A stretch of DNA of 64,000 nucleotides, taken from positions 2,108,001 through 2,172,000 of the forward strand of contig NZ_PYFT01000001.1 in assembly GCF_003023845.1 (NCBI RefSeq). The letters run 5' to 3'. Below are positions 1 to 64,000 of this stretch, one piece after another. The notes beneath the pieces were generated by a model. That model saw only the letters and a list, made by a program, of their open reading frames with translations, was not told the origin of the DNA and did not search any database. Each line of letters begins with the position of its first letter. Position 1 is the stretch's first letter. The position numbers and the translations under genes were made by a program. Source of the stretch: Adhaeribacter arboris. Lineage in GTDB: Bacteria > Bacteroidota > Bacteroidia > Cytophagales > Hymenobacteraceae.

Positions 1-1
1 A

Positions 2-502
2 CAAGCCCAATCCGAGCTTTTTGATTTGTATGAAACCGGCCAGATTACTTCGGAAGTTTTCCGACAAGGTTTACGTGACACCTATGGAATAGAAGGGGAA
101 GACAGCGCTTTGGATGAAGCTTGGAACGCCATGCTGCTCGACATCCCCCCCGAACGGATTCAACTTCTTCAGGCCTTGGGTAAAAAATACCGCTTGTTTC
201 TGCTCAGCAATACCAATGCAATTCACGCCGAACGGTTTAACAGAACGGTACGAGAGGTGTCAGGTTTACCCGGCTTGGATAGTTTATTTGAGAAAACGTA
301 TTACTCGCATTTAGTAGGTATGCGCAAACCTAGTGCTGCCATATTCGAGCATATTTTAATTAAAAACGATTTAAAAGCTACCGAAACCTTATTTATTGAC
401 GATAGCTTGCAGCACATTGAAGGTGCCCGGAAACTGGGTTTGCAAACGCTGCACTTGCAGCCACCGCTTACCATTAACGAATTTTTTGAACATGCGCGGT
501 AG
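2..502 (+). CDS. HAD-family hydrolase (3' part; begins before the window)
   Basis: Haloacid dehalogenase superfamily phosphatase of the HAD-IA type, a soluble enzyme hydrolysing phosphate esters of small metabolites; the substrate cannot be told. The reading frame is open to the left edge, so the true start and the nucleophile motif I (DxD) lie outside the window. Visible are the helical cap region, motif II (LLSNTN), the motif III lysine (RKPSAA) and motif IV (FIDDS) followed by the usual GARKLGL helix. A TTG near base 26 could be read as a start but would remove motif I, so I reject it. The stop codon overlaps the first codons of the next gene, suggesting translational coupling. Confidence 0.85.
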   Translation, partial: QAQSELFDLYETGQITSEVFRQGLRDTYGIEGEDSALDEAWNAMLLDIPPERIQLLQALGKKYRLFLLSNTNAIHAERFNRTVREVSGLPGLDSLFEKTYYSHLVGMRKPSAAIFEHILIKNDLKATETLFIDDSLQHIEGARKLGLQTLHLQPPLTINEFFEHAR

Positions 503-1637
503 CTCTACAGTAAAAAATTACACTTTTCATTTGTTTTTATTTTGTCTGGCATTGGTTACAACTACTTTGGCGGGTGCTGAGTGGATGGCTGCTAAACCTT
601 TGCTGGTAGTTACTACCCAATGGCGTATCATTCGCCTGCTCACAGACCAACAAGTGCTAAACGGGCTTTATTACTCACTTCCGTTTTTAGGCGTATTAAC
701 GGCGCATGAATTTGGGCATTACTTTACAGCCCGATATTATCGTATTCGAGTAACCCTGCCTTATTACATTCCGTTTTGGTTTCCTTTACTCCCAACCATT
801 GGCACTATGGGGGCCGTTATTAAAATTAAAGACCGCATTTTTTCAAAAAAAGAGTTTTTCGACGTAGGAATTGCTGGCCCTTTAGCTGGCTTTATAGTAG
901 CTATTCCCTTACTCTGGTACGGATTTACGCATTTGCCTGCTCCAGAACATATTTTTACCATTCATCCTGAATATAAAAAGTATGGTCTTGATTACGCTAG
1001 TAAAGTCTACCAGGACACAGGCAACTCCACGGCTTTAGGAAAAAATCTATTATTTATATTCTTTGAAAAGTTTGTAGCTCCGGATCCTGTCCTGGTACCC
1101 AATCACTATGAACTAATGCATTACCCGTATTTATTCGCTGGTTTTCTTTCTTTATTTTTTACCGCGATGAATTTATTACCTATTGGGCAGTTAGATGGAG
1201 GTCATATTTTATATGGCTTAATTGGATTTCGAAACTTTAACCGTATCTCTCCTATTTTCTTTATCATTTTTATTTTTTATGCGGGCCTTGGAATAGTAGG
1301 TCCGCATACCCCACCCGACGAAAGATACTGGCAATTTTCGTTGTACGCGGCTTACTTATACGTAGTGTTTGAGAAAATTACACCTAACACCCAATTAGCC
1401 TTAATGCTAACAGCTACTATGTTTTGCCTGCATATGGGCTTAGCATTTGTATTCCCCGGTACAAAAGGTTATCCGGGCTGGTTAGTCTTCGGATTACTGT
1501 TATCCAGGTTATTAGGTATTTTTCATCCACCCGCTCCCGACGAAGCACCCCTTAGCACGGGCCGTAAAGTATTAGGATGGTTCGCAGTACTTATTTTTCT
1601 GCTTAGTTTCAGCCCTGCCCCATTTCTATACGAATAA
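492..1637 (+). CDS. Site-2-type membrane zinc metalloprotease (peptidase M50)
   Basis: Intramembrane zinc protease of family M50 (site-2 protease group). The HEFGH motif (H72, E73, H76) supplies two zinc ligands and the catalytic glutamate. A downstream LDGGH motif (D235) provides the third ligand. Between and around them are about seven to eight hydrophobic segments, with a GIAGPLAGF segment typical of the family. The ATG at 492 is chosen because it gives a 381-residue protein beginning just before the first membrane helix; the frame stays open upstream but that region is inside the HAD gene. It overlaps the HAD gene by 11 bp, so the two are probably cotranscribed. No PDZ domain is seen, unlike RseP. 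The substrate is unknown. Confidence 0.85.
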   Translation: MRGSSTVKNYTFHLFLFCLALVTTTLAGAEWMAAKPLLVVTTQWRIIRLLTDQQVLNGLYYSLPFLGVLTAHEFGHYFTARYYRIRVTLPYYIPFWFPLLPTIGTMGAVIKIKDRIFSKKEFFDVGIAGPLAGFIVAIPLLWYGFTHLPAPEHIFTIHPEYKKYGLDYASKVYQDTGNSTALGKNLLFIFFEKFVAPDPVLVPNHYELMHYPYLFAGFLSLFFTAMNLLPIGQLDGGHILYGLIGFRNFNRISPIFFIIFIFYAGLGIVGPHTPPDERYWQFSLYAAYLYVVFEKITPNTQLALMLTATMFCLHMGLAFVFPGTKGYPGWLVFGLLLSRLLGIFHPPAPDEAPLSTGRKVLGWFAVLIFLLSFSPAPFLYE

Positions 1638-2207
1638 GAATATTCTATTTAACAATCAGGTGACTAAGTACTAAATAATTAACTTACAAATGATTTACTT
1701 AGTTTACTATTCAATCTTCACCTCTAAAAGTTTGTATTCCAGATAAAAGGTTGGGTTAGCTTTCCAACCAGCTGAATTTAATAGTTATAAATTTTTACAA
1801 GTTGAACTAAACAGAAGCTACCTTTAATAGTTAAGTACAAACTCCTTAAAAGACAATATAATCTTTCGATTGAACTTTTTGTTTATTTAACGAATTAGGA
1901 TACATGAAAGAGCAAACCCTACTTTAGCTAATATTAAACAGCTACTCAAACCTTTTTATCGTCCATAACAGGAATTCTAATTAGCAATAAATATAATGTG
2001 CGCCAATACTTTTCAACTAAAATCATTATTTTTCTGATATTTATTATAATAATGGTACACTAATTGCGGGCAGTCTGACCTTCAAACACATACATATACA
2101 GGTTGCAAAAACACTATATATAATTTCTAATGTATTAAAATTGAAAATACCTTGCCCTATATCTTTTTAAGTAGTACCTTTGAATAAATGAATAAATTAT
2201 AATAAAA
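1638..2207. other. AT-rich intergenic region with the MBOAT promoter
   Basis: A 570-base stretch without a convincing gene. Near its left end is an 8-bp inverted repeat (1663-1670 with 1696-1703, 25-base loop), a weak candidate terminator for the M50 gene. A Bacteroidetes-type promoter lies at its right end. Nothing else stands out. Confidence 0.5.
2152..2182 (+). promoter_or_regulatory. Candidate promoter for the MBOAT/SGNH operon
   Basis: TACCTTTG at 2175-2182 matches the Bacteroidetes -7 consensus TAnnTTTG exactly. A TTG at 2152-2154 lies 20 bases upstream, close to the usual 19-base spacing of the -33 element. The start codon is 25 bases downstream of the -7 box. Confidence 0.55.
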
Positions 2208-3686
2208 ATGCTATTCAATTCATTTGAATTTCTCCTCTTTTTTCCAGTAGTTACTATTCTTTATTTTCTACTGCCTCATCGTTTCCGATGGTTCCTTCTT
2301 TTAGCGGCTAGTTGCTTCTTTTACATGTTCTTCAAGCCGATTTATATTTTAATCCTGTTTTTTACTATTGTAATCGACTATTACGCCGGGATTCTTATTG
2401 AAAACAGTGAGACCAAAAAGAAGAAGAAATTCTACCTATTATGGAGTTTAGTAGCTAACATTGGTGTGCTTGCTATTTTTAAATACTATAATTTCTTTAA
2501 CGATAATATTACCTCGCTTAGCGAAGCTTTAGGTTACCAAAACCACATACCCTATTTAACAATACTATTACCAATCGGACTTTCTTTCCATACTTTTCAG
2601 GCCATGAGCTATACCATTGAGGTATACCGGGGTCATCAAAAAGCAGAACGGCACTTTGGAATATACGCCTTATACGTAATGTTTTATCCGCAATTGGTAG
2701 CCGGACCAATTGAAAGACCGCAGAATGTTTTACATCAATTTCATGAAAAACATTACTTTGACTACGACCGGGTTACTTCCGGTTTAAAACTAATGGCTTG
2801 GGGTTTATTTAAAAAAGTAGTAATTGCCGATAGACTAGCCATCATGGTGAATGAAGTTTACAATAATCCTACCCATTATGAAGGCATTCCTTTGATTTTG
2901 GCAACCGTATTTTTTGCTATTCAAATTTATTGCGACTTTTCCGGATATTCCGATATCGCTATTGGTTCTGCTCAGGTAATGGGCTTTACTTTAATGAGAA
3001 ACTTTAATCGTCCTTATTTCTCTAAAAATATTAAAGAATTCTGGGGTCGTTGGCACATCTCCCTTTCTACCTGGTTCAGAGATTACCTGTACATTCCTTT
3101 GGGTGGTAACCGGGTTCCCAAATGGCGTTGGTACTACAATATTTTCATAGTATTCTTAGTAAGCGGTTTTTGGCATGGAGCCAGCTGGACCTTTATTATC
3201 TGGGGTTCGTTACATGGCTTTTACCAGGTATTTGGTCAGATAACGGGTAAATCACGGGATCGCATTGTAGATGCTATAGGCCTGAAGAAGCTCCCAGGTT
3301 TATATAAAATTATTCAAATAGGTACTACTTTTGTTCTGGTATGTCTGGCTTGGGTTTTCTTCCGGGCGAACTCTTTAAGCGATGCTTGGTATATTACCAC
3401 TCATATGTTTACTGGCTTCTCACAAAGTTTAGATTTAATTGTTCATAATGGCTTTGTTCGGCAACGCTACCTTTTCTTAGATCAAACAAAAGAAATATTC
3501 TTATTGTCCTTTGTAGTAATTTCTATACTTATTTTAATTGAATTATTCCAGAGAAACAGAAGCCTTCGCCTGGAAGTTAAAAAATATCCCTTTCCAATGC
3601 GATTGGTGTTTTATAACATCATTATTTTATCTATCTTATTACTAGGCAGTTTTTCAGAAGCAGAATTCATTTATTTTCAATTTTAA
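2208..3686 (+). CDS. MBOAT-family O-acyltransferase (AlgI/DltB-like)
   Basis: Membrane-bound O-acyltransferase, 492 residues with about ten to twelve membrane segments. It probably moves an acyl (often acetyl) group across the inner membrane for esterification of a surface polymer. The family signature region reads FWGRWHISLSTWFRDY, with H283, followed by FWHGASWTF carrying the invariant catalytic H323. An earlier conserved stretch, PQLVAGPIER, is also typical of AlgI. The next gene starts 3 bases after the stop and encodes an SGNH/AlgX-like protein, the usual partner that completes transfer outside the membrane. No alginate polymerase, cellulose synthase or teichoic acid gene is in the window, so the acceptor is unknown. 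Its own promoter is seen just upstream. Confidence 0.9.
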   Translation: MLFNSFEFLLFFPVVTILYFLLPHRFRWFLLLAASCFFYMFFKPIYILILFFTIVIDYYAGILIENSETKKKKKFYLLWSLVANIGVLAIFKYYNFFNDNITSLSEALGYQNHIPYLTILLPIGLSFHTFQAMSYTIEVYRGHQKAERHFGIYALYVMFYPQLVAGPIERPQNVLHQFHEKHYFDYDRVTSGLKLMAWGLFKKVVIADRLAIMVNEVYNNPTHYEGIPLILATVFFAIQIYCDFSGYSDIAIGSAQVMGFTLMRNFNRPYFSKNIKEFWGRWHISLSTWFRDYLYIPLGGNRVPKWRWYYNIFIVFLVSGFWHGASWTFIIWGSLHGFYQVFGQITGKSRDRIVDAIGLKKLPGLYKIIQIGTTFVLVCLAWVFFRANSLSDAWYITTHMFTGFSQSLDLIVHNGFVRQRYLFLDQTKEIFLLSFVVISILILIELFQRNRSLRLEVKKYPFPMRLVFYNIIILSILLLGSFSEAEFIYFQF

Positions 3687-3689
3687 AAA

Positions 3690-4694
3690 ATGAAAAAATT
3701 ATTATTTAGAATATCGGCTGTTCTGGTTACGTGTGCCATTGCGTACTTTGTTATTATTTACGTTGCCAGCTTAACGGGTTTTGCCAATTGGCTGCCTAAT
3801 GGCAAATACACGACAGGGAAAGGGTATTATACTCTCTCCAGATTTAGAGAAATTGACAAATTTTCCAACATTGATGTTTTATTTTTAGGTTCTTCGCAGG
3901 TTTACCGGGGTTTTGATACCAGACAATTTGAACAAAAAGGATTAAAGGCCTTTAACCTAGGAACCTCTGCTCAAAGCCCTTATAACTCTTATTTCTTACT
4001 GCAAGAGTATTTGCCCAAGTTAAAACCAAAATACATTGTTTTAGACTTGTATTGGCATATGATGACCAAAGAAGATGTTACAGAGTCGACGGTTGATCTA
4101 GTATCGAATCATGAATTAACGGATAACATTGTAGATATGGCTTTAACTACTCATGACTACACTATAATTTCCAGTTTAATCTCTAATTTTGTTTCCCGGG
4201 TGCATACACCTTTAACCAAAGTACGTGAAAAGAAGCTACCTAAAGAAGTTTATATCTCTGGCGGATTTGTGGAATCTACTGTACCAGAAGCCGAGCTAGC
4301 CATGACAAATCCTAAAAAAGCGTATCAGTTCCGGAACTTAGATTCTAAATTAAAAGAACCTTCCGAATTTCAGTTGAACTATTTAGAAAAGATTATTGCT
4401 CTGTGCAAGCAAAACAATACCAAACTTGTTCTTGTTTTGTTACCGGTTACCAAAGAGTACAAAAATAATCTGACAAATTATAACGATTATACTAATTACA
4501 TCTCAACAATATCCAAGAAGAACAATGTTCCTTTTATAGATTATAATACGCGTAAAGGCTTATCTTTGTCTTCATCCGAAGATTTCTTAGATAAAAACCA
4601 TTTAAGCCCAAGTGGAGCATCCAAGTTAGATCAATTTGTTTACGAAGATTTAACCTCTTTAGGCATTAAAGAAAGCAGCATATCTTCATTATGA
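3690..4694 (+). CDS. Membrane-anchored SGNH-fold acyltransferase partner (AlgX/DltD-like)
   Basis: 334 residues: one N-terminal membrane anchor (about residues 5-28), then an extracytoplasmic SGNH-hydrolase-like domain. The nucleophile block is FLGSSQVYRG (G67, S68, S69). The C-terminal block DKNHLSPSG places D301 and H304 as the Asp-x-x-His pair of the family, so all catalytic parts are present. Together with the MBOAT gene 3 bases upstream, it likely transfers the acyl group from the membrane protein to a surface glycan. DltD-like proteins share this layout, and the substrate cannot be decided. Two long hairpins follow the gene. Confidence 0.75.
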   Translation: MKKLLFRISAVLVTCAIAYFVIIYVASLTGFANWLPNGKYTTGKGYYTLSRFREIDKFSNIDVLFLGSSQVYRGFDTRQFEQKGLKAFNLGTSAQSPYNSYFLLQEYLPKLKPKYIVLDLYWHMMTKEDVTESTVDLVSNHELTDNIVDMALTTHDYTIISSLISNFVSRVHTPLTKVREKKLPKEVYISGGFVESTVPEAELAMTNPKKAYQFRNLDSKLKEPSEFQLNYLEKIIALCKQNNTKLVLVLLPVTKEYKNNLTNYNDYTNYISTISKKNNVPFIDYNTRKGLSLSSSEDFLDKNHLSPSGASKLDQFVYEDLTSLGIKESSISSL

Positions 4695-4745
4695 TAAATT
4701 ACTAAAAAGAGACGTAATTGAATAAATATTTATAGAAATACAGTA

Positions 4746-4797
4746 TATAAAGCACAAGAGCCTGGAAGTCTTAATTTTCAGGCTCTTGTGCTTTATA
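4746..4797. terminator. Perfect 19-bp hairpin after the MBOAT/SGNH operon
   Basis: 4746-4764 is the exact reverse complement of 4779-4797, with a 14-base loop. It lies 52 bases beyond the SGNH stop. There is no run of T after it, so it may act as a terminator or as a 3'-end stabiliser. Confidence 0.6.
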
Positions 4798-4825
4798 CAG
4801 GTCAAAAAATTCACTCTTTTTTATA

Positions 4826-4872
4826 ACTCACCTTTTAAGCTTATTTTTAGCAAATAAGCTTAAAAGGTGAGT
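4826..4872. terminator. Perfect 21-bp hairpin with a 5-base loop
   Basis: 4826-4846 is the exact reverse complement of 4852-4872, loop 4847-4851. It follows the previous hairpin by 28 bases. Its length exceeds a normal intrinsic terminator and no T tract follows in either direction. It could be a second stop, a processed 3' end or a small mobile inverted repeat. Confidence 0.5.
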
Positions 4873-5210
4873 CAGATTATCAGGATAAAATATTCTGATA
4901 TTTCTTTCAATTAATGCTTCAACGTTTGGCATTACTAGAATTTTATTCTTTATAGAAAGTGATACTTCTACTTGTATAAGGATATTTTATACGCGATTTA
5001 AAACAAACTACTCTTTCCTTTATTCTTATCCATTTAAATTATTTTCCTACCATCTAGGTATTTTAGATAATAATTTTTTATCTCTTCTACAATTTTCTAA
5101 AATTTCAAGAGTATCAAAAAACAGGACTGATTTTTGAACCTAAAGAATTAATTAATCTTAATATTTGTATACTTAAATAAACCTAAATTAGATAGTTTAA
5201 CTTTTACTAT
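4873..5210. other. Intergenic leader of the DUF3857 operon
   Basis: AT-rich region without a gene. A loose promoter match is present: TTG at 5134-5136 and AATATTTG at 5160-5167 (one mismatch to TAnnTTTG), but the spacing of 23 is longer than usual. It is 44 bases before the next start codon. Confidence 0.3.
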
Positions 5211-7184
5211 ATGCATAAACGACTACTCTTATTATTGTGTATTATTCCTTTTTTTATAAAAGCTCAAGACCATGGTTTTAAGTTAGGCAACACGAATATT
5301 TTAGAGTTGCAAATGACCACTTATAAGCATGACACGACTGCTCATGCTGTTATTCTAAATGAATTTGGGGATAGTTGGATTAGTGACGAAGGTGATTTAG
5401 AACTTCAGCATGAATACAAAGTCCGCATAAAAATATTAGATGAACAAGGCTTAAGACAAGCTAATATTTCTATTCCCATCCATAAAGTACCTGGTAAATC
5501 GGAACGGGTAAGCCAAATTATAGCTAGTACTTTTAATCTGGAGAATGGAAAAATAACCGAATCAAAATTTAACGGCAAAACCTACCTCGAAAGTAAAAAT
5601 AAATACTACGATTTAGTAAAGTTTACGCTGCCTAATGTAAAAGTTGGTAGTGTAATAGAGGTAAAATACCTCTTACAATCTCCGTTTAAATACAATTTTA
5701 GACGTTGGGAATTTCAGGCTGATATTCCTAAAATTTATACGGAATATTGGGCTAAAATTCCGGGCAACTACGTCTATAATATGACTTTAATAAGCTTTTA
5801 TCCTTTAGCTAAGCAGGAAAATGAAATCGTAAAAGATTGCTTTATGGTAGGTGGCGGTAAAGCGGATTGTGCCCGGTATAAGTACGCTATGAAAGACGTG
5901 CCTGCCTTTATAGAAGAAGAATTTATGACGGCTCGGAGTAACTACTTGGCAGCTCTTAATTTTGAACTATCCGAAGTACAAAGCTTTAATGGTTCCCGGG
6001 ATCGCTTCACCAAAGAATGGAAAGATGCAGATCAGGAAATGCCTCAGGAACCTAAATTTGGATTACAACTTAAACGCGGTAAAGAAGTATTTAAAGAACA
6101 CTTAGATCCGCTGTTGGCGACCACTCCCGATTCTTTACAACGAGCTCAACTGGTTTATAATTTTGTAAAGAACTGGTTCAAGTGGAATGAGTATTATGGT
6201 TGCTTTAGTGAAATCGGCATTAAAAAAGCGTATGATGCCAAATCAGGTAACGTTGCGGATATTAATCTGGCTTTAATTGCTGCTTTGCAGTACGCTGGTT
6301 TGCCTGCTCTTCCGGTTATTCTTTCCACCCGTGAAAATGGCCACCCAATTGAAGTACACCCGGTAATTAGCGATTTTAATTATGTAATTGCTCAGGTAAA
6401 AACTAAAGGCATTGTATACCAATTAGATGCTACAGATTCTTACCTACCTTTCGGCATGCTGCCGCTACGTTGTTTAAACGGCAAAGGACGAGCTATTCCG
6501 GCCAAAGGTTCTTCTTACTGGTCCGAACTAAAACCAATTGACAAGAAACGTCAAATTGCCCTATTAAATTTAACTCTTCATCCAGACGGGCACTTTTCTG
6601 GCAGTATAAATAATACTTCTACCGGATACGCAGCCATTCGCGACCGAAAACAAATTGATTCCTATAATAATCAGGAAGAGTACATAGAAGCCTTAGATGA
6701 AAAATGGAACAAAGTAAAAATTAATAAATACGAGATACAGAACCTTCCGGACGTAGATAAATCTCTTACCCGTATTATGCACGTAGCTATAGAAGGATTT
6801 GACGGATTAAATAAAAACCGGTTTATGCTCGATCCTTATTTCATTGATCGTTGGGAGAAAAATCCGTTTACTTCAACCGATCGCTTGTATCCCGTAGACT
6901 TAGGTACAGCTTTAGAGCAACAACTTACCATAACTATTGATTACCCGCAGGAGTATGAAACTGTTAATTTACCACCTGCCGTAGCTATTGCATTACCCAA
7001 TGGCGGTGGGAAATATTTGTTCCAGGTAACTGATACCAACAATCGTTTATCGCTTACTAGTCTGGTAGCTCTGAGCAAACCGCTATACAGTCCACAAGAA
7101 TACCAGTACCTAAAAGCATTCTTCGATAAAATCATTCAATCCTACCAGCAGCAAATCTTCTTTCAAAAGAAAGCAAAAGTCTGA
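5211..7184 (+). CDS. DUF3857 / transglutaminase-like secreted protein with degenerate active site
   Basis: 657-residue exported protein. An N-terminal signal peptide (LLLLLCIIPFFIKAQ) is followed by a DUF3857 beta-rich domain (roughly 45-250), a transglutaminase-like domain (roughly 290-430) and a C-terminal beta region. In ordinary transglutaminases the active-site block reads GDC; here it is GNV with V348 where the cysteine should be. The histidine block is also altered (FNYVIAQ), although the LDATD aspartate block remains. It is therefore probably non-catalytic. The next gene begins on the last base of its stop codon (TGATG) and encodes a paralogue with an intact GDC block, suggesting a paired function at the cell envelope. 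The substrate is not known. Confidence 0.8.
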   Translation: MHKRLLLLLCIIPFFIKAQDHGFKLGNTNILELQMTTYKHDTTAHAVILNEFGDSWISDEGDLELQHEYKVRIKILDEQGLRQANISIPIHKVPGKSERVSQIIASTFNLENGKITESKFNGKTYLESKNKYYDLVKFTLPNVKVGSVIEVKYLLQSPFKYNFRRWEFQADIPKIYTEYWAKIPGNYVYNMTLISFYPLAKQENEIVKDCFMVGGGKADCARYKYAMKDVPAFIEEEFMTARSNYLAALNFELSEVQSFNGSRDRFTKEWKDADQEMPQEPKFGLQLKRGKEVFKEHLDPLLATTPDSLQRAQLVYNFVKNWFKWNEYYGCFSEIGIKKAYDAKSGNVADINLALIAALQYAGLPALPVILSTRENGHPIEVHPVISDFNYVIAQVKTKGIVYQLDATDSYLPFGMLPLRCLNGKGRAIPAKGSSYWSELKPIDKKRQIALLNLTLHPDGHFSGSINNTSTGYAAIRDRKQIDSYNNQEEYIEALDEKWNKVKINKYEIQNLPDVDKSLTRIMHVAIEGFDGLNKNRFMLDPYFIDRWEKNPFTSTDRLYPVDLGTALEQQLTITIDYPQEYETVNLPPAVAIALPNGGGKYLFQVTDTNNRLSLTSLVALSKPLYSPQEYQYLKAFFDKIIQSYQQQIFFQKKAKV

Positions 7185-9112
7185 TGAGAACTTCTATTAT
7201 TGTTTTACTTTTAATTGCAAGCACACTTTTTAAGGCCCGGGGGCAAGAAGCTTACCGCTCTGATCTTATTCCAAAAAACCTTCGTTCCTACGCCAACGCT
7301 GTTATTCGCTCTAATGAAACCACCGTAGAGGTTAAAGCCCTAGATGAGGTAAGCTACAAGGTAAAACAAGCCATCACTATTCTGAACAATAACGGCGAAG
7401 AATACGGATACGTAACTGTATATTATAACAAATCACGGCAAGTAAAATCTTTGAAGGCCTGTATCTACGATGCTCAGGGCAACTTAATTAAAAAAACAAG
7501 CAACAACGATTTTCAAGATGTAAGTGCCATTAGTAGCTTCTCGTTATTTGAAGATGAGCGCGTGAAATACTTTAAACCGCAAGTACCGCAGTTGCCTTAC
7601 ACGGTGGTGTATGAATACGAGTTAAAGCTTAAACAAACCTTACATTTGCCCGAATGGCACCCACAACCATCCGGCGATATTGCGGTGGAAAGCAGTTCCT
7701 TTACTTTTTTAACTAAACCAGGTTTTAAAATCCGTATTCGTGAGTTAAATCTCACCACCCCTAAGCAGGAAATAAACGAAAAAGAAGGTAAGAGGACCAC
7801 GTGGACCGTACAAAACCTGGCTGCTCTGAAAATGGAACCGTATAGCCCACCCGCCGATGCCTATTTACCTAGTGTAGAATTAGCCGCCGTCAATTTTAAA
7901 TATGAAGGTTTAACGGGTCAGATAACCAATTGGCAGGATTATGGGCAATGGGTTTACCAGAACTTGTTGAAAGGTAGAGATATTTTGCCTGCTGCCACCG
8001 TAACTAAAGTTAAGGAGTTAATTAAAGATTGCCCAACAACCCGGGATAAAGTTCAGAAAATCTACGAATACGCGCAGCAGAAAAACCGCTACATCAGTAT
8101 TCAGATTGGAATCGGTGGCTTACAGCCTATGCGGGCGGAAGAAGTGGATCAACTGGCTTACGGCGATTGCAAAGCTTTAACTAATTACACCAAAGCTTTA
8201 CTGCAAGTAGCGGGCATTCCTGCTATTTACACCGAAGTACACGCAGGAAATTTTAAACGCAGCTACACACCTGATTTTACGAGCTTACAAGGGAACCACG
8301 TTATACTTTGTGTGCCCTTACCTCAGCAACCCGATACTATCTGGCTGGAGTGCACGAGTAAAAATGCGCCAGTCGGATTTTTAGGTACCTTCACCGATGA
8401 TCGCTACGTGTTACTTTGCACCGAAAAGGGCGGGGTTATTACCCGAACCCCACGTTACGAGGCACAGCAAAATCGACAAATACGGCAAGGAAATTTTAAC
8501 TTAGAAGCAAATGGCACTTTAAGTGGGAAGGTAGAAACCCGTTTTGAAGGTACTCAGTACGATAATCGCGAGCACTTACGCGAAAAATCCCCAAAAGAAA
8601 AATTATATGAAATTCGGGAAACATACAACATACCCAATCTGGATATTATTTATTACAATCTTACTCAGCAAAAAAATAATACTCCGGCCACAATCGAGAA
8701 AATGGAATTAACTGCTCATCAGGCTGGTACGGTAAATGGCAGCTTGCTCCTGTTAAAATTAAACCAATTAAACCATGAAATAAGTGTACCGAAAGAAGTT
8801 CGTCAGCGTAAAAACAAGGTATATATTAACCGGGGATTTATGGATGAAGATGTTATTACTTACCAATTACCGCCTGGATATCAATTAGATTATGTTCCAG
8901 CTGCTGTAGATCTGCAAACATTTTTTGGCCATTACCAAGCAAAAGTGGAAGTAAAAAATAACATACTTATTTATACCAGGCAGCTTACATTACAGCAAGG
9001 AGAACATAATTCGGAAGTTTACGAGCAATTAGTAAAATTTTTTCAAAAAGTGGTAGATAGTGACCACGAAAAAATAATATTAAAGAAGCAAGAAATCTTA
9101 GGTTACAAGTAA
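7184..9112 (+). CDS. DUF3857 / transglutaminase-domain secreted protein (intact cysteine)
   Basis: 642-residue exported protein: signal peptide ending near the ARGQ sequence, DUF3857 domain (about 40-230), transglutaminase core (about 265-410), then a C-terminal beta domain. The catalytic cysteine sits in YGDCKALT (C329) and the histidine in GNHVIL (H372). The third block reads WLECTS, as often in Bacteroidetes members, in place of a clear WLDxT. It overlaps the preceding paralogue by one base and is certainly in the same transcript. The family may act as a cysteine protease or cross-linking enzyme in the periplasm or outer membrane; neither activity can be chosen from sequence. An intrinsic terminator is found about 210 bases downstream. 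Confidence 0.85.
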   Translation: MRTSIIVLLLIASTLFKARGQEAYRSDLIPKNLRSYANAVIRSNETTVEVKALDEVSYKVKQAITILNNNGEEYGYVTVYYNKSRQVKSLKACIYDAQGNLIKKTSNNDFQDVSAISSFSLFEDERVKYFKPQVPQLPYTVVYEYELKLKQTLHLPEWHPQPSGDIAVESSSFTFLTKPGFKIRIRELNLTTPKQEINEKEGKRTTWTVQNLAALKMEPYSPPADAYLPSVELAAVNFKYEGLTGQITNWQDYGQWVYQNLLKGRDILPAATVTKVKELIKDCPTTRDKVQKIYEYAQQKNRYISIQIGIGGLQPMRAEEVDQLAYGDCKALTNYTKALLQVAGIPAIYTEVHAGNFKRSYTPDFTSLQGNHVILCVPLPQQPDTIWLECTSKNAPVGFLGTFTDDRYVLLCTEKGGVITRTPRYEAQQNRQIRQGNFNLEANGTLSGKVETRFEGTQYDNREHLREKSPKEKLYEIRETYNIPNLDIIYYNLTQQKNNTPATIEKMELTAHQAGTVNGSLLLLKLNQLNHEISVPKEVRQRKNKVYINRGFMDEDVITYQLPPGYQLDYVPAAVDLQTFFGHYQAKVEVKNNILIYTRQLTLQQGEHNSEVYEQLVKFFQKVVDSDHEKIILKKQEILGYK

Positions 9113-9321
9113 CTCACCTTTACGTAGTAAAATTTTCTAGCTGTTCTCTAGTTACTAGTATAAAGTTTAAACGAAGCTAAAATTCTTGCATACAGCTTTT
9201 CAAAATTTAAATTAAACAGAATTCTCTACCTATTCAAAAAGGATTTTTGGCAGGAAAATTGCTAATATTTAAAGTGTAAATTTTACTTCCTGTTTTTTTT
9301 ACATCTACCAATTAATGCAAG

Positions 9322-9353
9322 AGGCGACCTCATATAGGTTGCCTTTTTGTTTT
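9322..9353 (+). terminator. Rho-independent terminator
   Basis: 9-bp stem (9322-9330 with 9336-9344, one G-T pair), 5-base loop, followed by a T-rich tail TTTTGTTTT. It lies about 210 bases past the DUF3857 operon; the intervening DNA holds no gene I can support, so the transcript may have a long 3' untranslated part. Confidence 0.7.
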
Positions 9354-9528
9354 ATCGCTAATTAAGTATTTATACCGTTACCAGCTTCATTTCAAAATAA
9401 GGCAAACTTAGATAAAAGCTTGAACGGCTCTTTATAACCCTTTAATTAAGTCGTTCTTAATACTATAAACTGCCCATACAGTCTTACACAATTTAATTCT
9501 TTTCTTAGCTAAATAGACTTAAATGCAA

Positions 9529-10461
9529 TTAATACCCTCTCGCTAAATCTACTTGAAATAAAATTTCTTCTTCTTTTAAAAAACGGGCAAGATTAACCAG
9601 CACTTGTTTAACCTTTCCTTCTTCTTCGCCGCGGTAGCCACCTCCCGTATGTTGGGTAAGCAGGACATTTTTCATTTCCCACAAAGGATTACTTTCCGGT
9701 AAGGGTTCTTGCTCTGTAACATCTAATACAGCCCCGATTAATTTACCTGATTGCAAAACCGCAATTAAAGCGGACTCATCAGTGGTAGTGCCCCGTCCTA
9801 CACTGGCGTACAAACTGCCCGTTTTCATAGCTTGTAAAAAGGTTTGCGAAACGTATTTATCTGCGCCACCCGGTAAAGTATTTATTACAACGTCCGTTTC
9901 TGGTAAAACTTCCAGTAAAGCTTCAAAAGAATGAATATCGGCAACCGAATTTTGCCGAGCAGTCAATTTTATCTGGCAGCCGAAACCCAATAACATTTGC
10001 TTACAAGTTTGTCCAATAGTGCCGGCCCCCAAAATAACCACTTTCTTATTACCTAATAAATCCAGATGAGGCCGAACGTGGCTGCCTTGCCATTCTTTCT
10101 GTTCTTGGAGTTTTACTAATTCCGGAATGCCGCGGTAAAAAGCCAATATACCTCCTACCATAGTTTCGGCGCAGGGGCGAGCAAAGAAATCACCCATATT
10201 CGCCACCGAAGCGTTTAACTTTACCGATTGGTATTGTTCAAACCCGGCCGAGTCTAACTGCCAAAAAAGTAATTTGGGCAATGTTGCCTCGAACCAAGAT
10301 ACGGGTGGGTTCCCCATTATTATTTCAGCTGACTGAAAGGCATTTAAAATCTCAATCTCAGGTAATTCATTTCTAAAAACAGGAGTTATAGTAGGCGGTA
10401 ATTCTTGTCGTAAATAACTTCGATTTGCTTCATTTAAAGAAGTATATACAAATAGCTTCAT
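9529..10461 (-). CDS. D-isomer-specific 2-hydroxyacid dehydrogenase
   Basis: 310-residue NAD(P)-dependent oxidoreductase interconverting a 2-oxoacid and a D-2-hydroxyacid, in the glyoxylate/hydroxypyruvate reductase-like group. The Rossmann motif is VILGAGTIGQ. The catalytic triad is visible: R223 in VGRGTT, E252 in TEQEP and H271 in TQHTGG. The N-terminal catalytic half is short but complete. Oddly, the C-terminal helix following H271 carries a GGYRGEEEGK sequence. It stands alone on the minus strand, with about 320 gene-free bases upstream and the terminator region of the neighbouring operon downstream. The physiological substrate cannot be assigned. Confidence 0.88.
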   Translation of the reverse strand: MKLFVYTSLNEANRSYLRQELPPTITPVFRNELPEIEILNAFQSAEIIMGNPPVSWFEATLPKLLFWQLDSAGFEQYQSVKLNASVANMGDFFARPCAETMVGGILAFYRGIPELVKLQEQKEWQGSHVRPHLDLLGNKKVVILGAGTIGQTCKQMLLGFGCQIKLTARQNSVADIHSFEALLEVLPETDVVINTLPGGADKYVSQTFLQAMKTGSLYASVGRGTTTDESALIAVLQSGKLIGAVLDVTEQEPLPESNPLWEMKNVLLTQHTGGGYRGEEEGKVKQVLVNLARFLKEEEILFQVDLARGY

Positions 10462-10780
10462 TTCTTTCTGTTAAAATATATATTGGTCGTGTTTCCTTAA
10501 GTCTAATAATTACTTAATACCAGCAAAGAAGAACGTACTACTGCTTTTATCCCGCAAGTATAAAAGTTATCAGCCATTATTATAACAGAAGAAATGAATT
10601 ATCTTTCATAAATTTTAAAAACCCACCAACCGAAATGAAGAGACTTGATGTTAAAGCTATTAATACGACATAATAACAGTTTAGAACATGGATGCTTAAT
10701 AACAAAATATAACAGCAGAATACAGGAATTTATAATGGACATAGCCCTAATCTGCTACTAATTAAAATTATTACAACTAC
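10462..10780. other. Intergenic region, nothing recognised
   Basis: 319 bases, AT-rich, between two minus-strand genes. A TATATTTT on the minus strand close to the dehydrogenase start resembles a -7 box with one mismatch. No hairpin or open frame of note. Confidence 0.3.
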
Positions 10781-11896
10781 CTACCTCACTTTTTGTAGTA
10801 CCAGTTGTAAAGAATCTCTTCCCATGTAGCCGGCAATAGAAATTTCTTTACCGGAATCAAAGCGGGTAATAATCGCTTGTAAGGTATCGGTTTTGCCGCG
10901 GGGCATGTAGTCGCCAACGGGGTCACTTGCAAAGTTAAAGATACTTTTAAAAGTTTTTCGCTGAGAATCATAATCGTAATGGCCAAAGAGCCGGCGTTTG
11001 TGGCTATTAAACTGCAAAATGCAAGCGTTACCATCGTCGAAATATACCCGGTTAAGGATGGAATCTTGCGCCAGTACTTTTAAAGACGTTGGCTGATGGT
11101 TGATTTGCAAACTTTTTACATCGTAGACGCCGTATAATTCCGATTCGTGGGCAGCTTGGCTTCTCCAATAAAACAAATAAATGTACCCAAAGGCTAACAC
11201 CATTACGCACAGGCGAATAGCATTTTTTAGTTTACTGCCTCCTAAATGAATAGTGGGTAAAGATTCCTGGGCACTTAAGAAAAACAAAACCAACCGGTGG
11301 TATTCTGAAAGAAGTAAATACATCAACCCTAAACTCAGGACGAGAGATTGGTACAGAGGCCCAATGCCTAAGCGGTAAAAATAATTGATACATACAATGT
11401 TGATCATTACCGGCAACAGCACCATTATACCTAGCAAGCGGGTTCGCCGGAATAGCAGCAGGAAAGAACCTATAATTTGAGCACTCGCTACAATCATCCC
11501 GAATGTGTGCGAGTAGCCATAAAAATGCCACATTAGCCAGGAGGGCACTTGCTCACCCGTTGGAATATCAGCAATAGACAAAGGCACCGGCCGGAACTGC
11601 AAGCCGAACACTTTTTTCCACCCAAAACTAACAATATCAAAAGCCAGACAGTAACTAATAACTCCTCGCCAAAAGGCCAATATCCGCGGCGATCTTTCGG
11701 GTTGCTGTTTCTCGCTACGCTGCCAGAAAAATACGTACCCTAAAGGTAACACCAAAGGCAGAAGAGTTACCAGGTAAATAATTCTTTCGGCAGGACGCAA
11801 TAAATTGAGGGTTACCATCATAATAACCGCCGAAATAGAGGCTCCGGCAATTAACAAGGTTACTATTTTGTGCGGAATGGAATAAGACAGTTTCAT
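10781..11896 (-). CDS. DoxX-like integral membrane protein with a soluble C-terminal domain
   Basis: 371 residues. About six to seven membrane segments occupy residues 10-240. The arrangement (FWRGVISYCLAFDIVSFGWKKVFG, then a stretch near PSWLMWHFYGYS and a GS-rich helix) resembles DoxX-type small membrane proteins. The last ~115 residues form a soluble region (LYGVYDVKSLQIN to the C-terminus) that looks like a small beta domain and is common beside such proteins in Bacteroidetes. No catalytic residues are recognised. It is divergent from two further DoxX-like genes, with 99 bases between the starts. The role is unknown; the DoxX assignment is moderate. Confidence 0.55.
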   Translation of the reverse strand: MKLSYSIPHKIVTLLIAGASISAVIMMVTLNLLRPAERIIYLVTLLPLVLPLGYVFFWQRSEKQQPERSPRILAFWRGVISYCLAFDIVSFGWKKVFGLQFRPVPLSIADIPTGEQVPSWLMWHFYGYSHTFGMIVASAQIIGSFLLLFRRTRLLGIMVLLPVMINIVCINYFYRLGIGPLYQSLVLSLGLMYLLLSEYHRLVLFFLSAQESLPTIHLGGSKLKNAIRLCVMVLAFGYIYLFYWRSQAAHESELYGVYDVKSLQINHQPTSLKVLAQDSILNRVYFDDGNACILQFNSHKRRLFGHYDYDSQRKTFKSIFNFASDPVGDYMPRGKTDTLQAIITRFDSGKEISIAGYMGRDSLQLVLQKVR

Positions 11897-11995
11897 GGTA
11901 GCGAGGGTTTAGAAGTTTATTTTCTAGAAGATGTACCCTCCCGGTAAAATCCATAAAACCAGTTTAAACCAATTAAATAATTGTAATAAAAAATT

Positions 11996-12355
11996 ATGAA
12001 AAATCTATCTCTTTACTTAATGGTGTTGTTGTACGTAGGAGCAGGCATTGTCCATTTCCTTCGACCAAAGATGTACCTGACCATAATGCCTCCTTGGTTG
12101 CCTTTTCCCCGATTTTTGATTCTTATGAGCGGCATCTGTGAAGTAGTATTTGGTTTATTATTAATTCCGGCTCAAACCCGCCCCTTAGGCGCTTGGCTGA
12201 TTATTGCCTTATTGATTGCCGTGTTTCCAGCCAATGTTCAAATGACCTTGCAGTATACTGAACTTCATCGCGCTGGTTGGCAGCTGACCTGGTTGCGTTT
12301 ACCCCTGCAAGCCGTACTCATCTGGTGGGCATATTCATTTACCAGTTATCATTAA
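11996..12355 (+). CDS. DoxX-family small membrane protein
   Basis: 119 residues, four predicted membrane helices. The N-terminal LMVLLYVGAGIVHFLRP and the following MPPWLPFPRFLILMSGICEVVFGLLL are typical of DoxX/YkgB-like proteins (GxxHF and SGxxExxxGxxL motifs). These small proteins are usually linked to redox or quinone-related functions, but their activity is poorly known. It starts 99 bases from the divergent larger DoxX-like gene and is followed 184 bases later by another DoxX gene in the same direction. Confidence 0.75.
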   Translation: MKNLSLYLMVLLYVGAGIVHFLRPKMYLTIMPPWLPFPRFLILMSGICEVVFGLLLIPAQTRPLGAWLIIALLIAVFPANVQMTLQYTELHRAGWQLTWLRLPLQAVLIWWAYSFTSYH

Positions 12356-12539
12356 TAATTATTTATCCACTCATCAACCCTAATTTATAATGGATAAATA
12401 GTAAGTTGTAACTAAAAAATGGTAAATAGCAGCTGATTTAACCTTATTGAGGATGAATACGTTATTGTTTATAAATTTAATAATTGCATTGCTCGAATAC
12501 TGAACTAATACCTTAACCTTTAAACAAAAAGATAAAGTT

Positions 12540-12944
12540 ATGGAATCAATTTTAGGAAAGTACGCTCCCTATTTTTACGCGCTGCTACGAATTGTAGCGG
12601 GGCTAATGTTTGCAATGCACGGTAGCCAGAAGTTACTGGGAATACCCGGTGACCAACCCGGCATGCCAATAGCTTCTATGATGGGTTTTGCGGGAATAGT
12701 GGAATTAGTTGGCGGCTTACTAATTGCTTTTGGATTATTCACCAGTATTGCCGCCTTTATTGCCAGTGGTGAAATGGCCGTAGCTTTTTTTATGGCTCAC
12801 TTTCCGAAGGGACCATTACCTATTCTGAACCAAGGCGAGTTAGCTGTTCTGTACTGCTTTTTATTTTTATACATTGCCGCACACGGGGCCGGCATTTGGA
12901 GTATCGACGCTATTAGAAAGCCTAGAACGGCCGTAACGTATTAA
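12540..12944 (+). CDS. DoxX-family protein
   Basis: 134 residues with four membrane helices. LLRIVAGLMFAMHGSQKLLG is the classic first helix of DoxX, including the HGxQK motif, followed by GFAGIVELVGGLLIAFG and a third helix with MAVAFFMAHFP. Family members are inner-membrane proteins sometimes associated with sulfur or thiol redox stress. The length is normal. A strong 16-bp hairpin after the stop is shared with the convergent BLUF gene. Confidence 0.88.
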   Translation: MESILGKYAPYFYALLRIVAGLMFAMHGSQKLLGIPGDQPGMPIASMMGFAGIVELVGGLLIAFGLFTSIAAFIASGEMAVAFFMAHFPKGPLPILNQGELAVLYCFLFLYIAAHGAGIWSIDAIRKPRTAVTY

Positions 12945-12983
12945 TCTATCTTATATTATTTAAATTAAGTTAGTGTCCGTATC

Positions 12984-13026
12984 TAGACCTGGAATTAAAT
13001 GGGTATGCCGTTTAATTCCAGGTCTA
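12984..13026. terminator. Bidirectional hairpin between convergent DoxX and BLUF genes
   Basis: 12984-12999 is the exact reverse complement of 13011-13026 (16 bp, 11-base loop). It lies between two converging genes, 40 bases after each stop, and is well placed to end both transcripts. Confidence 0.7.
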
Positions 13027-13065
13027 TTATATAGTCCTAATTTCGGTTATTTTGCAATTAGTGAG

Positions 13066-13494
13066 TTAAAAACGGGCAATATTCGTTTGGTAGAAAGTTC
13101 TTAAGATAATCAGCACATTATGATCCTGTTGCCCGGAAGGTTGCTTCAGGAGAGTTTTGTTGTTTACATTTTGATAACCCGCCAGTTGGGCAAACTCCGG
13201 AGCCGATATCGTTCTAAATCCCATGGACCAATCCGGAAAGTTGCGCTGTTCTAATTGTCCTTCGCTTAATTTAATAATGCCCCGATGCCGGGAATCGCGT
13301 TCGATTTTTGTATATAGCGCTTTTACCGTTTGCTCCTCACCTTCTATTACCTGAACAATACTGCCTTCATGGTAAAGTAACATACCCGTTACATTTAAAG
13401 CTCGGTTATTGGCATTACTCACAACCAAAATCTCTTTCAACTCTTCATCGCTCATTAACTGAGCAGCCGTACTTAAATAAACAATGTAATACAT
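13066..13494 (-). CDS. BLUF-domain blue-light sensor protein
   Basis: 142-residue single-domain photoreceptor binding FAD. The key flavin-contact residues are in place: Y6 in IVYLS, N30 in NANNRALNVTG, Q48 in IVQVIEGE, with W89 and M91 in PDWSMGF. The Tyr/Gln pair is what rearranges hydrogen bonds to the flavin on blue-light absorption. The ~45-residue tail after the domain shows no output module, so signalling must go through a partner protein. No GGDEF/EAL or kinase gene adjoins it. A photolyase is encoded elsewhere in the window (59.2 kb), so the cell has at least two blue-light flavoproteins. Confidence 0.92.
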   Translation of the reverse strand: MYYIVYLSTAAQLMSDEELKEILVVSNANNRALNVTGMLLYHEGSIVQVIEGEEQTVKALYTKIERDSRHRGIIKLSEGQLEQRNFPDWSMGFRTISAPEFAQLAGYQNVNNKTLLKQPSGQQDHNVLIILRTFYQTNIARF

Positions 13495-13952
13495 GGCAGG
13501 GCTCCTGTCTTAAATGAAAATAAGATAGAATCAATGCCGATTAAAACGTTACTATTTAGAGAAAGTTCAGTAAAAAGAACAATTTGCTACTAACCCGCCA
13601 ATCAAGCTCTAAATATTCTAGCTTATAAAAGCGCGTATACCATTAAATAATCTCACGAAAGAATATTTTTCAACCTTTAATGTATGAGTCGATAAAAGTC
13701 ACTCAAATAAAACTTACTTACCTAATGGCTTTTTTTATTTGCTGAATGAAAGCGGATCACACATAAACAGTTGTATATTAAGTAGTCTTGTTAAAAGAGA
13801 TTATAAGCAAGAGTAAGCAGGATTCAAATTTAAGAAACTGTAAATGCAAATTTATTCTTGCCATATTATTTACTAATCAGTCTACTTTTAAAAAGAAATC
13901 ATGGTATCAAATACGTTAGGTTATTTAGAGCTAAATTTAGTACAGGTTAATA
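13495..13952. other. Intergenic region, nothing recognised
   Basis: 458 AT-rich bases between the BLUF gene start and the end of the permease gene, both on the minus strand. No open frame, clear hairpin or consensus promoter was found. Confidence 0.3.
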
Positions 13953-15365
13953 TCAGGCGTTGGTTTTTTCAATTTTCTTAACTTCTTGCCGTGTAAACCA
14001 CCAGTAGAGGGGTACCCCGGTTAACATCAGTACCAAACCAATTGCAGCTTCGCGGGGCCGGTTAAAGAAAGTATTCATTACCAGTAAGGCACAAAAAATA
14101 ATCATAATGGCGGGCACTACCGGGTAACCCCATACGCGATAAGGCCGGTGGGCATCCGGCATTTTTTTTCTTAAGATAAATACCCCCAAAGTAGTGGCGC
14201 CGTAATAAATAAAAACGGCAAAAATAATCATATCGGTTAATTGATCGAAGGAACCGGAAAGTACCAGTAAACAAGCCCAAAATCCCTGGTACCACAAGGA
14301 ATTAGCCGGTGTATTTACCTGATTTAACTCGGCAACCGGTTTAAAAAATAATCCTTCGCGGGCCATAGCAAAATACGTGCGGCAACTGGCTAAGATAGTA
14401 GCGTTGGTGCAACCCAGCGTGGTAACCAAAATTAAGCCAGAAATAAATACCGCACCTTTACTGCCCCAGAAACTTCGCACGGCCTCTACTGCCGCAATTT
14501 GATTACCCGATCGGTGAATTTGCTCCAGTTCCGGAACCGATAACACCGCCAAATAGGTGGCATTTACTAACAGGTAAATAGTAATAATAAGAAGTACCCC
14601 AATGGCAATTCCCCGGGGAATCATGCGATTCGCATCTTTAATTTCTCCTCCTACGTAGCCAATGGCTGCCCAACCCTGGTAAGCCCAGAAAGCCGACAAC
14701 ATAGCCGTAAAAATACTGCTCATCGTAATAGCTTTACCCGTCGTAGTACTTATCTGGAATGGCTGTACCAGTTGAGCCGAACTACTACTGATGCCAAAAA
14801 GAATAATGGTGAAAATACCCGTAAAAACCAGAATCAAAATACCCGTACTTACGTTCGCCCCGGTTTTAATACCCCGGGTATTCAGCCAGGTAAGTAACAG
14901 AATAAGTACAATAGCCAAACACTTCACATTAAAATCGGCGAAAGGGTAAAAGATTCCCCCAATGTTTACTTCGGCTAAACTAGGTAGTAAGGGTGGCAAA
15001 GCAATCAAACTGCTGAGCGATTGCGCAAAAACATACGCCAACGACGAAATAGAAGCCGTTTGAATAACGGTAAACAAGGACCAACCGAAAATAAAAGCAA
15101 AAAACCGGTTGTATATTTTTTTGTAATAAGAATACTCGCCCCCGGTATCGGCGAGTAAGCCGGCCACTTCGGCGTTACTTAAGGCTCCAAATAAGGTAAT
15201 AATACCACCTAATAGCCAACACAGCAAAATCCATCCCGAGGAATGTAATTCATCGGCCATAGGCGCCACTTTCTTGTAAACGCCCGACCCAATTATATTG
15301 CCGATGACGACTACAATTACTAACCGCAGGCCCAACGACCGCTGGAGTTGTTTGGTGGTACTCAT
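13953..15365 (-). CDS. APC-superfamily amino acid permease
   Basis: 470-residue inner-membrane transporter with about twelve helices. The first helix carries IGNIIGSGVYK, the substrate-carboxylate binding motif of the amino acid/polyamine/organocation superfamily. The conserved helix 6 region (FWAYQGWAAIGYVGGEIK) matches the LAT/heterodimeric-like subgroup. It probably imports amino acids by exchange or proton symport. It is the last gene of a minus-strand set with a dipeptidase, a PLP enzyme and RidA, which suggests it takes up or exchanges the amino acids those enzymes process. There are 111 bases between it and the dipeptidase gene. Confidence 0.9.
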   Translation of the reverse strand: MSTTKQLQRSLGLRLVIVVVIGNIIGSGVYKKVAPMADELHSSGWILLCWLLGGIITLFGALSNAEVAGLLADTGGEYSYYKKIYNRFFAFIFGWSLFTVIQTASISSLAYVFAQSLSSLIALPPLLPSLAEVNIGGIFYPFADFNVKCLAIVLILLLTWLNTRGIKTGANVSTGILILVFTGIFTIILFGISSSSAQLVQPFQISTTTGKAITMSSIFTAMLSAFWAYQGWAAIGYVGGEIKDANRMIPRGIAIGVLLIITIYLLVNATYLAVLSVPELEQIHRSGNQIAAVEAVRSFWGSKGAVFISGLILVTTLGCTNATILASCRTYFAMAREGLFFKPVAELNQVNTPANSLWYQGFWACLLVLSGSFDQLTDMIIFAVFIYYGATTLGVFILRKKMPDAHRPYRVWGYPVVPAIMIIFCALLVMNTFFNRPREAAIGLVLMLTGVPLYWWFTRQEVKKIEKTNA

Positions 15366-15476
15366 AAAATTTAAAAGGTATACTCCGGAAATATAAGGTA
15401 TTTCACCAGAAATATATACTCTCGAAAGAAGAAACTCCTAAATTTAAAGGGTGCATGAATCAAAAACATTAAGAAA

Positions 15477-16550
15477 CTAGCTCCAAGCATTCCTTAGGAA
15501 ACGTACCCAATTGCCCTGCATTACGTTCTGAATATCTTCTTCGGAGTAGCCCCGGTGAGATAATAAATCGGGGATCTTTTGTAAATCGGCAATGGTTTCT
15601 AAATCAAAAGGACTTTGTTCTTGGCCAAAAGCGCCATCTAAGTCGGAACCAATGCCGATGTGCCGGGTATTACCGGCCAATTGGCAAATATGATCTAAGT
15701 GATCGATTACGGTTTCCAGCGAACAATTCATTTCTTGAGGAGTAGATTCGCCCCGTTTCCAGTTGGGTACCAGCATCCAGGCATCGAAAGCCCCGCCAAT
15801 AACCGCTCCCCGTTTAATTAGTTCTTTTAATTGTTCATCGCTGAACTGCCGGTTGTGGTTTACCAAACTCCGGCAATTATTATGGCTGGCCCACACCGGC
15901 CCGTGAAAACAATCTAAGGCATCCCAGAAGGCATCATCGCATAAATGAGTAGCATCTAAAATAATGTTGAGTCGTTCCATTTCGCGCAGCAGTTCTTTGC
16001 CTTGAGAATTTAAATTACCCGTCGCATCAGTGCCGTTGGCGTATCGGCCCGGACCGTAGTGCGCCGGCCCAACGGCTCTTAATCCATTTTGCCAGGCTCT
16101 TTCCAGATGCCCAATGGTAACGAGTGAATCGGCGCCTTCCAAACTTAAAATATATCCGATGGGTAGATTTTCTGAGTTTGCTTCTGGGGCTGTCCAGCGT
16201 TGTAAATGATTTTCCAAAGAAGCTTTATCGGTAATAGCCGTCAACTCTCCCACTTCTTCCATGCTGCGGTACCAGGCTAATTGGCCCTGCGTTTGGGCCC
16301 AAGCTTGTTCCGGCGAATGCCAACCCGGTAAGGGATTACTTGGAGCAACGTATCGGGCAATTTGCGTAGCTACTACTAATCCCACATTCCCCCGTCGAAG
16401 TTCCGGAAACGCAACGATTCCTTTTCCCCGGTCCGGCAAATCCGTTTTATGCTTTTCGCGTTCGCGGAGGTTGTGAACGGGTTGACGTAAATCCCGGTTC
16501 CACTCCAGGGCATTCATGGCAAGGTCGAGGTGGGCATCTATAGTAAGCAT
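15477..16550 (-). CDS. Membrane dipeptidase (peptidase M19, renal dipeptidase family)
   Basis: 357-residue zinc-dependent dipeptidase with a TIM-barrel fold. The metal-binding HLD motif is in TIDAHLDLAM near the N-terminus, the bridging glutamate in ILSLEGAD, later histidines in ATHLCDD and ASHNNCR, and a conserved DLDG in IGSDLDGAFG. M19 enzymes hydrolyse dipeptides and tolerate a D-residue at the C-terminal position, which fits neighbours that handle D-amino acids. No signal peptide is seen, so it is probably cytoplasmic. A 406-base gap with a GC-rich island separates it from the upstream PLP-enzyme gene of the same strand. Confidence 0.9.
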   Translation of the reverse strand: MLTIDAHLDLAMNALEWNRDLRQPVHNLREREKHKTDLPDRGKGIVAFPELRRGNVGLVVATQIARYVAPSNPLPGWHSPEQAWAQTQGQLAWYRSMEEVGELTAITDKASLENHLQRWTAPEANSENLPIGYILSLEGADSLVTIGHLERAWQNGLRAVGPAHYGPGRYANGTDATGNLNSQGKELLREMERLNIILDATHLCDDAFWDALDCFHGPVWASHNNCRSLVNHNRQFSDEQLKELIKRGAVIGGAFDAWMLVPNWKRGESTPQEMNCSLETVIDHLDHICQLAGNTRHIGIGSDLDGAFGQEQSPFDLETIADLQKIPDLLSHRGYSEEDIQNVMQGNWVRFLRNAWS

Positions 16551-16956
16551 TTTAATATTTTTAATTTCTTCTGTTTTCTGGTATTACTTGAAGTCTTTTC
16601 AAGTCTCCATACTGCGGCGCTGATGCGGTTTGATCAGTAACCTGGTTGCCTCATGGCCGACGGGCCTCATTTGGCTCTTCCGGGCCGGTCTGAGCTTCCG
16701 TTCCTCGGAATGCTAAAGCACCGGAATCTTCGAAGGCCCTCCACCGCCAAACTGATGTCGTTTATTCTTGGCTCCGGTCTTTCGCTATAGATGGAATTTA
16801 ATTATACTAAAGTTTATCTACATATTTCAGAAATAACATGAGCGTAAGTTTATAGCTACTGTTTGTACCTAATTACTAACCGAAAGAGGAATTGTCTTAC
16901 CCAAGCGTAAGCTTAAAACGTATATCTTACAACTTAAAACATACAACTTACGAGGC
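16551..16956. repeat. GC-rich intergenic island, possible dispersed repeat
   Basis: 406 bases between two minus-strand genes that otherwise look like one operon. The part from about 16612 to 16790 is much richer in G and C than any other gene-free stretch here and contains short inverted repeats (GGCC flanking GACG near 16656; TTCCG/CGGAA near 16698; a 7-bp stem ACTTGAA/TTCAAGT at 16586-16604). On the minus strand, 16654-16761 is a stop-to-stop open frame of 36 codons, without a start codon, that translates to a charged, proline-rich peptide ending GPEEPNEARRP. No known family is recognised. It could be a decayed repeat element or gene fragment. Confidence 0.4.
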
Positions 16957-18078
16957 TCAGACAGTAATAAACCGGTTACGGGAAACTACGGCCCATTGGG
17001 TTTTAATGGTATTATCTTCGGCTACGTAGGCTTTATCGTAAAGGGCACACGTAGGGCATATATGGATGGGGATACCGTAAAAAACATCTCCTACCTGGTA
17101 CGTATTACCAAAGGTTACTTTCACAACCAAATGTTCTTCGCTTTGCGAAATGGGTTGCGCATCAGGGGCATTCAGAAATATTACGCGGGGTAAAGGACTT
17201 TCGGCGGCAATGGCTTTATGGCCTAAATCGAGACAAAGCGTTTCGGCATCCATTTTAGAAATAACACGGGTTGCTACTAAAGCCGCAAACTGAAAAGACT
17301 GCTCAGACAAAGTGGTGCTGTACCCATAATCCCAAAAGATAAAAGTACCAGGGCTACACTCCACTCCGGGTCGCTGAGCATGAAGGGGGAAAGTAGGCGA
17401 ACCACCCGCTACAATAATAGGTTTTACATAACCCTTAGCCATTATTTCGGCGGCCATAGCAGCTACCGGTTCAAAGGCGGCATCACAGGCAATTTTTCGT
17501 AAATTTATATCCGGGTCACGCAAATGGCCATCGTAGGCGTGTAAACCAATTGGTTGTATTCCGTTTAAGCGGTAACAAGTCTGGTATAGCTCCAAGGCTT
17601 CCGGACCAGGCACAATGCCCGTCCGGTTCATGCCTACGTTTAAATCTAAAAAAATAGGTAAGGTTAAATTTGCCGGGGCAAATAGAGCGGCAATGCTTTG
17701 TGCTACGGGTAAATTATCTACTAAACAGGAAAAAGTCGTATTCGGGTACTTTTGTACTAATTGCAATAATCGATTTATCTTAGGACCAACCGGTTGATAC
17801 GCTAAAAGCACGTCGGGCGCTCCCGCCTGAGCCAGCATTTCGGCCTCCGCAATGGTGGCACATTTAAATTTAGTAATACCGGCCTCCAACAAAAGATTGG
17901 TTACTTCGGCCATTTTGTGCGTTTTTACGTGCGGCCGCAACCATTCTAACCCCGATACCATAGAGGTAAGCAACTGAATATTTTGTTTTACTCGCTCCGG
18001 ATAAACAATCAGCGCCGGTGTATCAATGGTATCTATATTGGTGATCGTATACCAGGCAAGAGCATCGGTTTCAATCAT
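16957..18078 (-). CDS. PLP-dependent D-serine dehydratase / D-threonine aldolase-type enzyme
   Basis: 373 residues, alanine-racemase-like PLP barrel plus a C-terminal beta domain. The PLP lysine lies in RPHVKTHK (K52), the family signature. Near the C-terminus HICPT gives H339 and C341. A His-x-Cys zinc pair is, as I recall, the arrangement of eukaryotic-type D-serine dehydratases, while D-threonine aldolases use His-x-Asp; this favours a dehydratase but does not prove it. A dehydratase would produce 2-aminoacrylate, the very substrate of RidA, which is encoded 123 bases upstream in the same direction. The start ATG gives a normal family length. Confidence 0.8.
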   Translation of the reverse strand: MIETDALAWYTITNIDTIDTPALIVYPERVKQNIQLLTSMVSGLEWLRPHVKTHKMAEVTNLLLEAGITKFKCATIAEAEMLAQAGAPDVLLAYQPVGPKINRLLQLVQKYPNTTFSCLVDNLPVAQSIAALFAPANLTLPIFLDLNVGMNRTGIVPGPEALELYQTCYRLNGIQPIGLHAYDGHLRDPDINLRKIACDAAFEPVAAMAAEIMAKGYVKPIIVAGGSPTFPLHAQRPGVECSPGTFIFWDYGYSTTLSEQSFQFAALVATRVISKMDAETLCLDLGHKAIAAESPLPRVIFLNAPDAQPISQSEEHLVVKVTFGNTYQVGDVFYGIPIHICPTCALYDKAYVAEDNTIKTQWAVVSRNRFITV

Positions 18079-18201
18079 ACTTTGTACCTACTAGTTGTTA
18101 GTTATTTGTTGCTGGTTGTTTGTAAATAAGATAGGCTGTTTTTGATTTTATCTTTTAAGGGGAGAAATCAACTTAAATGAGTTAGGATATAAATTTATTC
18201 A

Positions 18202-18663
18202 TTATATCAGCTCAAACAAAGCTTCGATTTCTACCGGAATATTATCGGGCAGCGAACCCATACCTACGGCGCTTCTTACGCCAATGCCGTTTTCTTCTCC
18301 CCAAATCTGAGCAAATAATTCGCTGCAGCCATTAATGATAAAGGGATGCTTTTCAAAAGTTGGTACACAATTTACCATACCAAATACTTTAATCACTCTT
18401 TTTACGCGGTTTAAGCTGCCTAAATTAGCTTTTAAGGTGGCTAAAATGGCTAACCCTACTTGGCGGGCCGCTATTTTGCCGTCTTCGGGTGTCATATCCT
18501 GGCCAATACGGCCAATGATAAGGGAGCCGTCGGATTTTACGGTGCCGTGCCCTGATACGTAACAATATTTGCCATCTAACAATAAGGGTTTGTAAACTCC
18601 CAAAGGTGTAGGAGCAGGCGGTAACTCTAAACCTAATTTTTCAAAGTGCGCTTCTGGTGTCAT
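18202..18663 (-). CDS. RidA-family enamine/imine deaminase
   Basis: 153-residue YjgF/YER057c/UK114 family protein. Such proteins hydrolyse reactive enamine/imine intermediates, chiefly 2-aminoacrylate, to ketoacids. The conserved C-terminal block GVRSAVGMGSLPDNIPVEIEA contains the arginine that binds the substrate carboxylate. The protein is some 25 residues longer than E. coli RidA, with an N-terminal extension (KLGLELPPAPTPLG) seen in a subgroup. It is the first gene of the minus-strand set leading to the PLP enzyme, dipeptidase and permease. Downstream enzymes that generate aminoacrylate would explain its place. Confidence 0.88.
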   Translation of the reverse strand: MTPEAHFEKLGLELPPAPTPLGVYKPLLLDGKYCYVSGHGTVKSDGSLIIGRIGQDMTPEDGKIAARQVGLAILATLKANLGSLNRVKRVIKVFGMVNCVPTFEKHPFIINGCSELFAQIWGEENGIGVRSAVGMGSLPDNIPVEIEALFELI

Positions 18664-18682
18664 AGCCGGAATGTTGTTTTTG

Positions 18683-18690
18683 CAAATATA
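18683..18690 (-). promoter_or_regulatory. -7 box for the RidA cluster
   Basis: Minus-strand TATATTTG, an exact TAnnTTTG match, 20 bases upstream of the RidA start codon. No good -33 element is seen at the expected distance, so it may need an activator. Confidence 0.45.
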
Positions 18691-18744
18691 GAAGTTGGTA
18701 ACGTTGTTCGGCTTTTTTACGAAAGTTAATCTTTAATAAAATAA

Positions 18745-18785
18745 AACCCGGCCATCTGAAAAAATGCTTTTCGGACTGCCGGGTT
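18745..18785 (-). terminator. Terminator of the LLM oxidoreductase gene
   Basis: 8-bp GC-rich outer stem (18745-18752 with 18778-18785) with an inner stem TCTGAAAA/TTTTCGGA. On the minus strand it is followed by a T-rich run. It lies 40 bases after the stop of the minus-strand flavin oxidoreductase gene and separates it from the RidA cluster. Confidence 0.75.
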
Positions 18786-18824
18786 GAAATAAAAGTTCTC
18801 AGTTATGCTAAAGACCGTTAACTT

Positions 18825-19871
18825 TTATATGGCTGATTCATACTTTACCGTTTCGGCGGTACGCTGCATTTCAGAGATTAACTGGTACGAGCGAACCCGG
18901 GCTGCGTGGTCGTAAATAGGCGAGGAAAGTATAAGCTCATTGGCTTGGGTGCTATCCAAAAAAGCCTGTAAATTTTCTTTTACCTGCTGCGGATTGCCAA
19001 TAAATGTATAGCGAAGCATATGGTAGACGGAATATTCTTCCGAATCGTTCCAGGAATCTTCCAGGTTTTCTACCGGTGGCTGCAAGGGCTGCGATTTTCC
19101 CCGGATAACGTTTAAAAACGAAGCGTACAAACTGGTAGCTAAGAGATGGGCTTCGTCTTCGGTATCGGCTACTATGGCGTTTGCGGCTACCATTACGTAA
19201 GGTTCTTTAAGCGATTCGGAAGGCCGGAAACTTTCGCGGTATACTTGTAAAGCGGCGTGCAAATAGGTAGGAGCAAAATGGCTGGCAAATGCATAAGGTA
19301 ACCCTAAAATACCCGCTAGTTGGGCCCCGAAAGTACTCGAGCCTAAAATCCAGATGGGTATATTCAATCCTTCGCCGGGTATGGCGCGCACCGGGGAAGT
19401 AGAATTTTCAATCGAGAAATAAGTCAGCAGTTCTTCTACGTTTTCCGGAAAATCGTTTACTGAACCTTGCAAGCTCCGCCGGAGCGCCATGGCCGTTAAT
19501 TGGTCGGAACCGGGAGCCCGGCCCAATCCCAGGTCAATCCGGTCGGGGTAAAGCGAGGCCAAAGTTCCAAACTGCTCGGCAATGACTAGGGGCGCGTGAT
19601 TAGGCAGCATAATTCCCCCAGAACCTACCCGGATAGTAGACGTACCGCCGGCAATATAACCAATTAATACGGCCGTAGCAGAACTGGCAATTCCTACCAT
19701 ATTGTGGTGTTCGGCCATCCAGTAACGTTTATAACCCAGGCGTTCGGCTTGTTGGGCTAAATTTAAGCTGTTATGAAAAGAATCGGCGGGAGTTTTTCCG
19801 GCTAAAACGGGTACTAAATCCAAAACGGAAATAGGTATATCAGATAGCTTTCTAGGCTGTATCGTATTCAT
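18825..19871 (-). CDS. LLM-class flavin-dependent oxidoreductase (bacterial luciferase-like)
   Basis: 348-residue TIM-barrel flavin monooxygenase of the luciferase-like family, MsnO8-type branch. Typical segments are [13 protein letters not shown], the [25 protein letters not shown] barrel strand, [16 protein letters not shown] and [13 protein letters not shown]. It probably uses reduced FMN from a separate reductase to oxidise an unknown organic substrate. It is a single-gene unit with its own terminator and about 375 gene-free bases upstream. Confidence 0.88.
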
Positions 19872-20246
19872 GTTAGGGCATTAAATGATGAATGACTTTT
19901 CTCCTCCAACCGCTATTTAGGCCTCTCCCTTTTTGATATTTAATTTTCTGAAGATTATTAGTTAGCAGCTAAGTGTAGGACTTAAAAATGCTTATACGTT
20001 TATTTGTTTAGTAAGTAACAGGTTTTAGAAGGTTGGTTATGCTATCAATCTCCCTAATCACGCGAAAACTAGAAAAATCCAGGGTTCACAAAATCTTAAG
20101 CCTGAAACTTATCTCAACGAATAAATTATAACTTATGCAAAACAAAAGAAGGAGCGTAAAGTTTAACTCTCCCGAAACAAGGAAAAGACAGGACCTTGCA
20201 GAATTGTTTTCTAGATGAATAAAGGAGAAAGTAAATAGACGAATAT
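19872..20246. other. Intergenic region, nothing recognised
   Basis: 375 AT-rich bases between two minus-strand genes. No hairpin, open frame or consensus promoter was found. Confidence 0.3.
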
Positions 20247-20963
20247 TTAATTAATTACCAGGTAAAGTACCCCGGCTGATAACGCGGCAAATAAAGTATT
20301 CAGCAAATTAACTGCATCGTTCGATAAATATCCTGGGTTCTCCAAAGCGGCGCCTAAAATAGAATCGAATAAGTTTCCGAGAACACCAGCTATAATTATC
20401 ACTCCTATGGCCCAGCTCCACCCAAAACCCAGGCCGAATACAAAGCCGATTAATCCACTCCCAATAAAGCCAAAAGCTGTTCCTTCCAGACTAATTACCC
20501 CGTTTAAACCGCGAGTACCTTTCCGGAAGGTAAGAACATGATAAAACTGGCGCCCGTACACAATACCTAATTCGGAAGAGAGCGTATCGGAAGTGGCCGA
20601 AGCAAAACTAGCGGCCAGCATTACCCGGAATAAATCTGCTTTAACTGGAAAAAAATACGCTAAAAGGCCCAGAATAGCCGCTATTCCCGCGTTAGCAAAG
20701 GCCTGACTAGCCGTGCGCCGACCTTTATTTATTTCGGCCAGACCTAAGTCTTGTTTGTATTGAAGTTTCCAGGAAGTGGCCGCAGTTCCTAAAATAAAAA
20801 ACAAGCCGAGTAAAACCATTCCGGTATATCCTGCTCCCAGGTAAATCGCCATCCCTAGCAAGCCGCCGGTAATAGCACCCGTAACCGTTAACTTACCAGC
20901 CGCTACGCTCATAAACATACCCAGCCCAAGTAAGAGCAGAACAAACCAAAAATGAATACCCAT
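20247..20963 (-). CDS. DUF92 family membrane protein (TMEM19/VTE6-like)
   Basis: 238 residues with six to seven membrane helices. Diagnostic segments are LTVTGAITGGLLGMAIYLGAG near the N-terminus, the loop INKGRRTASQAFANAGIAA, ASATSDTLSSELG and the C-terminal GVISLEGTAFG. Plant VTE6 of this family is a phytyl-phosphate kinase, and the group belongs with CTP-dependent lipid kinases; whether that holds for bacterial members is not established. A minus-strand TATTTTTG about 100 bases upstream of the start (21066-21073) matches the -7 consensus. Confidence 0.85.
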   Translation of the reverse strand: MGIHFWFVLLLLGLGMFMSVAAGKLTVTGAITGGLLGMAIYLGAGYTGMVLLGLFFILGTAATSWKLQYKQDLGLAEINKGRRTASQAFANAGIAAILGLLAYFFPVKADLFRVMLAASFASATSDTLSSELGIVYGRQFYHVLTFRKGTRGLNGVISLEGTAFGFIGSGLIGFVFGLGFGWSWAIGVIIIAGVLGNLFDSILGAALENPGYLSNDAVNLLNTLFAALSAGVLYLVIN

Positions 20964-21190
20964 CTTTTTAATCAGCTTTACAGTTGCAATGAATAATACC
21001 CCAAGAACCTTTTTGCTTTAAGCAACTGGTCGGCGTTAAATTACCCTATTATTTTACTCAACTTGCAAAAATACAACTTACCACCTTTCTGGCCGTTATT
21101 AGAAACTCCTGTACTTTTTAATAAGAAACCTTTAGGGTAACTACTAAACGTAATTACTTACCTGACCTTTAAAAATTTAAAAACTTCCCT

Positions 21191-21622
21191 ATGTGGATTC
21201 TCTTTGCTTTATTAGCCGCCCTTACTTCTGCCATTGTGGTAACTTTATCTAAAGCCGCCATTAAAGATGTGGATTCTAACTTGGTTTTTGCTATCCAGGC
21301 TATCGTTATTTTATTAGTTTCGTGGGGAGTAGTAACCTGGCAAGGCAATGTTTCAGACGTGGGGCAGATTGAGCGGCGCACTTGGATATTTTTGGGTCTG
21401 GCTGGCTTTTTAACCTGCGTTTCGTCGTTGCTGGCTTTTTATGCGCTTAAAATGGGCGATGCCTCTCGCGTATCGCCGCTCGAAAGATTATCGCTGGTAT
21501 TCGCTATTATTTTCGCGGTTATTTTTTTAAAGGAAAAAATAGAATGGCCGGTAGTTTTAGGAGCCGTGCTCATGGCAATCGGAGCTATTATAATTGCCGT
21601 TTCCGGTTATTCATCTAAATAA
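21191..21622 (+). CDS. EamA-domain transporter-like protein
   Basis: 143 residues forming one EamA unit of about five helices (LFALLAALTSAIVVTLSKAAIK at the start, RVSPLERLSLVFAIIFAVIFLKEKIEWPVVLGAVLMAIGAIII at the end). Full drug/metabolite transporters have two such units, so this single-unit form would need to dimerise, like the small multidrug resistance proteins. The substrate is unknown. It stands alone, divergent from the DUF92 gene. Confidence 0.85.
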   Translation: MWILFALLAALTSAIVVTLSKAAIKDVDSNLVFAIQAIVILLVSWGVVTWQGNVSDVGQIERRTWIFLGLAGFLTCVSSLLAFYALKMGDASRVSPLERLSLVFAIIFAVIFLKEKIEWPVVLGAVLMAIGAIIIAVSGYSSK

Positions 21623-22002
21623 TCATTGCCTTTTTTTTTTGATCTAACAAGACGAAATAATTATTGACAGCCACTAATCAAATAACAACGCCTTTTTGAT
21701 TCTTGTTTTGTGAATTAACCTTCCGGTTAGTTTACTTTTCAATCACTATTGTACCTTTCTCTACTTTATTATTTCTGCAAAAGTTATTTTCTTCTAACAG
21801 CAGGGTAAACACTTATAAAATTCTTAAAAAGAATGTGCAACTACTTTAAACCAGGGAATAAAGTCTATTTCTTGAAGTTGCTACATTCAACCAAGAACCT
21901 AAGGTTAAGCACTCGTGTCTCTAGTTTATTGCCACCTAGACTGGAACTATCAAAAATTTTTAGTATATTATAGTGTTATTACTAAGATGTAGATAGGTAA
22001 AT
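21623..22002. other. Intergenic region, nothing recognised
   Basis: 380 AT-rich bases. A T-run (TTTTTTTTTT) 9 bases after the EamA stop could be part of a terminator, but I see no strong stem before it. Confidence 0.3.
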
Positions 22003-22683
22003 ATGCAATACTTATATAGAATTCATCGAAAAGCAAAACCAGCGCTACTTTTACTGGTAGTGGTGGCTATTATATTAGGCAGCAGTTTTATAGAGAAGAG
22101 TTTGATCAAGGATATGAATACTTCGGTTTCCTCTATTTATAAAGACCGCTTGATTCCGGCTTCCGAGCTTTTTCACCTCAACGATTTAATGTATAATAAA
22201 CGGCTCATCCTGGAAAAATATTTAGAGCAGCCTTCCCCCGAAAACACCTTACCTACTGAACAACAACTGGCTATTTATACTTCCCAGATTCATTCTTTAA
22301 TTCAAAAGTTTGAAACCACCTATTTAGTAGATGAGGAAAACAAAACCTTTCAGGAGTTTAAAGAAAACATGAACCGGTATAATACCTTAGAGAAAAAGCT
22401 TTTAACTCATACTGATTTAGCTACTTCTGCTCCAGCCTCAGAAAAGGAAATTGCCGGAGTATTTACGCAAATCCATCAGAAGTTGGTAGCACTCAGCGAT
22501 ATCCAGGTAAAAGTGGGGGAAGAACTAGTTAACAGTTCCGAAGCGGCAAACGGTAGTGCCCGTATTTTAAGTAATCTGCAAATCGCTATCGTTCTTATTA
22601 TTACTTTGGTTATCCAACAAGCCTTGCTAATGGATTCTAACCCACTCATTCCAAAAAATTTAAAAAACTTTAGACTGAATTAA
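22003..22683 (+). CDS. Stand-alone four-helix-bundle sensor protein (MCP 4HB-like)
   Basis: 226 residues: a membrane helix at about 14-32, a long extracytoplasmic alpha-helical region (residues 35-190) and a second membrane helix (about 191-212) with a very short cytoplasmic end. The layout and the ELFHLNDLMYNKRLILEKYL helix resemble the four-helix-bundle ligand domain of chemoreceptors. The HAMP and signalling domains of a real receptor are missing. Similar short proteins are common in Bacteroidetes, so it need not be a broken gene. It has no two-component or chemotaxis neighbour. The function is unknown. Confidence 0.6.
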   Translation: MQYLYRIHRKAKPALLLLVVVAIILGSSFIEKSLIKDMNTSVSSIYKDRLIPASELFHLNDLMYNKRLILEKYLEQPSPENTLPTEQQLAIYTSQIHSLIQKFETTYLVDEENKTFQEFKENMNRYNTLEKKLLTHTDLATSAPASEKEIAGVFTQIHQKLVALSDIQVKVGEELVNSSEAANGSARILSNLQIAIVLIITLVIQQALLMDSNPLIPKNLKNFRLN

Positions 22684-22765
22684 AACAACCTTGATTTAAA
22701 TTTTTGAAAATTTAGCAGTTTAACTTAAATAATTACCAACTTATTTATTACTCTAAATAAAACAA

Positions 22766-22813
22766 AGAGAGTTATTTTGTGCCTTAAAATATAATAACAC
22801 AAAATAACTCTCT
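22766..22813. terminator. Bidirectional hairpin between converging genes
   Basis: 22766-22781 pairs perfectly with 22798-22813 (16 bp, 16-base AT-rich loop). It lies between the 4HB gene and the oppositely directed lipoprotein gene and probably ends both. Confidence 0.7.
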
Positions 22814-22864
22814 CCGTTAAAAAATAGAAATCTAGTTTTAAGACCTAAGAAATCGATTTAAAAG

Positions 22865-23746
22865 TTATTGGCAATCATAGCTAAGAGTAGTTGTTTCAGG
22901 CGTACTATTTGTTTCGGTGGCGGTTTGTTTAGTCGGATAGCCTTCGGTGTTGTATTCGTAAACAATTGTGGTAGTATTGGTTGTGGTACCTGACTTTTCT
23001 TTCTCCACCTTAGTAGTAATATTATTTGCCGAAAGAGTAGAAACATCCTCTATCACAAAATTTATAAAACTTAACGCTTTCAGCGGGTTCTTTTTATCAT
23101 CGTACTGGTACTCGGTAGTAGACCAAAGTTCCATGTGTTTCATAAATTCGGATTGAGGCGGCAAATTATTCGAATCTAATCCTGCCAACCAATTTTCATC
23201 TAGGGTATAATGCGTTGTTTTGGTAATATTACCGGCAGCAACCGTGTAATCGGTATAATCAACCGGGGCAACGGCATCGATACCCATATAATTTAAATTA
23301 GCCAGGGTAGTTGATCTGGTTAAAACTTTATTGGTGTATTCAGACGTAATGGAAACCTCATTTTCGAAGGTAGTACCATTTGCATCCTTGTAGAAGTAAT
23401 TCGTCTTACTTACCAGTCCATCGGTATTGTACTCATACGTTATATATAAATCCGAGCTGTTATCTGAATTCAATACCTGGGTTTTAGTAACTTGCTGATT
23501 AGCGTTGTATTCTAAATTATAATTTTCGTTATCGGCCGCATTGATACTAATGGTCTTTATTTGCGTTAATAAATTACTGGTATAAACAAAACTGATCGTC
23601 TCGTCCTCTAGCTTCATTTCAGTTACGAGGCAATCCTTGTTGTTGCCACCTCCCGGCGAAGGATCGTCGTTATTATCTTTACAAGCACTCACGAAAAAAA
23701 GCAAGGCCAGAAAGGAGAGGGTAAGCTTGTTTAAATTCTTTCGCAT
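22865..23746 (-). CDS. Lipoprotein with YD-like repeats, function unknown
   Basis: 293 residues. A lipoprotein signal peptide ends in LLFFVSAC with the lipidated cysteine near residue 21, followed by a DNNDDPSPGGGNN linker. The rest is beta-rich with repeated YEYNTDG/YEYNTEG and EYQYDDKKN units, like the YD/RHS strands seen in cell-surface proteins, here in short non-toxin form. It is likely anchored in the outer membrane or periplasm. Single-gene unit with the shared terminator downstream. Nothing suggests a polymorphic toxin: there is no C-terminal toxin domain or immunity gene. Confidence 0.7.
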   Translation of the reverse strand: MRKNLNKLTLSFLALLFFVSACKDNNDDPSPGGGNNKDCLVTEMKLEDETISFVYTSNLLTQIKTISINAADNENYNLEYNANQQVTKTQVLNSDNSSDLYITYEYNTDGLVSKTNYFYKDANGTTFENEVSITSEYTNKVLTRSTTLANLNYMGIDAVAPVDYTDYTVAAGNITKTTHYTLDENWLAGLDSNNLPPQSEFMKHMELWSTTEYQYDDKKNPLKALSFINFVIEDVSTLSANNITTKVEKEKSGTTTNTTTIVYEYNTEGYPTKQTATETNSTPETTTLSYDCQ

Positions 23747-23977
23747 CGTTTTATTTTTACTGATTATTCCAATTATTCAGGTACGTCTGGTATTAAACTT
23801 ATCAGTTGACTACCTCTTTTATTTTAGCAACCGGGTTAAAATTTCATTCTTAACGGCAATTTCGGGCAAGTATTTCTTCCTTAACCGGAAATGTTTTCCC
23901 GGGAACCATAAATTTCAGCCTATCGCTCATTTCTGAAAGATTAATGGCAGCTATTTTTAAATCTTAGATTTAATTGA

Positions 23978-24529
23978 TTAAATGGTAGGAGTGCCGTAGG
24001 TAGCTGTTTCTACTTTTGCTTTTTTGCCGGGTCGGAGCGTTAGCTTAAAAATATAATCGTACTTCGAATCGGCAATGGCAGGTACCGGTTTAGGTGCTCC
24101 AAAAGTTTCAATTATATCCAGCAAAGTATTACTATGCCCGGCTACTACAACAGTTTTACCGGCGTATTTTTGCGTTATCATTTGTTGCAAAGCTTTATAA
24201 CCGTGGGCTTGGTACGTAACTATTTCGTGACCTGCCGCCGTCGGTTCCAGGGTAAGTCGGGTGCGTTTGTAAGGCGAGGCTAAAAATGCATCTACCGGAA
24301 TGTTCTGCAAATAACGTTGTAAAGCCTGGGCCCGCGCGTAACCGGCGGGGGTTAAATCGGGGTCTTTATCTTCGGGATTGGCCGTGTTTTTTTCGGCATG
24401 CCGTACCAGGTATATCACCGTAGTTTTAGATTTGCTTGCTTGAACCGGGTTAATTGTTTCAGCTTGAGAAAAAAGGTAAAAGCTAAGCAGACTTATTAAA
24501 ACGGCAAAGGTGAAGGCAATTGTTTTCAT
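23978..24529 (-). CDS. Histidine phosphatase family protein (SixA-like, exported)
   Basis: 183 residues. A signal peptide (FAVLISLLSFYLFSQAE) is followed by a phosphoglycerate-mutase-like phosphatase domain. The catalytic RHAE motif is in IYLVRHAEKN, the second conserved arginine in SPYKRTRLT and the second histidine in VVAGHSN. SixA-like enzymes remove phosphate from histidine or small substrates, but an exported form would act on envelope or periplasmic phosphoesters. It stands alone; it is divergent from the thioredoxin gene with 170 bases between. Confidence 0.85.
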   Translation of the reverse strand: MKTIAFTFAVLISLLSFYLFSQAETINPVQASKSKTTVIYLVRHAEKNTANPEDKDPDLTPAGYARAQALQRYLQNIPVDAFLASPYKRTRLTLEPTAAGHEIVTYQAHGYKALQQMITQKYAGKTVVVAGHSNTLLDIIETFGAPKPVPAIADSKYDYIFKLTLRPGKKAKVETATYGTPTI

Positions 24530-24699
24530 AGGGATAAAGATTACGGATTGAATTTACCTTTATTAGGAATCATTTTTTTAATTACCCGCCTGAATAGAAA
24601 AGCTTGCGTCCTTAACCAAATAACTATAAAATCAGTAAGAGAAACTAAATCAGGAAGCAATAATAAATCATGTATTTCAAATTTTAACCATTTAAACCT

Positions 24700-25017
24700 A
24701 TGGCTAAAAAATCGTTTCAAGAACTAATTAGCGCCCCGGGCATGCCGGTTTTAGTAGATTTTTACGCCGACTGGTGCGGCCCCTGTAAAACCATGGCTCC
24801 CGTAATTGAACAAGTGGCCAAAACTCACGCCGGCAAATTAAAAGTAATTAAAATTAATGTAGATAATAACCAGGCCGTATCACAGCAATACAGAATCCAA
24901 GGTATTCCCACCCTGATTTTATTTCACCAGGGCCGAATTCTCTGGCGTCAATCGGGAGTAGTGCCGGCGCACCAGCTTAACCAGATTATTGGGCAGCAAG
25001 TGGCCAACGTAGTGTAA
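24700..25017 (+). CDS. trxA: Thioredoxin
   Basis: 105-residue cytoplasmic thioredoxin, normal length. The redox-active WCGPC motif has C26 and C29, the cis-proline is in GIPTL, and the buried charged residue region DFYADW is in place. It reduces protein disulfides with electrons from thioredoxin reductase, which is not in this window. It is a single gene. Several thioredoxin paralogues are usual in Bacteroidetes, so the symbol denotes the type, not proven orthology. Confidence 0.85.
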   Translation: MAKKSFQELISAPGMPVLVDFYADWCGPCKTMAPVIEQVAKTHAGKLKVIKINVDNNQAVSQQYRIQGIPTLILFHQGRILWRQSGVVPAHQLNQIIGQQVANVV

Positions 25018-25400
25018 GGTATTCAAAAATTTAAAAATAAGCGCTATTTCTATTCTATAACTTACTTATGCCAGAAATAAAAATTTTTATTTTACAGTAG
25101 CTCTAACCGGTTACACGATTAGCTCAAAGCATTATTTACTGAACACTGACTATTTCCATTAACAAAAATGCAGGAACTTTAGTGATAAATATTATTTTAC
25201 GTTTTTTAGCATCTGTCCTTTACTTTGGTCAGAATGGATTAGTAATGCCTCATTATAGTTCATAAGGTAGTGAAGCGCTCTTACCCGCTGCTTATATTTT
25301 CATCCAACCAGAGTTATCAAATATTTTTACTTATGCTCTTTGTTTGCCCAACTTATTCTTAAATTTCCTTTATCTTATTCCCGCCAATAACTTCAAGCGT
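25018..25400. other. Intergenic region, nothing recognised
   Basis: 383 AT-rich bases between the thioredoxin gene and the esterase start. A TTG at 25344 could extend the esterase frame upstream, but the extra residues would precede a clean signal peptide, so I exclude them. No hairpin or promoter consensus. Confidence 0.3.
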
Positions 25401-26303
25401 ATGTTCCAGAGATATTCTTTCGCAAAGATTTTAATAATTCCATTGCTATTGATTTTTTCAACGCTTCCCAGCAAAGCACAGGAAAAAGGAAGTAAAATCT
25501 CTTTGTGGCCGAAAGGAGCCCCTGGTTTTGAAAGTCGCCGCAATGAGCCGGAACAAGCCAAAGATTGGTGGGTGAAAAATATACATAATCCATCTATCAC
25601 CGTTTTTTTGCCGCCGAAAGAAAAAGCTACCGGAGCGGCGGTAATTATTTGTCCGGGTGGCGGTCATCGGGAGCTGGTTTACAATGCGGAAGGAGTAGAA
25701 CCGGCGGCATTTTTAAATAATTTGGGAGTAGCGGCTATTGTGCTTAAATACCGCTTAGGCCGGGAAGAAAATTCACCTTATAACGTCGAAAAACATCCCC
25801 GCCAAGATGCCGAGCGCGCCATGCGTTTGGTTCGCAGCCATGCCACTGAGTGGGACATAGATTCAAAACGCATTGGACTAATGGGATTTTCGGCGGGTGG
25901 TGAAGTGGCCAATATGGTGGCCTACGGACCAGGAACCGGCGACCCAAAAGCTTCCGACCCGATTGATCGCTTGAATAGTAAACCCAATTTTCTGGTATTA
26001 ATCTATCCTGGTCCGGGTTATATACCGGCAACAATCCCGACCGATGCACCACCGGCTTTTTTATTAGCGGCGAACAATGATCCGTGCTGCGGTGGTTCTA
26101 CAGTTGAACTGTTGCAGAAATATCGCGCCGCTAAAGTCCCCGTGGAAGCGCACATTTTAGCGCAAGGTAGTCATGGTTTTAACATGGGCCAGCGGTCGAA
26201 GTTAAACTCGGTTGCTACCTGGCCGCAACGCCTTGCCGATTGGCTTTCGGATAATAATTTTTTACTCCCCGCGGGCAGTACTCAAGTCAAGAAGCCGGAA
26301 TAA
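25401..26303 (+). CDS. Exported alpha/beta-hydrolase esterase (BD-FAE/acetyl xylan esterase-like)
   Basis: 300 residues from the chosen ATG, which directly begins the signal peptide (FAKILIIPLLLIFSTLPSKAQ). The oxyanion region is CPGGGHREL, the nucleophile elbow is MGFSAGGE (Gly-x-Ser-x-Gly), an aspartate lies in AANNDPCC and the histidine in QGSHGF, so the catalytic triad is complete. Such enzymes often remove acetyl or feruloyl groups from plant polysaccharides. WPKGAPG near the mature N-terminus is a typical motif of this secreted esterase group. It is a single gene without glycoside hydrolases beside it, so the natural substrate is open. Confidence 0.85.
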   Translation: MFQRYSFAKILIIPLLLIFSTLPSKAQEKGSKISLWPKGAPGFESRRNEPEQAKDWWVKNIHNPSITVFLPPKEKATGAAVIICPGGGHRELVYNAEGVEPAAFLNNLGVAAIVLKYRLGREENSPYNVEKHPRQDAERAMRLVRSHATEWDIDSKRIGLMGFSAGGEVANMVAYGPGTGDPKASDPIDRLNSKPNFLVLIYPGPGYIPATIPTDAPPAFLLAANNDPCCGGSTVELLQKYRAAKVPVEAHILAQGSHGFNMGQRSKLNSVATWPQRLADWLSDNNFLLPAGSTQVKKPE

Positions 26304-26336
26304 TCATTTTTGATAGAAAGTATTGGCAAAATAAAA

Positions 26337-27086
26337 TTAGCCAGCTTGACCTAAAAAGTAGAGCACCAAAATTAAAGCCAGCAGCAGAAAAGTCCATTTA
26401 ATTATTGCTTTAAAAACGGGTTTAGGCCCCTCGGAAATAATCTTTATTCCTAATGGCACGAGGGCTACGACAAGTCCCGTAGTGGCAATAACCGAAGTAA
26501 AGGAACTGCCTTTTAAAACCCCAATCATTAATATGGTCATTAAACTCAAAGCTAATGCTGGCACTAAGCGCAACACTCCCGAAATATAAGCTCCAATAGC
26601 CAGTACAATCCACCCCAAAAGAATAAAAGGCGAGAGTCCGGAAACAATATGGTAAGCGCCATAAGAACTGGCTATTGTTTTCGTGGCTTCTTCCAGATTA
26701 TAAATTTGCACTAATTGAAAAGCTAAATGATCCACTCCCGCGTGAAAAGCCCGGGCAAAAAGCCCCAGTACTACCATAATACCTCCGCCAATCGCCCAGT
26801 TAGGTTTTCTAAGACCAATTAACTGAACGAGCGTTAAAACAGCTAAGCTTAACAAGATATTACCCGCCAGAAAAAAACTATACGAAGAAAAAATTAAGGT
26901 AGGATGTTCTTTATACGCCGCTAATTGCTGCGGAAAAAAGAAATGATACGGAATCCGAAGCAGCACTCCCGTAAGCAAAAATAAAGGGCTAATAATTAAG
27001 GTTATTCCTCCTACCCAACGACCAGGAAACCAAAACCTGCTTTCATTATATTTCCTATTTTCGTTTATTCCTGAAAGATTTTCCAT
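26337..27086 (-). CDS. Hypothetical membrane protein (six to seven helices)
   Basis: 249 residues from the ATG at 27086; an upstream TTG would add 12 unlikely residues. Hydrophobic segments occur near residues 27-48, 65-95, 105-125, 150-180, 185-212 and 222-245. The loop HAGVDHLAFQLVQIYNLEE and an N-terminal FWFPGRWVGG are the most distinctive parts. I do not recognise the family. It converges with the esterase gene, with only 33 bases between the stops. Confidence 0.65.
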   Translation of the reverse strand: MENLSGINENRKYNESRFWFPGRWVGGITLIISPLFLLTGVLLRIPYHFFFPQQLAAYKEHPTLIFSSYSFFLAGNILLSLAVLTLVQLIGLRKPNWAIGGGIMVVLGLFARAFHAGVDHLAFQLVQIYNLEEATKTIASSYGAYHIVSGLSPFILLGWIVLAIGAYISGVLRLVPALALSLMTILMIGVLKGSSFTSVIATTGLVVALVPLGIKIISEGPKPVFKAIIKWTFLLLALILVLYFLGQAG

Positions 27087-27597
27087 AAAATTTAGTTGTT
27101 TTCGTTTATTGCATTCAACCAAATTCCAATAAAGATACCACTTGTTTAAATGTTGCTTTAACTGCTGTAATTGCCGTTCCAGTTAAAAAGAAGTTAAAAG
27201 GAGTATTCCATATCGAACAATAAGTGCCTGATTTCGAACACTTGATTTTGATAGTACCAGCTAAGAACTTGCTAATTTTATGGCTTTAAATCCATAAATA
27301 AATGGTACTGCTTTAAGTTGTAATATTTACTTTGGTTTAACTATCTCAACTATTAGGATACTAACCTTTCGAAACAACGAGATGTTAAAATGGCAGCATC
27401 CAGTCTGAATAGCTTGAGCAAAACACTTCATTCATCTTCCGGACTTTGCTTACAGGTGGATTCACTGTATTTAAGCTCACCGCTACTACCTGTTTCTACC
27501 GGATAAATTAATTAAATTTAATGGAAACTTTTCTACAATATTTTACTATTAATTTAGCGCTATTCGAAAGGCTTGCATTTTTATAAATAAGATTTAA
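27087..27597. other. Intergenic region between divergent genes
   Basis: 511 AT-rich bases between divergent starts. A 38-codon ATG frame at 27390-27506 (plus) is low-complexity serine/leucine with no promoter or ribosome site and is not called a gene. No consensus promoter was found. Confidence 0.3.
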
Positions 27598-28944
27598 ATG
27601 AGTTATTGGCGGCAATACAGGCAATTCACGGAAAAAAATTTACTAGGCAAGAATAAACCAGAGATAGAAGATTTGGCTTATTGGCGCGATAAAGTTTTTA
27701 CGAATGCCATTGTATTTTTTTTACCGGTAAGTTTAGTGGCTTTAATCCCGGGCGTATGGGTGTCGTTAAAAGAAGGCTTATTATTTTTAGCTTTCGTTGA
27801 TATTGTAACCGTTCTTTCTTTTGTTCTGATTGCTTTTCATACCCGTTTAAGTTTAGCTTTCCGGAAAGTTTTAGCTATGGCCATGCTCTATCTGTTGGCC
27901 GTGATATTGCTTCTTTTTTTGGGTTCTTTCGGGCCAGGCTTATTATATCTGTTAACCATCACTATTTTTACAGCTCTAATTTTTCCGGTAGCCGTTGCGT
28001 ACAAAAGTATTGGCCTTAACATAGTTATCTGCGTGGTTATTGCGCTCATTATTCATCTTAAGCTGCTAAACTCGTCTTTAACGCAGTTATATAATGCAGA
28101 AGCCTGGATAGCGGTTTCTTCTAATCTTATTTGTTTGAATGTGGTTTGTGTAGCGCTGTTGGATATGCTGGTGAAGGGTTTACAAAAGACGATAACCCAG
28201 GAAGCGCACTTACAGATGCAATTAAAGGAAGAAAGCACAAAACTGGAGCACCTAATTGAAACCTTAAAGCTCAAGAATCAAGAATTAGAACAATTTGCCT
28301 TTATCACTTCTCACGACCTCCAGGAGCCTTTGCGTACCATTACCACCGTGGTTGATAATCTGGAACAACAAAATAAAGGGGAACTGAACGAAATGACCTC
28401 TGTTTACCTCGGCTTTATAGCGCAATCAGCGGTAAGAATGCGCACTTTAATAACGGGTTTACTGGAATACTCCCGGCTGGGAAAAGATAAATTGCTGGAG
28501 AAAGTGGATTGTAATAAGGTTCTGCACGAATGTTTAACCGATTTAAGGGCGTACATCCAGGAAAACCAGGCCACTATTACGAGTAGCTCCCTACCTGAAC
28601 TACAGGCCTACGGATTAGAATTAAAATTATTGTTTCAGAATCTCATTAGTAATGCCATCAAATTTCGTCAGAAAAATATTTCCCCGCAGATTAGAATAAC
28701 TGCCGTACAAGAGGCTAATTACTGGGTATTTTCGGTAGCCGATAACGGCATTGGGATTGAGGAACGATTCCGGGAAAAGATATTTGTTATTTTTCACCGG
28801 TTACATTCCCGAACTGCTTACGAAGGTACGGGTATCGGACTGGCCCATTGCCGGAAAATTGCGGAATTACACCGGGGTAAAATTTGGGTGGAAGCCAACC
28901 CGGAAGGAGGCAGTATATTTCGTTTTAAGATACTTATTATTTAG
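27598..28944 (+). CDS. Membrane sensor histidine kinase
   Basis: 448 residues. About seven membrane helices occupy residues 30-200, then a short coiled coil (EESTKLEHLIETLKLKNQELEQ), a HisKA domain with H239 in ITSHDLQEPLRT, and an HATPase domain with the N box NLISNAIKFRQ, a DNGIGI G1 box and GTGIGLAHC. The DLQEPLR variant of the H box is common among Bacteroidetes kinases related to phytochrome and hybrid types. No PAS, HAMP or periplasmic domain is seen, so the signal is probably sensed within the membrane. A single-receiver response regulator starts 11 bases downstream. Confidence 0.88.
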   Translation: MSYWRQYRQFTEKNLLGKNKPEIEDLAYWRDKVFTNAIVFFLPVSLVALIPGVWVSLKEGLLFLAFVDIVTVLSFVLIAFHTRLSLAFRKVLAMAMLYLLAVILLLFLGSFGPGLLYLLTITIFTALIFPVAVAYKSIGLNIVICVVIALIIHLKLLNSSLTQLYNAEAWIAVSSNLICLNVVCVALLDMLVKGLQKTITQEAHLQMQLKEESTKLEHLIETLKLKNQELEQFAFITSHDLQEPLRTITTVVDNLEQQNKGELNEMTSVYLGFIAQSAVRMRTLITGLLEYSRLGKDKLLEKVDCNKVLHECLTDLRAYIQENQATITSSSLPELQAYGLELKLLFQNLISNAIKFRQKNISPQIRITAVQEANYWVFSVADNGIGIEERFREKIFVIFHRLHSRTAYEGTGIGLAHCRKIAELHRGKIWVEANPEGGSIFRFKILII

Positions 28945-28955
28945 ATTCGATAACT

Positions 28956-29363
28956 ATGAGTAGAAGATTAAACGTTTTGTTAATTGATGATGATCCGACA
29001 ACTAATTTTTTACATAAACGGACGCTGAATAGAACCCAATTAACCCGAACGATCCAGGTGGCCGAAACGGTACAAGAAGCTTTAGACCTTTTACAAAGCC
29101 CGGACTGGGCAGAACAGGAAAAACCAGAACTTATTTTTCTGGATTTGAATCTGCCCGGCCTGACTGGCTGGGACTTTATCGATGAGTATAAAAAAATAGA
29201 GTCCGATAATCATAATCCCCCCATCATTATTATCCTGTCCGCATCGGTAAATTACGACGACGAAAAAAAAGCAAAAGAAATTGCCGAAGTGGCTGAATTC
29301 CGGCGCAAACCTTTAACCGTAGAAATGCTTCATGAAATTATTGACCACTACTTTTCTGCCTAG
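28956..29363 (+). CDS. Single-domain response regulator (receiver only)
   Basis: 135 residues, CheY-like receiver only. The acidic pocket is D11-D13 (LIDDDP), the phosphoacceptor D63 in FLDLNLPG and the conserved lysine K118 in RRKPL. There is no DNA-binding or enzymatic output domain, so it must act by protein contact or as a phosphate relay. The receiver is longer in the alpha1-beta2 region than CheY, a form often found beside Bacteroidetes kinases of the phytochrome-like type. Cotranscribed with the kinase. Confidence 0.88.
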   Translation: MSRRLNVLLIDDDPTTNFLHKRTLNRTQLTRTIQVAETVQEALDLLQSPDWAEQEKPELIFLDLNLPGLTGWDFIDEYKKIESDNHNPPIIIILSASVNYDDEKKAKEIAEVAEFRRKPLTVEMLHEIIDHYFSA

Positions 29364-29461
29364 TCATAGCTAGTAACTATAACAAAACCAGGCGCTCCTT
29401 AACAAGCTTTAAAAAGTATTTTACTTGTGTTGAAATAAGGGTCTTACTACTCGTAAACAAA

Positions 29462-30838
29462 TCAGAATAACAACGAGAAAACCGTTTGCTTGCCCGACTG
29501 GCTGCTTACCCGCAAAGTGCCGCGGTGCAAACGCATAATTTGCCGCGATAAACTTAAACCAATGCCGGAACCTTCTTTTTTGGTAGTGTAAAACGGAATA
29601 AAAATTTTGTCAATAATATCATCCGGAATACCCGGTCCGTTGTCCTTTACATCAATTCGCACCCGGTTATTTTCCATGGGGTCGCAATAAGCAAATACTT
29701 CTACCTGCGGATTTTCGCAACCCACGCAGGCCTCCATGGCATTTTTAATCAGGTTTATTAATACTTGGCTAATCAACTCAACGTCGGCGGAAATTTCCAT
29801 ATCATCTTTGGGTACGTACAAAGCAAATTTTACTTTATGATACCCCATTTCGGTGCGCATTAAAGCATCGATTTGCTCAAATAAAGTTTTTAGTTTCACT
29901 GACTTCAAGACGGGTTTCGGTACCCGGGCCAATTTGCGGTAATCGTGCACAAAGTGCAGTAAACCTTCGCTCCGTTTTTCAATGGTTAGTAAACCGGTTT
30001 GCACATCCGCCATTACGTCTTCGTCTATAGCCACCTGACCGCCAGCCGTTTGAGTAATTAAATCCTGCGCCACCAAATCGTGGATGCTCGACGCCAGCGA
30101 AACTACCGGCGTAATGGAATTCATAATTTCGTGCGATAATACCCGAATCAATTTCTGCCAGGCCTCTAGTTCCTGTTCTTCCATTTCCGAGCGAATGTTT
30201 TGCAGCGAAATAATTTTTAACTGCTCTCCTTGTAATTGCAATTGCGTGGCCCGCAAAGCCAGCGATAAAGAATCCTCTTCCCGGTTAATGGTCACCATTT
30301 TACTGTCGCCAGTTTCCAGACTATATAGAGTAGTCAACAACTCCAGGCTGGTGCGCTCTAAAGCCTGGATGTTTTTTAAATAAGGTAACCGGAGTATTTC
30401 TTTAGCTGCTTTATTAAACAATTTGACTTCTCCTTCGGCATCAAAAACTAAAATGCCGATGCTCATGTGTTCCACAATGGTTTGGAGGTACAAATGATTG
30501 GCTTCTTTCTCGGCTTTAATCCGCTGAAAAGCTATTATTACTTCGTTAAACTCGTGGTACAACGATTGAAAAGTGGTGTTTTTACCTTCCGGGGCAAAGC
30601 GTTGCGTAAAATCGGAGTACCGAATAGCCGAAAAAAATCGGGTAAGTTCCCGGTTGGTTTGCTCTACGTACTCGAGCAGAAAATAAACTTGGGCAATAAT
30701 AACCAGCAACAAGCAAAAGGCCGATACATACCAATGCTGATAAATCAAGACGAAAGCCAAAAGGCTAATGGTTAATACCAGTTTGAGTATTTTGAGCAGC
30801 AGGCGGACGCGAAAATTATTATAGACCATGCTTCTCAA
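29462..30838 (-). CDS. NtrB/NtrY-type sensor histidine kinase
   Basis: 458 residues. Two membrane helices near the N-terminus (LVLTISLLAFVLIYQ and the following segment), a HAMP-like linker, a PAS domain around residues 105-185 (IVEHMSIGILVFDAEGEVKLFN), HisKA with H236 in LSHEIMNSITPVVS, and HATPase (DNGPGIP, GSGIGLSLSRQ). It overlaps the end of the sigma-54 regulator gene by 20 bases (an internal ATG would reduce this to 11), so the two are translated together. It probably phosphorylates that regulator in response to a membrane or cytoplasmic signal; the signal is unknown. Confidence 0.88.
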   Translation of the reverse strand: MRSMVYNNFRVRLLLKILKLVLTISLLAFVLIYQHWYVSAFCLLLVIIAQVYFLLEYVEQTNRELTRFFSAIRYSDFTQRFAPEGKNTTFQSLYHEFNEVIIAFQRIKAEKEANHLYLQTIVEHMSIGILVFDAEGEVKLFNKAAKEILRLPYLKNIQALERTSLELLTTLYSLETGDSKMVTINREEDSLSLALRATQLQLQGEQLKIISLQNIRSEMEEQELEAWQKLIRVLSHEIMNSITPVVSLASSIHDLVAQDLITQTAGGQVAIDEDVMADVQTGLLTIEKRSEGLLHFVHDYRKLARVPKPVLKSVKLKTLFEQIDALMRTEMGYHKVKFALYVPKDDMEISADVELISQVLINLIKNAMEACVGCENPQVEVFAYCDPMENNRVRIDVKDNGPGIPDDIIDKIFIPFYTTKKEGSGIGLSLSRQIMRLHRGTLRVSSQSGKQTVFSLLF

Positions 30839-32195
30839 TTCGGCGGTAAAGGGCGGTGCGGGTAATGCCTAGTTCGCGGGCGGCGTGGGTAATGTTACCG
30901 GCATATTTGGCCAGCATTTTCTGCACCATTAATTTTTCGAGCGCATCCAGCGTTAAATCCGCCTCTAGGTTTGTTTCGTTTTTGTGAGGAGACGGAGCAA
31001 AGCCAAAATCAGAAACCCGCAAAGCTTTTTCATCGCTCATAATTACGGCGCGTTCAATGGCGTGGTCGAGTTCGCGAATGTTGCCGGGCCAATGGTATTC
31101 GGCTAATTTTTTTAACGTTTCAGTTTCCAGTTCCAGATTCGGTTTCTGATACTTACGCCGGTAATTATTCAGAAAATGTTCGGCTAATAATTTTATATCT
31201 TCTTTCCGTTCCCGCAAGGGTGGCAGATGAATTTCTACGGTATTAATCCGGTACAGCAAATCTTGCCGAAAACGCCCTTGACTTACCATTTCGTGCAGCG
31301 GCATGTTAGTAGCGCTCACTAACCGAATATTAATCGGAATAGGTTTATTCGTTCCTAAACGAATAATCTGGCGACTTTGTAAAGCAGTGAGTAATTTTGC
31401 CTGCAGCGGCAAAGTAAGATTCCCAATTTCGTCGAGGAAAAGGGTTCCGCCCGAAGCAGTTTCAAAACGGCCGGCGCGGTCTTCTTTGGCATCGGTGTAA
31501 GCTCCCTTGGCATGCCCGAATAATTCACTTTCGAACAAAGTTTCGCTTACCGCTCCTAAATCCACGTTTATAAAAGCTTCGGCGCTTCGCGGTGATTGCC
31601 GGTGCAAAGCGCGCGCGGCTAATTCTTTACCCGTACCATTTTCTCCTAAAATTAAAACGTTCGCATCGGTGGGTCCAACTTTCTCAATGGTTTGGTAAAC
31701 CTTCTGCATGGCGGGGGAAACCCCAATAAACTCGCCGTAGTTTTTCTCAATGGTTTGCGTAATGTGCTGCTGCCGCGCCATTAAGTGGCGCACCTGCGTT
31801 TTAGACTTACTAAGTTGCGTGGCGGAAAGCAAAGTAGCCAGCAGTTTTTCGTTTTGCCAGGGCTTTAGCACGAAATCCGTGGCTCCTTCTTTTAAGGCTT
31901 TAACGGCAATTTCTACGTCGCCGTAAGCGGTAATTAAAATAACTACGGCATTGGGGTCGCGTTCCAGAATTTCTTTCAGCCAATCAAAACCTTCCCGACT
32001 GGAAGTAGCGCCGATGGAATAATTCATGTCGAGCATTATTACGTCAAAATGCTCATTTTGCATCAGGTACGGTATCCGGTTGGGATTAGACTCCGTGCGG
32101 ACGTAGGTAAAATGCTGTTTTAAAAAAATCCGGCCCGCTGTCAGGATATCTTCCTGGTCATCCACAATTAAAATTTTCGCGTCGGTTTTAGCCAT
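30819..32195 (-). CDS. Sigma-54-dependent response regulator (NtrC family)
   Basis: 458 residues in the standard order: receiver (D12/D13, phosphoacceptor D56 in MLDMNYS), AAA+ domain with Walker A GENGTGKE (K190), and a C-terminal Fis-type helix-turn-helix (ITHAARELGITRTALYRRI). The loop that touches sigma-54 normally reads GAFTGA; here it is GAYTDA (231-236), a variant common in Bacteroidetes regulators of this type. It is divergent from a MacB-like ABC transporter operon that has a sigma-54-like promoter, so it very likely activates it. The start ATG gives a normal length. Confidence 0.92.
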   Translation of the reverse strand: MAKTDAKILIVDDQEDILTAGRIFLKQHFTYVRTESNPNRIPYLMQNEHFDVIMLDMNYSIGATSSREGFDWLKEILERDPNAVVILITAYGDVEIAVKALKEGATDFVLKPWQNEKLLATLLSATQLSKSKTQVRHLMARQQHITQTIEKNYGEFIGVSPAMQKVYQTIEKVGPTDANVLILGENGTGKELAARALHRQSPRSAEAFINVDLGAVSETLFESELFGHAKGAYTDAKEDRAGRFETASGGTLFLDEIGNLTLPLQAKLLTALQSRQIIRLGTNKPIPINIRLVSATNMPLHEMVSQGRFRQDLLYRINTVEIHLPPLRERKEDIKLLAEHFLNNYRRKYQKPNLELETETLKKLAEYHWPGNIRELDHAIERAVIMSDEKALRVSDFGFAPSPHKNETNLEADLTLDALEKLMVQKMLAKYAGNITHAARELGITRTALYRRIEKHGL

Positions 32196-32638
32196 ATGCA
32201 GGCGCGTCTGGAAAGAATTAAAATTTGATTATTTGTAAGATACGGTTTTTACCTTATTGCTCTTACCCCTGGGATGCACAACTAAAATGCCATTATAGGT
32301 ACAAAGCCATCACTCTGCTCGTTATCAAGGCCTTACCTATTGCCTCCTGTCCAAATTTAATAAAATATTCAAGCAAGTGTTCGATTTCAGGCATAATATG
32401 TTCGTTATCGTACACTAATCCTTTACAAGCTATTCCGCTATTATTTTAAACCACTGACTTACAACTAATTAACAAACATGGCATTCTTATTGGATTTCCC
32501 GATGCCTAAATAATAACAAGTAAATCGTTAAAATTAAGGATAGAAAATACTTTAAATAACGGAATCATTTAAGTTTTTATAAATTGTTGCTAATGAATAA
32601 ATTGCCTATAGCTGAAGCAAGAAGTTACATTACGGTTC
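32196..32638. other. Divergent control region between the NtrC-type gene and the ABC transporter
   Basis: 443 bases. Holds the sigma-54-like promoter at 32479-32494 (separate entry). A minus-strand TAAATTTG at 32352-32359 matches the -7 consensus and could serve the regulator gene, although no -33 element is correctly spaced. No clear enhancer repeats were identified. Confidence 0.4.
32479..32494 (+). promoter_or_regulatory. Sigma-54-type (-24/-12) promoter of the ABC transporter operon
   Basis: TGGCATTCTTATTGGA compared with the consensus TGGCACGnnnnTTGCW: the TGGCA block and the TTG block are conserved and the two G-G/G-C dinucleotides are separated by the required 10 bases. Mismatches are C to T at position 6 and C to G at position 15. 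It lies 145 bases before the ATPase start codon, beside a divergent NtrC-type activator gene. Confidence 0.55.
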
Positions 32639-33340
32639 ATGATTCAAACCATTAATCTGCAAAAGAAATACACTACCGATGAAGTCGAAACAACGGCTTT
32701 GAACCGGGTTAACCTGGAGATTAACGATGGTGAATTTGTCGCTATTATGGGGCCATCGGGTTGCGGAAAATCTACCCTCCTGAATATTTTAGGTTTACTT
32801 GATAATCCTACGGCCGGTGAATTTTATTTTCAAGGGCAGAATGTGGCGCAATACAACGAAAGGCAGCGGGCCGATTTACGAAAAACCAGCATTGGATTTG
32901 TATTTCAGAGCTTTAATTTAATTGAAGAACTAACGGTGTACGAAAATATTGAATTGCCCCTGATTTACCAGAAGTTATCGTCAACGGAAATTAACTACCG
33001 GGTAACAACCGCTTTGGAAAGATTACAGATAGCGCACCGGGGCCAGCATTTTCCGCAGCAACTATCGGGTGGTCAGCAGCAGCGGGTGGCTATTGCCCGA
33101 TCAATTGTTTGTTCGCCGCAGATAATTTTGGCCGATGAACCCACGGGTAATTTAGATTCTGCTACGGGTCAGGAAGTAATGAACCTGCTCGCCGAATTAA
33201 ATGAGTCGGGCACCACTATTATTATGGTAACGCATTCTCCCACCGATGCCGAGTACAGCCGCCGGATAATCCGGCTGTTTGATGGAGAAGTAATAACCGA
33301 AAATACGAAGAAACCTGCCTATGCTAAAGAACTACTTTAA
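32639..33340 (+). CDS. ABC transporter ATP-binding protein (MacB/LolD type)
   Basis: 233-residue ATPase subunit. Walker A is GPSGCGKST, the Q loop lies in VFQSFNLI, the signature is LSGGQQQRVAIARS, Walker B is IILADEPTGNLDS and the H loop is VTHSP. The sequence type (short, with TIQTxNLxKxY start and EPTGNLDS) is that of MacB/LolD/FtsE-like mechanotransmission ABC systems rather than importers. The permease gene begins inside its last codons (20-base overlap). Probably the energising subunit of a system that moves lipoproteins, antimicrobial peptides or other envelope substances; the cargo is unknown. Confidence 0.92.
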   Translation: MIQTINLQKKYTTDEVETTALNRVNLEINDGEFVAIMGPSGCGKSTLLNILGLLDNPTAGEFYFQGQNVAQYNERQRADLRKTSIGFVFQSFNLIEELTVYENIELPLIYQKLSSTEINYRVTTALERLQIAHRGQHFPQQLSGGQQQRVAIARSIVCSPQIILADEPTGNLDSATGQEVMNLLAELNESGTTIIMVTHSPTDAEYSRRIIRLFDGEVITENTKKPAYAKELL

Positions 33341-35714
33341 AATAGCCTGGCGTAATTTATTACGCAACAAAGCATATTCGGCCATTAACATTGCGGGTTT
33401 AGCTACCGGTATTTCAGCGTGTATTCTTATATTTTTCTATGTAAAGCACGAGCTTACCTACGAACAGCAATTTGATAAATACGACCGCATTTACCGGGTT
33501 GTGACGGACATAAATTTGGAAGGTCAGCAAGATAAATTTGCGCGTTCACCGGCGCCTTTGGCCGCGGCTATGCAAAAAGATTACCCCGCAATAGAAAAAG
33601 TTGCCCGCTTATTACCGCTGAACAAACAAACGGTTTGGCTCGAGGATAAGGCTTACAACGAAGAAGGCCTTTTTTTTGCCGACAGTACGTTCTTTGACAT
33701 ATTTTCTTACGAATTCTTGGTGGGCAACCCGCGTACGGCGCTGCAAATAGCCCGAACGGTAGTTATTTCCGACCGATTAGCTGAAAAATACTTTGATTCG
33801 GTAGACAATGCCATGGGCCAGGTATTACAATTCAGCAACAATGCCTACGTGGTAACCGGAGTTTTTAAAGACGATCATCATTCGCACATTGAAGCAAACA
33901 TGTTTCTGTCGGAGCGAACTTTAAAATACTCTTACGCTGATTCGGCAAATTATACCTGGTTCCCGATGGCTTGGTTCACTTATATTTTACTTCCTGAATC
34001 GGCCCAGGAGAGTTCCATTCAGCAAGAATTAGATCACTTATATAATCAGAAAGTAGCTCCCTGGTTAGAAAAATACGAGGTAAGTGCCCGGTTAAGATTT
34101 TCGCTGCAACCCATTTCGGCCATTCATTTAACTTCCGACCGCACCTATGATATTTCACCGGCCGGCAATAAATCGTACGTGTATATTTTTAGTTTTGTCG
34201 CCGTATTTATTCTCCTCATTGCCTGTATCAATTACATGAATTTGGCGACGGCCCGCTCCTCGAAGCGGGCACGCGAAGTAGGTTTACGCAAAGTAGTAGG
34301 CGCTCATCGAGCGCAGTTGGTCTGGCAGTTTGTGGGCGAATCAGTCCTGATTACTTTAATGGCCATTCTTTTGGCGGTAGCATCCGTAGAAATAATGCTG
34401 CCTTTCTTTAACGCGCTTACCGGTAAAGATTTTACGCACGCATCGTTTACCGAACCTTCCTTTATCGGCACCCTGGCTCTAATTGTGTTGTTTGTAGGTT
34501 TAATAGCTGGCAGTTATCCCGCGTTCTTTTTATCGAAATTTAAACCCGCCGAAGTACTGAAGAACGATAAAAATCCGCGTAGCAATGCTTTTTTCCGGAA
34601 AGGATTAGTGGTAGTGCAGTTTACTATTTCGCTTATCTTAATCAGCGGTACGCTCATTGTATACCGGCAAATGCAATTTTTAAAAAATTCAGAACTCGGT
34701 TTTCAAAAAGAACAATTACTGGTAATTGAAGTCCCGCTCGGCGATTCTAGCTTAACCAACAGCCTGCCCAAAATAAAAGCGAAAATGTTACAGCAACCCA
34801 ACGTGGAGAAAGTGTCCACGAGTGTTCAGATTCCGGGTGAACGTACGGTACGAGTATTAGTGCAGACCCAAGTTAAAGAGCAGGTGGTAGAAAAAACCAT
34901 GGCCGCTATGTTCGTCGACCACGATTTCATTGATTTAATGGGTATTAAACTTTTAAAAGGAAGAAATTTTTCGAAAAATGATCCCACTGATTTAAAAGGA
35001 GCTTATTTAATAAACGAAGCAGCGGCACGAGACCTAGGCTGGAAAGATCCGCTCGGCAAGAAATTAGCCATGGGCGACTATGATTCCAGTACGGTAGTAG
35101 GAGTGATTAAAGACTTCCATTATACTTCGTTACATCATAAAATAGAACCTTTAGTAATAGCCTTATCCCCTACTCCGCCGGCTTATTTATTAGTTCGATT
35201 AAAACCAAATCATTTGCCGTTAACCCTTCGTAAGGTTGAAGCTATCTGGAAAACTTTTGATCCTAAGCACCCAATGGAGTACTTCTTTCTGGACGCTAAT
35301 TTTGCCAAGCAATACCGTTCCGAAGAAAAAATGCTCACTGTTTTCGGGTACTTTGCCGGACTTACTATATTGATTGCGTGTTTGGGATTATTTGGGCTAA
35401 CTTCTTTCACGGCCGAGCAACGCACCAAAGAAATTGGCATTCGTAAAGTTTTAGGCAGTTCCGTTACCGATATTGTTATTCTGCTATCGAAAGATTTTGC
35501 CTTACTCGTTTTAATCTCCATTATACTGGCTTGCCCGGTGGCCTGGTACAGCATGCATTATTGGCTCAAAGATTTCGCTTATCAATTACCGATTCAGTGG
35601 TGGGTATTTGTGGTAGCGGGTGTAGCAGCCTTATTTATTGCCATGTTAACGGTTAGTTTTCAGGCCGCAAAAGCTGCCTGGTTAAATCCGGTAAAAGCTT
35701 TGCGATCGGAATAA
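33321..35714 (+). CDS. ABC transporter permease, double MacB_PCD/FtsX
   Basis: 797 residues. It begins with a helix (YSAINIAGLATGISACILIFFYV), then a large periplasmic MacB-type domain (about 45-270), three helices of the first FtsX unit (AVFILLIACINYMNLATARSSKRAREVGLRK with the typical GLRKVVGA cytoplasmic loop), a second periplasmic domain, and a second FtsX unit with GIRKVLGSS. The duplicated layout is the common Bacteroidetes form of these permeases. It is translated together with the ATPase. Transcription is probably sigma-54-dependent, and a hairpin terminator follows. Confidence 0.92.
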   Translation: MLKNYFKIAWRNLLRNKAYSAINIAGLATGISACILIFFYVKHELTYEQQFDKYDRIYRVVTDINLEGQQDKFARSPAPLAAAMQKDYPAIEKVARLLPLNKQTVWLEDKAYNEEGLFFADSTFFDIFSYEFLVGNPRTALQIARTVVISDRLAEKYFDSVDNAMGQVLQFSNNAYVVTGVFKDDHHSHIEANMFLSERTLKYSYADSANYTWFPMAWFTYILLPESAQESSIQQELDHLYNQKVAPWLEKYEVSARLRFSLQPISAIHLTSDRTYDISPAGNKSYVYIFSFVAVFILLIACINYMNLATARSSKRAREVGLRKVVGAHRAQLVWQFVGESVLITLMAILLAVASVEIMLPFFNALTGKDFTHASFTEPSFIGTLALIVLFVGLIAGSYPAFFLSKFKPAEVLKNDKNPRSNAFFRKGLVVVQFTISLILISGTLIVYRQMQFLKNSELGFQKEQLLVIEVPLGDSSLTNSLPKIKAKMLQQPNVEKVSTSVQIPGERTVRVLVQTQVKEQVVEKTMAAMFVDHDFIDLMGIKLLKGRNFSKNDPTDLKGAYLINEAAARDLGWKDPLGKKLAMGDYDSSTVVGVIKDFHYTSLHHKIEPLVIALSPTPPAYLLVRLKPNHLPLTLRKVEAIWKTFDPKHPMEYFFLDANFAKQYRSEEKMLTVFGYFAGLTILIACLGLFGLTSFTAEQRTKEIGIRKVLGSSVTDIVILLSKDFALLVLISIILACPVAWYSMHYWLKDFAYQLPIQWWVFVVAGVAALFIAMLTVSFQAAKAAWLNPVKALRSE

Positions 35715-35730
35715 ATTATTTGATTTGATT

Positions 35731-35755
35731 CCCTGGTTTTCACCTAAAACCAGGG
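35731..35755 (+). terminator. Hairpin after the ABC permease gene
   Basis: 10-bp perfect stem (35731-35740 with 35746-35755) and a 5-base loop, 17 bases after the permease stop. There is no T run after it. Likely the terminator of the ABC operon. Confidence 0.6.
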
Positions 35756-35801
35756 TTATACATAAAGATTGTTTGTTTTTGTTAAGAACCCCACTGATTT
35801 G

Positions 35802-35870
35802 CACAAGCCTTCTGGGCTTGTGTAATCACCGGGAAAAATGTAGACACCCTCTCCAAGAGGGCTTTTTTTT
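35802..35870 (+). ncRNA. Two hairpins ending in an intrinsic terminator: possible small RNA
   Basis: An 8-bp stem at 35802-35809/35815-35822 is followed by a second hairpin (35847-35852 with 35856-35861) and a run of eight T at 35863-35870, which is a good rho-independent terminator. A terminator some 150 bases beyond the ABC gene, after that gene's own hairpin, hints at an independent short transcript. No promoter was identified, so it might also be a second terminator of the same operon. Confidence 0.4.
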
Positions 35871-36137
35871 GCCTAAAAATTAAATTTTGCTACTTTTTTT
35901 CATCCCAAAGAAAATTTATTTATTAGCTAACACCTTGCTTTTTTGTTACTAATTAAGCTTTTGTAACTATTTTTAAACCAAAAAAACTGATCTATACTTA
36001 ATTTGAGGGATTTTTCAATATTTTCCTGCGTTCAAAATTCATGTTACTTTTTAAGCGTTATTTTCCTTTTTTTCGGGGCCTTGTCCTGTTAAGTTTATAA
36101 CGTCAAAATAAATAATACCGGAAACAACCACAAGGTA
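35871..36137. other. Intergenic region before a hypothetical gene
   Basis: 267 AT-rich bases after the terminator. No promoter consensus is convincing; TAAGTTTA at 36090-36097 resembles a -7 box with one mismatch but lacks a spaced -33. Confidence 0.3.
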
Positions 36138-36602
36138 ATGCGGGAAGTGATAGAAAAATCTTTAGTTGGACTATACAACAAACACAAGGGAAATCATACC
36201 GAGATGGCAGATATAACCCAGTTTGTTAAGTCCTTAGGTTTGTCTACTCCCAACCCGCCTTCTGAGTTGGAATCAACGAATAGTAACAACTGGGCTACCC
36301 AATCAAACTTTCGGAAGAGCACCAAGTTATCCGTTAACCGTCCACAAGCAAGCGTTGCGGGCGAAGTAATGAGTTTAGCTGTAAAAGTATTAGCATTTTT
36401 GAAAATTTCAAAAAATGAGTTTTCTGATTTAGAACCTATTCCTGCTTTACAAACCAAGGATTGGCAGCAGTTAGGGAACTTAATAAAATATTTACTAGAT
36501 AAAAAGTTTGTGATAATTAGAGGGATAGACACAAAAGTTTATGCCCAAATTACACCGTTTGGTTTGCAGTATTTGCATGCCTGCGAAGCGACCGCCTGTT
36601 AG
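36138..36602 (+). CDS. Hypothetical protein, possible winged-helix C-terminus
   Basis: 154 residues. The N-terminus is helical and charged, the middle (about 45-75) is serine/asparagine-rich and looks disordered, and the C-terminal 70 residues (WQQLGNLIKYLLDKKFVIIRG, then VYAQITPFGLQYL) have the helix-helix-strand-wing pattern of a winged-helix fold. I recognise no family. No signal peptide or membrane helix. A second small gene follows 108 bases downstream in the same direction. Confidence 0.6.
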   Translation: MREVIEKSLVGLYNKHKGNHTEMADITQFVKSLGLSTPNPPSELESTNSNNWATQSNFRKSTKLSVNRPQASVAGEVMSLAVKVLAFLKISKNEFSDLEPIPALQTKDWQQLGNLIKYLLDKKFVIIRGIDTKVYAQITPFGLQYLHACEATAC

Positions 36603-36709
36603 GCAGCATTTTAAGCTCAAGAAGCATTAAAATAGCTTCTTTTAAAATATGCCTGAGTAGTTAATGTGTTAGGATGTGCATGGGTTTATTAGGAAAAAAA
36701 TGATCAAAA

Positions 36710-36952
36710 ATGAACATGCCCTTTCCGAAAATTCGCTTTTTACTACTAGCGTTTATGCTTTTGTCTAATGTTAATGGATTGAAAAACAGTTTTAATCCGG
36801 ATGTTGAAAGCCAGCCCATTTTACGAGAGCAGGATATAATAACACCAGGTTTAGTTGCTGATAGTTCCCAGAAACAAACTCCGGAACAGGAAGTTAAAAT
36901 TAAAACTTTGGCGAAAGCACTGGCTCAGGTGAATCAAACAACGACAGAATAA
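36710..36952 (+). CDS. Small exported hypothetical protein
   Basis: 80 residues. An N-terminal signal peptide-like stretch (IRFLLLAFMLLSNVNG) is followed by about 55 hydrophilic residues rich in Gln/Glu/Lys. An alternative start two residues later (M3) is equally possible. No family is recognised. It is followed by a strong terminator about 130 bases downstream. It is kept as a gene because of the plausible signal peptide, but it could be chance. Confidence 0.4.
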   Translation: MNMPFPKIRFLLLAFMLLSNVNGLKNSFNPDVESQPILREQDIITPGLVADSSQKQTPEQEVKIKTLAKALAQVNQTTTE

Positions 36953-37081
36953 CTGTTTAAAAAGAGATGGTAACTGCTTAACCGCAGAAATAAATAGAAT
37001 AAAAATTTACTCTTCTGTTTATGGAAGTAAGTTTTAGAAAGATTTTAGTAAGTATACTTTATTAGTTGGTTGGTGTTTATC

Positions 37082-37113
37082 GTAAGGTCGTGTTTTGCAC
37101 GACCTTACTTTTT
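37082..37113 (+). terminator. Rho-independent terminator
   Basis: 11-bp perfect stem (37082-37092 with 37098-37108), 5-base loop and a five-T tail. It can end the transcript of the small exported protein gene. Confidence 0.75.
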
Positions 37114-37230
37114 CAGAAAATTATGAGTAAGTAAAAATAAATGACCCGGAGGTAAATGTAAGAACCTCAAAAACACAAGTAGGAACAGATGTAAAAAAGA
37201 AAGCACTGCTAAAAACAGTGCTTTTTTGTT
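37114..37230 (+). ncRNA. Possible small RNA ending in a second terminator
   Basis: Immediately after the previous terminator comes a stretch with no long frame (only tiny ones such as 3- or 4-codon frames), and then another intrinsic terminator: 8-bp stem 37201-37208/37216-37223 with a T-rich tail. Two terminators in tandem 100 bases apart suggest a separate short transcript, or back-up termination. No promoter was identified. Confidence 0.3.
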
Positions 37231-37473
37231 ATATATAGTTATTTTTTCAATCCTTACTGTTTTAAACCCAAATAAATTTTCTAAATTCAGAATTATCAAG
37301 TAACGGGACAAAATTACTTAGATCTAATTGATATCGAGATTGTGGTAATTAGGACTTGCTAATGAATAGACTAATTCCTAAAAAGTCTACCATCTACTAT
37401 CTGGATACTTGTATCTTATTAATTACCACTTACTTTTTGAGGCTTGTAAAGCAACTTGGAAGTAAAGTAAAAT

Positions 37474-37854
37474 TTATTTATTATTTAATTGATTAATAAA
37501 ATCATCGAGTATTTCCCGGCTATAACCTATCCGGCGGGCATAATCCAGACATAAATTATATTCTCTTTCTTCAATTCTACCATCCTGTACTACCATCATT
37601 ACCAGGGTCTGCAACTCCATGGTTTTTTGTAAGCCATCTTCCGGTATAATAAAACTTAATAGAGGCAGGTTATCGGCAATAGGTCGGGTATCTTCTTCCG
37701 ATAAATTTAAACGCTGGCCGATAGTTACCAGAAAATCGCTTTCTTGCTTATCTAAGTGCCGGTCGGCCACTGCTACTAACACTAGATTTTGAAAAAAGGC
37801 AAGCTTTTTTTGCTTGGTATTTAATAATTCGTCGAACGAAGTGCTGGTTGTCAT
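37474..37854 (-). CDS. TerB-like protein
   Basis: 126 residues, all-helical. FFQNLVLVAVADRHLDKQESDFLVTIGQRLNLSEED and VMMVVQDGRIEEREYNLCLDYARRIGYS form the two-fold helical pattern of TerB domains, with acidic residues in the positions that bind metal in this family. TerB is part of tellurite/stress-response systems, but isolated TerB proteins in Bacteroidetes need not confer tellurite resistance. No other ter genes are nearby. Single-gene unit. Confidence 0.65.
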   Translation of the reverse strand: MTTSTSFDELLNTKQKKLAFFQNLVLVAVADRHLDKQESDFLVTIGQRLNLSEEDTRPIADNLPLLSFIIPEDGLQKTMELQTLVMMVVQDGRIEEREYNLCLDYARRIGYSREILDDFINQLNNK

Positions 37855-38015
37855 ATTTAGTAAAAATAGAGTGGTTTGAAATTTATTTTACCTTGTTTGG
37901 CGCGATAAAGTTTTACATAATTCAACTGCTTACTAGTTCTTAAAATAAAAGGCTGGCAGATTAAAGGTAATCCACCCGCCTTCTGAAAACAACTATTGAT
38001 AACTTAATTCTAAAT

Positions 38016-38627
38016 TTAATCTTTGAACCTCTTGAACCAGCCCCCGGATTTTTCTTCTTCTTTATCTTTTTTCCGAAACCAGCCCCTCGAATTTTCGTCT
38101 TTATCTTTCCGCCGCTTGCGGTTACGGCGGTTATCTTCCTTCCGGTTAAAAATTCCGAAGAGTTTTTTCTTTTCCTTTTTCTCTTTAATTAAAATATACC
38201 GGATAGATAAAGCCCCATTTACGGTACCCCATTCTTCGTGGTTAACATGAAAAGCTGGTTTTAAATCCAGCGACAACACAATAGGAACAATAGGCAACTT
38301 TAACTCGGCTCCGCCCAATAAATCGCCCCCGTAAAATCCGCCGTGATCTTTTAAATGCCCGATGTGGGCGCCAGCTCCCAAATAAACATTAAAACCTTGG
38401 CCCAGCACCGGAAAATGCTGCTCTACTAAACCAGTCGCGCTTACTTCCCGTCCGCTCACCAACCCAATGGCTTCAAGGGTAGTTTGTTTATAAATTTTCT
38501 GTTGACCAGTTATGCCAAAATCGTTACGCCCGATCCGGACGCCTAAGGTAGTCTTGTATTTTTGAGCGTTCGCCGAAAAATTTAAAATGAAAAGTAAAAA
38601 AAGCAGTGCAAGGCAAAACTTATTCAT
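38016..38627 (-). CDS. Exported outer-membrane-like protein with highly charged C-terminal tail
   Basis: 203 residues from the ATG at 38627; an upstream GTG would add seven residues before the signal peptide. The signal peptide (FCLALLFLLFILNFSANAQ) is followed by about 125 residues of short beta strands typical of a small outer-membrane beta-barrel (TTLGVRIGRNDFG, VNGALSIRYILI at the end). The last ~60 residues are dominated by Lys/Arg/Glu/Asp with recurring tryptophans (GWFRKKDKEEE, GGWFKRF). This tail is unusual; it may bind peptidoglycan, DNA or polyanions, or project into the periplasm. Confidence 0.6.
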   Translation of the reverse strand: MNKFCLALLFLLFILNFSANAQKYKTTLGVRIGRNDFGITGQQKIYKQTTLEAIGLVSGREVSATGLVEQHFPVLGQGFNVYLGAGAHIGHLKDHGGFYGGDLLGGAELKLPIVPIVLSLDLKPAFHVNHEEWGTVNGALSIRYILIKEKKEKKKLFGIFNRKEDNRRNRKRRKDKDENSRGWFRKKDKEEEKSGGWFKRFKD

Positions 38628-38866
38628 AAATCTAATTTTTATAACCACTTTAAACAGACAAAATCCCGGCCAAGTCTAAAGCGCTAATTCTCACAAAATC
38701 GTATCTTTATACTTTGCCGTTGCGTTGTATTTGTATCCGGTTTTCTACCTTGTTCTTTCAAATAAAACTTACTGTTGTATCTGAAACAAAATAAATTCTG
38801 GCTTTACCTGTACGTTCAACCTTTGAGAAAGTAAACTCTTTATTGTATAACTTATTATTTTATTGG

Positions 38867-40714
38867 ATGAAGAAATTTTGTGTCGTAATTGCTTTTACTC
38901 TTTTTACTGTAACTTCCCTCTTCGCTGCTGCTCCCACCTATCGCTTCACGTTGGATTTACAAAACATACAGAACGACAAAGTTCAGGTAACTTTGCAAAC
39001 ACCACCTATTACCACGCTCGAAACGGTCTATAATATTCCCAAAATGGTACCTGGCACGTATTCAGTCGATAATTTTGGACGCTACCTTTCTGATTTTAAA
39101 GCTTACGCCAAAAATGGCCAATTACTGGAAACTGAAAAACTGGATGATAATCGCTGGAGAATAAAAAATGCTTCTTCTTTAGCCAAAATCACTTATTGGA
39201 TCGACGATACTTTCCAGGACACAGCAGCCACCCACCCTATTTTTGAACCTTCGGGCACCAACATTGAGGCAAACCAAAACTTTCTGCTCAATACCCACGG
39301 TTTTATGGGTTATTTTGATAACCTGAAACGCTTACCTTATGAGTTTACCGTATTGAAACCGCAAAATTTTTACGGTTCCACCGCTTTAAAAGCAGTTAAA
39401 ACCACTCCCACCTCTGACATCTATGTTGTACCCACTTACATGGAATTGGTAGATTCGCCGGTAATGTACAGCGTACCCGATACTACTGTTTTACATATTG
39501 GCGGAGCAGATGTTCTGGTATCTATTTATTCGCCGGGCAAAAAAGTAAAAGCTAATTACGTTGGTGCTATTATTCGTTCGACGCTGGAAGCCCAAAAAAA
39601 CTACTTAGGAGGCAAATTACCCGTACCCCGCTACGCTTTTTTAATTTATCTCTCGGATAAGCCCAACAAAACCGGGGCTTACGGGGCTTTAGAACATTCC
39701 TATTCTTCGGTTTACTACATGCCCGAGGCCGATCCGGAACGAATTGCCCAGCAGATTGTGAGCATTGCGGCTCACGAATTTTTTCATATTGTAACGCCTC
39801 TCAGCATTCACGCCGAGCAAATCCACGATTTTGATTATAACAACCCCAAAATGTCGGAGCATTTGTGGCTTTACGAAGGAGTTACGGAATACGCGGCCAC
39901 CCACGTACAGGTAAATCAGAAAATACTTACCCCAGAGGCTTATTTAGGTAAATTACGCAACTACATTATTGGAGCCAGTCGGTACAACGATACGCTACCT
40001 TTTACGGCGATGAGCAAAGGAGCCTTAGATAAACACGCTAACCAATACGGCAATGTGTACCAGAAAGGAGCTTTAATTGGTTTAGGCTTGGATATAAAGT
40101 TGCGCGAATTATCGAATGGAAACTATGGTATTCGGCGGCTGATGCAGGATTTGGCCTTAACTTACGGTAAAAATAAAGCTTTTAAAGACGAAGAACTTTT
40201 TGACAAAATCACGGCCTTAACTTTTCCAGAGATTCGCGATTTTTTCCGGAAACACGTAGAAGGTAATCAACCATTGCCGTACACCGATATTTTTAAAACG
40301 GTAGGAGTTATTTACCAACCCGTTAGTACCGAAGAAAAAGTTTCCCTGGGCCGTTTAGAATTGGGGTATGATGCTAAAGCGCAAAAGTTAACCTTAGAAA
40401 ACCTTACGGAGACCAACGCTTTTAATAAAAAGAATGGCTTACGAGTCGGGGATCAATTATGGGCTTTAAACAACAAAACACTTACTCCGGAGTCGCTTTC
40501 AACTGTTTTTAAGAATGAAGTCTATACGCGTACTCCCGGCGATGAAATTACGGTAGTAGTGGGCCGGGAGAACAAACGAGGAAAAATCAAACTAAAAAAA
40601 TTAAAAGGACATCTTATTAAGATCACCGAAGAGAAGCAGTACGTTTTACAAATAGATTCAGCGGCTAGCCCTCAACAAAAAATAATACGCGATTCCTGGT
40701 TGTATAACAATTAA
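38867..40714 (+). CDS. M61-family metalloaminopeptidase with PDZ domain
   Basis: 615 residues from the ATG at 38867, which opens a signal peptide (FCVVIAFTLFTVTSLFAAAP). A beta-sandwich N-terminal domain is followed by a gluzincin catalytic domain with HEFFH (H303, E304, H307) and the third zinc ligand E337 in YEGVTEY, and by a C-terminal PDZ-like domain (NGLRVGDQLWALNNK). Family M61 (glycyl aminopeptidase) enzymes cleave N-terminal Gly or other residues. It probably acts in the periplasm. The first frame TTG at 38843 is not used. Single-gene unit. Confidence 0.88.
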   Translation: MKKFCVVIAFTLFTVTSLFAAAPTYRFTLDLQNIQNDKVQVTLQTPPITTLETVYNIPKMVPGTYSVDNFGRYLSDFKAYAKNGQLLETEKLDDNRWRIKNASSLAKITYWIDDTFQDTAATHPIFEPSGTNIEANQNFLLNTHGFMGYFDNLKRLPYEFTVLKPQNFYGSTALKAVKTTPTSDIYVVPTYMELVDSPVMYSVPDTTVLHIGGADVLVSIYSPGKKVKANYVGAIIRSTLEAQKNYLGGKLPVPRYAFLIYLSDKPNKTGAYGALEHSYSSVYYMPEADPERIAQQIVSIAAHEFFHIVTPLSIHAEQIHDFDYNNPKMSEHLWLYEGVTEYAATHVQVNQKILTPEAYLGKLRNYIIGASRYNDTLPFTAMSKGALDKHANQYGNVYQKGALIGLGLDIKLRELSNGNYGIRRLMQDLALTYGKNKAFKDEELFDKITALTFPEIRDFFRKHVEGNQPLPYTDIFKTVGVIYQPVSTEEKVSLGRLELGYDAKAQKLTLENLTETNAFNKKNGLRVGDQLWALNNKTLTPESLSTVFKNEVYTRTPGDEITVVVGRENKRGKIKLKKLKGHLIKITEEKQYVLQIDSAASPQQKIIRDSWLYNN

Positions 40715-40895
40715 AGTAGCGTAGACTTTAAAATTATAGATCAAGTTATTCTTTCGCATCCTATTTCATATTTTTAAATTTTGCCCTGATTTCGTCCTGT
40801 TCTTTAAACATCTTGCTTTCGAAAGCGTTATGTTTAAAGCAATATTCTTTTAAAAGGTGTTGCCACCACCACGAGCCTCCTTAGACTTGCCCCTC

Positions 40896-43208
40896 ATGCG
40901 CTTCATTCTACACTGTACGGTAATATTTAGTTTATTTCTTGGTTGCAGCTTATCGGTTGTTGCTCAAAATCAGTATACCATAAGCGGCACCATTCGGGCC
41001 GACGATACCAGTGAAAATTTAATTGGCGCGGCAGCTTTTATTACCGGCACTACCATTGGGGCTACTACCAATAACTATGGCTTTTACACGTTTCGGGTAG
41101 CTCCGGGCACGTATACCCTGCAATTCTCTTATGTAGGTTACGAAACCATTACCCGCCAGATTACTGTTTCGCGGAATGTTCGATTAAACCTGACATTGCC
41201 CTTAGCCGGCAACCAGTTGAAAGAAGTAGTAATTGAGGGCGGTAGTTTACAAGAAAAATTTGCGGGCGCCCAAATGAGCATCGAACAATTAACTACCCGC
41301 GAAGCTAAATTACTGCCTGCTTTATTTGGAGAAGTAGATATTCTAAAAACATTGCAATTAAAACCGGGCGTACAATCCGGGGGCGAAGGCACTTCCGGGT
41401 TATACGTGCGGGGCGGTGGCCCGGATCAGAACTTGTTTTTGCTCGACGATGCTACCGTTTACAATGCTTCTCATTTATTCGGCTTTTTTAGCGTGTTTAA
41501 TTCGGATGCGATTCGGAGCGTAGATTTATACAAAGGTGGCTTTCCGGCCCAATTTGGCGGGCGTTTATCGTCGGTAGTGGATGTAAAACTGCGGGAAGGC
41601 GATAATCAGAAATTTTCCGCTACCGGGGGCATTGGTCTTATTGCCTCCCGGCTGACCTTAGAAGGCCCGATAAAAAAAGGAAAATCTTCGTTTATTATTT
41701 CGGGAAGGCGCACTTATGTGGATGTTTTTACCCGCTTAGCTAATCGCGCCAACGAAGACAAGGAAGATTATAATCCTATTCCGGATTATTACTTTTACGA
41801 TTTAAACGCGAAAGCCACCTTTAATCTTACCCCGAAAGATAACGTATACCTCAGCGGTTATTTAGGTAACGATATATTTGGTTTCCGGAACAGCGGTTTT
41901 AAGTTTGATTTTGGCTGGGGCAACAAAGTAGCTTCTCTCCGCTGGAATCACGCTTTTAGTTCACGTTTATTCGCCAACACTACGCTCAGTACGTCCAGTT
42001 ACAAATATACTATCACCAATAAATTGGATATTTTCAGTTTTAATTTACGCTCCGACATTCAGGATTATACCGTAAAAACTGATTTAGATTACTTACCGGG
42101 TAATGCACATAAAATAAAAATGGGCGTGCATTATACTTACCATAAATTTCTGGTGGGCCGTTTTCAAGCGGGAGCCGAGGATAATAGTTTTAGTTTTGGG
42201 GCTGGTTCGCGGTACCGGGGCAGTGAATACGGCGTGTATTTAGCCGATGATTGGCAGCCTACCCCCGCCTGGTCTTTTCAATATGGTTTGCGGCTATCTG
42301 GTTTCTTTAACCAGGGTGCTGGTTTTAACGCTTTAGAACCCCGGGCTGCCGTCCGGTACAGCCTTTCCGAAAACACCGCGCTTAAAGCCAGTTTCACCAG
42401 CATGCGGCAATACATTCATTTAGTTAGTAATTCCGGCGCTTCCCTGCCCACCGATATTTGGTACCCTTCTAATAAAACCGTTAAACCCCAACGTTCTACG
42501 CAGGTAGCCTTAGGTTGGAGTCATTTGTTTAAAGGCGGTCAGTATTTATTTACCCACGAGATTTATTACAAGTGGATGAAAAACCAGGTAGATTTTCGGG
42601 ATGGGGCGCAACTGTTTGTGAACGATAACCTGGACGAAGAATTTCTTTTTGGGCGCGGCGATAGTTACGGTAGCGAATTTTACCTGGAGAAAAAGTCGGG
42701 TCGTACTACGGGCTGGTTGGGTTATACCTTATCCTGGTCGAACCGGAAATTTGCCGGGATAAATAATGGCCGGCGTTTTCCTACCCGCGCCGATCGCCGC
42801 CACGATATTACCGCGGTACTAATGCACCAGTTAGCTAAACGCTGGCAAGTTACGGGTACTTGGGTTTATGGCACCGGTAATGCTTATTCTATTCCCGTTG
42901 GTCGGTTTGGCTTACAAGGCCCACCCGGCGAGGATGTGTCGGTGGTGCCGGTATACTTAGACCGTAACCAATTCCGGCTGGCTTCTTACCACCGTATGGA
43001 TTTGGGAGCAGTGTATAAGCTTCGTCCCCGCCGCGGGGAATCTGACTTAACGTTTAGCGTTTACAATGCCTATAACCGACGCAATCCGTATTTCGTGTAT
43101 TTTGATGAGGTAAAAAATGCGGAGACCGATCAAACTCAGGAATACAAAGCCAAACAAGTTTCTTTGTTTCCGGTAATACCTTCCGTGACGTATAATTTTA
43201 AATTTTAG
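40896..43208 (+). CDS. TonB-dependent outer-membrane receptor
   Basis: 770 residues from the ATG at 40896 (an upstream GTG frame lies ahead of the signal peptide). Signal peptide, then a CarboxypepD_reg-like domain (SGTIRADDTSENLIGAAAFI to ITVSRNVRLNLTLPLAG), a plug domain (LQLKPGVQSGGEGTSGLYVRGG) and a 22-strand-type barrel ending in the aromatic residue pattern SVTYNFKF. This is the usual Bacteroidetes receptor layout for uptake of large nutrients or for surface protein assembly. The partner gene 6 bases downstream encodes a DUF4249 lipoprotein, a common pairing. The substrate is unknown. Confidence 0.92.
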   Translation: MRFILHCTVIFSLFLGCSLSVVAQNQYTISGTIRADDTSENLIGAAAFITGTTIGATTNNYGFYTFRVAPGTYTLQFSYVGYETITRQITVSRNVRLNLTLPLAGNQLKEVVIEGGSLQEKFAGAQMSIEQLTTREAKLLPALFGEVDILKTLQLKPGVQSGGEGTSGLYVRGGGPDQNLFLLDDATVYNASHLFGFFSVFNSDAIRSVDLYKGGFPAQFGGRLSSVVDVKLREGDNQKFSATGGIGLIASRLTLEGPIKKGKSSFIISGRRTYVDVFTRLANRANEDKEDYNPIPDYYFYDLNAKATFNLTPKDNVYLSGYLGNDIFGFRNSGFKFDFGWGNKVASLRWNHAFSSRLFANTTLSTSSYKYTITNKLDIFSFNLRSDIQDYTVKTDLDYLPGNAHKIKMGVHYTYHKFLVGRFQAGAEDNSFSFGAGSRYRGSEYGVYLADDWQPTPAWSFQYGLRLSGFFNQGAGFNALEPRAAVRYSLSENTALKASFTSMRQYIHLVSNSGASLPTDIWYPSNKTVKPQRSTQVALGWSHLFKGGQYLFTHEIYYKWMKNQVDFRDGAQLFVNDNLDEEFLFGRGDSYGSEFYLEKKSGRTTGWLGYTLSWSNRKFAGINNGRRFPTRADRRHDITAVLMHQLAKRWQVTGTWVYGTGNAYSIPVGRFGLQGPPGEDVSVVPVYLDRNQFRLASYHRMDLGAVYKLRPRRGESDLTFSVYNAYNRRNPYFVYFDEVKNAETDQTQEYKAKQVSLFPVIPSVTYNFKF

Positions 43209-43213
43209 TATTT

Positions 43214-44035
43214 ATGCTGACATCCGGCAGAAGTTATTTATTGTTTTTAGGGAACTTGCTATTTTTTACGGGTTGTAACCTGGAAAAAGATATAGACATA
43301 AATTTACCTCCTTACCAAAGCCAAATGGTAGTAGAATGTTACCTGGAACCAGGCAAACCCGTACGGCTTTCCTTAATTGAAAGTAGTTCCTATTTGGCTA
43401 AACCGGATATTACCATTATTCAAGATGCGGCGGTAACTATTTCGCGTAACGGAGTTCCTGAAACCTTAACGTATGGCGTAGGTATGGATGAAGTTACCCA
43501 AAAATTTTATACTTATACTACGAATGGGGTATTACAAGCCAATCCCGGGGATGTATTTACCTTAACAATTACCGACCCCAGAGGACGTCAACTGGTTGGC
43601 ACCACTACTATTCTGCCGCTCGTAAAAATTGATACAGTAGAATTTAATTTTAATGACAAAGGGCAAGCTTTGGTATTAACCAAATTTAAGGACGATGGCA
43701 ACACCGAAGATTATTACCAGTATTCAATTCATAGAGACAGTTTGCTTCACGAAGCAGAAATAGAATACACCTCCCCGGATGAGTTAAATAACGGCAAACC
43801 CTTTGTTTTTGGTACCGGTTATGATTTTGATCCGGGCGATTCGGTAATTGTAACTTTACATCATTTAGACAAAGCTTTCTTCGATTTCAAAGAATCCGTG
43901 GATGAAGCTAAAAACGCTAATGGCAATCCGTTTGCACAACCCGGCCGGGTAAAATCTACGGTACAAGGCGGGCTAGGGGTTTTTACAAATTTGGTTTATG
44001 ATCGAAAGAAACTGGTAGTGCCGCCCAAAAAATAA
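43214..44035 (+). CDS. DUF4249 lipoprotein
   Basis: 273 residues. A short signal peptide ends in LLFFTGC, giving a lipidated cysteine near residue 21, followed by the DUF4249 pattern (VVECYLEPGKPVRLSLIESSSYL, a beta-rich domain). DUF4249 lipoproteins sit beside TonB receptors in Bacteroidetes, by position analogous to SusD, but their role is not established. It starts 6 bases after the receptor stop and is surely cotranscribed. Confidence 0.9.
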   Translation: MLTSGRSYLLFLGNLLFFTGCNLEKDIDINLPPYQSQMVVECYLEPGKPVRLSLIESSSYLAKPDITIIQDAAVTISRNGVPETLTYGVGMDEVTQKFYTYTTNGVLQANPGDVFTLTITDPRGRQLVGTTTILPLVKIDTVEFNFNDKGQALVLTKFKDDGNTEDYYQYSIHRDSLLHEAEIEYTSPDELNNGKPFVFGTGYDFDPGDSVIVTLHHLDKAFFDFKESVDEAKNANGNPFAQPGRVKSTVQGGLGVFTNLVYDRKKLVVPPKK

Positions 44036-44246
44036 GTTATTCATCCTGCCTTTTTCTCTTTCTTCTACTAAGCAAGAATAAAATATTTTATCTTAAGTGC
44101 AGTTTTTCATTTAAACAATCACCTTGTCTTATCAGAATAGCCCGCTAGATTAAATCGGTTTTAACTACTCGACAAAGTAAAAAACAAGTAAACAAATAAG
44201 CGGCAAAGGAGTACACGTATGCAAATTATTAAACGTAGCTCCGGAA

Positions 44247-45152
44247 ATGCCAGCCTCTAAAGTTCCTTTATATAGTGCATTAGCTGCTAATTTAGCCATT
44301 GCCATTACTAAATTTATTGCCGCCAGCATTACAGGCAGTTCGGCAATGGTTTCGGAGGGCATCCACTCTGTAGTAGATACCACCAACGAAGTATTACTAC
44401 TTTTCGGGATTGCTAAAAGCAAAAAGCCACCGAGTGCCAAGCGACCTTTTGGGTACGGTAAAGAACTTTATTTTTGGGCCTTCATTGTTTCAATTTTAAT
44501 ATTCGGCATTGGCGGCGGCATTTCTTTTTACGAAGGCGTGCAACACCTGCTGCACCCGGTGCAAATAGAAGATCCTAAATGGAACTACATTGTATTAGGA
44601 GCGGCCTTTGTGTTTGATGGTATTTCATTTATAACCGCCGTAAAAGAGTTTAACCGCCAACGTGGCTCGATCCGGTTCTGGAAAGCCGTACGGCATAGTA
44701 AAGACCCTTCTACTTTCGTGGTTTTGTTTGAAGATGCTGCCGATTTATTGGGTTTAACTGTGGCTTTCCTGGGCGTATTTTTAGGTCATTATTATAATAA
44801 TCCCTACTTCGACGGTATTGCCTCCATGATTATTGGTTTGATTCTGACAGCTATATCGGGAATATTAGCGAAAGAAAGCCGAAGTTTGTTAATGGGCGAA
44901 AGCGCCGATGCCGAAGTTTTAGACGAAGTAACCCATTTAACGGAATCGCATCCAACTGTGCAAAAAGTTTTACGGCCACTTTCCATGTACCTGGCCCCCG
45001 AGGAAATTATTTTAATTTTAATTGTAGCTTTCCGGGAAGAAGTAAATAGCGCTGAAGTAACGAATGCAATTGTTACCATCCGGCAAACTATTCAGGAACG
45101 ATTCCCGTCTATTAAACAAATATTTATTGAACCGGAAATGTTAAGCATTTAA
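44247..45152 (+). CDS. Cation diffusion facilitator (CDF) family transporter
   Basis: 301 residues with six membrane helices in the first 200 and a C-terminal cytoplasmic domain. The metal-site motif EGIHSVVDTTNE carries the His/Asp pair of helix 2. The second site segment is FEDAADLLGLT in helix 5. The C-terminal domain (LTESHPTVQKVLRPLSMYL) is a dimerising fold. It exports divalent metals, usually Zn or Fe/Mn/Co; which one cannot be told. Starts with an ATG, 211 bases after the lipoprotein gene. A bidirectional hairpin follows. Confidence 0.9.
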   Translation: MPASKVPLYSALAANLAIAITKFIAASITGSSAMVSEGIHSVVDTTNEVLLLFGIAKSKKPPSAKRPFGYGKELYFWAFIVSILIFGIGGGISFYEGVQHLLHPVQIEDPKWNYIVLGAAFVFDGISFITAVKEFNRQRGSIRFWKAVRHSKDPSTFVVLFEDAADLLGLTVAFLGVFLGHYYNNPYFDGIASMIIGLILTAISGILAKESRSLLMGESADAEVLDEVTHLTESHPTVQKVLRPLSMYLAPEEIILILIVAFREEVNSAEVTNAIVTIRQTIQERFPSIKQIFIEPEMLSI

Positions 45153-45181
45153 TGCATTTAACGGATTCAAACCCAACAAAA

Positions 45182-45217
45182 AAAGCTTCTTTCACTTAAA
45201 TTAGTGAAAGAAGCTTT
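45182..45217. terminator. Bidirectional hairpin between converging genes
   Basis: 15-bp perfect stem (45182-45196 with 45203-45217), 6-base loop, between the CDF gene and the nuclease gene. On the minus strand a T run follows it. Confidence 0.75.
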
Positions 45218-45239
45218 CCGGTAGGTACCTAAATTAATT

Positions 45240-45842
45240 TTATTCTCTTTTATTTAATTCGTCGCGGATTTTAGCGGCTCGTTCGTAATCTTCTTTATCC
45301 AGCGCTTCAATCAACATTTTGTTTAGCTCTTCTACGGATACTTCCTTAATATTTTCTTTGCTTTCGTAAACCGGTTCGGCTTTACTGGTAGTTGGCAGGT
45401 CGCTTTCTTCCTCCTCCTCATCTTCTTCTAAATCGCTCAGAATAATGCCGGCTTCGGATAAAACACTTTCGACGGTATAAATATTAACCCCAAAACGTAA
45501 ACCAATGGCAATAGCATCGGAAGGGCGGGAATCCAATTCAAATTCACGAAGGCCGTCGGAACAAATGATTTTCGAATAAAAAACGCCTTCTTTCAAGTCG
45601 GATATTAAAACTTCTTTAACATTTATCCGGACCTGCTGCGCAAATGATTTAAATAAATCGTGCGTAAGCGGCCGGTTAGGATTAATTTTTTCTATCTGGA
45701 TCGCGATGGATTGGGCCTCGAACATGCCAATAATGATGGGTAAACGACGATTTCCATCTTTCTCCCCTAAAACCAGCGCAAATGATCCGGATTGTGACTG
45801 GCTGGATGATAATCCTAATATTTCTAACTGAATTTTTTTCAC
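45240..45842 (-). CDS. Bifunctional nuclease (DUF151) family protein with UVR motif
   Basis: 200 residues. The N-terminal ~130 residues form the bifunctional nuclease domain (QSGSFALVLGEKDGNRRLPIIIGMFEAQSIA, and DSRPSDAIAIGLRF). An acidic linker follows (EEEEESDLP) and then a C-terminal UVR motif (ALDKEDYERAAKIRDELNKRE), as in UvrB/UvrC. The domain was described as an RNase/DNase in plants; for bacteria the role is uncertain, with proteostasis and nucleic-acid processing both suggested. It lies downstream of the etf genes on the same strand, 32 bases away, so it is possibly cotranscribed. Confidence 0.88.
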   Translation of the reverse strand: MKKIQLEILGLSSSQSQSGSFALVLGEKDGNRRLPIIIGMFEAQSIAIQIEKINPNRPLTHDLFKSFAQQVRINVKEVLISDLKEGVFYSKIICSDGLREFELDSRPSDAIAIGLRFGVNIYTVESVLSEAGIILSDLEEDEEEEESDLPTTSKAEPVYESKENIKEVSVEELNKMLIEALDKEDYERAAKIRDELNKRE

Positions 45843-45874
45843 AGTTTTTCGTCTAGTGTGGTGTGTTCTGCTAA

Positions 45875-46849
45875 TTATTTTGCCAGAGCTTTCGCCTCTT
45901 CGATAAGTTTGGGTACAACCTCAAATACATCTCCTACTATTCCGTAATCCGCCGCTTTAAAAAAAGGCGCCTCCGGATCTTTGTTAATAACGACAATTAC
46001 TTTAGAAGAGTTTACACCCGCTAAATGCTGAATAGCACCTGAAATACCAACGGCAATATACAAATTAGGGCTAATAGTTATTCCCGTTTGGCCTACGTGT
46101 TCGTGGTGCGGACGCCAACCCACGTCGGCTACTGGCTTAGAACAGGCAGTAGCCGCTCCTAAGGCTTTTGCCAAATCTTCAATCAAATGCCAGTTTTCCG
46201 GACCGCGTAACCCACGTCCACCCGATACTACAATATCGGCTTCGGTTAATAATACGTCGCCGGTGGCCCGGATGGTTTCCTGGGGAGCACCCGTTAAATC
46301 CGAATCCGTTAAAGCAGTGCTAAAAGATTCAATTGCGGCTTCGCCGGAAACGGGTTCTTTCACTTCCAGACTATTTTTTTTGACCGCTATTATTTTAATG
46401 GCAGCCGTTAAGGTTTCTTCGGCAAAAGCTTTCCCGGAAAAAACACTTTTCTTTACTTTTAAGCTATTCCCCGAAACTTCCGGCAACGCTACTACATTAG
46501 CCGCGTAGCTGGCCTGCAACCGTGCCGCTAACCGGGCGCCAATGCCTGCCCCAATATTGGTATTAGATAACACAATTACCGTAGCATTTTCTTTTTCGGT
46601 AGCGGCGGCGACTACTTTAGTATAAGCCTGACTCACGTAATCTTTCAGGCGGGGCTCCTCGTCTACTAATACTCTACTGATTCCGTACCCGCCTAAGCTT
46701 TTTAATTCTTCGGTAGCAACCTCCCCTACGGCGACCGCTACTGCATGTGTACCTAAGCTGGCCGCCACTTGCTGGCCGTAAAAAGCCGCTTCGAACGAAG
46801 ATTTTTTAACTTTACCATCCGCACATTCAATAAATACTAAAACCGACAT
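45875..46849 (-). CDS. etfA: Electron transfer flavoprotein alpha subunit
   Basis: 324 residues, normal length. The C-terminal FAD-binding domain is clear: GGRGLRGPENW, GWRPHHEHVGQTGITISPNLYIAVGISGAIQHLAG, and INKDPEAPFFKAADYGIVGD. The heterodimer with EtfB carries electrons from acyl-CoA dehydrogenases (and others) to ETF:quinone oxidoreductase. The start codon lies 1 base from the stop of etfB. No acyl-CoA dehydrogenase or ETF-QO gene is in the window. Confidence 0.95.
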   Translation of the reverse strand: MSVLVFIECADGKVKKSSFEAAFYGQQVAASLGTHAVAVAVGEVATEELKSLGGYGISRVLVDEEPRLKDYVSQAYTKVVAAATEKENATVIVLSNTNIGAGIGARLAARLQASYAANVVALPEVSGNSLKVKKSVFSGKAFAEETLTAAIKIIAVKKNSLEVKEPVSGEAAIESFSTALTDSDLTGAPQETIRATGDVLLTEADIVVSGGRGLRGPENWHLIEDLAKALGAATACSKPVADVGWRPHHEHVGQTGITISPNLYIAVGISGAIQHLAGVNSSKVIVVINKDPEAPFFKAADYGIVGDVFEVVPKLIEEAKALAK

Positions 46850-46850
46850 A

Positions 46851-47588
46851 TTAAATTACTTTAGCTTCGTTTCTTAACAACGTAATTAGTTCGCCGGCAT
46901 TGGCCGGATCGATTAACTTTACTCCTGATTTTTTCTCCGGCAGCGAATACGCCTCTGTTTTAGTTTTCACCTCTACGCTTATAGGTTCTACTACTTTTAA
47001 AGGTTTGGTCCGGGCCGTCATAATGCCCCGCATATTAGGTATCCGAGGCTCGCTCATGGGCTGCTGCGCACTGGCTACCAAAGGTAAATTTACCGGTACA
47101 ATTTCTTTTCCGCCTTCAATTTCCCGCTCCAGCGTAGCCGTAGTGCCCGATACGTCCAGTTTAATAGCTGGTACTATGGCCGGCCAGCCTAATAATTCGG
47201 CTACCATTCCGTGCACCTGAAATCCATTATAATCCACCGACTCTTTTCCCATCAAAATTAAATCATAAGCACCTTCTTTTGCGTAATAAGCAATTTGTTG
47301 TGCTACAAAAAAAGCATCCGTAGGTTTCGCGTTTACCCGAATAGCATCGTCGGCGCCAATAGCTAAGGCTTTCCGGATATTAGCTTCTGTATCCGGTAAT
47401 CCTACATTTAGAACTGTTACCGTGCCTCCCTGGTTTTCCTTTAACTCAATCGCCCGGGTAAGTGCATATTCGTCGTATGGATTTATTACGAATTGTACGC
47501 CAGCAGTGTTAAGTTCTTTATTATCAGGAGAAAAAGAAATTTTAGTAGTGGTATCGGGAACGTTACTTATACAAACTAAAATCTTCAT
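46851..47588 (-). CDS. etfB: Electron transfer flavoprotein beta subunit
   Basis: 245 residues. Characteristic segments are VISNVPDTTTKISF near the N-terminus (the family start VCxxxVPDT), INPYDEYALTRAIELKE and LILMGKESVDYNGFQVHGMVAELLGWP, the AMP-binding and recognition regions. Forms the heterodimer with EtfA, whose gene follows by 1 base. First gene of the minus-strand unit; its candidate promoter is at 47624-47631. Confidence 0.95.
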   Translation of the reverse strand: MKILVCISNVPDTTTKISFSPDNKELNTAGVQFVINPYDEYALTRAIELKENQGGTVTVLNVGLPDTEANIRKALAIGADDAIRVNAKPTDAFFVAQQIAYYAKEGAYDLILMGKESVDYNGFQVHGMVAELLGWPAIVPAIKLDVSGTTATLEREIEGGKEIVPVNLPLVASAQQPMSEPRIPNMRGIMTARTKPLKVVEPISVEVKTKTEAYSLPEKKSGVKLIDPANAGELITLLRNEAKVI

Positions 47589-47613
47589 CGACGAATTGTT
47601 TACGTAGAAAAAT

Positions 47614-47631
47614 TAAATTTGCGCAAAGTTA
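47614..47631. promoter_or_regulatory. Back-to-back -7 boxes for etfB (minus) and the TPR gene (plus)
   Basis: Plus-strand TAAATTTG at 47614-47621 and minus-strand TAACTTTG at 47624-47631 are both exact TAnnTTTG matches, two bases apart in a 58-base divergent interval. Transcripts would overlap at their 5' ends. Well-spaced -33 elements are not seen for either. Confidence 0.5.
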
Positions 47632-47646
47632 TAAAAATAAGCCATA

Positions 47647-47988
47647 ATGGAAAGGAACAGCACCAGATTAGACCAACTTTTCGAGTTTTACCGCGAAGAT
47701 CCCAATGATGCTTTTACGCTCTATGCTATTGCTACGGAATATTTAAAAATTGATCCATCTAAAGCAATGGAATATTACCAAAAACTATTGCAGGACCACG
47801 AAAATTACACGGGCACCTATTACCACGCCGGGAAATTACACGAATCTTTCGGGGAAAAAGAAAAGGCCGAGCAAATCTACAAAAAAGGCATGCTGATAAG
47901 TCAACGAGAAGGAAATCGCCACGCTTATTCGGAGTTGCAGCAAGCTTTTAACCGATTAATGGACCTGGATTACGAGGAGGACGAGTAG
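47647..47988 (+). CDS. Small tetratricopeptide-repeat protein
   Basis: 113 residues, helical, with about two to three TPR-like units (DAFTLYAIATEYLKIDPSKAMEYYQKLLQDHENYTGTYYHAGKLHESFGEKEKAEQIYKKGMLIS; the YxxAxxY/AxxxYxKxL pattern). No signal peptide, so cytoplasmic, with an acidic C-terminus (DLDYEEDE). Likely a protein-protein adaptor. Divergent from etfB; small proteins of this kind next to etfB are common in the phylum. Confidence 0.8.
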   Translation: MERNSTRLDQLFEFYREDPNDAFTLYAIATEYLKIDPSKAMEYYQKLLQDHENYTGTYYHAGKLHESFGEKEKAEQIYKKGMLISQREGNRHAYSELQQAFNRLMDLDYEEDE

Positions 47989-48117
47989 ATAGAAAGTATA
48001 ACTCGCATTTGCTGACAGATAAGCAAACAGTTAAAATAATGCTTTTAAAAAAGTAATACAAAAACCTGTTTATCTGAAAACAAATAAGTATTTCGCTTCT
48101 TAAACGCTGGATATTAA

Positions 48118-48138
48118 AACTCTTTTATACAAAGAGTT
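48118..48138. terminator. Short hairpin between converging genes
   Basis: 8-bp perfect stem AACTCTTT/AAAGAGTT with a 5-base loop, between the TPR gene and the minus-strand PAS-like gene. On the minus strand a short T run follows. Confidence 0.5.
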
Positions 48139-48164
48139 GAGTTCAATTTTTAAAATTGATAAAA

Positions 48165-48623
48165 CTAATTGGACTTATATTTAGCTATAAAACTATTATT
48201 GTTAATCCGATTGATCTGCTCAATCAGAACCAAATCACCGAAGGCCTGATCCGCTAGAGAATTAATAGGTTCAGCGTTGTTTTTTTGATTTTTATCGGTA
48301 GGTATAATCAACGCTGGATCTACTTCTTCTACAGAGGCAGTCAGGACGATGTGTTCGTGCATGCTGGTGCCCGAAAAGGCAAAGTTTAAAGTAGTATCTC
48401 CTAAAACCAGGCTAATATACCAATCAGTGGTGCTGCCTTGCGCACGCAATTCACTAACCAGTTGTAAAACTGCATCAAAAGATTGCTCATCGGCTAAGGA
48501 TATAAGAGAACGGTGTAAAATTTCCTGCGGCTCAAACCGCAAATTAGTATATAATATTTTTTCTACGAAGTAGCCGTTATTACATAATAAAACTAATTCT
48601 CCTTTAGGTAAACTATTGTTCAT
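48165..48623 (-). CDS. Stand-alone PAS-like sensory domain, similar to histidine kinase N-termini
   Basis: 152 residues. The sequence (LCNNGYFVEKILYTNLRF, RSLISLADEQSFDAVLQLVSELRAQGSTTDWYISLVLGDTTLNFAFSG) follows the pattern of the N-terminal sensory domain that begins many Cytophagales histidine kinases. It ends just where a kinase would enter its coiled coil (IEQINRINNN resembles the usual E-x-MxRINNEQ). No kinase domain follows. It may be the N-terminal remnant of a kinase or an independent sensor subunit. This likeness is from memory of the family and is not certain. Confidence 0.5.
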   Translation of the reverse strand: MNNSLPKGELVLLCNNGYFVEKILYTNLRFEPQEILHRSLISLADEQSFDAVLQLVSELRAQGSTTDWYISLVLGDTTLNFAFSGTSMHEHIVLTASVEEVDPALIIPTDKNQKNNAEPINSLADQAFGDLVLIEQINRINNNSFIAKYKSN

Positions 48624-49030
48624 AATCAGAAATTTACTGTTTATGCGTATTATACTGTCTCAAATTAATTTAAGTATTATTTACTACTTGCTTACGGGTA
48701 TTTGTTACCTTCTACTGCTAAGTACTAATTCTGGCCTTACGTAAAATATTAACAAAAAGTTAATATAGATTATAAAAATTCTGCTAAGTGCTTAAAAACT
48801 TATAACTTAAAAAATCAAAATACCGTCCTTTGCCATCCATTCGCTTAGTTTAATTTAGCAGGCAATTTCAAATCTGAGAATAGCTTTGAGCAATTACTTT
48901 ACCTCACAATTCCTTTTCTCTTGAAGCTGTCTGGTTCCAATCTACTTTTTTCTATTCTCCAAAAATTGCTAGAAATAAGCTTTGCCTTCCTCAACTTAAA
49001 TTTCTATTCAATTTTATTAATTATTGCAAT

Positions 49031-49069
49031 TCTAATCCTATTCTAATGTGCTTCTAATCCGGCTCTAAT
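49031..49069 (+). promoter_or_regulatory. Four TCTAAT direct repeats at exact 11-bp spacing: candidate response-regulator binding array
   Basis: TCTAAT occurs at 49031-49036, 49042-49047, 49053-49058 and 49064-49069, i.e. starting at 31, 42, 53 and 64, each exactly 11 bases apart. This helical phasing is the typical footprint of OmpR/PhoB-type regulators, which bind direct repeats as tandem dimers. It ends 10 bases before a -7 box (49080-49087) and covers the -33 position. The operon downstream is an RND metal-efflux system whose OmpR-type regulator is encoded at 56.1-56.8 kb. Confidence 0.6.
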
Positions 49070-49079
49070 ACCACCCATT

Positions 49080-49087
49080 TACCTTTG
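49080..49087 (+). promoter_or_regulatory. -7 box of the metal-efflux operon
   Basis: TACCTTTG, an exact TAnnTTTG match, 24 bases before the ATG at 49112. It has no TTG -33 element at the expected distance, which fits activator-dependent transcription from the overlapping repeats. Confidence 0.6.
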
Positions 49088-49111
49088 CTTCGTCTTAATA
49101 CCACTTTACGT

Positions 49112-50404
49112 ATGCAAAGGCTTATCTTATTTATAGTATTTCTTTTCGCTTGTGGTAGTCAGGCAAGAGCGCAAACGGCTACTTTAACTGCTGCCCGCAC
49201 AGATACACTCCGGTTATCTATCAACGAGGCCGAAAAATTATTTACGCAAAATAACCTCTCGCTGCTTTCGCAAAAATTGCAGGTGAATGCGGCCGCCGCA
49301 GCCGTTATACAAGCGCGATTATTTTCAAACCCTACTATTAGCGTAGAGCAAAATATTTACAATCCGCAGAACAATCGGGAATTTGATGTAAGCAAATCGG
49401 GGCAGCTAATTGTGCAGGTACAACAATTATTTCAGTTAGCCGGCAAACGGAACAAGCGCGTAGCGGTAGAGCAACTAAATGCCCGTATGACCGAGTACCA
49501 GTATTTTGATTTGCTGCGCAGCCTACGTTTTGAACTGCGGACCTCCCTGTTGGAACTATCGTATCTGCTGCAAAATTTAAAAACCTATTCCGACCGGATT
49601 GAACCGGTTCGTAAATTAGTAGGCGCCTTCGAAACTCAATACAGCAAAGGCAATGTGGCTTTAAAAGAAGTTACCCGGCTGAAGGCTTTAATATTCTCTC
49701 TCGAAAACCAACGACTAGATTTACTCAATCAAATAAACCAACACCAAGCTGATTTAGGAATTTTGCTGCATGTTGAACCAAATGTTTTTGTTCTGCCGGT
49801 TATTGACCAAAATCAACTTAACCAAGTTACTGCCCAGCTTAACTTGCCGGAACTGCTGCAAACGGCCACACAAAACCGTTATGATTTAAAAATTTACCAG
49901 ACCGGCATAGCGCAACAGGAAGCCAATTTAGTTTATCAAAAATCTTTGTCGGTACCAGACCTCACATTAGGCGGCGTGTACGACCGGCAAGGTTCCTTTG
50001 TACGCGATTATACCGGGTTGCAGGCGCAGATAAGTCTGCCGGTCATTAATCGGAACCAAGGCGGCATTAAAATCGCGCAACAACTACTTGAGAAAAGTAA
50101 ACTCGACTACGAACAATACCAAAATCAGGTAGAACAAGACGTAGTTACTGCCTTCAGCCACGTTCTTACTACAAATAAACTTTACTCTGATTTTGATGCG
50201 AAGTTCTCCCAGGATTTTGACAAACTGATAACCGGTGTTACTTCCAGTTTCAGTAAACGCAATATCAGCCTCATCGAATTTATAGATTACTACGAAACCT
50301 ACACCGAAAGCATCACCCAGATGCTGCAATTGCAAAGCAATCGCGCACGCGCATTAGAAGAAATAAATTTTGCCGTTGGCGCTCCCATTATAAAATATCA
50401 GTAA
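49112..50404 (+). CDS. TolC-family outer-membrane efflux protein (CusC/CzcC-like)
   Basis: 430 residues from the ATG at 49112, which begins a signal peptide (FIVFLFACGSQARAQ); a TTG at 49085 lies inside the promoter and is excluded. The rest is alpha-helical barrel sequence with the OEP two-fold repeat, including ALKEVTRLKALIFSLENQRLDL. It forms the outer-membrane exit channel of the tripartite metal pump. First gene of an operon with the adaptor 13 bases downstream and the RND pump after that. Confidence 0.88.
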   Translation: MQRLILFIVFLFACGSQARAQTATLTAARTDTLRLSINEAEKLFTQNNLSLLSQKLQVNAAAAAVIQARLFSNPTISVEQNIYNPQNNREFDVSKSGQLIVQVQQLFQLAGKRNKRVAVEQLNARMTEYQYFDLLRSLRFELRTSLLELSYLLQNLKTYSDRIEPVRKLVGAFETQYSKGNVALKEVTRLKALIFSLENQRLDLLNQINQHQADLGILLHVEPNVFVLPVIDQNQLNQVTAQLNLPELLQTATQNRYDLKIYQTGIAQQEANLVYQKSLSVPDLTLGGVYDRQGSFVRDYTGLQAQISLPVINRNQGGIKIAQQLLEKSKLDYEQYQNQVEQDVVTAFSHVLTTNKLYSDFDAKFSQDFDKLITGVTSSFSKRNISLIEFIDYYETYTESITQMLQLQSNRARALEEINFAVGAPIIKYQ

Positions 50405-50417
50405 ACCCAATTAAATC

Positions 50418-51512
50418 ATGAAAAATCTTTTAATAAGCGGCTGCATGGTGGTAGCTGCTACCTTTCTGTTCAGCGGTTGCCAGCAAAGTCACGGAGAAAT
50501 TGAAAAGGCAGACCTGGGTTTTTGCCTCTCCGACACTATCAGCAGCATGATAAAACTCGATACCGCGCGGGTACAGGAAGTACAAAATGAACTGAAGCTT
50601 TCGGGCAAGGTCGCCTTCGACGAGCAGAAAGTATTTAAAATTTACCCCTTGGTTGGCGGCAATGTGGTAGATGTAAAAGCTGAGTTAGGCGACCAGGTAA
50701 AGCAAGGACAAGTGTTAGCCGTTATTCACAGCAGCGAAATAGCCGATTTTGAACAACAATTAACCAATGCCCAATCTAATTTGCTCCTGGCCGATAAAAA
50801 CCTGAGTACCGCCGAAGATATGTATAAATCCGGCCTAATGTCGGAGCGGGACTACGTTACGGCCCAAAAAGAAAAAAGTAAAGCCCAGGCTGAAGTAAAG
50901 CGAATAAACGAAATTTTTAAAATTTATAACATCGGCAAAGCCTCGGATTACGTGGTAAAAGCGCCTGCTTCGGGATTTTTGGTGGAGAAAAAGGTGAACC
51001 GCGATATGCAAATCCGCCCGGACAATACCGATAATATATTTACCATTTCTAACCTCAACGATATTTGGATACTAGCCAATGTGTACGAAACGGATATCGC
51101 CAAAGTACAAGAAGGCTACCAGGCCACCGTATCCGTTTTAAGTTACCCCGACAAAGTATTTACCGGCAAAGTAGATAAAATTTTTAATGTGCTCGACCCG
51201 GACACGCGAGTAATGAAAGTGCGAATTAAGTTAGATAACCCGGATTTTGCCCTGAAACCGGAAATGTTCGCCAATGTTACCATTCATTATCCCGAAGATA
51301 AGCAACTAATTGCCGTACCGGCCATATCCGTCATTTTTGATAAGAACCGCAATTTTATTATGGTGTACCGCAAACGCTGCGACATCGATACACGCCCCGT
51401 GGAGTTGTACAAAACGGTAAACCAAACAGCCTACATACAAACCGGCCTCAAACCCGGCGAAAAAGTTATAACCGATTACCAATTACTCGTTTACGACGCT
51501 TTAAACGACTAA
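50418..51512 (+). CDS. RND efflux periplasmic adaptor (membrane-fusion protein)
   Basis: 364 residues. A lipoprotein-type signal peptide ends in TFLFSGC, so it is anchored by lipid. The order is a biotinyl-lipoyl-like domain (GNVVDVKAELGDQVKQGQVLAVI), a helical hairpin, a return lipoyl half (KAPASGFLVEKKVNRDMQI) and a beta-barrel, typical of CusB/CzcB-type proteins. It bridges the inner-membrane pump and the TolC-like channel. The stop is 5 bases before the pump start. There is no His-rich or Met-rich metal-binding N-terminus, so the metal is not evident from this subunit. Confidence 0.9.
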   Translation: MKNLLISGCMVVAATFLFSGCQQSHGEIEKADLGFCLSDTISSMIKLDTARVQEVQNELKLSGKVAFDEQKVFKIYPLVGGNVVDVKAELGDQVKQGQVLAVIHSSEIADFEQQLTNAQSNLLLADKNLSTAEDMYKSGLMSERDYVTAQKEKSKAQAEVKRINEIFKIYNIGKASDYVVKAPASGFLVEKKVNRDMQIRPDNTDNIFTISNLNDIWILANVYETDIAKVQEGYQATVSVLSYPDKVFTGKVDKIFNVLDPDTRVMKVRIKLDNPDFALKPEMFANVTIHYPEDKQLIAVPAISVIFDKNRNFIMVYRKRCDIDTRPVELYKTVNQTAYIQTGLKPGEKVITDYQLLVYDALND

Positions 51513-51517
51513 ATTTT

Positions 51518-54500
51518 ATGAATAAATTTATTTCCGGGCTGGTAGCATTTTCTTTAAAAAACCGGCCTTTCATATTTTTTGCCACTGCTGTTTTAGCGAT
51601 TGCCGGCTTTTACTCTTTCCAGAAAACTCCCATCGAAGCTTTCCCGGATGTAACCAACACGCAAATAATTGTAGTTACCGAATGGAATGGCCGCAGCGCC
51701 GAAGAAATAGAGCGCTTTGTAACTACTCCCATCGAAATTGCCATGAACTCAGTGCAGCGCAAAACGAATGTGCGGTCAATTTCTATGTTCGGGTTATCGG
51801 TCATGAAAATTATCTTCGACGATGATGTGGATGATTTCTTTGCCCGGCAGCAAGTGAATAATCTATTAGCCAACGTAGCGCTGCCCGAGGGAGTAGACCC
51901 GGTGGTACAACCGCCGTATGGCCCAACCGGCGAAATTTTCCGATATACATTGGAAAGTAAACAACGCACTTCACGCGATTTATTAACCTATCAGAACTGG
52001 GTAGTAGACCGCCAGTTGCGCAGCTTGCCCGGCGTGGCTGATATCGTAACTTTTGGCGGGGAGGAAAAAACCTACGAAGTAAGCGTTAATCCTTCTTTAC
52101 TGGCTAAATACGACATTACGCCTCTTGATGTATTTAACGCGGTATCTAAAAGTAATATTAACGTGGGCGGTGATGTGATTGAAAAAAACGGTCAAGCATA
52201 TGTGGTTCGCGGCGTAGGCTTACTCAACAGCATTACTGATATCGAAAACATTATCGTGGAGAACATAAATGGTACGCCCATAATGGTGAAAAACGTGGCT
52301 GATGTGCAGGAAGCTGCCGCTCCGCGGGTGGGTCAGGCGGGTAAAGGCACCAACAACGACGTAGTGGAAGGCATCGTGGTTATGCGGAAAGGTGAAAACC
52401 CTTCCGAAGTATTGGCGCGGGTAAAAGATAAAATTAAACAGCTTAACTCCGATGTTTTACCGGCTGATGTGAAAATTGTAACCTTCTACGACCGCGATAA
52501 CCTAATGGCTTTTTGCACCGAAACCGTGATGCATAACTTAGCCGAAGGTATTATTCTGGTAACGGTGGTAGTTTTTCTATTTATGGCCGATTGGCGCACT
52601 ACCCTTATTGTTTCCATCATTATTCCTTTAGCCCTTTTATTTGCCTTCATGTGCATGCGCCTGAAAGGCATGTCGGCGAACTTACTTTCACTGGGTGCCG
52701 TGGATTTCGGGATAATCATTGACGGTGCCGTAGTAATGGTGGAAGGTTTGTTTGTGGTTCTCGACCATAAGGCGCACGAAGTAGGCATGGATAAATTTAA
52801 TCGTTTGTCTAAGCTCGGATTAATCAAAAAAACCGGTTCTGAAATGGCCAAAGCCATCTTCTTTTCCAAGTTAATCATTATCACAGCCTTGTTGCCTATA
52901 TTCTCCTTCGAGAAAGTAGAAGGAAAAATGTTCTCGCCTTTGGCCTTTACGCTGGGGTTTGCCTTGTTGGGCGCTTTGCTGTTTACTCTAACCCTGGTGC
53001 CCGTTTTAGCTAGTATACTGTTAAATAAAAATGTACGCGAAAAACACAATCCCTTAGTTTTGTACCTGGAACGTGGCGTTACCAATTGCTTTAACTTTAC
53101 CTACCGGCATAAAAAAGCCAGCATTGGGGTAGCCCTGGTAATTCTGGCACTTTCTATGTTCTCGTTTAAGTTTTTAGGTTCCGAGTTTTTACCGCAACTT
53201 AACGAAGGCTCGTTGTGGGTAGAAGCCAAACTCCCCATGAGCAACTCGCTCACCGAAACAGTAGCTATGGTAAGCAAAATCCGGAGTAAAATCCGGACGT
53301 TTCCGGAAGTACAGGATGTTCTTTCGCAAACTGGCCGCTCTAACGATGGTACCGACCCTTCCGGATTTTATTACGTGCAATGCCAGGTGAACCTCTATCC
53401 GAAAAAAGAATGGAAACGCCACATTACCCAAGACCAGTTAATTGAGCAAATAGATGAACAACTGCGGCAATATCCCGGCATTGTGTATAATTACTCGCAA
53501 CCAATAATAGATAACGTAGCCGAAGCAGTAGCCGGCATAAACGCCTCGCTGGCCGTAAAAATATTTGGTTCAGATTTAGAAGAATTAGACCACAAGGCCG
53601 ACGAAGTATTAAAAGTATTGCAAAAAGTACCGGGCGTAAAAGATCTGGGAATATTGCGCAACATTGGGCAACCCGAACTTGCCATTATCTTGAACGAAGA
53701 GAAAATGGCTACTTACGGCGTACAAAAAGCCGATGCGCAGGCTGTAATAGAAATGGCCATAGGTGGTAAAGCGGCTACCCAACTTTTCGAGAACGAGAAG
53801 AAATTCGACGTGCGCATTCGTTATCCCAAACAATACCGCACCAACGAATCCGATATTGGTGATTTAAAAGTACCCACCATCCATGGCAGCAAAATACCCT
53901 TGCGCGAAATAGCGGATATTAAAAGCAATACCGGTGCGGCTTTTATTTACCGCGACAATAACCAGCGCTTTGTAGCCATAAAATTTTCTATTCGGGAGCG
54001 CGATTTAGGTAGCACCATTAAAGAAGCGCAGCAGAAAGTACAAAACGCCGTGAAACTACCTAAAGGTTATTCCATACAGTGGAGCGGCGAGTTTGAAAAC
54101 CAGGTGCGCGCCACCCACCGCTTAACGCAGGTGGTACCCATAAGCTTGCTCATTATTTTTGTGATTTTGTTTATCATGTTTAGCAATATGCTGGATGCCG
54201 CCCTGGTGCTCCTTAACGTACCTTTTGCGCTGATTGGCGGAATACTGGCGCTACACGCTACGGGTACGGTATTTAGTATTTCGGCCGGGATTGGTTTTAT
54301 TGCGCTCTTTGGACTGTGCGTGCAAAATGGGGTAATTTTAATATCGGTATTCAAGAAAAACATAAAAGAGAAACTACCGTTGGGTCAGGCTATTTACGAA
54401 GGTGTTCGCGCCCGTACTCGCCCAGTAGTGATGACGGCTCTCATGGCGATGATTGGTTTAATGCCGGCCGCTCTTTCTACGGGCATTGGCTCCGAAACGC

Positions 54501-54646
54501 AAAAACCCTTGGCTATCGTGGTAATTGGCGGCTTAATTAGCGGCACCATCTTAACCTTACTCATTTTCCCGTTAATTTTTGATTTAGTTTATCACCGCAA
54601 ACAACAACGGCTGGAGAAAAAACAGAGACGGTTAGCGACGGCTTAA
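51518..54646 (+). CDS. Heavy-metal efflux RND pump (CusA/CzcA type)
   Basis: 1042 residues, normal for the HME-RND group. The first helix is followed by the porter regions. Helix 4 carries the HME signature DFGIIIDGAVVMVE with D396, D402 and E409, corresponding to the proton/metal-coupling residues of CzcA. Further pieces include KTPIEAFPDVTNTQI at the N-terminus and GSEFLPQLNEGSLWVEA in the second half. It pumps cations out of the cell or periplasm using the proton gradient. The metal (Cu/Ag or Co/Zn/Cd) cannot be fixed by eye. Followed by a good terminator. Confidence 0.93.
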   Translation: MNKFISGLVAFSLKNRPFIFFATAVLAIAGFYSFQKTPIEAFPDVTNTQIIVVTEWNGRSAEEIERFVTTPIEIAMNSVQRKTNVRSISMFGLSVMKIIFDDDVDDFFARQQVNNLLANVALPEGVDPVVQPPYGPTGEIFRYTLESKQRTSRDLLTYQNWVVDRQLRSLPGVADIVTFGGEEKTYEVSVNPSLLAKYDITPLDVFNAVSKSNINVGGDVIEKNGQAYVVRGVGLLNSITDIENIIVENINGTPIMVKNVADVQEAAAPRVGQAGKGTNNDVVEGIVVMRKGENPSEVLARVKDKIKQLNSDVLPADVKIVTFYDRDNLMAFCTETVMHNLAEGIILVTVVVFLFMADWRTTLIVSIIIPLALLFAFMCMRLKGMSANLLSLGAVDFGIIIDGAVVMVEGLFVVLDHKAHEVGMDKFNRLSKLGLIKKTGSEMAKAIFFSKLIIITALLPIFSFEKVEGKMFSPLAFTLGFALLGALLFTLTLVPVLASILLNKNVREKHNPLVLYLERGVTNCFNFTYRHKKASIGVALVILALSMFSFKFLGSEFLPQLNEGSLWVEAKLPMSNSLTETVAMVSKIRSKIRTFPEVQDVLSQTGRSNDGTDPSGFYYVQCQVNLYPKKEWKRHITQDQLIEQIDEQLRQYPGIVYNYSQPIIDNVAEAVAGINASLAVKIFGSDLEELDHKADEVLKVLQKVPGVKDLGILRNIGQPELAIILNEEKMATYGVQKADAQAVIEMAIGGKAATQLFENEKKFDVRIRYPKQYRTNESDIGDLKVPTIHGSKIPLREIADIKSNTGAAFIYRDNNQRFVAIKFSIRERDLGSTIKEAQQKVQNAVKLPKGYSIQWSGEFENQVRATHRLTQVVPISLLIIFVILFIMFSNMLDAALVLLNVPFALIGGILALHATGTVFSISAGIGFIALFGLCVQNGVILISVFKKNIKEKLPLGQAIYEGVRARTRPVVMTALMAMIGLMPAALSTGIGSETQKPLAIVVIGGLISGTILTLLIFPLIFDLVYHRKQQRLEKKQRRLATA

Positions 54647-54688
54647 AAAATTGACTTTTTATTTTGATTTGGTTTATAAAGGTAAAGG

Positions 54689-54714
54689 AGGAAGCTACTG
54701 GCTTCCTTTTTTCT
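54689..54714 (+). terminator. Rho-independent terminator of the metal-efflux operon
   Basis: Stem GGAAGC/GCTTCC (54690-54695 with 54701-54706, extendable by A-T and G-T pairs), 5-base loop, then a T run. It lies between the convergent efflux and kinase genes. Confidence 0.75.
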
Positions 54715-54755
54715 TTACAGCCATACAGGTTTTGACCCTAATTATCTGATATTCT

Positions 54756-56126
54756 TTAAACCCTACCGGCTGGTAAAATTATGTGGACCTGAGTACCATG
54801 ATTTACTTCGGAAGCTATCTGGATTTGCCCGTGATGCAAGTGAATAATTTTTTGGGTGAGCGCCAAACCGACACCTGTACCTTTAATCCCCCGGGCGTTT
54901 GCGGCCCGATAAAATGGCTCAAATATATTGTTTAAATCAGCCGGCGGGATACCCATACCTTGGTCCAGTACGTGAACATGTAACTGGTTATTCTGATAAA
55001 TTAGTTGTAATTGAACCGCTTTTCCGTTCGAAAATTTATGCGCGTTTTCCAACACATTTAGAAGTGCTGCCTTAAGTAAATCGCGGATACCGGTTACTTC
55101 TAAAATAATTGCTTCCTCGGGCATATTCTTAAAAGATACTGCCAGATTATTATCCGGATACAAGCGGTCCATCTCCGCTTTTAATTCCAGCAATAAATCA
55201 TCCAACGGAAACTTTTCTGTTTTCTGACTACTGTTTTCGGAATCTGTTTGCGCCAGGTTAAGCAAATCTTTGATTAATCTTTCTAACCGTTCGGCTTCGT
55301 TTTGTAAGGTTACTAAAGATACTTTGTATTCGGGAGGTTCCCGGTCGCGGCTTAAGGTTACTTCAATTTCCCCACTAATAGCCGTGAGCGGATTGCGAAG
55401 TTCGTGGGAAGCATTGGAAATAAAATTCTTCTGCATGTCGAAAGCGGTTTCTAAGCGGTCCAGCATCTGGTTAAAAGTTTTGGCCAAAAGCCCGAATTCA
55501 TCCTGTCCGTTACCTTCTTTTAGCCGCCGGTGCAAATTCGTAACCCGAATTTCGTTTACTTCGGCTACCATTTCTGACACCGGGTTTAAAACTAACGAAG
55601 TAAAGAATCTACCAATCAGAAATACTACTAAACTTCCCGCCAGAAAACTAATAATTAGTACTCGGCGGAGATTATCCATTTTCCGGTGCCCGGTTATATC
55701 TACCGCCGAAACAAATATGTAAAATTGGCCTTGATTATCCTGGTACAAAAATCCTATTCCTTGCCGGGAACCACGAGCAAATTGGATATACTTTTTTTTG
55801 GCAATCTGGTCGAAAGCCCGGGAGGGGGCAATAAAAGGATATTGGTTCCGGATAAAACGAGGCTTTTTATTCTGGTCAAAAATATCAATGGATTCCTGGT
55901 GTAAGTTTTGAAAAAACTTGCGGCGTACTTTCTCGAAGGTCTGAAAACTAATTTCGTCTTGTTCCAGGTATAATTGCGCAATGATATAACCTCGTTCGTG
56001 CAGCCGGTCAAAAAACTCTACTCGCCGGTACTGCTCCGAAGAATAATAAATAATCAAGAAGGAAATCATCAAAATCCCGGCAATCAGGAGCGTAAACGTA
56101 AGAGTAAGGCGCGTGCGGATACTCAT
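54756..56126 (-). CDS. Sensor histidine kinase of the metal-efflux locus (CusS-like)
   Basis: 456 residues. Membrane helix 1 (about 9-28), a periplasmic sensor region (about 30-150), helix 2 (about 155-175), a HAMP domain (PVSEMVAEVNEIRVTNLHRRL), HisKA with H241 in ISNASHELRNPLTAISGE, and HATPase (DQGMGIPP, GTGVGLALTQ). This is the CusS/heavy-metal sensor type. The ORF overlaps the end of the regulator gene by 4 bases (ATGA), so they are cotranslated. It converges with the efflux operon. Probably senses periplasmic metal and phosphorylates the adjacent regulator. Confidence 0.9.
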   Translation of the reverse strand: MSIRTRLTLTFTLLIAGILMISFLIIYYSSEQYRRVEFFDRLHERGYIIAQLYLEQDEISFQTFEKVRRKFFQNLHQESIDIFDQNKKPRFIRNQYPFIAPSRAFDQIAKKKYIQFARGSRQGIGFLYQDNQGQFYIFVSAVDITGHRKMDNLRRVLIISFLAGSLVVFLIGRFFTSLVLNPVSEMVAEVNEIRVTNLHRRLKEGNGQDEFGLLAKTFNQMLDRLETAFDMQKNFISNASHELRNPLTAISGEIEVTLSRDREPPEYKVSLVTLQNEAERLERLIKDLLNLAQTDSENSSQKTEKFPLDDLLLELKAEMDRLYPDNNLAVSFKNMPEEAIILEVTGIRDLLKAALLNVLENAHKFSNGKAVQLQLIYQNNQLHVHVLDQGMGIPPADLNNIFEPFYRAANARGIKGTGVGLALTQKIIHLHHGQIQIASEVNHGTQVHIILPAGRV

Positions 56127-56806
56127 AAATCACCGGTATCTTTCAGCATATATCCCATCCCGATAACCGTATGAATAAGTTTAGCCGAAAAATCTTTATC
56201 AATTTTATTACGCAAATAATTTACGTATACATCTACCACGTTAGAGCTTAAATCAAAATTAACTTCCCAAACATTTTCGAGTAAACTTAGCCGCGACAGT
56301 ACCTTGCCTTTATTCCGGAGAAAGTATTCCAATAAAGTAAATTCGCGGGCGGTAAGCGTAATGAGTTTATTGCTGCGGGTAACGGATTTGGTTTCCAGGT
56401 TTAGTTGTAAATCGGCAATTGTAAGTAGTTCGGATTCCTCGCTAACGTAGTGCCGGCGGTGCAAGGCCCGCACCCGGGCTAATAGCTCCCTGAATTTAAA
56501 TGGCTTCGTTAAATAATCATCCGCCCCAGCATCCAGGCCAGTTACTACATCGTCGGTAGTTCCTAAAGCGGTAAGCATAAGTACCGGTGTTTTTTTATCC
56601 TGCACCCGAATGTGCTTACAAACTTCAATTCCGTTCAGGTTAGGTAAAATTACATCCAGTATAATAAGATCGTAAGAATTTTGGGTAGCCAAGCTTTTAC
56701 CCGTAAATCCATCGTAGGCCACTTCTACTTCGTAAGCCTGTTCCTGCAAGCCTTTCTTAATAAAAGCCGCCACGTTAGGCTCATCTTCTACAACTAGAAT
56801 ATGCAT
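56123..56806 (-). CDS. OmpR-family response regulator of the metal-efflux locus (CusR-like)
   Basis: 227 residues, receiver plus winged-helix DNA-binding domain. The acidic residues lie in VVEDEPN, the phosphoacceptor is D51 in IILDVILPN, the lysine is in YLTKPF, and the trans_reg_C domain has LTAREFTLLEYFLRNKGKVLSR and VDVYVNYLRNKIDK. It belongs to the CusR/CopR group. The direct repeats with 11-bp spacing at 49031-49069, upstream of the efflux genes, are the expected kind of binding site. It precedes the kinase gene on the same strand. Confidence 0.92.
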   Translation of the reverse strand: MHILVVEDEPNVAAFIKKGLQEQAYEVEVAYDGFTGKSLATQNSYDLIILDVILPNLNGIEVCKHIRVQDKKTPVLMLTALGTTDDVVTGLDAGADDYLTKPFKFRELLARVRALHRRHYVSEESELLTIADLQLNLETKSVTRSNKLITLTAREFTLLEYFLRNKGKVLSRLSLLENVWEVNFDLSSNVVDVYVNYLRNKIDKDFSAKLIHTVIGMGYMLKDTGDL

Positions 56807-56914
56807 TAGCTATTAAGTAAATGTTTTTACGCTACCTAAGTATCAATCAACCTGCTGGTATATTCTCCTTTGATTGAATGAAGAAATTCCGTAAGAACGT
56901 TTTGGTCTTATTTA

Positions 56915-58219
56915 CTATTTTTCAGATTGAATACGAGTAGGCGTGTCCTGACCGGCAATAATGCTACGGGCAGCTTGGGCAATTGCTTTTATAATATTGG
57001 TCATGTTCGCAATATCCAGGCTGGCAAATTCATCATCTACCGAGTGGTATAATTTATCTGTATCAATTTTATCGGTCGATAAAGAATGTGCGGGCACGCC
57101 TAACCGCGCGAGAGTGGCATTATCGGATCGGTAAAATAAATTTTCTTTGATGTAAGGATCGGGTTGGAAAGAATAGTTGGACCCCGCCAGGTTTTTTTGA
57201 AGTATTTTCCCAAAATCTGATTTATCAAACCCCGTAATAAAGCCGGCATTTTTACCAAACTGCGATTCTTTGCCAATCATTTCGATGTTAAACATGGCAG
57301 TAACTTGCTCAGGAATTAATTGTTTCGAAAAATATTGGGCGCCATAACCACCAATCTCTTCGGCGGTAAAAGCGACAAAGATCAAACTGCGGGCATTATT
57401 TTTCTGTTTTTTAAAATAATTTGCCAACGTTATAACCGCAGTAGTACCCGTAGCATCGTCGTCGGCCCCATTGGCGATGGAATCGCCGTTTACCGGATCT
57501 AGGATTCCAATATGATCGTAGTGAGCAGAAAAAATAACGTACTCGTTTTTTCGGGAAGTACCGGGCAAATAGCCGACAATATTTTTTAATGCTTTCTCGG
57601 TTATTGAGTTTTGCGCACTTACCTGAACGGTCTGAGGATTTTTAATGGAGGTAAGAGCAAAAACCAGAGTGGTACTATCTAAGCCTAATTGTATGTTATT
57701 GCGGCTCATGTAATTTTTATAACGCTTAAATAATTCAGCGTGGGCAGTATCAATTAAAATTAAGCCGCTTTTTCTGCTGGTAAGCGTTTCCTGAAACTTC
57801 TGGATTAAATTATCACTAGCCTCAATGCTGGTAGTATTTTTTACTTGACTGCTATTTTGGTTCCACTCTACTTTTTTGGCTCCAGTTCTGATAAATACAG
57901 CTTGTTCCGGCAAAGTTTTCCCATCGAGTAGTACCGTGCTACTTCCGGAGTTAACTTCGTAAGCGGCAAAAGGTTGTTCAAACGATTTCAGGCCGGGGAA
58001 GATTTGTAAACCAGCTTTTTTAAATTCGGTGCTAATAAAGGCTGCCGCTTTATCAATATCAGGAGTTAAGGCTTTCCGGCCTCGCATATTATCAGCCGAT
58101 AAGGTTTTAACTATCCTGGTAACCTCAGAGGCATTTATTGGAGTCTGGGCAAATAATTGCCCCATTAAAGTAATAGTAATAGTACAAGTCAGGATGAAAT
58201 GTTTCGTGCGAAAGATCAT
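56915..58219 (-). CDS. M28-family zinc metallopeptidase, exported
   Basis: 434 residues with a signal peptide (ILTCTITITLMGQLFAQ). A domain of about 130 residues, resembling a PA-type insertion, precedes the catalytic part. The zinc site is visible: SAHYDHIG (first His/Asp), GADDDATG (bridging Asp), AEEIGGYG (catalytic Glu pair), then further ligands near NIEMIGK and a late SLSTDKIDTD region. M28 enzymes are aminopeptidases or carboxypeptidases of the periplasm or surface. Single gene on the minus strand, about 108 bases after the regulator start. Confidence 0.88.
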   Translation of the reverse strand: MIFRTKHFILTCTITITLMGQLFAQTPINASEVTRIVKTLSADNMRGRKALTPDIDKAAAFISTEFKKAGLQIFPGLKSFEQPFAAYEVNSGSSTVLLDGKTLPEQAVFIRTGAKKVEWNQNSSQVKNTTSIEASDNLIQKFQETLTSRKSGLILIDTAHAELFKRYKNYMSRNNIQLGLDSTTLVFALTSIKNPQTVQVSAQNSITEKALKNIVGYLPGTSRKNEYVIFSAHYDHIGILDPVNGDSIANGADDDATGTTAVITLANYFKKQKNNARSLIFVAFTAEEIGGYGAQYFSKQLIPEQVTAMFNIEMIGKESQFGKNAGFITGFDKSDFGKILQKNLAGSNYSFQPDPYIKENLFYRSDNATLARLGVPAHSLSTDKIDTDKLYHSVDDEFASLDIANMTNIIKAIAQAARSIIAGQDTPTRIQSEK

Positions 58220-58527
58220 AAAATAATTAACTAAGGAGGTACCGCAATATATTTAAAAAATTGGTTTGGTTATGCATGATTACTGAGTCTTCCATATAAC
58301 TACTTCTGGTCGCATAAAGAAGTGAGTTTATTGTTTATTTTTAATTTTTTACTTCTTAAACCGGTAATGTTTATTCTTAAATAACTGACGGACTACATTT
58401 AAATAAAAGAGGCAATTCTTATTTCTTCTGAAACAATACAGCCTTTTACCAGTTTTGCTTCCGTTCACTCCTTTGAATCCTAGCATATAAGTTTCCGGGT
58501 GAATGAGTTTAATTTACTTTATTGTGT
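58220..58527. other. Intergenic region between divergent genes
   Basis: 308 AT-rich bases before the SDR start. No consensus promoter was found. A GTG/TTG frame just before the ATG at 58528 was not chosen as the SDR start, because the ATG directly precedes the NAD-binding strand. Confidence 0.3.
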
Positions 58528-59238
58528 ATGGCGGACAAAAATATTCTGGTAATTGGCGGCAGTTCTGGTATTGGAGCGGCTTTGATTCAGCAGTTATTAA
58601 ATGAGTATTATCAGGTTATTGCTATAAGCCGGCACCAACCAGCTGTTTTACCAATCGGTAATTTGACTTATATTTCCTGGGATGCGCGCCAAATTCCTAC
58701 CTCTAAAATAATGGAACAAATACCCGAGAGCTTGCATGGTCTGGTATACTGTCCGGGCACGATAAACTTAAAACCATTCAACCGGCTTACTCCAAAAGAC
58801 TTTCAAGAAGAATGGGAAATTAACGTATTAGGGGCTGTTACGATGCTCCAGGCTTTTTTACCTCACCTGAAACGAGCCGGCGAAGCAGGAGTGGTATTAT
58901 TTAGTTCGGTAGCGGCTCAAACCGGAATGAGTTTTCACGCTTCCACAGCTTCGGCCAAAGCGGCGGTGGAAGGTTTAGGAAAAGCGCTTGCGGCGGAGTG
59001 GGCGGCCTTAAAAATCCGGGTAAATGTAATTGCTCCTTCGCTTACCAATACTCCTCTGGCAGGTAATTTACTCGCTACTCCCGAAAAACGCGAAGCCGCC
59101 GGTAAGCGCCACCCACTTGCCCGCACCGGTACACCGGACGAAGTTGCCGCTTTAGCTTTGTTTTTACTTTCCGATCAAGCTGGCTGGATTACAGGTCAGG
59201 TAGTAACCATAGATGGAGGTTTATCGGCACTACGTTAA
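58528..59238 (+). CDS. Short-chain dehydrogenase/reductase lacking the catalytic tyrosine
   Basis: 236 residues from the ATG at 58528. Rossmann fold with the cofactor motif VIGGSSGIGAAL and a conserved acidic/nucleotide region (LVYCPGTINL in place of the usual NNAG). The catalytic Ser is S127 (SSVAA) and Lys is K144, but the position that should be Tyr is T140 (HASTASAK), exactly 13 residues after S127. Such a protein is unlikely to act as a normal reductase and may bind cofactor or act as a partner. It ends with the family GWITGQVVTIDGGLSAL. The photolyase gene begins 6 bases downstream. Confidence 0.88.
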   Translation: MADKNILVIGGSSGIGAALIQQLLNEYYQVIAISRHQPAVLPIGNLTYISWDARQIPTSKIMEQIPESLHGLVYCPGTINLKPFNRLTPKDFQEEWEINVLGAVTMLQAFLPHLKRAGEAGVVLFSSVAAQTGMSFHASTASAKAAVEGLGKALAAEWAALKIRVNVIAPSLTNTPLAGNLLATPEKREAAGKRHPLARTGTPDEVAALALFLLSDQAGWITGQVVTIDGGLSALR

Positions 59239-59244
59239 TTTAAG

Positions 59245-60567
59245 ATGGACACGCCAATTGTTTCTATTTTTTGGTTCCGGCGCGATTTACGCCTCACCGA
59301 TAATGCAGGTTTATACCATGCCTTAAAAGTTGGCATTCCGGTAATACCTCTTTTTATTTACGATTCTGATATTTTAGAACAACTCTCGGATCGGGAAGAC
59401 CGGCGTGTCCAGTTTATCCACCAAGCTATTGAGAGTTTAGCCGAAAGTTTACAATTATTGGGATCTTACCTACTAGTAAAGCACGGTAAGCCTTTAGAAA
59501 TATTTTCGCAGTTAATTCAGGAAAAAAAAATTGCAGCAGTATACACTAATCACGATTACGAACCTTACGCTCAGCAGCGTGATGCCGCAGTAGAACACTA
59601 TTTAAATAAACACGCAATTCCTTTTCATACGTATAAAGACCAGGTAATCTTTGAAAAAAGCGAGATTACTAAACCCGACGGTAAGCCTTACACGGTTTTT
59701 ACCCCTTATAAGAAACGCTGGCTAAACACGGTGAATTCTTTTTACGTAAAATCCTATCCAACCGAAAAATACACCTCTCAGTTTGTAACTATGCCACCTG
59801 AACCCCTCCCAACTTTAAAGGATTTAGGTTTCCGGGAAACAGACTTACGAACGCCCGGCAAAAGCGTTACCGAAAAAATTATTGCCCATTACGATAAAAC
59901 CCGGGATTACCCGGCTTTGGCAGGAACTTCCCGTTTAAGTGTGCATTTGCGGTTTGGCACCATTAGTATTCGGCAAACAGTACAACTCGCTCAAAAATTA
60001 AACGTTACCTGGTTAAACGAACTAATTTGGCGCGACTTTTACCACATGATATTGTATCATTTTCCGCACGTAGAATCCGGCGCCTTTAAGCCAGCGTATG
60101 ACTACATTCCCTGGCAAAATAACGAAAACCATTTTGCTCATTGGTGTGCGGGAAATACGGGTTACCCCCTGGTAGATGCTGGTATGCGCGAATTAAATGT
60201 CACAGGCTTTATGCACAACCGGGTTCGTATGGTAGTGGCCAGTTTTCTTTGCAAACACTTACTAATTGATTGGCGTTGGGGAGAAGCTTATTTTGCTGCA
60301 AAATTATTGGATTATGACCTGGCAGCTAACAACGGAGGCTGGCAATGGGCAGCCGGATCCGGCTGTGATGCCGCACCTTACTTCCGGGTATTTAGCCCGT
60401 TGGCTCAATTACAAAAGTTTGACAAGCAATATTTGTACGTAAAAAAATGGGTGCCCGAATGGGAAAGTTCCAATTATAGCAAGCCTTTGGTTGACCATGA
60501 ATTTGCCCGAAAACGGGCCATAAACACCTACAAAGCGGCATTAACGGAATATAAAAATAACAAGTAA
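59245..60567 (+). CDS. phrB: Class I CPD photolyase / cryptochrome
   Basis: 440 residues. N-terminal Rossmann antenna domain (FWFRRDLRLTDNAGLY) and a C-terminal helical FAD-binding domain. The electron-transfer tryptophans are at HWCAGNTGYP, IDWRWGEAYF and NNGGWQWAAGSG. The conserved NELIWRDFYHMI and LVDAGMRELNVTGFMHNRVRM are also present. It repairs UV-induced cyclobutane pyrimidine dimers using blue light and reduced FAD. The antenna cofactor cannot be inferred. It is coupled to the SDR gene (6 bases), with a shared transcript. Confidence 0.93.
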   Translation: MDTPIVSIFWFRRDLRLTDNAGLYHALKVGIPVIPLFIYDSDILEQLSDREDRRVQFIHQAIESLAESLQLLGSYLLVKHGKPLEIFSQLIQEKKIAAVYTNHDYEPYAQQRDAAVEHYLNKHAIPFHTYKDQVIFEKSEITKPDGKPYTVFTPYKKRWLNTVNSFYVKSYPTEKYTSQFVTMPPEPLPTLKDLGFRETDLRTPGKSVTEKIIAHYDKTRDYPALAGTSRLSVHLRFGTISIRQTVQLAQKLNVTWLNELIWRDFYHMILYHFPHVESGAFKPAYDYIPWQNNENHFAHWCAGNTGYPLVDAGMRELNVTGFMHNRVRMVVASFLCKHLLIDWRWGEAYFAAKLLDYDLAANNGGWQWAAGSGCDAAPYFRVFSPLAQLQKFDKQYLYVKKWVPEWESSNYSKPLVDHEFARKRAINTYKAALTEYKNNK

Positions 60568-60679
60568 TAATAAATAACGTTATAAAAATTTTAATATTGC
60601 ATTTTCAAATTTTCTCAATGTTTTGCTTACATTTATCAAATTTACAATTAGATTAAGGCGAGTTATAACTTTACCCTCG
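60568..60679. other. Short intergenic region before the giant repeat gene
   Basis: A TAACTTTA at 60666-60673 resembles the -7 box with one mismatch, 7 bases before the ATG, but no -33 element is properly spaced. Nothing else is seen. Confidence 0.3.
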
Positions 60680-63600
60680 ATGCAGCATACCATACGCTTC
60701 TTATACTTATTCTTTGTTATTGTACTTTTTTCTGTTACTTCTTACGCACAAAATTTATGTACTGCTACTATTTCTCCTTCTGGAACGGCCTTTATTTGTA
60801 ACGGTACCCCCGTAACCCTTACGGCAAACCCAGGAGTTGTGGATAGTGATCTAAAATTTAGGTGGTTTAAAGATGGGCAACCAATACCAGGGGCCACCAA
60901 CCAAACGTATAATGCGGCGAGTATAGGTACCTATGCTGTAGAAGTTAGCAGTATTTCTAATGCTTGCAGCCCAAATACTACTGACCCAGGTACCCGGATA
61001 GAGCTTGGTCCCAACCTTACCAGACCTGATTTTACTATTTCTCCTACGGGGGTGCAATGCTCCGGAATACCCTACACTTTTAAAATTGTTGGCTCTAATG
61101 ATACCAACGTGGAATATCTCTGGGATTTTGGCGATGGCACCATTGGCCGTGGCTACGAAGTAAATCATGCCTTTAATTACTTTGGTACCGGTACCAAACC
61201 CTTTACCGTCACCGTGGTTACTGCTTCCCGTGGTTGCCGTTCACAAACTTCTGCCCCTCAAAATGTAACGGTTAGTGGCGGCCCTAATTTTACCGAAGCA
61301 GATGTAACCGATAGTGCTGATTTTGAGGTATGTATTCCAAAAGATTCCGCTATCAGCGTAAAAGCCAAATTATTTAACAACATAGTTGCGGCTAATGCAG
61401 CGGGAATTACCGAGTATCTGGTTCGATGGACTCCGGGTGGAACCGAAGAAAGGTATACCCCCGACCAGTTCGACATTGACACTCCCATTCGGAATGCTAC
61501 CCCGTTTGATACCATTGGTACTTTTCCGATTAGTATAACTGCGGTTGGCGCCACATGTAATACCACAATTACCTTACTTTATGAAGTAAGCCAGAAACCA
61601 ACCGCCAATTTTCAGGTCAGTCCACCCGACGGGAAGAAGCGATTAGACCCTAATCAATGTGTTCCGGTGATTGTAACTCCTGTTGATAGTGCAAAAGGTG
61701 GAAATTTAACCTATAAATGGTCCGTGCTCAATAATCAAGGGCAACCCGCCGGTGGCGTTTCGTTTATCAATAATACTACCGATACTTCAGCTACTCCTGT
61801 TTTTCAATTTAATGAACAAGGCCGTTTTCAAATACAGCAAATTGTAACGAACCAATGCGGCAGCGATACTACTTCTCAAAGTGTATTAATTGCTTATCCG
61901 GAGATACAGTTAAATGCCGATGGACCCTTCTGTGGACCAACTACTATTAAGTTCTCGGATCAAAATGTATTTTATGATACTAACCTTGGAACGGAAGTGC
62001 CCGGATCTTTCCGGTGGGTTATTACAGGTACCAGCGGGGCTACCTTCGTGAATGGCACTTCGGCTAACTCAAAGTATCCGGAAATAAGTTTCCCGAATGT
62101 AGGAGAATATAAAGTTTCCGTTAGTTTTGCAAATGAATGCGGTAACTCCGCCGATGTAGCGCAACAGGGAGCCGGAGAAATAACTATTACCGTAAACGAG
62201 GTTCCACAACCGCCTACAATTACCGCAGCTGGTGTTTCTATTTGTTCCGGCGAAAGTACCGTTATAAGACCAACTGGTCCGGCGGGTAATACTTTTCTCT
62301 TTTATGGTTCAGCTACCGGTGGTACCCCACTAGACACAGCCGCTACCTACACTACTGGTCCTTTAACCGCCAGTACCACTTTTTACATAACTACTCTTAG
62401 CCCTAATGGCTGCGAAAGCGCTGGCGCCCGTACTCCCTTTGCTGTATCCGTGTTACCTCCTATTGCTAACAACAACATTTCCCAGGATCAGGAAGTATGC
62501 CAGGGTTCGGCACCTCAGTTATTATCCGGAACTCAACCAACTGGCGGTGATACAAATGGCTACAAATACGAGTGGCAACTTAGTACTACGGGACCTAATG
62601 GTACTTTTGCCACTGCTCCCGGAATAAATAATAGCCGCGATTACACGCCACCTGTTTTACAGCAAAATGCCTGGTTCCGACGTTTAGTATCTTCTGCATC
62701 CTGCACCGGTGATACCAGTAACGCTGTAGCTATCACGGTTACTCCCCGGATTACAGGTGGTAATATTACCGGCGATCAGCAAGTTTGTGCCAATGAACCC
62801 GTATTACCTTTAATTGGTAGCCCATTAGCAGGCGGCACCATCCAATGGCGCAGCAGCACTGTTAGCGCTACAGCAGGCTTTACCCCGGCTTCCAACATCA
62901 ACAACGAAGAAAATTATGAACCCGGCACGCTTAGTCAAACTACCTGGTTCCGGCGTTATGTTACTTCCGGCGGCTGTATTGACTCCTCCAATGTGGTAGT
63001 AGTTACAGTTGATCAACCTGTAACTAATAATACAATTCTAGCGGATCAATCGCTTTGCGGGGGCGAACAACCTGCCCCTTTAACTGGCTCTGATCCGCAG
63101 GGTGGCACTCTACCACTCCGCTATATTTGGGAAAGTAGCACCACTGGTTCTAATACCGGCTTTACCACTGCAGCTGGTACCAATAATACAGCTAATTATA
63201 ATCCAGCCGTATTAACTGTGACTACCTGGTTCCGACGTGGAGTAATCTCTGGTTCCTGCGATCCGAATTACAGTAACGTGGTACAAATAACTGTTCTGCC
63301 TTTGATTACGAATAATACCATTAGTGGTACTGAGACGGCGGTTTGTGAAAATACAGTTCCTAAAACTATTACTGGCTCTGCTCCATCCGGCGGTAATGGT
63401 ACTTATACCTATCTCTGGGAAAGCAGTATTACCAGCGCCACCGCAGCTTTTGCGCCGGCTGCTGGCACCAATAATACTCAAAACTATACACCACCGGTAA
63501 TCAGCCGTACCACCTGGTTCCGTCGGACGGTAATTTCTGACAATTGCACCAGTATTTCTCAAACAATACAAATCAACGTGAGTCCGTTACCACCTGTACC

Positions 63601-64000
63601 TGTAGTAGAAGCCAATAGCGTTACTACTTGCCAGGATAGTACCGCCACTTTAGTTGCAACAGGAACAGGATTAACTTACCAATGGTTCGAAACTCCTACT
63701 GGTGGCAATATCTTATTTGAGGGCGCTACTTTTGTTACTAACCCTATTTCTCAAACTACCACTTTTTACGTTCAGGCTGTTAATCAAAATCAATGTGTAA
63801 GTCCTGCCCGTACTCCAGTTACGGTAAATGTAACTAGTATTACAGCTAGCGCCGGGCGTGATACTACCATTATTGAGGGCAATACAATGGAATTAATTGG
63901 CCGAGGTGGCGTACGTTACAAATGGGAGCCTGCTACTGGTTTAAACGACTCGAATGTTGAACGGCCCGTAGCTAGCCCAACTAAAACTACTACCTATAAA
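60680..64000 (+). CDS. Very large exported repeat protein with PKD and Ig-like domains (3' end outside window)
   Basis: At least 1107 codons without a stop; the gene runs past the window. It starts with a signal peptide (LYLFFVIVLFSVTSYAQ), then beta-rich domains. A PKD domain lies around residues 115-195 (YLWDFGDGT at W148). Ig-like cysteine-containing units follow around 510-590. Four tandem units of 91-96 residues then repeat with WFRR at W665, W756, W850 and W946; each unit has a Cys-rich start (NNTIxxDQxxC) and a GTNNTxNYxP strand. This style is typical of surface adhesins or gliding-associated proteins exported by the type IX system in Cytophagales; its usual C-terminal sorting domain would lie beyond the window. 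Confidence 0.85.
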   Translation, partial: MQHTIRFLYLFFVIVLFSVTSYAQNLCTATISPSGTAFICNGTPVTLTANPGVVDSDLKFRWFKDGQPIPGATNQTYNAASIGTYAVEVSSISNACSPNTTDPGTRIELGPNLTRPDFTISPTGVQCSGIPYTFKIVGSNDTNVEYLWDFGDGTIGRGYEVNHAFNYFGTGTKPFTVTVVTASRGCRSQTSAPQNVTVSGGPNFTEADVTDSADFEVCIPKDSAISVKAKLFNNIVAANAAGITEYLVRWTPGGTEERYTPDQFDIDTPIRNATPFDTIGTFPISITAVGATCNTTITLLYEVSQKPTANFQVSPPDGKKRLDPNQCVPVIVTPVDSAKGGNLTYKWSVLNNQGQPAGGVSFINNTTDTSATPVFQFNEQGRFQIQQIVTNQCGSDTTSQSVLIAYPEIQLNADGPFCGPTTIKFSDQNVFYDTNLGTEVPGSFRWVITGTSGATFVNGTSANSKYPEISFPNVGEYKVSVSFANECGNSADVAQQGAGEITITVNEVPQPPTITAAGVSICSGESTVIRPTGPAGNTFLFYGSATGGTPLDTAATYTTGPLTASTTFYITTLSPNGCESAGARTPFAVSVLPPIANNNISQDQEVCQGSAPQLLSGTQPTGGDTNGYKYEWQLSTTGPNGTFATAPGINNSRDYTPPVLQQNAWFRRLVSSASCTGDTSNAVAITVTPRITGGNITGDQQVCANEPVLPLIGSPLAGGTIQWRSSTVSATAGFTPASNINNEENYEPGTLSQTTWFRRYVTSGGCIDSSNVVVVTVDQPVTNNTILADQSLCGGEQPAPLTGSDPQGGTLPLRYIWESSTTGSNTGFTTAAGTNNTANYNPAVLTVTTWFRRGVISGSCDPNYSNVVQITVLPLITNNTISGTETAVCENTVPKTITGSAPSGGNGTYTYLWESSITSATAAFAPAAGTNNTQNYTPPVISRTTWFRRTVISDNCTSISQTIQINVSPLPPVPVVEANSVTTCQDSTATLVATGTGLTYQWFETPTGGNILFEGATFVTNPISQTTTFYVQAVNQNQCVSPARTPVTVNVTSITASAGRDTTIIEGNTMELIGRGGVRYKWEPATGLNDSNVERPVASPTKTTTYK
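62452..63582 (+). repeat. Four tandem ~280-bp coding repeats inside the surface protein
   Basis: Four consecutive units encode 91-96 residues each, marked by the WFRR codons at 62672, 62945, 63227 and 63515 (spacings 273, 282 and 288 bases). The units share the order C-x5-P, GGxxxYxW, FxxAxGxNN, NYxP, TTWFRR but differ at many positions, so the duplication is old. Confidence 0.75.

Follow-up and report, generated by a model that had tools for sequence, protein, structure and literature searches.

Most of what is known about small structured repeats, ERIC and REP among them, comes from Proteobacteria. The unit of a REP or REPIN element is a hairpin of 20-40 bp tagged by GTAG or CGTC. REP elements are described as occurring behind genes, where the gap is convergent or co-directional, often as pairs, and as showing GT pairing (PMC3733652). 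For the enterobacterial ERIC and YPAL elements, terminal inverted repeats with TA ends, an RNA fold and a position behind or between co-transcribed genes are described, and their orientation is said to matter for the effect on mRNA stability (PMC2229807). The same source presents the NEMIS or Correia elements of Neisseria as MITEs that have terminal repeats of about 24 bp and TA ends, with a transcript hairpin acting on the mRNA (PMC2229807).

With few or nearly identical copies to compare, it is difficult to test for in-place selection on the folds of ERIC- and REP-like elements. The family described here, from Adhaeribacter arboris and related Hymenobacteraceae, provides a natural data set: it has more than 100 diverged copies per genome, copies that are orthologous between species, and compensatory changes that took place after insertion. 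This allows one to ask whether RNA folds delivered by transposons turn into working parts of operons. The repeat appears to form a hitherto undescribed family within a known class of small bacterial repeats, and it adds to the families that are absent from Rfam.

The repeat, its insertion and its hosts

The window is the stretch of 64,000 nucleotides of A. arboris DNA to which coordinates without a locus or genome prefix refer; the features so located lie on the minus strand. An expanded gap at 16551-16956, made up of the element and its AT-rich flanks, separates a gene with Ala_racemase_N and D-ser_dehydrat domains (16957-18078; Pfam PF01168, PF14031) from a gene encoding a membrane dipeptidase of the Peptidase_M19 type (15477-16550; Pfam PF01244, 1.3e-51). 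Within this gap, the initial annotation had marked 16612-16790 as a GC-rich island in a probable operon, differing in composition from all other gene-free DNA, carrying inverted repeats and perhaps representing an inserted, dispersed repeat. The island indeed has a GC content of 0.57, compared to 0.40 for the next-best 179-nt stretch and a mean of 0.30 over the 34 gaps. Both neighbours share one strand, and seven of the eight genus genomes, namely those that bear the dipeptidase, preserve this gene order. The inverted repeats are present as well, as members of a covarying structure. The borders of the island have to be shifted: the actual repeat core spans 16586-16777, reaching slightly beyond the left border, with the RNA 5′ end at 16777 and the 3′ end at 16586, and lies on the strand of the racemase-like and dipeptidase genes. 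This core matches the full covariance model R1 (positions 1-199) with 185.7 bits; the alignment from which R1 was built contains the window copy. The repeat family in this way accounts for a GC-rich island that annotation otherwise leaves blank.

Dispersal of the repeat was confirmed in the genome itself. A whole-genome search with the 201 bases of 16600-16800 returned at least 40 places including the query, the others having 72-82% identity, and R1, derived from an alignment of 43 distinct copies, has at least 148 matches (E <= 0.01) in the 7.25-Mb genome when 150 of 953 candidates are scored, with 116 strong matches reaching 93.2 bits. The 43 training copies fit R1 by construction, which is not the case for the additional copies.

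That the repeat was inserted can be read from the gap between the racemase-like gene and the dipeptidase gene, measured from the end of the racemase match. This gap comprises 409 nt here and 405 nt in the closest relative (G003), both with the element, and 11-12 nt in three relatives (G001, G002, G007); in G004 and G006 it measures 175 and 331 nt, both without the element. The G003 copy between these two genes is orthologous to the window copy. At a second locus, the gap between the aligned flanks is 293 nt in G004 and 258 nt in G006, compared to 590 and 610 nt here, and G003 retains a remnant of 37 bits. The gap lengths show that the element was inserted between the racemase-like gene and the dipeptidase gene. 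A longer target-site duplication was not found above the level of shuffles, and a TA duplication is indistinguishable from the terminal repeat itself.

At E <= 1e-5, R1 matches in 15 of 39 genomes, the own genome included; these are 15 of the 25 genomes of the family, and none of the 14 genomes from other families of the order has a match. When the best 150 candidates per genome were scored, 110 matches were counted in G022, 62 in G008, 59 in G002, 21 in G013, 9 in G021, 7 in G018, 5 in G014 and 4 in G005. The exact pattern of the P6 region, one of the hairpins of the core, occurs in at least 120 stretches of named genomes. Among the 80 pattern matches listed, 79 come from Pontibacter, Adhaeribacter, Rufibacter or Sabulibacter, all of them genera of the Hymenobacteraceae, and the single match in Nocardia is probably due to chance. 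Plasmid, phage and viral collections gave no match to the repeat. In Rfam, the window segment has no match up to E 5, and a scan of 17 related loci yielded sub-threshold matches, with no family at gathering score and no ERIC match listed; a known RNA family was rejected as an identity on these grounds. Full-text searches of open-licence papers brought up no relevant paper on repeats or MITEs in Adhaeribacter, Hymenobacteraceae or Pontibacter.

A branched fold maintained by compensatory change

The core folds into a branched structure that is read on one strand and is backed by strong covariation. For 43 copies, RNAalifold predicted 34 pairs at -24.6 kcal/mol on the minus (RNA) strand, compared to 13 pairs at -5.7 kcal/mol on the opposite strand. 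In alignments of four lineages (the own genome, A. rhizoryzae, P. fetidus, and G008 together with G013), it is again this strand that folds better, the values for this strand and the other being -22.4/-17.9, -43.1/-38.3, -38.1/-29.6 and -49.6/-40.3. The resulting structure of 39 pairs, with helices P1 to P7 named by hand, has 93.7% of its cells paired, versus 87.5 ± 0.4% after shuffling, and shows double-sided change in 21 of the 39 pairs, versus 8.6 ± 1.6 in shuffles. Controls in which the structure was slid along the alignment were 29-54% paired, with none above 54.2%.

In this architecture, a stem consisting of P1, P2 and P3 is capped by two hairpins, P4 and P5, and is followed by P6 and then by the 3′ hairpin P7. 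In the window copy, P1 joins a 5′ arm at 16746-16751 (TTTGGC) to a 3′ arm at 16670-16675 (GCCAAA); within the family covariation this is helix 1, with 98.1% of cells paired. P2, likewise defined by family covariation, joins 16736-16739 (GGGC) to 16682-16685 (GCCC). The 5′ arm of P3 (16723-16733) has the consensus TCTAAG-G-TTCC and reads TCGAAG-A-TTCC in the window copy, where the 3′ arm (16689-16699) is GGAAGCTCAGA. P4 (16710-16721, GTGC-TTTA-GCAT) is the most variable hairpin of the family, and the P5 region (16694-16710) has lost, through a deletion, about 12 alignment columns that most copies retain. P6 (16655-16666, GGCC-CGTC-GGCC) represents the most widely conserved motif (GRGGCCYSSCGGCC). 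The terminal hairpin P7, GGAGACTT-GAA-AAGACTTC at 16590-16608, follows from the family covariation as helix 8. Judged by eye, the window copy is degraded, with two P3 pairs disrupted and the P5 loop missing. When folded alone, its stability is not unusual (z -0.98 and -1.77).

Orthologous copies reveal what happens to the fold after insertion. Sixteen copies sampled from three further congeneric species were compared with 101 of the own copies, which number at least 148. Matches of both flanks to a copy-bearing own locus were obtained for five of six copies in G003, none of five in G004 and two of five in G006, and the orthologous pairs number eight, the window locus included; for the pair of L145 and L053, in which there are two adjacent own copies, the copy with the better match was used. 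Conservation is higher in paired than in unpaired columns for all eight orthologous pairs. Both sides have changed in 24 of 307 base-pair comparisons, including 20 double changes from one Watson-Crick pair to another, where about 1.6 are expected under independence. The fold is thus maintained by compensatory change at orthologous sites.

In A. rhizoryzae (G002), two subtypes can be distinguished by eye through a swap of the entire P3 helix. A second repeat block, CCCTTCCGCCCTCCGGGCACC...CCCTAAATTAGGGAAGGAGTTCGGCCGAACC, was observed in this species about 50-130 nt upstream of the core in L152, L154, L155, L158, L159 and others. It is joined to most of the A. rhizoryzae cores seen there, and many assembly contigs stop just past it. 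Downstream of the core in L153 (700-800), a tandem repetition of the 3′ hairpin module (AGCACCTCNGC and its hairpin) gives the impression of a modular build.

Mobility, gene context and the level of constraint

Beyond the core, the flanks of 101 copies were aligned separately, and the upstream and downstream consensus blocks are mutual reverse complements. A terminal-repeat profile of about 30 bp, seeded from the same copies on which it was tested, has 47 matches in the loci searched, 39 of them within 120 nt of a core and all 39 in inverted orientation. Genome-wide, the terminal-repeat pattern matches 26 times, and its reversed control does not match at all. Both ends were found in 10 of the 101 copies, giving an element length of 285-319 nt, and almost every one of these has TA close to its ends; the terminal repeats are imperfect and are kept by a minority of copies. 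Since a per-copy test for inverted ends that makes no use of the profile exceeds shuffles in only 2 of 43 copies, the evidence for terminal repeats comes from the alignment across copies and from the profile. Other species that bear the core hardly ever have these ends. No autonomous element with these ends occurs in the genome at 3 mismatches, and a pattern search of 60 family genomes found no autonomous IS with the same ends. Three identical end matches in G014 were rejected as an autonomous element, as they belong to a short repeat of about 130 nt and not to a longer shared element. This repeat, from another genus of the family (L131:2361-2488, L132:2440-2566, L133:2406-2491), carries a motif, ATACTAAATTGAAATAAAGAAGACGTAAG, that resembles the element ends.

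Copies in the own genome that lie within 1200 nt of each other have their 5′ ends facing in 10 of 10 pairs, including L048:3799-4316, L053:1501-2077 and L030:1177-1707, at a spacing of 98-867 nt in the nine pairs measured; by eye, the same holds for eight of eight close pairs among the R1 matches listed. The spacer between paired copies carries other GC-rich palindromic repeats, of the CGAGCGAGGACGCTCGC type, in L015:1142-1482 and L014:1096-1482.

As judged with a simple ORF caller, 80 of the 101 copies follow a gene of their own strand: 43 lie in sense orientation between co-directional genes and 37 between convergent genes, while 15 are antisense and 6 divergent. The sense bias is thus 43:15 (p 0.0003), and convergent outnumber divergent positions by 37:6 (p 1.6e-6). 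In the named genomes, 68 sites could be placed out of 79 loci, one chance-looking locus being omitted, and the sense, convergent, antisense and divergent classes hold 20, 27, 8 and 13 of them, which is weaker and in the same direction. A Pfam scan of 19 proteins encoded on the 5′ side of copies (35 such genes were listed) returned diverse proteins without a common class.

The repeat is probably an old, family-wide, MITE-like non-autonomous element of Adhaeribacter and related Hymenobacteraceae, of which the co-transcribed RNA fold is conserved. The earlier spread of the element would be due to a trans-acting transposase that used the terminal repeats as its substrate and may no longer be recognisable in this genome. 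As part of the upstream gene's transcript, either at its 3′ end or between cistrons, the folded RNA would most likely influence mRNA stability or processing, a role already proposed for ERIC, YPAL and REP. A more far-reaching version is less likely, and we put it forward tentatively: the copies, about 150 per genome, may constitute a hitherto undescribed structured RNA family, a mobile 3′-end module of Hymenobacteraceae operons in which selection keeps each copy folded. If true, a genome-wide, transposon-delivered layer of RNA control would extend over unrelated genes.

RNA is favoured over DNA as the level of constraint because G.U cells exceed A.C cells. Pooled, their ratio is 131:53; counted per pair in the own genome, G.U prevails in 19 pairs versus 4. 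Against this, the first set of 43 copies gave 48:36 only, and one-sided changes in the orthologous copies are balanced at about 9:11. Given these two ratios, palindrome-templated DNA repair or gene conversion between copies could be responsible for part of the covariation. Also against RNA count the 19:7 obtained with a strict two-strand selection of pairs, single-copy energies calculated with RNA parameters, which show no strand preference (46 of 97), and the unremarkable stability of the window copy.

The main competitor of an RNA-level reading is an element working at the DNA level, in which single-stranded DNA hairpins used for mobilisation, in a REP/RAYT- or IS200-like way, or quasi-palindrome repair would maintain complementarity without any RNA function. 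This appears rather unlikely, even though several observations suit it. The facing 5′ ends of the doublets recall the REP pairs as described (PMC3733652), a RAYT-like gene is present in the host, single-copy energies with DNA parameters prefer the same strand in 88 of 97 copies, and the orthologous one-sided changes lack a preference for G.U over A.C. Against it stand the pooled excess of G.U cells, the lack of any replichore strand bias among the copies, and the stronger conservation of paired columns at orthologous sites. Moreover, RAYT does not track the repeat: Y1_Tnp is found in 32 of 39 genomes and is absent from G008, which has 62 copies, and none of 13 RAYT loci contains a copy. The one RAYT gene of the host was therefore rejected as the driver.

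It is less likely still that the repeat is nothing but the non-autonomous derivative of a DDE-type transposon with TIRs, a derivative whose interior would be selfish or neutral and whose fold would be a relic of master copies. Such an origin would explain the terminal inverted repeats, the 285-319 nt of the ten two-ended copies and the TA near their ends. However, no autonomous element with these ends turned up in the genome at 3 mismatches, compensatory changes go on in place after insertion, and the core is common to several genera, unlike the ends.

A mobile RNA that is RNA-guided or reverse-transcribed (a TnpB omega RNA of the IS200-IS605 kind, a retron, a group II intron derivative, a DGR or a SINE-like element) would fit the long, branched, RNA-like fold and the many dispersed copies. 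It is nevertheless very improbable, and for the present host (G000) largely excluded: that genome has no match to the TnpB zinc ribbon (PF07282) or to reverse transcriptase (PF00078), the latter being without matches in G002 as well, and no Rfam family reached threshold. A former partner that has since been lost is conceivable. Elsewhere in the genus sample, G006 has four reverse-transcriptase genes with identical scores (G006:C1:2677729, 4154061, 5830043, 5849056), perhaps a recently spread group II intron.

Finally, the initial annotation had also proposed a gene fragment, on the basis of a 36-codon stop-to-stop frame ending GPEEPNEARRP; this frame exists (16654-16761), but a short coding gene or gene fragment is hardly conceivable, as comparison among copies shows that the frame is not conserved and is a chance by-product, with anchor spacings that occupy each of the three frames (19/18/14; both anchors were located in 51 of 101 copies), a stop-free core in 3 of the 45 copies in which the frame could be placed, and compensatory changes of RNA type.

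Comparison with described repeat families

Compared by description, the repeat is like ERIC (also IRU or RU-1) and YPAL (RU-2), as a small intergenic repeat with terminal inverted repeats, TA ends, many copies and an RNA fold. It is a short, dispersed intergenic element without a transposase of its own (at least 148 matches, no coding frame), and both filled (409 and 405 nt) and empty (11-12 nt, three relatives) sites exist; a minority of copies (10 of 101) carry inverted repeats at both termini, nearly always with TA close by. The position behind or between genes is shared too, these genes being co-transcribed in the case of ERIC and YPAL and presumably so here. In contrast to those elements, the repeat has a core of about 200 nt within about 300 nt between the ends, a branched fold of several helices in place of a single long hairpin, and a host range that, as far as seen, is confined to the Hymenobacteraceae.

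The likeness to REP, BIME and REPIN elements lies in the convergent or co-directional gaps, the position downstream of genes, the doublets in opposite orientation and the GT pairing. The repeat is several times longer, however, its core of about 200 nt being branched and not a hairpin unit; GTAG does occur near the 5′ end of many copies, yet without a unit of REP size. A RAYT gene flanked by repeats was not encountered in the 13 RAYT loci, and the distribution of RAYT does not correspond to that of the repeat. With NEMIS or Correia elements, the repeat shares MITE-like features, terminal repeats and TA at the ends; the NEMIS transcript forms stem-loops, whereas the conserved fold of the repeat is branched and lies inside the ends. 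The pneumococcal BOX elements are modular in build, which is reminiscent of the repeated 3′ hairpin module in L153 of A. rhizoryzae; their sequence, fold and host are unlike those of the repeat. Altogether, the repeat resembles ERIC, YPAL, NEMIS and REP by analogy, in location, size class, ends and likely transcription, and is different from them in its branched fold, its host range and the compensatory changes that occur in place.

What the first reader, a model, noticed from the sequence alone, without database searches (positions are those of the whole stretch)
49031..49087. Four phased TCTAAT repeats at the promoter of a metal-efflux operon
TCTAAT occurs four times at exactly 11-bp intervals, overlapping the -33 position of an exact TACCTTTG -7 box and ending 10 bases before it. 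A CusR-like OmpR-family regulator is encoded downstream of the convergent operon. Seen: repeats and promoter. Known: OmpR/PhoB-type regulators bind helically phased direct repeats. Inference: this is the operator through which metal sensing turns on the pump; four contiguous sites rather than two would allow two tandem dimers.
Basis: partly seen in the sequence, partly recalled or inferred. Interest (0 to 1): 0.6.

Follow-up and report, generated by a model that had tools for sequence, protein, structure and literature searches.

The report
Four-repeat switch of a metal-efflux operon
A row of four identical DNA words in front of a metal-pump operon is conserved across related bacteria and is very probably where the neighbouring two-component regulator binds to switch the pump on; a sister regulator in the same genome is paired with a row that differs by one letter per word, and this tracks a single Tyr/Phe difference in the DNA-reading helix.

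Summary
It is the only such array in the 7.25-Mb genome (about 1e-7 expected). It is conserved: three-repeat arrays occur in 65 of 150 family genomes; 70 of 86 lie within 900 bp upstream of a CzcC/CzcB-type gene, and 80 of 86 have a related sensor kinase or response regulator (RR) in the fetched region. Where a -7 box was recognised (62 of 70) the gap to it is always 10 bp. The best reading is a class II activator operator for the adjacent OmpR/PhoB-family RR, four half-sites for two tandem dimers. The pump is CzcA/ZneA-like, not CusA-like. Further: a paralogous RR (65% identical) sits before a SulP-carbonic anhydrase operon with the same architecture but TTTAAT half-sites. Across Bacteroidia, RRs with Tyr at window residue 197 (PhoP Tyr220, which contacts that base in the crystal) go with C at half-site position 2 (34/34 arrays have at least one C); RRs with Phe go with T only (28/28). 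Only about three independent switches underlie this; no binding has been tested.

The parts
49031..49036 (+). half-site 1, TCTAAT
   Evidence: sequence; TCTAAT in 61 of 70 arrays upstream of CzcC/CzcB-type genes
49042..49047 (+). half-site 2, TCTAAT
   Evidence: sequence; TCTAAT in 66 of 70
49053..49058 (+). half-site 3, TCTAAT, in the -33 region
   Evidence: sequence; TCTAAT in 56 and TCTAAC in 13 of 70
49064..49069 (+). half-site 4, TCTAAT, promoter-proximal; usually degenerate in relatives (CCTAAT commonest)
   Evidence: sequence; CCTAAT 36, TCTAAT 19, TATAAT 6 of 70
49080..49087 (+). -7 box TACCTTTG of the Bacteroidota promoter
   Evidence: sequence; gap of exactly 10 bp from half-site 4 in all 62 arrays where a -7 box was recognised
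49112..50404 (+). outer-membrane channel gene of the pump (CzcC/OEP family); start ATG at 49112 (MQRL, conserved in G004)
   Evidence: PF02321 E=1.5e-37; orthologues
50418..51512 (+). periplasmic adaptor gene (CzcB/CusB family)
   Evidence: PF16576 4e-46; TIGR01730 above cut-off
51518..54646 (+). RND permease gene, CzcA/ZneA-like heavy-metal efflux
   Evidence: TIGR00914 above cut-off; best solved relative ZneA 4k0e, E=1.2e-229, then CusA
54756..56126 (-). sensor histidine kinase, convergent with the pump operon
   Evidence: HAMP-HisKA-HATPase_c; best NCBIfam TIGR01386 heavy-metal HK, below its cut-off
56123..56806 (-). OmpR/PhoB-family response regulator, proposed to bind the array
   Evidence: PF00072 + PF00486; best NCBIfam TIGR01387 (253.8 vs cut-off 279.2)
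56216..56218 (-). codon of Tyr197 in the recognition helix (Tyr220 of M. tuberculosis PhoP), proposed reader of C at half-site position 2
   Evidence: gap-free alignment to PhoP; top of 227 columns in mutual information with the operator letter; PMC4832192

Best explanation
The array is the operator of the neighbouring response regulator. On a signal (probably excess divalent metal such as Zn, Co or Cd) the convergent kinase phosphorylates the RR, and two head-to-tail RR dimers bind the four 11-bp half-sites on one face of the DNA. The dimer on half-sites 3-4 stands where a -33 element would be, 10 bp upstream of the -7 box, and recruits RNA polymerase to the czcCBA-like operon (class II activation). 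Each half-site is read by the wHTH recognition helix; Tyr197 reads the C at half-site position 2. A paralogous RR in the same genome has Phe at that position and is paired with TTTAAT arrays upstream of a SulP-carbonic anhydrase operon, which would keep the two systems apart. Shown: the array, its uniqueness, its conservation with pump and TCS, its fixed distance to the -7 box, the paralogue's array, and the Tyr/Phe-C/T correlation. Inferred: RR binding, phosphorylation, metal signal, activation, and the causal role of residue 197. The confidence given is for the operator reading; for residue 197 as the cause of the C/T preference it is about 0.65.
For: Uniqueness. Conservation: 65/150 family genomes with triple arrays, few in reversed controls; 70 of 86 arrays within 900 bp upstream of a CzcC/CzcB-type gene and 80 of 86 with a related TCS in the fetched region; gene order differs (convergent in some genera, RR-HK-array-OMF-MFP-RND in others) but the array stays with pump and TCS. 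Fixed 10-bp gap to the -7 box in 62/62 recognised cases. Core 39/39 identical where flanks are 21/60 and 18/39. RR-first survey, half-site position 2 left free: of the first 90 loci, arrays at score >=17 in 48% just after the kinase gene against 0.1% of dinucleotide shuffles; of 193 distinct RRs, 64 have arrays; Phe 28/28 TTTT, Tyr 34/34 at least one C, 93 of 136 half-sites C. Residue 197 is the best of 227 RR columns (MI 0.994 bit). In the PhoP-DNA crystal Tyr220 hydrogen-bonds to the second base (C) of its half-site TCACAGC (PMC4832192); the equivalent residue contacts bases in PmrA (Asn196, PMC4660055) and PhoB (Arg201, PMC3264566).
Against: No binding, footprint or expression data for any of these regulators. 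Tyr/Phe-C/T agreement rests on about three evolutionary switches (3-4 in bootstraps), too few for a sign test. A second RR column (window 214, wing) is also correlated (MI 0.837). Tyr regulators tolerate T (38/136 half-sites), so Tyr is not strictly C-only. 129 of 193 surveyed RRs had no detectable array in the region searched. The RR gene has no array of its own.
Confidence: 0.87

Rival explanations
1. The array is the operator of a different regulator (another OmpR/PhoB-family RR or an unrelated activator), and the adjacent TCS is only a chance neighbour.
For: OmpR-family RRs are numerous (73 first-look candidates in G000), and a few triple arrays lie where no related TCS or pump was seen (L051, L070).
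Against: The array stays with this TCS-pump set across genera in two different gene orders, and the operator letter tracks a residue of the adjacent RR.
Confidence: 0.08
2. The array is a repressor operator: the RR blocks the promoter from the -33 region and the metal signal relieves it.
For: Half-sites overlap the -33 region, a position from which repression is also possible.
Against: No -33 element is visible for the polymerase to use without an activator; the fixed 10-bp gap to the -7 box fits class II activation, as proposed for AgrR at promoters with poor -35 elements (PMC7380067).
Confidence: 0.05
3. Other parts of the RR (for example the wing column at window 214), not Tyr197, set the C/T preference; the Tyr/Phe correlation is shared ancestry. 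This rival concerns only the specificity part and is compatible with the operator reading.
For: Column 214 has MI 0.837; only about three switches.
Against: Residue 197 agrees without exception (62/62 Tyr/Phe cases), Phe RRs do not form one clade in any of 200 bootstrap trees, and this residue touches this base in the PhoP crystal.
Confidence: 0.3

Closest known systems
PhoB pho box and other OmpR/PhoB-family direct-repeat operators (E. coli PhoB CTGTCAT-N4; M. tuberculosis PhoP TCACAGC-N4)
   Same: head-to-tail half-sites with 11-bp period; M. tuberculosis PhoP has the same register, C at position 2 and Tyr at the contacting residue (PMC4832192); promoters with multiple boxes are known (PMC4415409)
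   Different: different half-site letters, four nearly identical half-sites, Bacteroidota -7 promoter, metal-pump target
PmrA (BasR) operator
   Same: 6-bp half-sites with 5-bp spacing; its YTTAAT-type box (from memory) is nearly the TTTAAT array of the paralogous RR; residue Asn196 contacts a base at the equivalent helix position (PMC4660055)
   Different: two half-sites; different helix residue; unrelated target genes
CopR/PcoR/AgrR boxes of proteobacterial metal regulators
   Same: OmpR-family RR next to a metal-resistance operon; activator position near the promoter
   Different: those boxes are inverted repeats (AgrR ATKACA-N4-TGTMAT; PMC7380067); this is a pure direct repeat
P. aeruginosa CzcR / czcCBA
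   Same: TCS control of a Czc pump
   Different: reported motif GAAAC-N6-GTAAT (PMC13209446), not a phased TCTAAT array

Membership tests
OmpR/PhoB-type direct-repeat operator | two or more head-to-tail half-sites about 11 bp apart | tested here: met
   four exact repeats at 11 bp
OmpR/PhoB-type direct-repeat operator | associated with an OmpR/PhoB-family RR (receiver + Trans_reg_C) | tested here: met
   PF00072 + PF00486 in the adjacent RR; association conserved
OmpR/PhoB-type direct-repeat operator | position fitting class II activation | tested here: met
   10-bp gap to the -7 box, no visible -33 element
OmpR/PhoB-type direct-repeat operator | demonstrated binding by the RR | not testable with these tools
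   needs EMSA or footprinting
CopR/CusR-type metal-RR box (inverted repeat) | palindromic half-sites | tested here: not met
   all half-sites in direct orientation in window and relatives
CusA-type (Cu/Ag) RND pump | CusA rather than CzcA/ZneA closest; permease motif of monovalent-metal pumps | tested here: not met
   ZneA 768 bits vs CusA 597 bits; DFGIIIDGAVVMVE aligned to ZneA DFGIIVDGAIVVME
CzcA/ZneA-type divalent-metal RND pump | DFG..D..E transmembrane motif and family score | tested here: met
   TIGR00914 997.6 vs cut-off 701; motif; transported metal not tested
Bacteroidota primary-sigma promoter | -7 box TAnnTTTG | tested here: met
   TACCTTTG at 49080; conserved spacing in relatives; start site not mapped
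TIGR01387 heavy-metal response regulator | curated score cut-off 279.2 | tested here: not met
   253.8 bits: near relative, not a member by that cut-off

The most novel reading that the evidence does not exclude
One recognition-helix residue (Tyr or Phe at the PhoP-220 position) sets C or T at half-site position 2 throughout Bacteroidia, and a Tyr/Phe change with matching changes in all four half-sites has repeatedly separated paralogous OmpR-family regulators (here metal efflux versus SulP-carbonic anhydrase) within one genome.
Probability: 0.6. Interest if true: 0.68.

Novelty: new variant of a known kind. Interest (0 to 1): 0.56.

Why it matters
How sister two-component systems avoid switching on each other's genes is studied mostly at the kinase-regulator step; here is a natural, repeated case at the DNA step with a one-residue, one-base hypothesis backed by an existing crystal contact. 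It also gives a readable operator rule for a large set of unstudied Bacteroidota regulators: the array just after the kinase gene, and the Tyr/Phe of the helix, predict the target promoter.

Tried and rejected
A pair of TCTAAT was rejected as a signature: no enrichment over the reversed control. The reversed-sequence control was rejected because reversed TTTAAT arrays still score in a shifted register; dinucleotide shuffles replaced it. The Fisher p value (2.9e-18) is not used as evidence because the sequences are related; the tree-based pair test had too few pairs. Arrays found with the TCTAAT pattern are biased to C and were kept out of the Tyr/Phe statistics, which use loci fetched by RR similarity only. 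G007 first seemed to lack the array; it has a degenerate one, TCTTAC/TCTAAT/TCTAAC/CCTAAT. G074 keeps the RR-HK pair, but the fetched region has neither pump hits nor a TCTAAT array. Literature searches found no description of TCTAAT arrays or of this Tyr/Phe rule in the held library; that library lacks most subscription papers.

Full report
Observation. The window holds TCTAAT at 49031, 49042, 49053 and 49064, exactly 11 bp apart, and TACCTTTG at 49080-49087, starting 10 bp after the last repeat. The expected number of such arrays in the 7.25-Mb genome is 1.5e-7 from the observed hexamer frequency, and no second array exists even with three mismatches. The region where a -33 element would lie is filled by repeats 3 and 4.

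Surroundings. Downstream is a three-gene pump operon: CzcC/OEP-type channel (ATG at 49112), CzcB/CusB-type adaptor, and an RND permease of the CzcA/CusA subfamily. Among solved structures the permease is closest to ZneA (768 bits) and then CusA (597 bits), and it has the DFGIIIDGAVVMVE motif aligned with ZneA; from general knowledge that motif marks divalent-cation pumps, so Zn/Co/Cd is more likely than Cu/Ag. Convergent with the operon are a sensor kinase and an OmpR/PhoB-family RR.

Conservation. In the genus, the five genomes with an orthologous channel gene all have the array. Between the window and G004 the 39-bp core is identical while 60 bp upstream and 39 bp downstream match at 21 and 18 positions without gaps. 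In 150 family genomes, 65 have at least one triple array with at most one mismatch, with few in the reversed control. Of 86 arrays, 70 lie within 900 bp upstream of a CzcC- or CzcB-type gene and 5 more before a more distant RND permease; 80 have a related RR or kinase in the fetched region. Gene order differs: convergent in some genera, RR-HK-array-pump in others. Where a -7 box was recognised (62 of 70), the gap from half-site 4 is 10 bp without exception. Half-sites 1-3 are nearly invariant and half-site 4 is looser (CCTAAT commonest).

A sister system. The same genome has a second RR, 65% identical, followed by its kinase and then TTTAAT, TTTAAT, TTTAAT, ATTAAT at 11-bp steps before a SulP transporter and a carbonic anhydrase gene. 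All 20 orthologous loci fetched by RR similarity have the TTTAAT-type version before SulP. So two paralogous regulators in one genome sit beside arrays of the same shape that differ by one base per half-site.

Which residue. Recognition helices read SNVVDVYVNYLRNKID (window) and SNVIDVYINFLRKKVD (paralogue). In a survey of RRs fetched by protein similarity only, arrays were sought behind the kinase gene with half-site position 2 left free. Of the first 90 loci 48% had an array at score >=17, against 0.1% of dinucleotide shuffles. Over 193 distinct RRs, 64 had an array: 28 with Phe (all 112 half-sites T), 34 with Tyr (each with at least one C; 93 C, 38 T, 5 other of 136), one Leu (three T, one C) and one Arg from a spirochaete (three G, one A). 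Among 227 RR columns, residue 197 has the highest mutual information with the presence of C (0.994 bit); the next is column 214 in the wing (0.837). The window residue aligns without gaps to Tyr220 of M. tuberculosis PhoP, which in the crystal hydrogen-bonds to C5, the second base of the TCACAGC half-site (PMC4832192). The equivalent PhoB Arg201 and PmrA Asn196 are also base-contacting (PMC3264566, PMC4660055).

Limits of that. On a tree built without the residue and its neighbours, Tyr/Phe changes 3-4 times across bootstraps, never once only, and the operator letter needs the same number of changes (3) on the best tree; only one contrast rests on strongly supported branches, and a sign test has no power. 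The correlation is therefore exact but built on few events, and mutation is needed. Tyr is permissive (T in 38 of 136), Phe is strict in the sample.

Mechanism. Most likely two tandem RR dimers on four half-sites activate transcription from the -33 position (class II). Precedent: OmpR/PhoB-family proteins bind 11-bp direct repeats head to tail, and promoters with more than one box are known (PMC4415409; PMC3264566). AgrR acts as a type II activator at promoters with poor -35 elements (PMC7380067). Binding, phosphorylation and metal induction are inferred. No array was seen before the RR gene itself, so autoregulation through this motif is unlikely in the window.

Comparison. It works like a pho box or a PmrA box; it is not a CopR/PcoR/AgrR-type box, which is an inverted repeat (PMC7380067), and differs from the P. 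aeruginosa CzcR motif (PMC13209446). The operator itself is a new example of a known kind; the paired C/T operators with a Tyr/Phe switch between paralogues are the new element and were not found in the held literature.

Noticed in passing
L136:9596-14020 (G000:C1:713595-718019): Paralogous RR-HK pair followed by a 4x TTTAAT-type array and a SulP transporter plus carbonic anhydrase operon; SulP layout in all 20 orthologous loci fetched, carbonic anhydrase in nearly all.
   Followed up: yes
L252 (Spirochaetales MAG), about 1371 bp after the RR: RR with Arg at the PhoP-220 position beside CATTAC/TGTAAT/TGTAAT/TGTAAT: G at position 2, as in the PhoB box with Arg201. A single case.
   Followed up: partly
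L067, L072, L093, L094, L097: TCTAAT-type arrays before a distantly related RND permease (22-23% identical to the window's) with a related kinase just upstream.
   Followed up: no
L047, L048, L052, L053, L058, L069, L071, L109, L117: Two arrays about 1.1-1.45 kb apart: one before a lone adaptor (CzcB-like) gene and one before the full pump operon, suggesting an extra adaptor under the same regulator.
   Followed up: no
L351 near its centre (G003:C1:984448-984486 -); also G000:C1:2344927-2344976: Further TTTAAT arrays at 11-bp spacing in the genus away from the SulP locus; in L351 upstream of a 155-aa protein. Possible extra targets of a Phe-type regulator.
   Followed up: no
L051, L070: Perfect four-fold TCTAAT arrays with no hit to the pump or two-component proteins within the fetched region.
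   Followed up: no
L085, L087: TCTAAT arrays about 3.2 kb and 1.0 kb upstream of the RR-HK pair, with no pump nearby: other possible regulon members.
   Followed up: no
window 44247-45152: ORF that looks, by eye, like a cation diffusion facilitator transporter, 4 kb before the pump operon; no family search was run on it.
   Followed up: no
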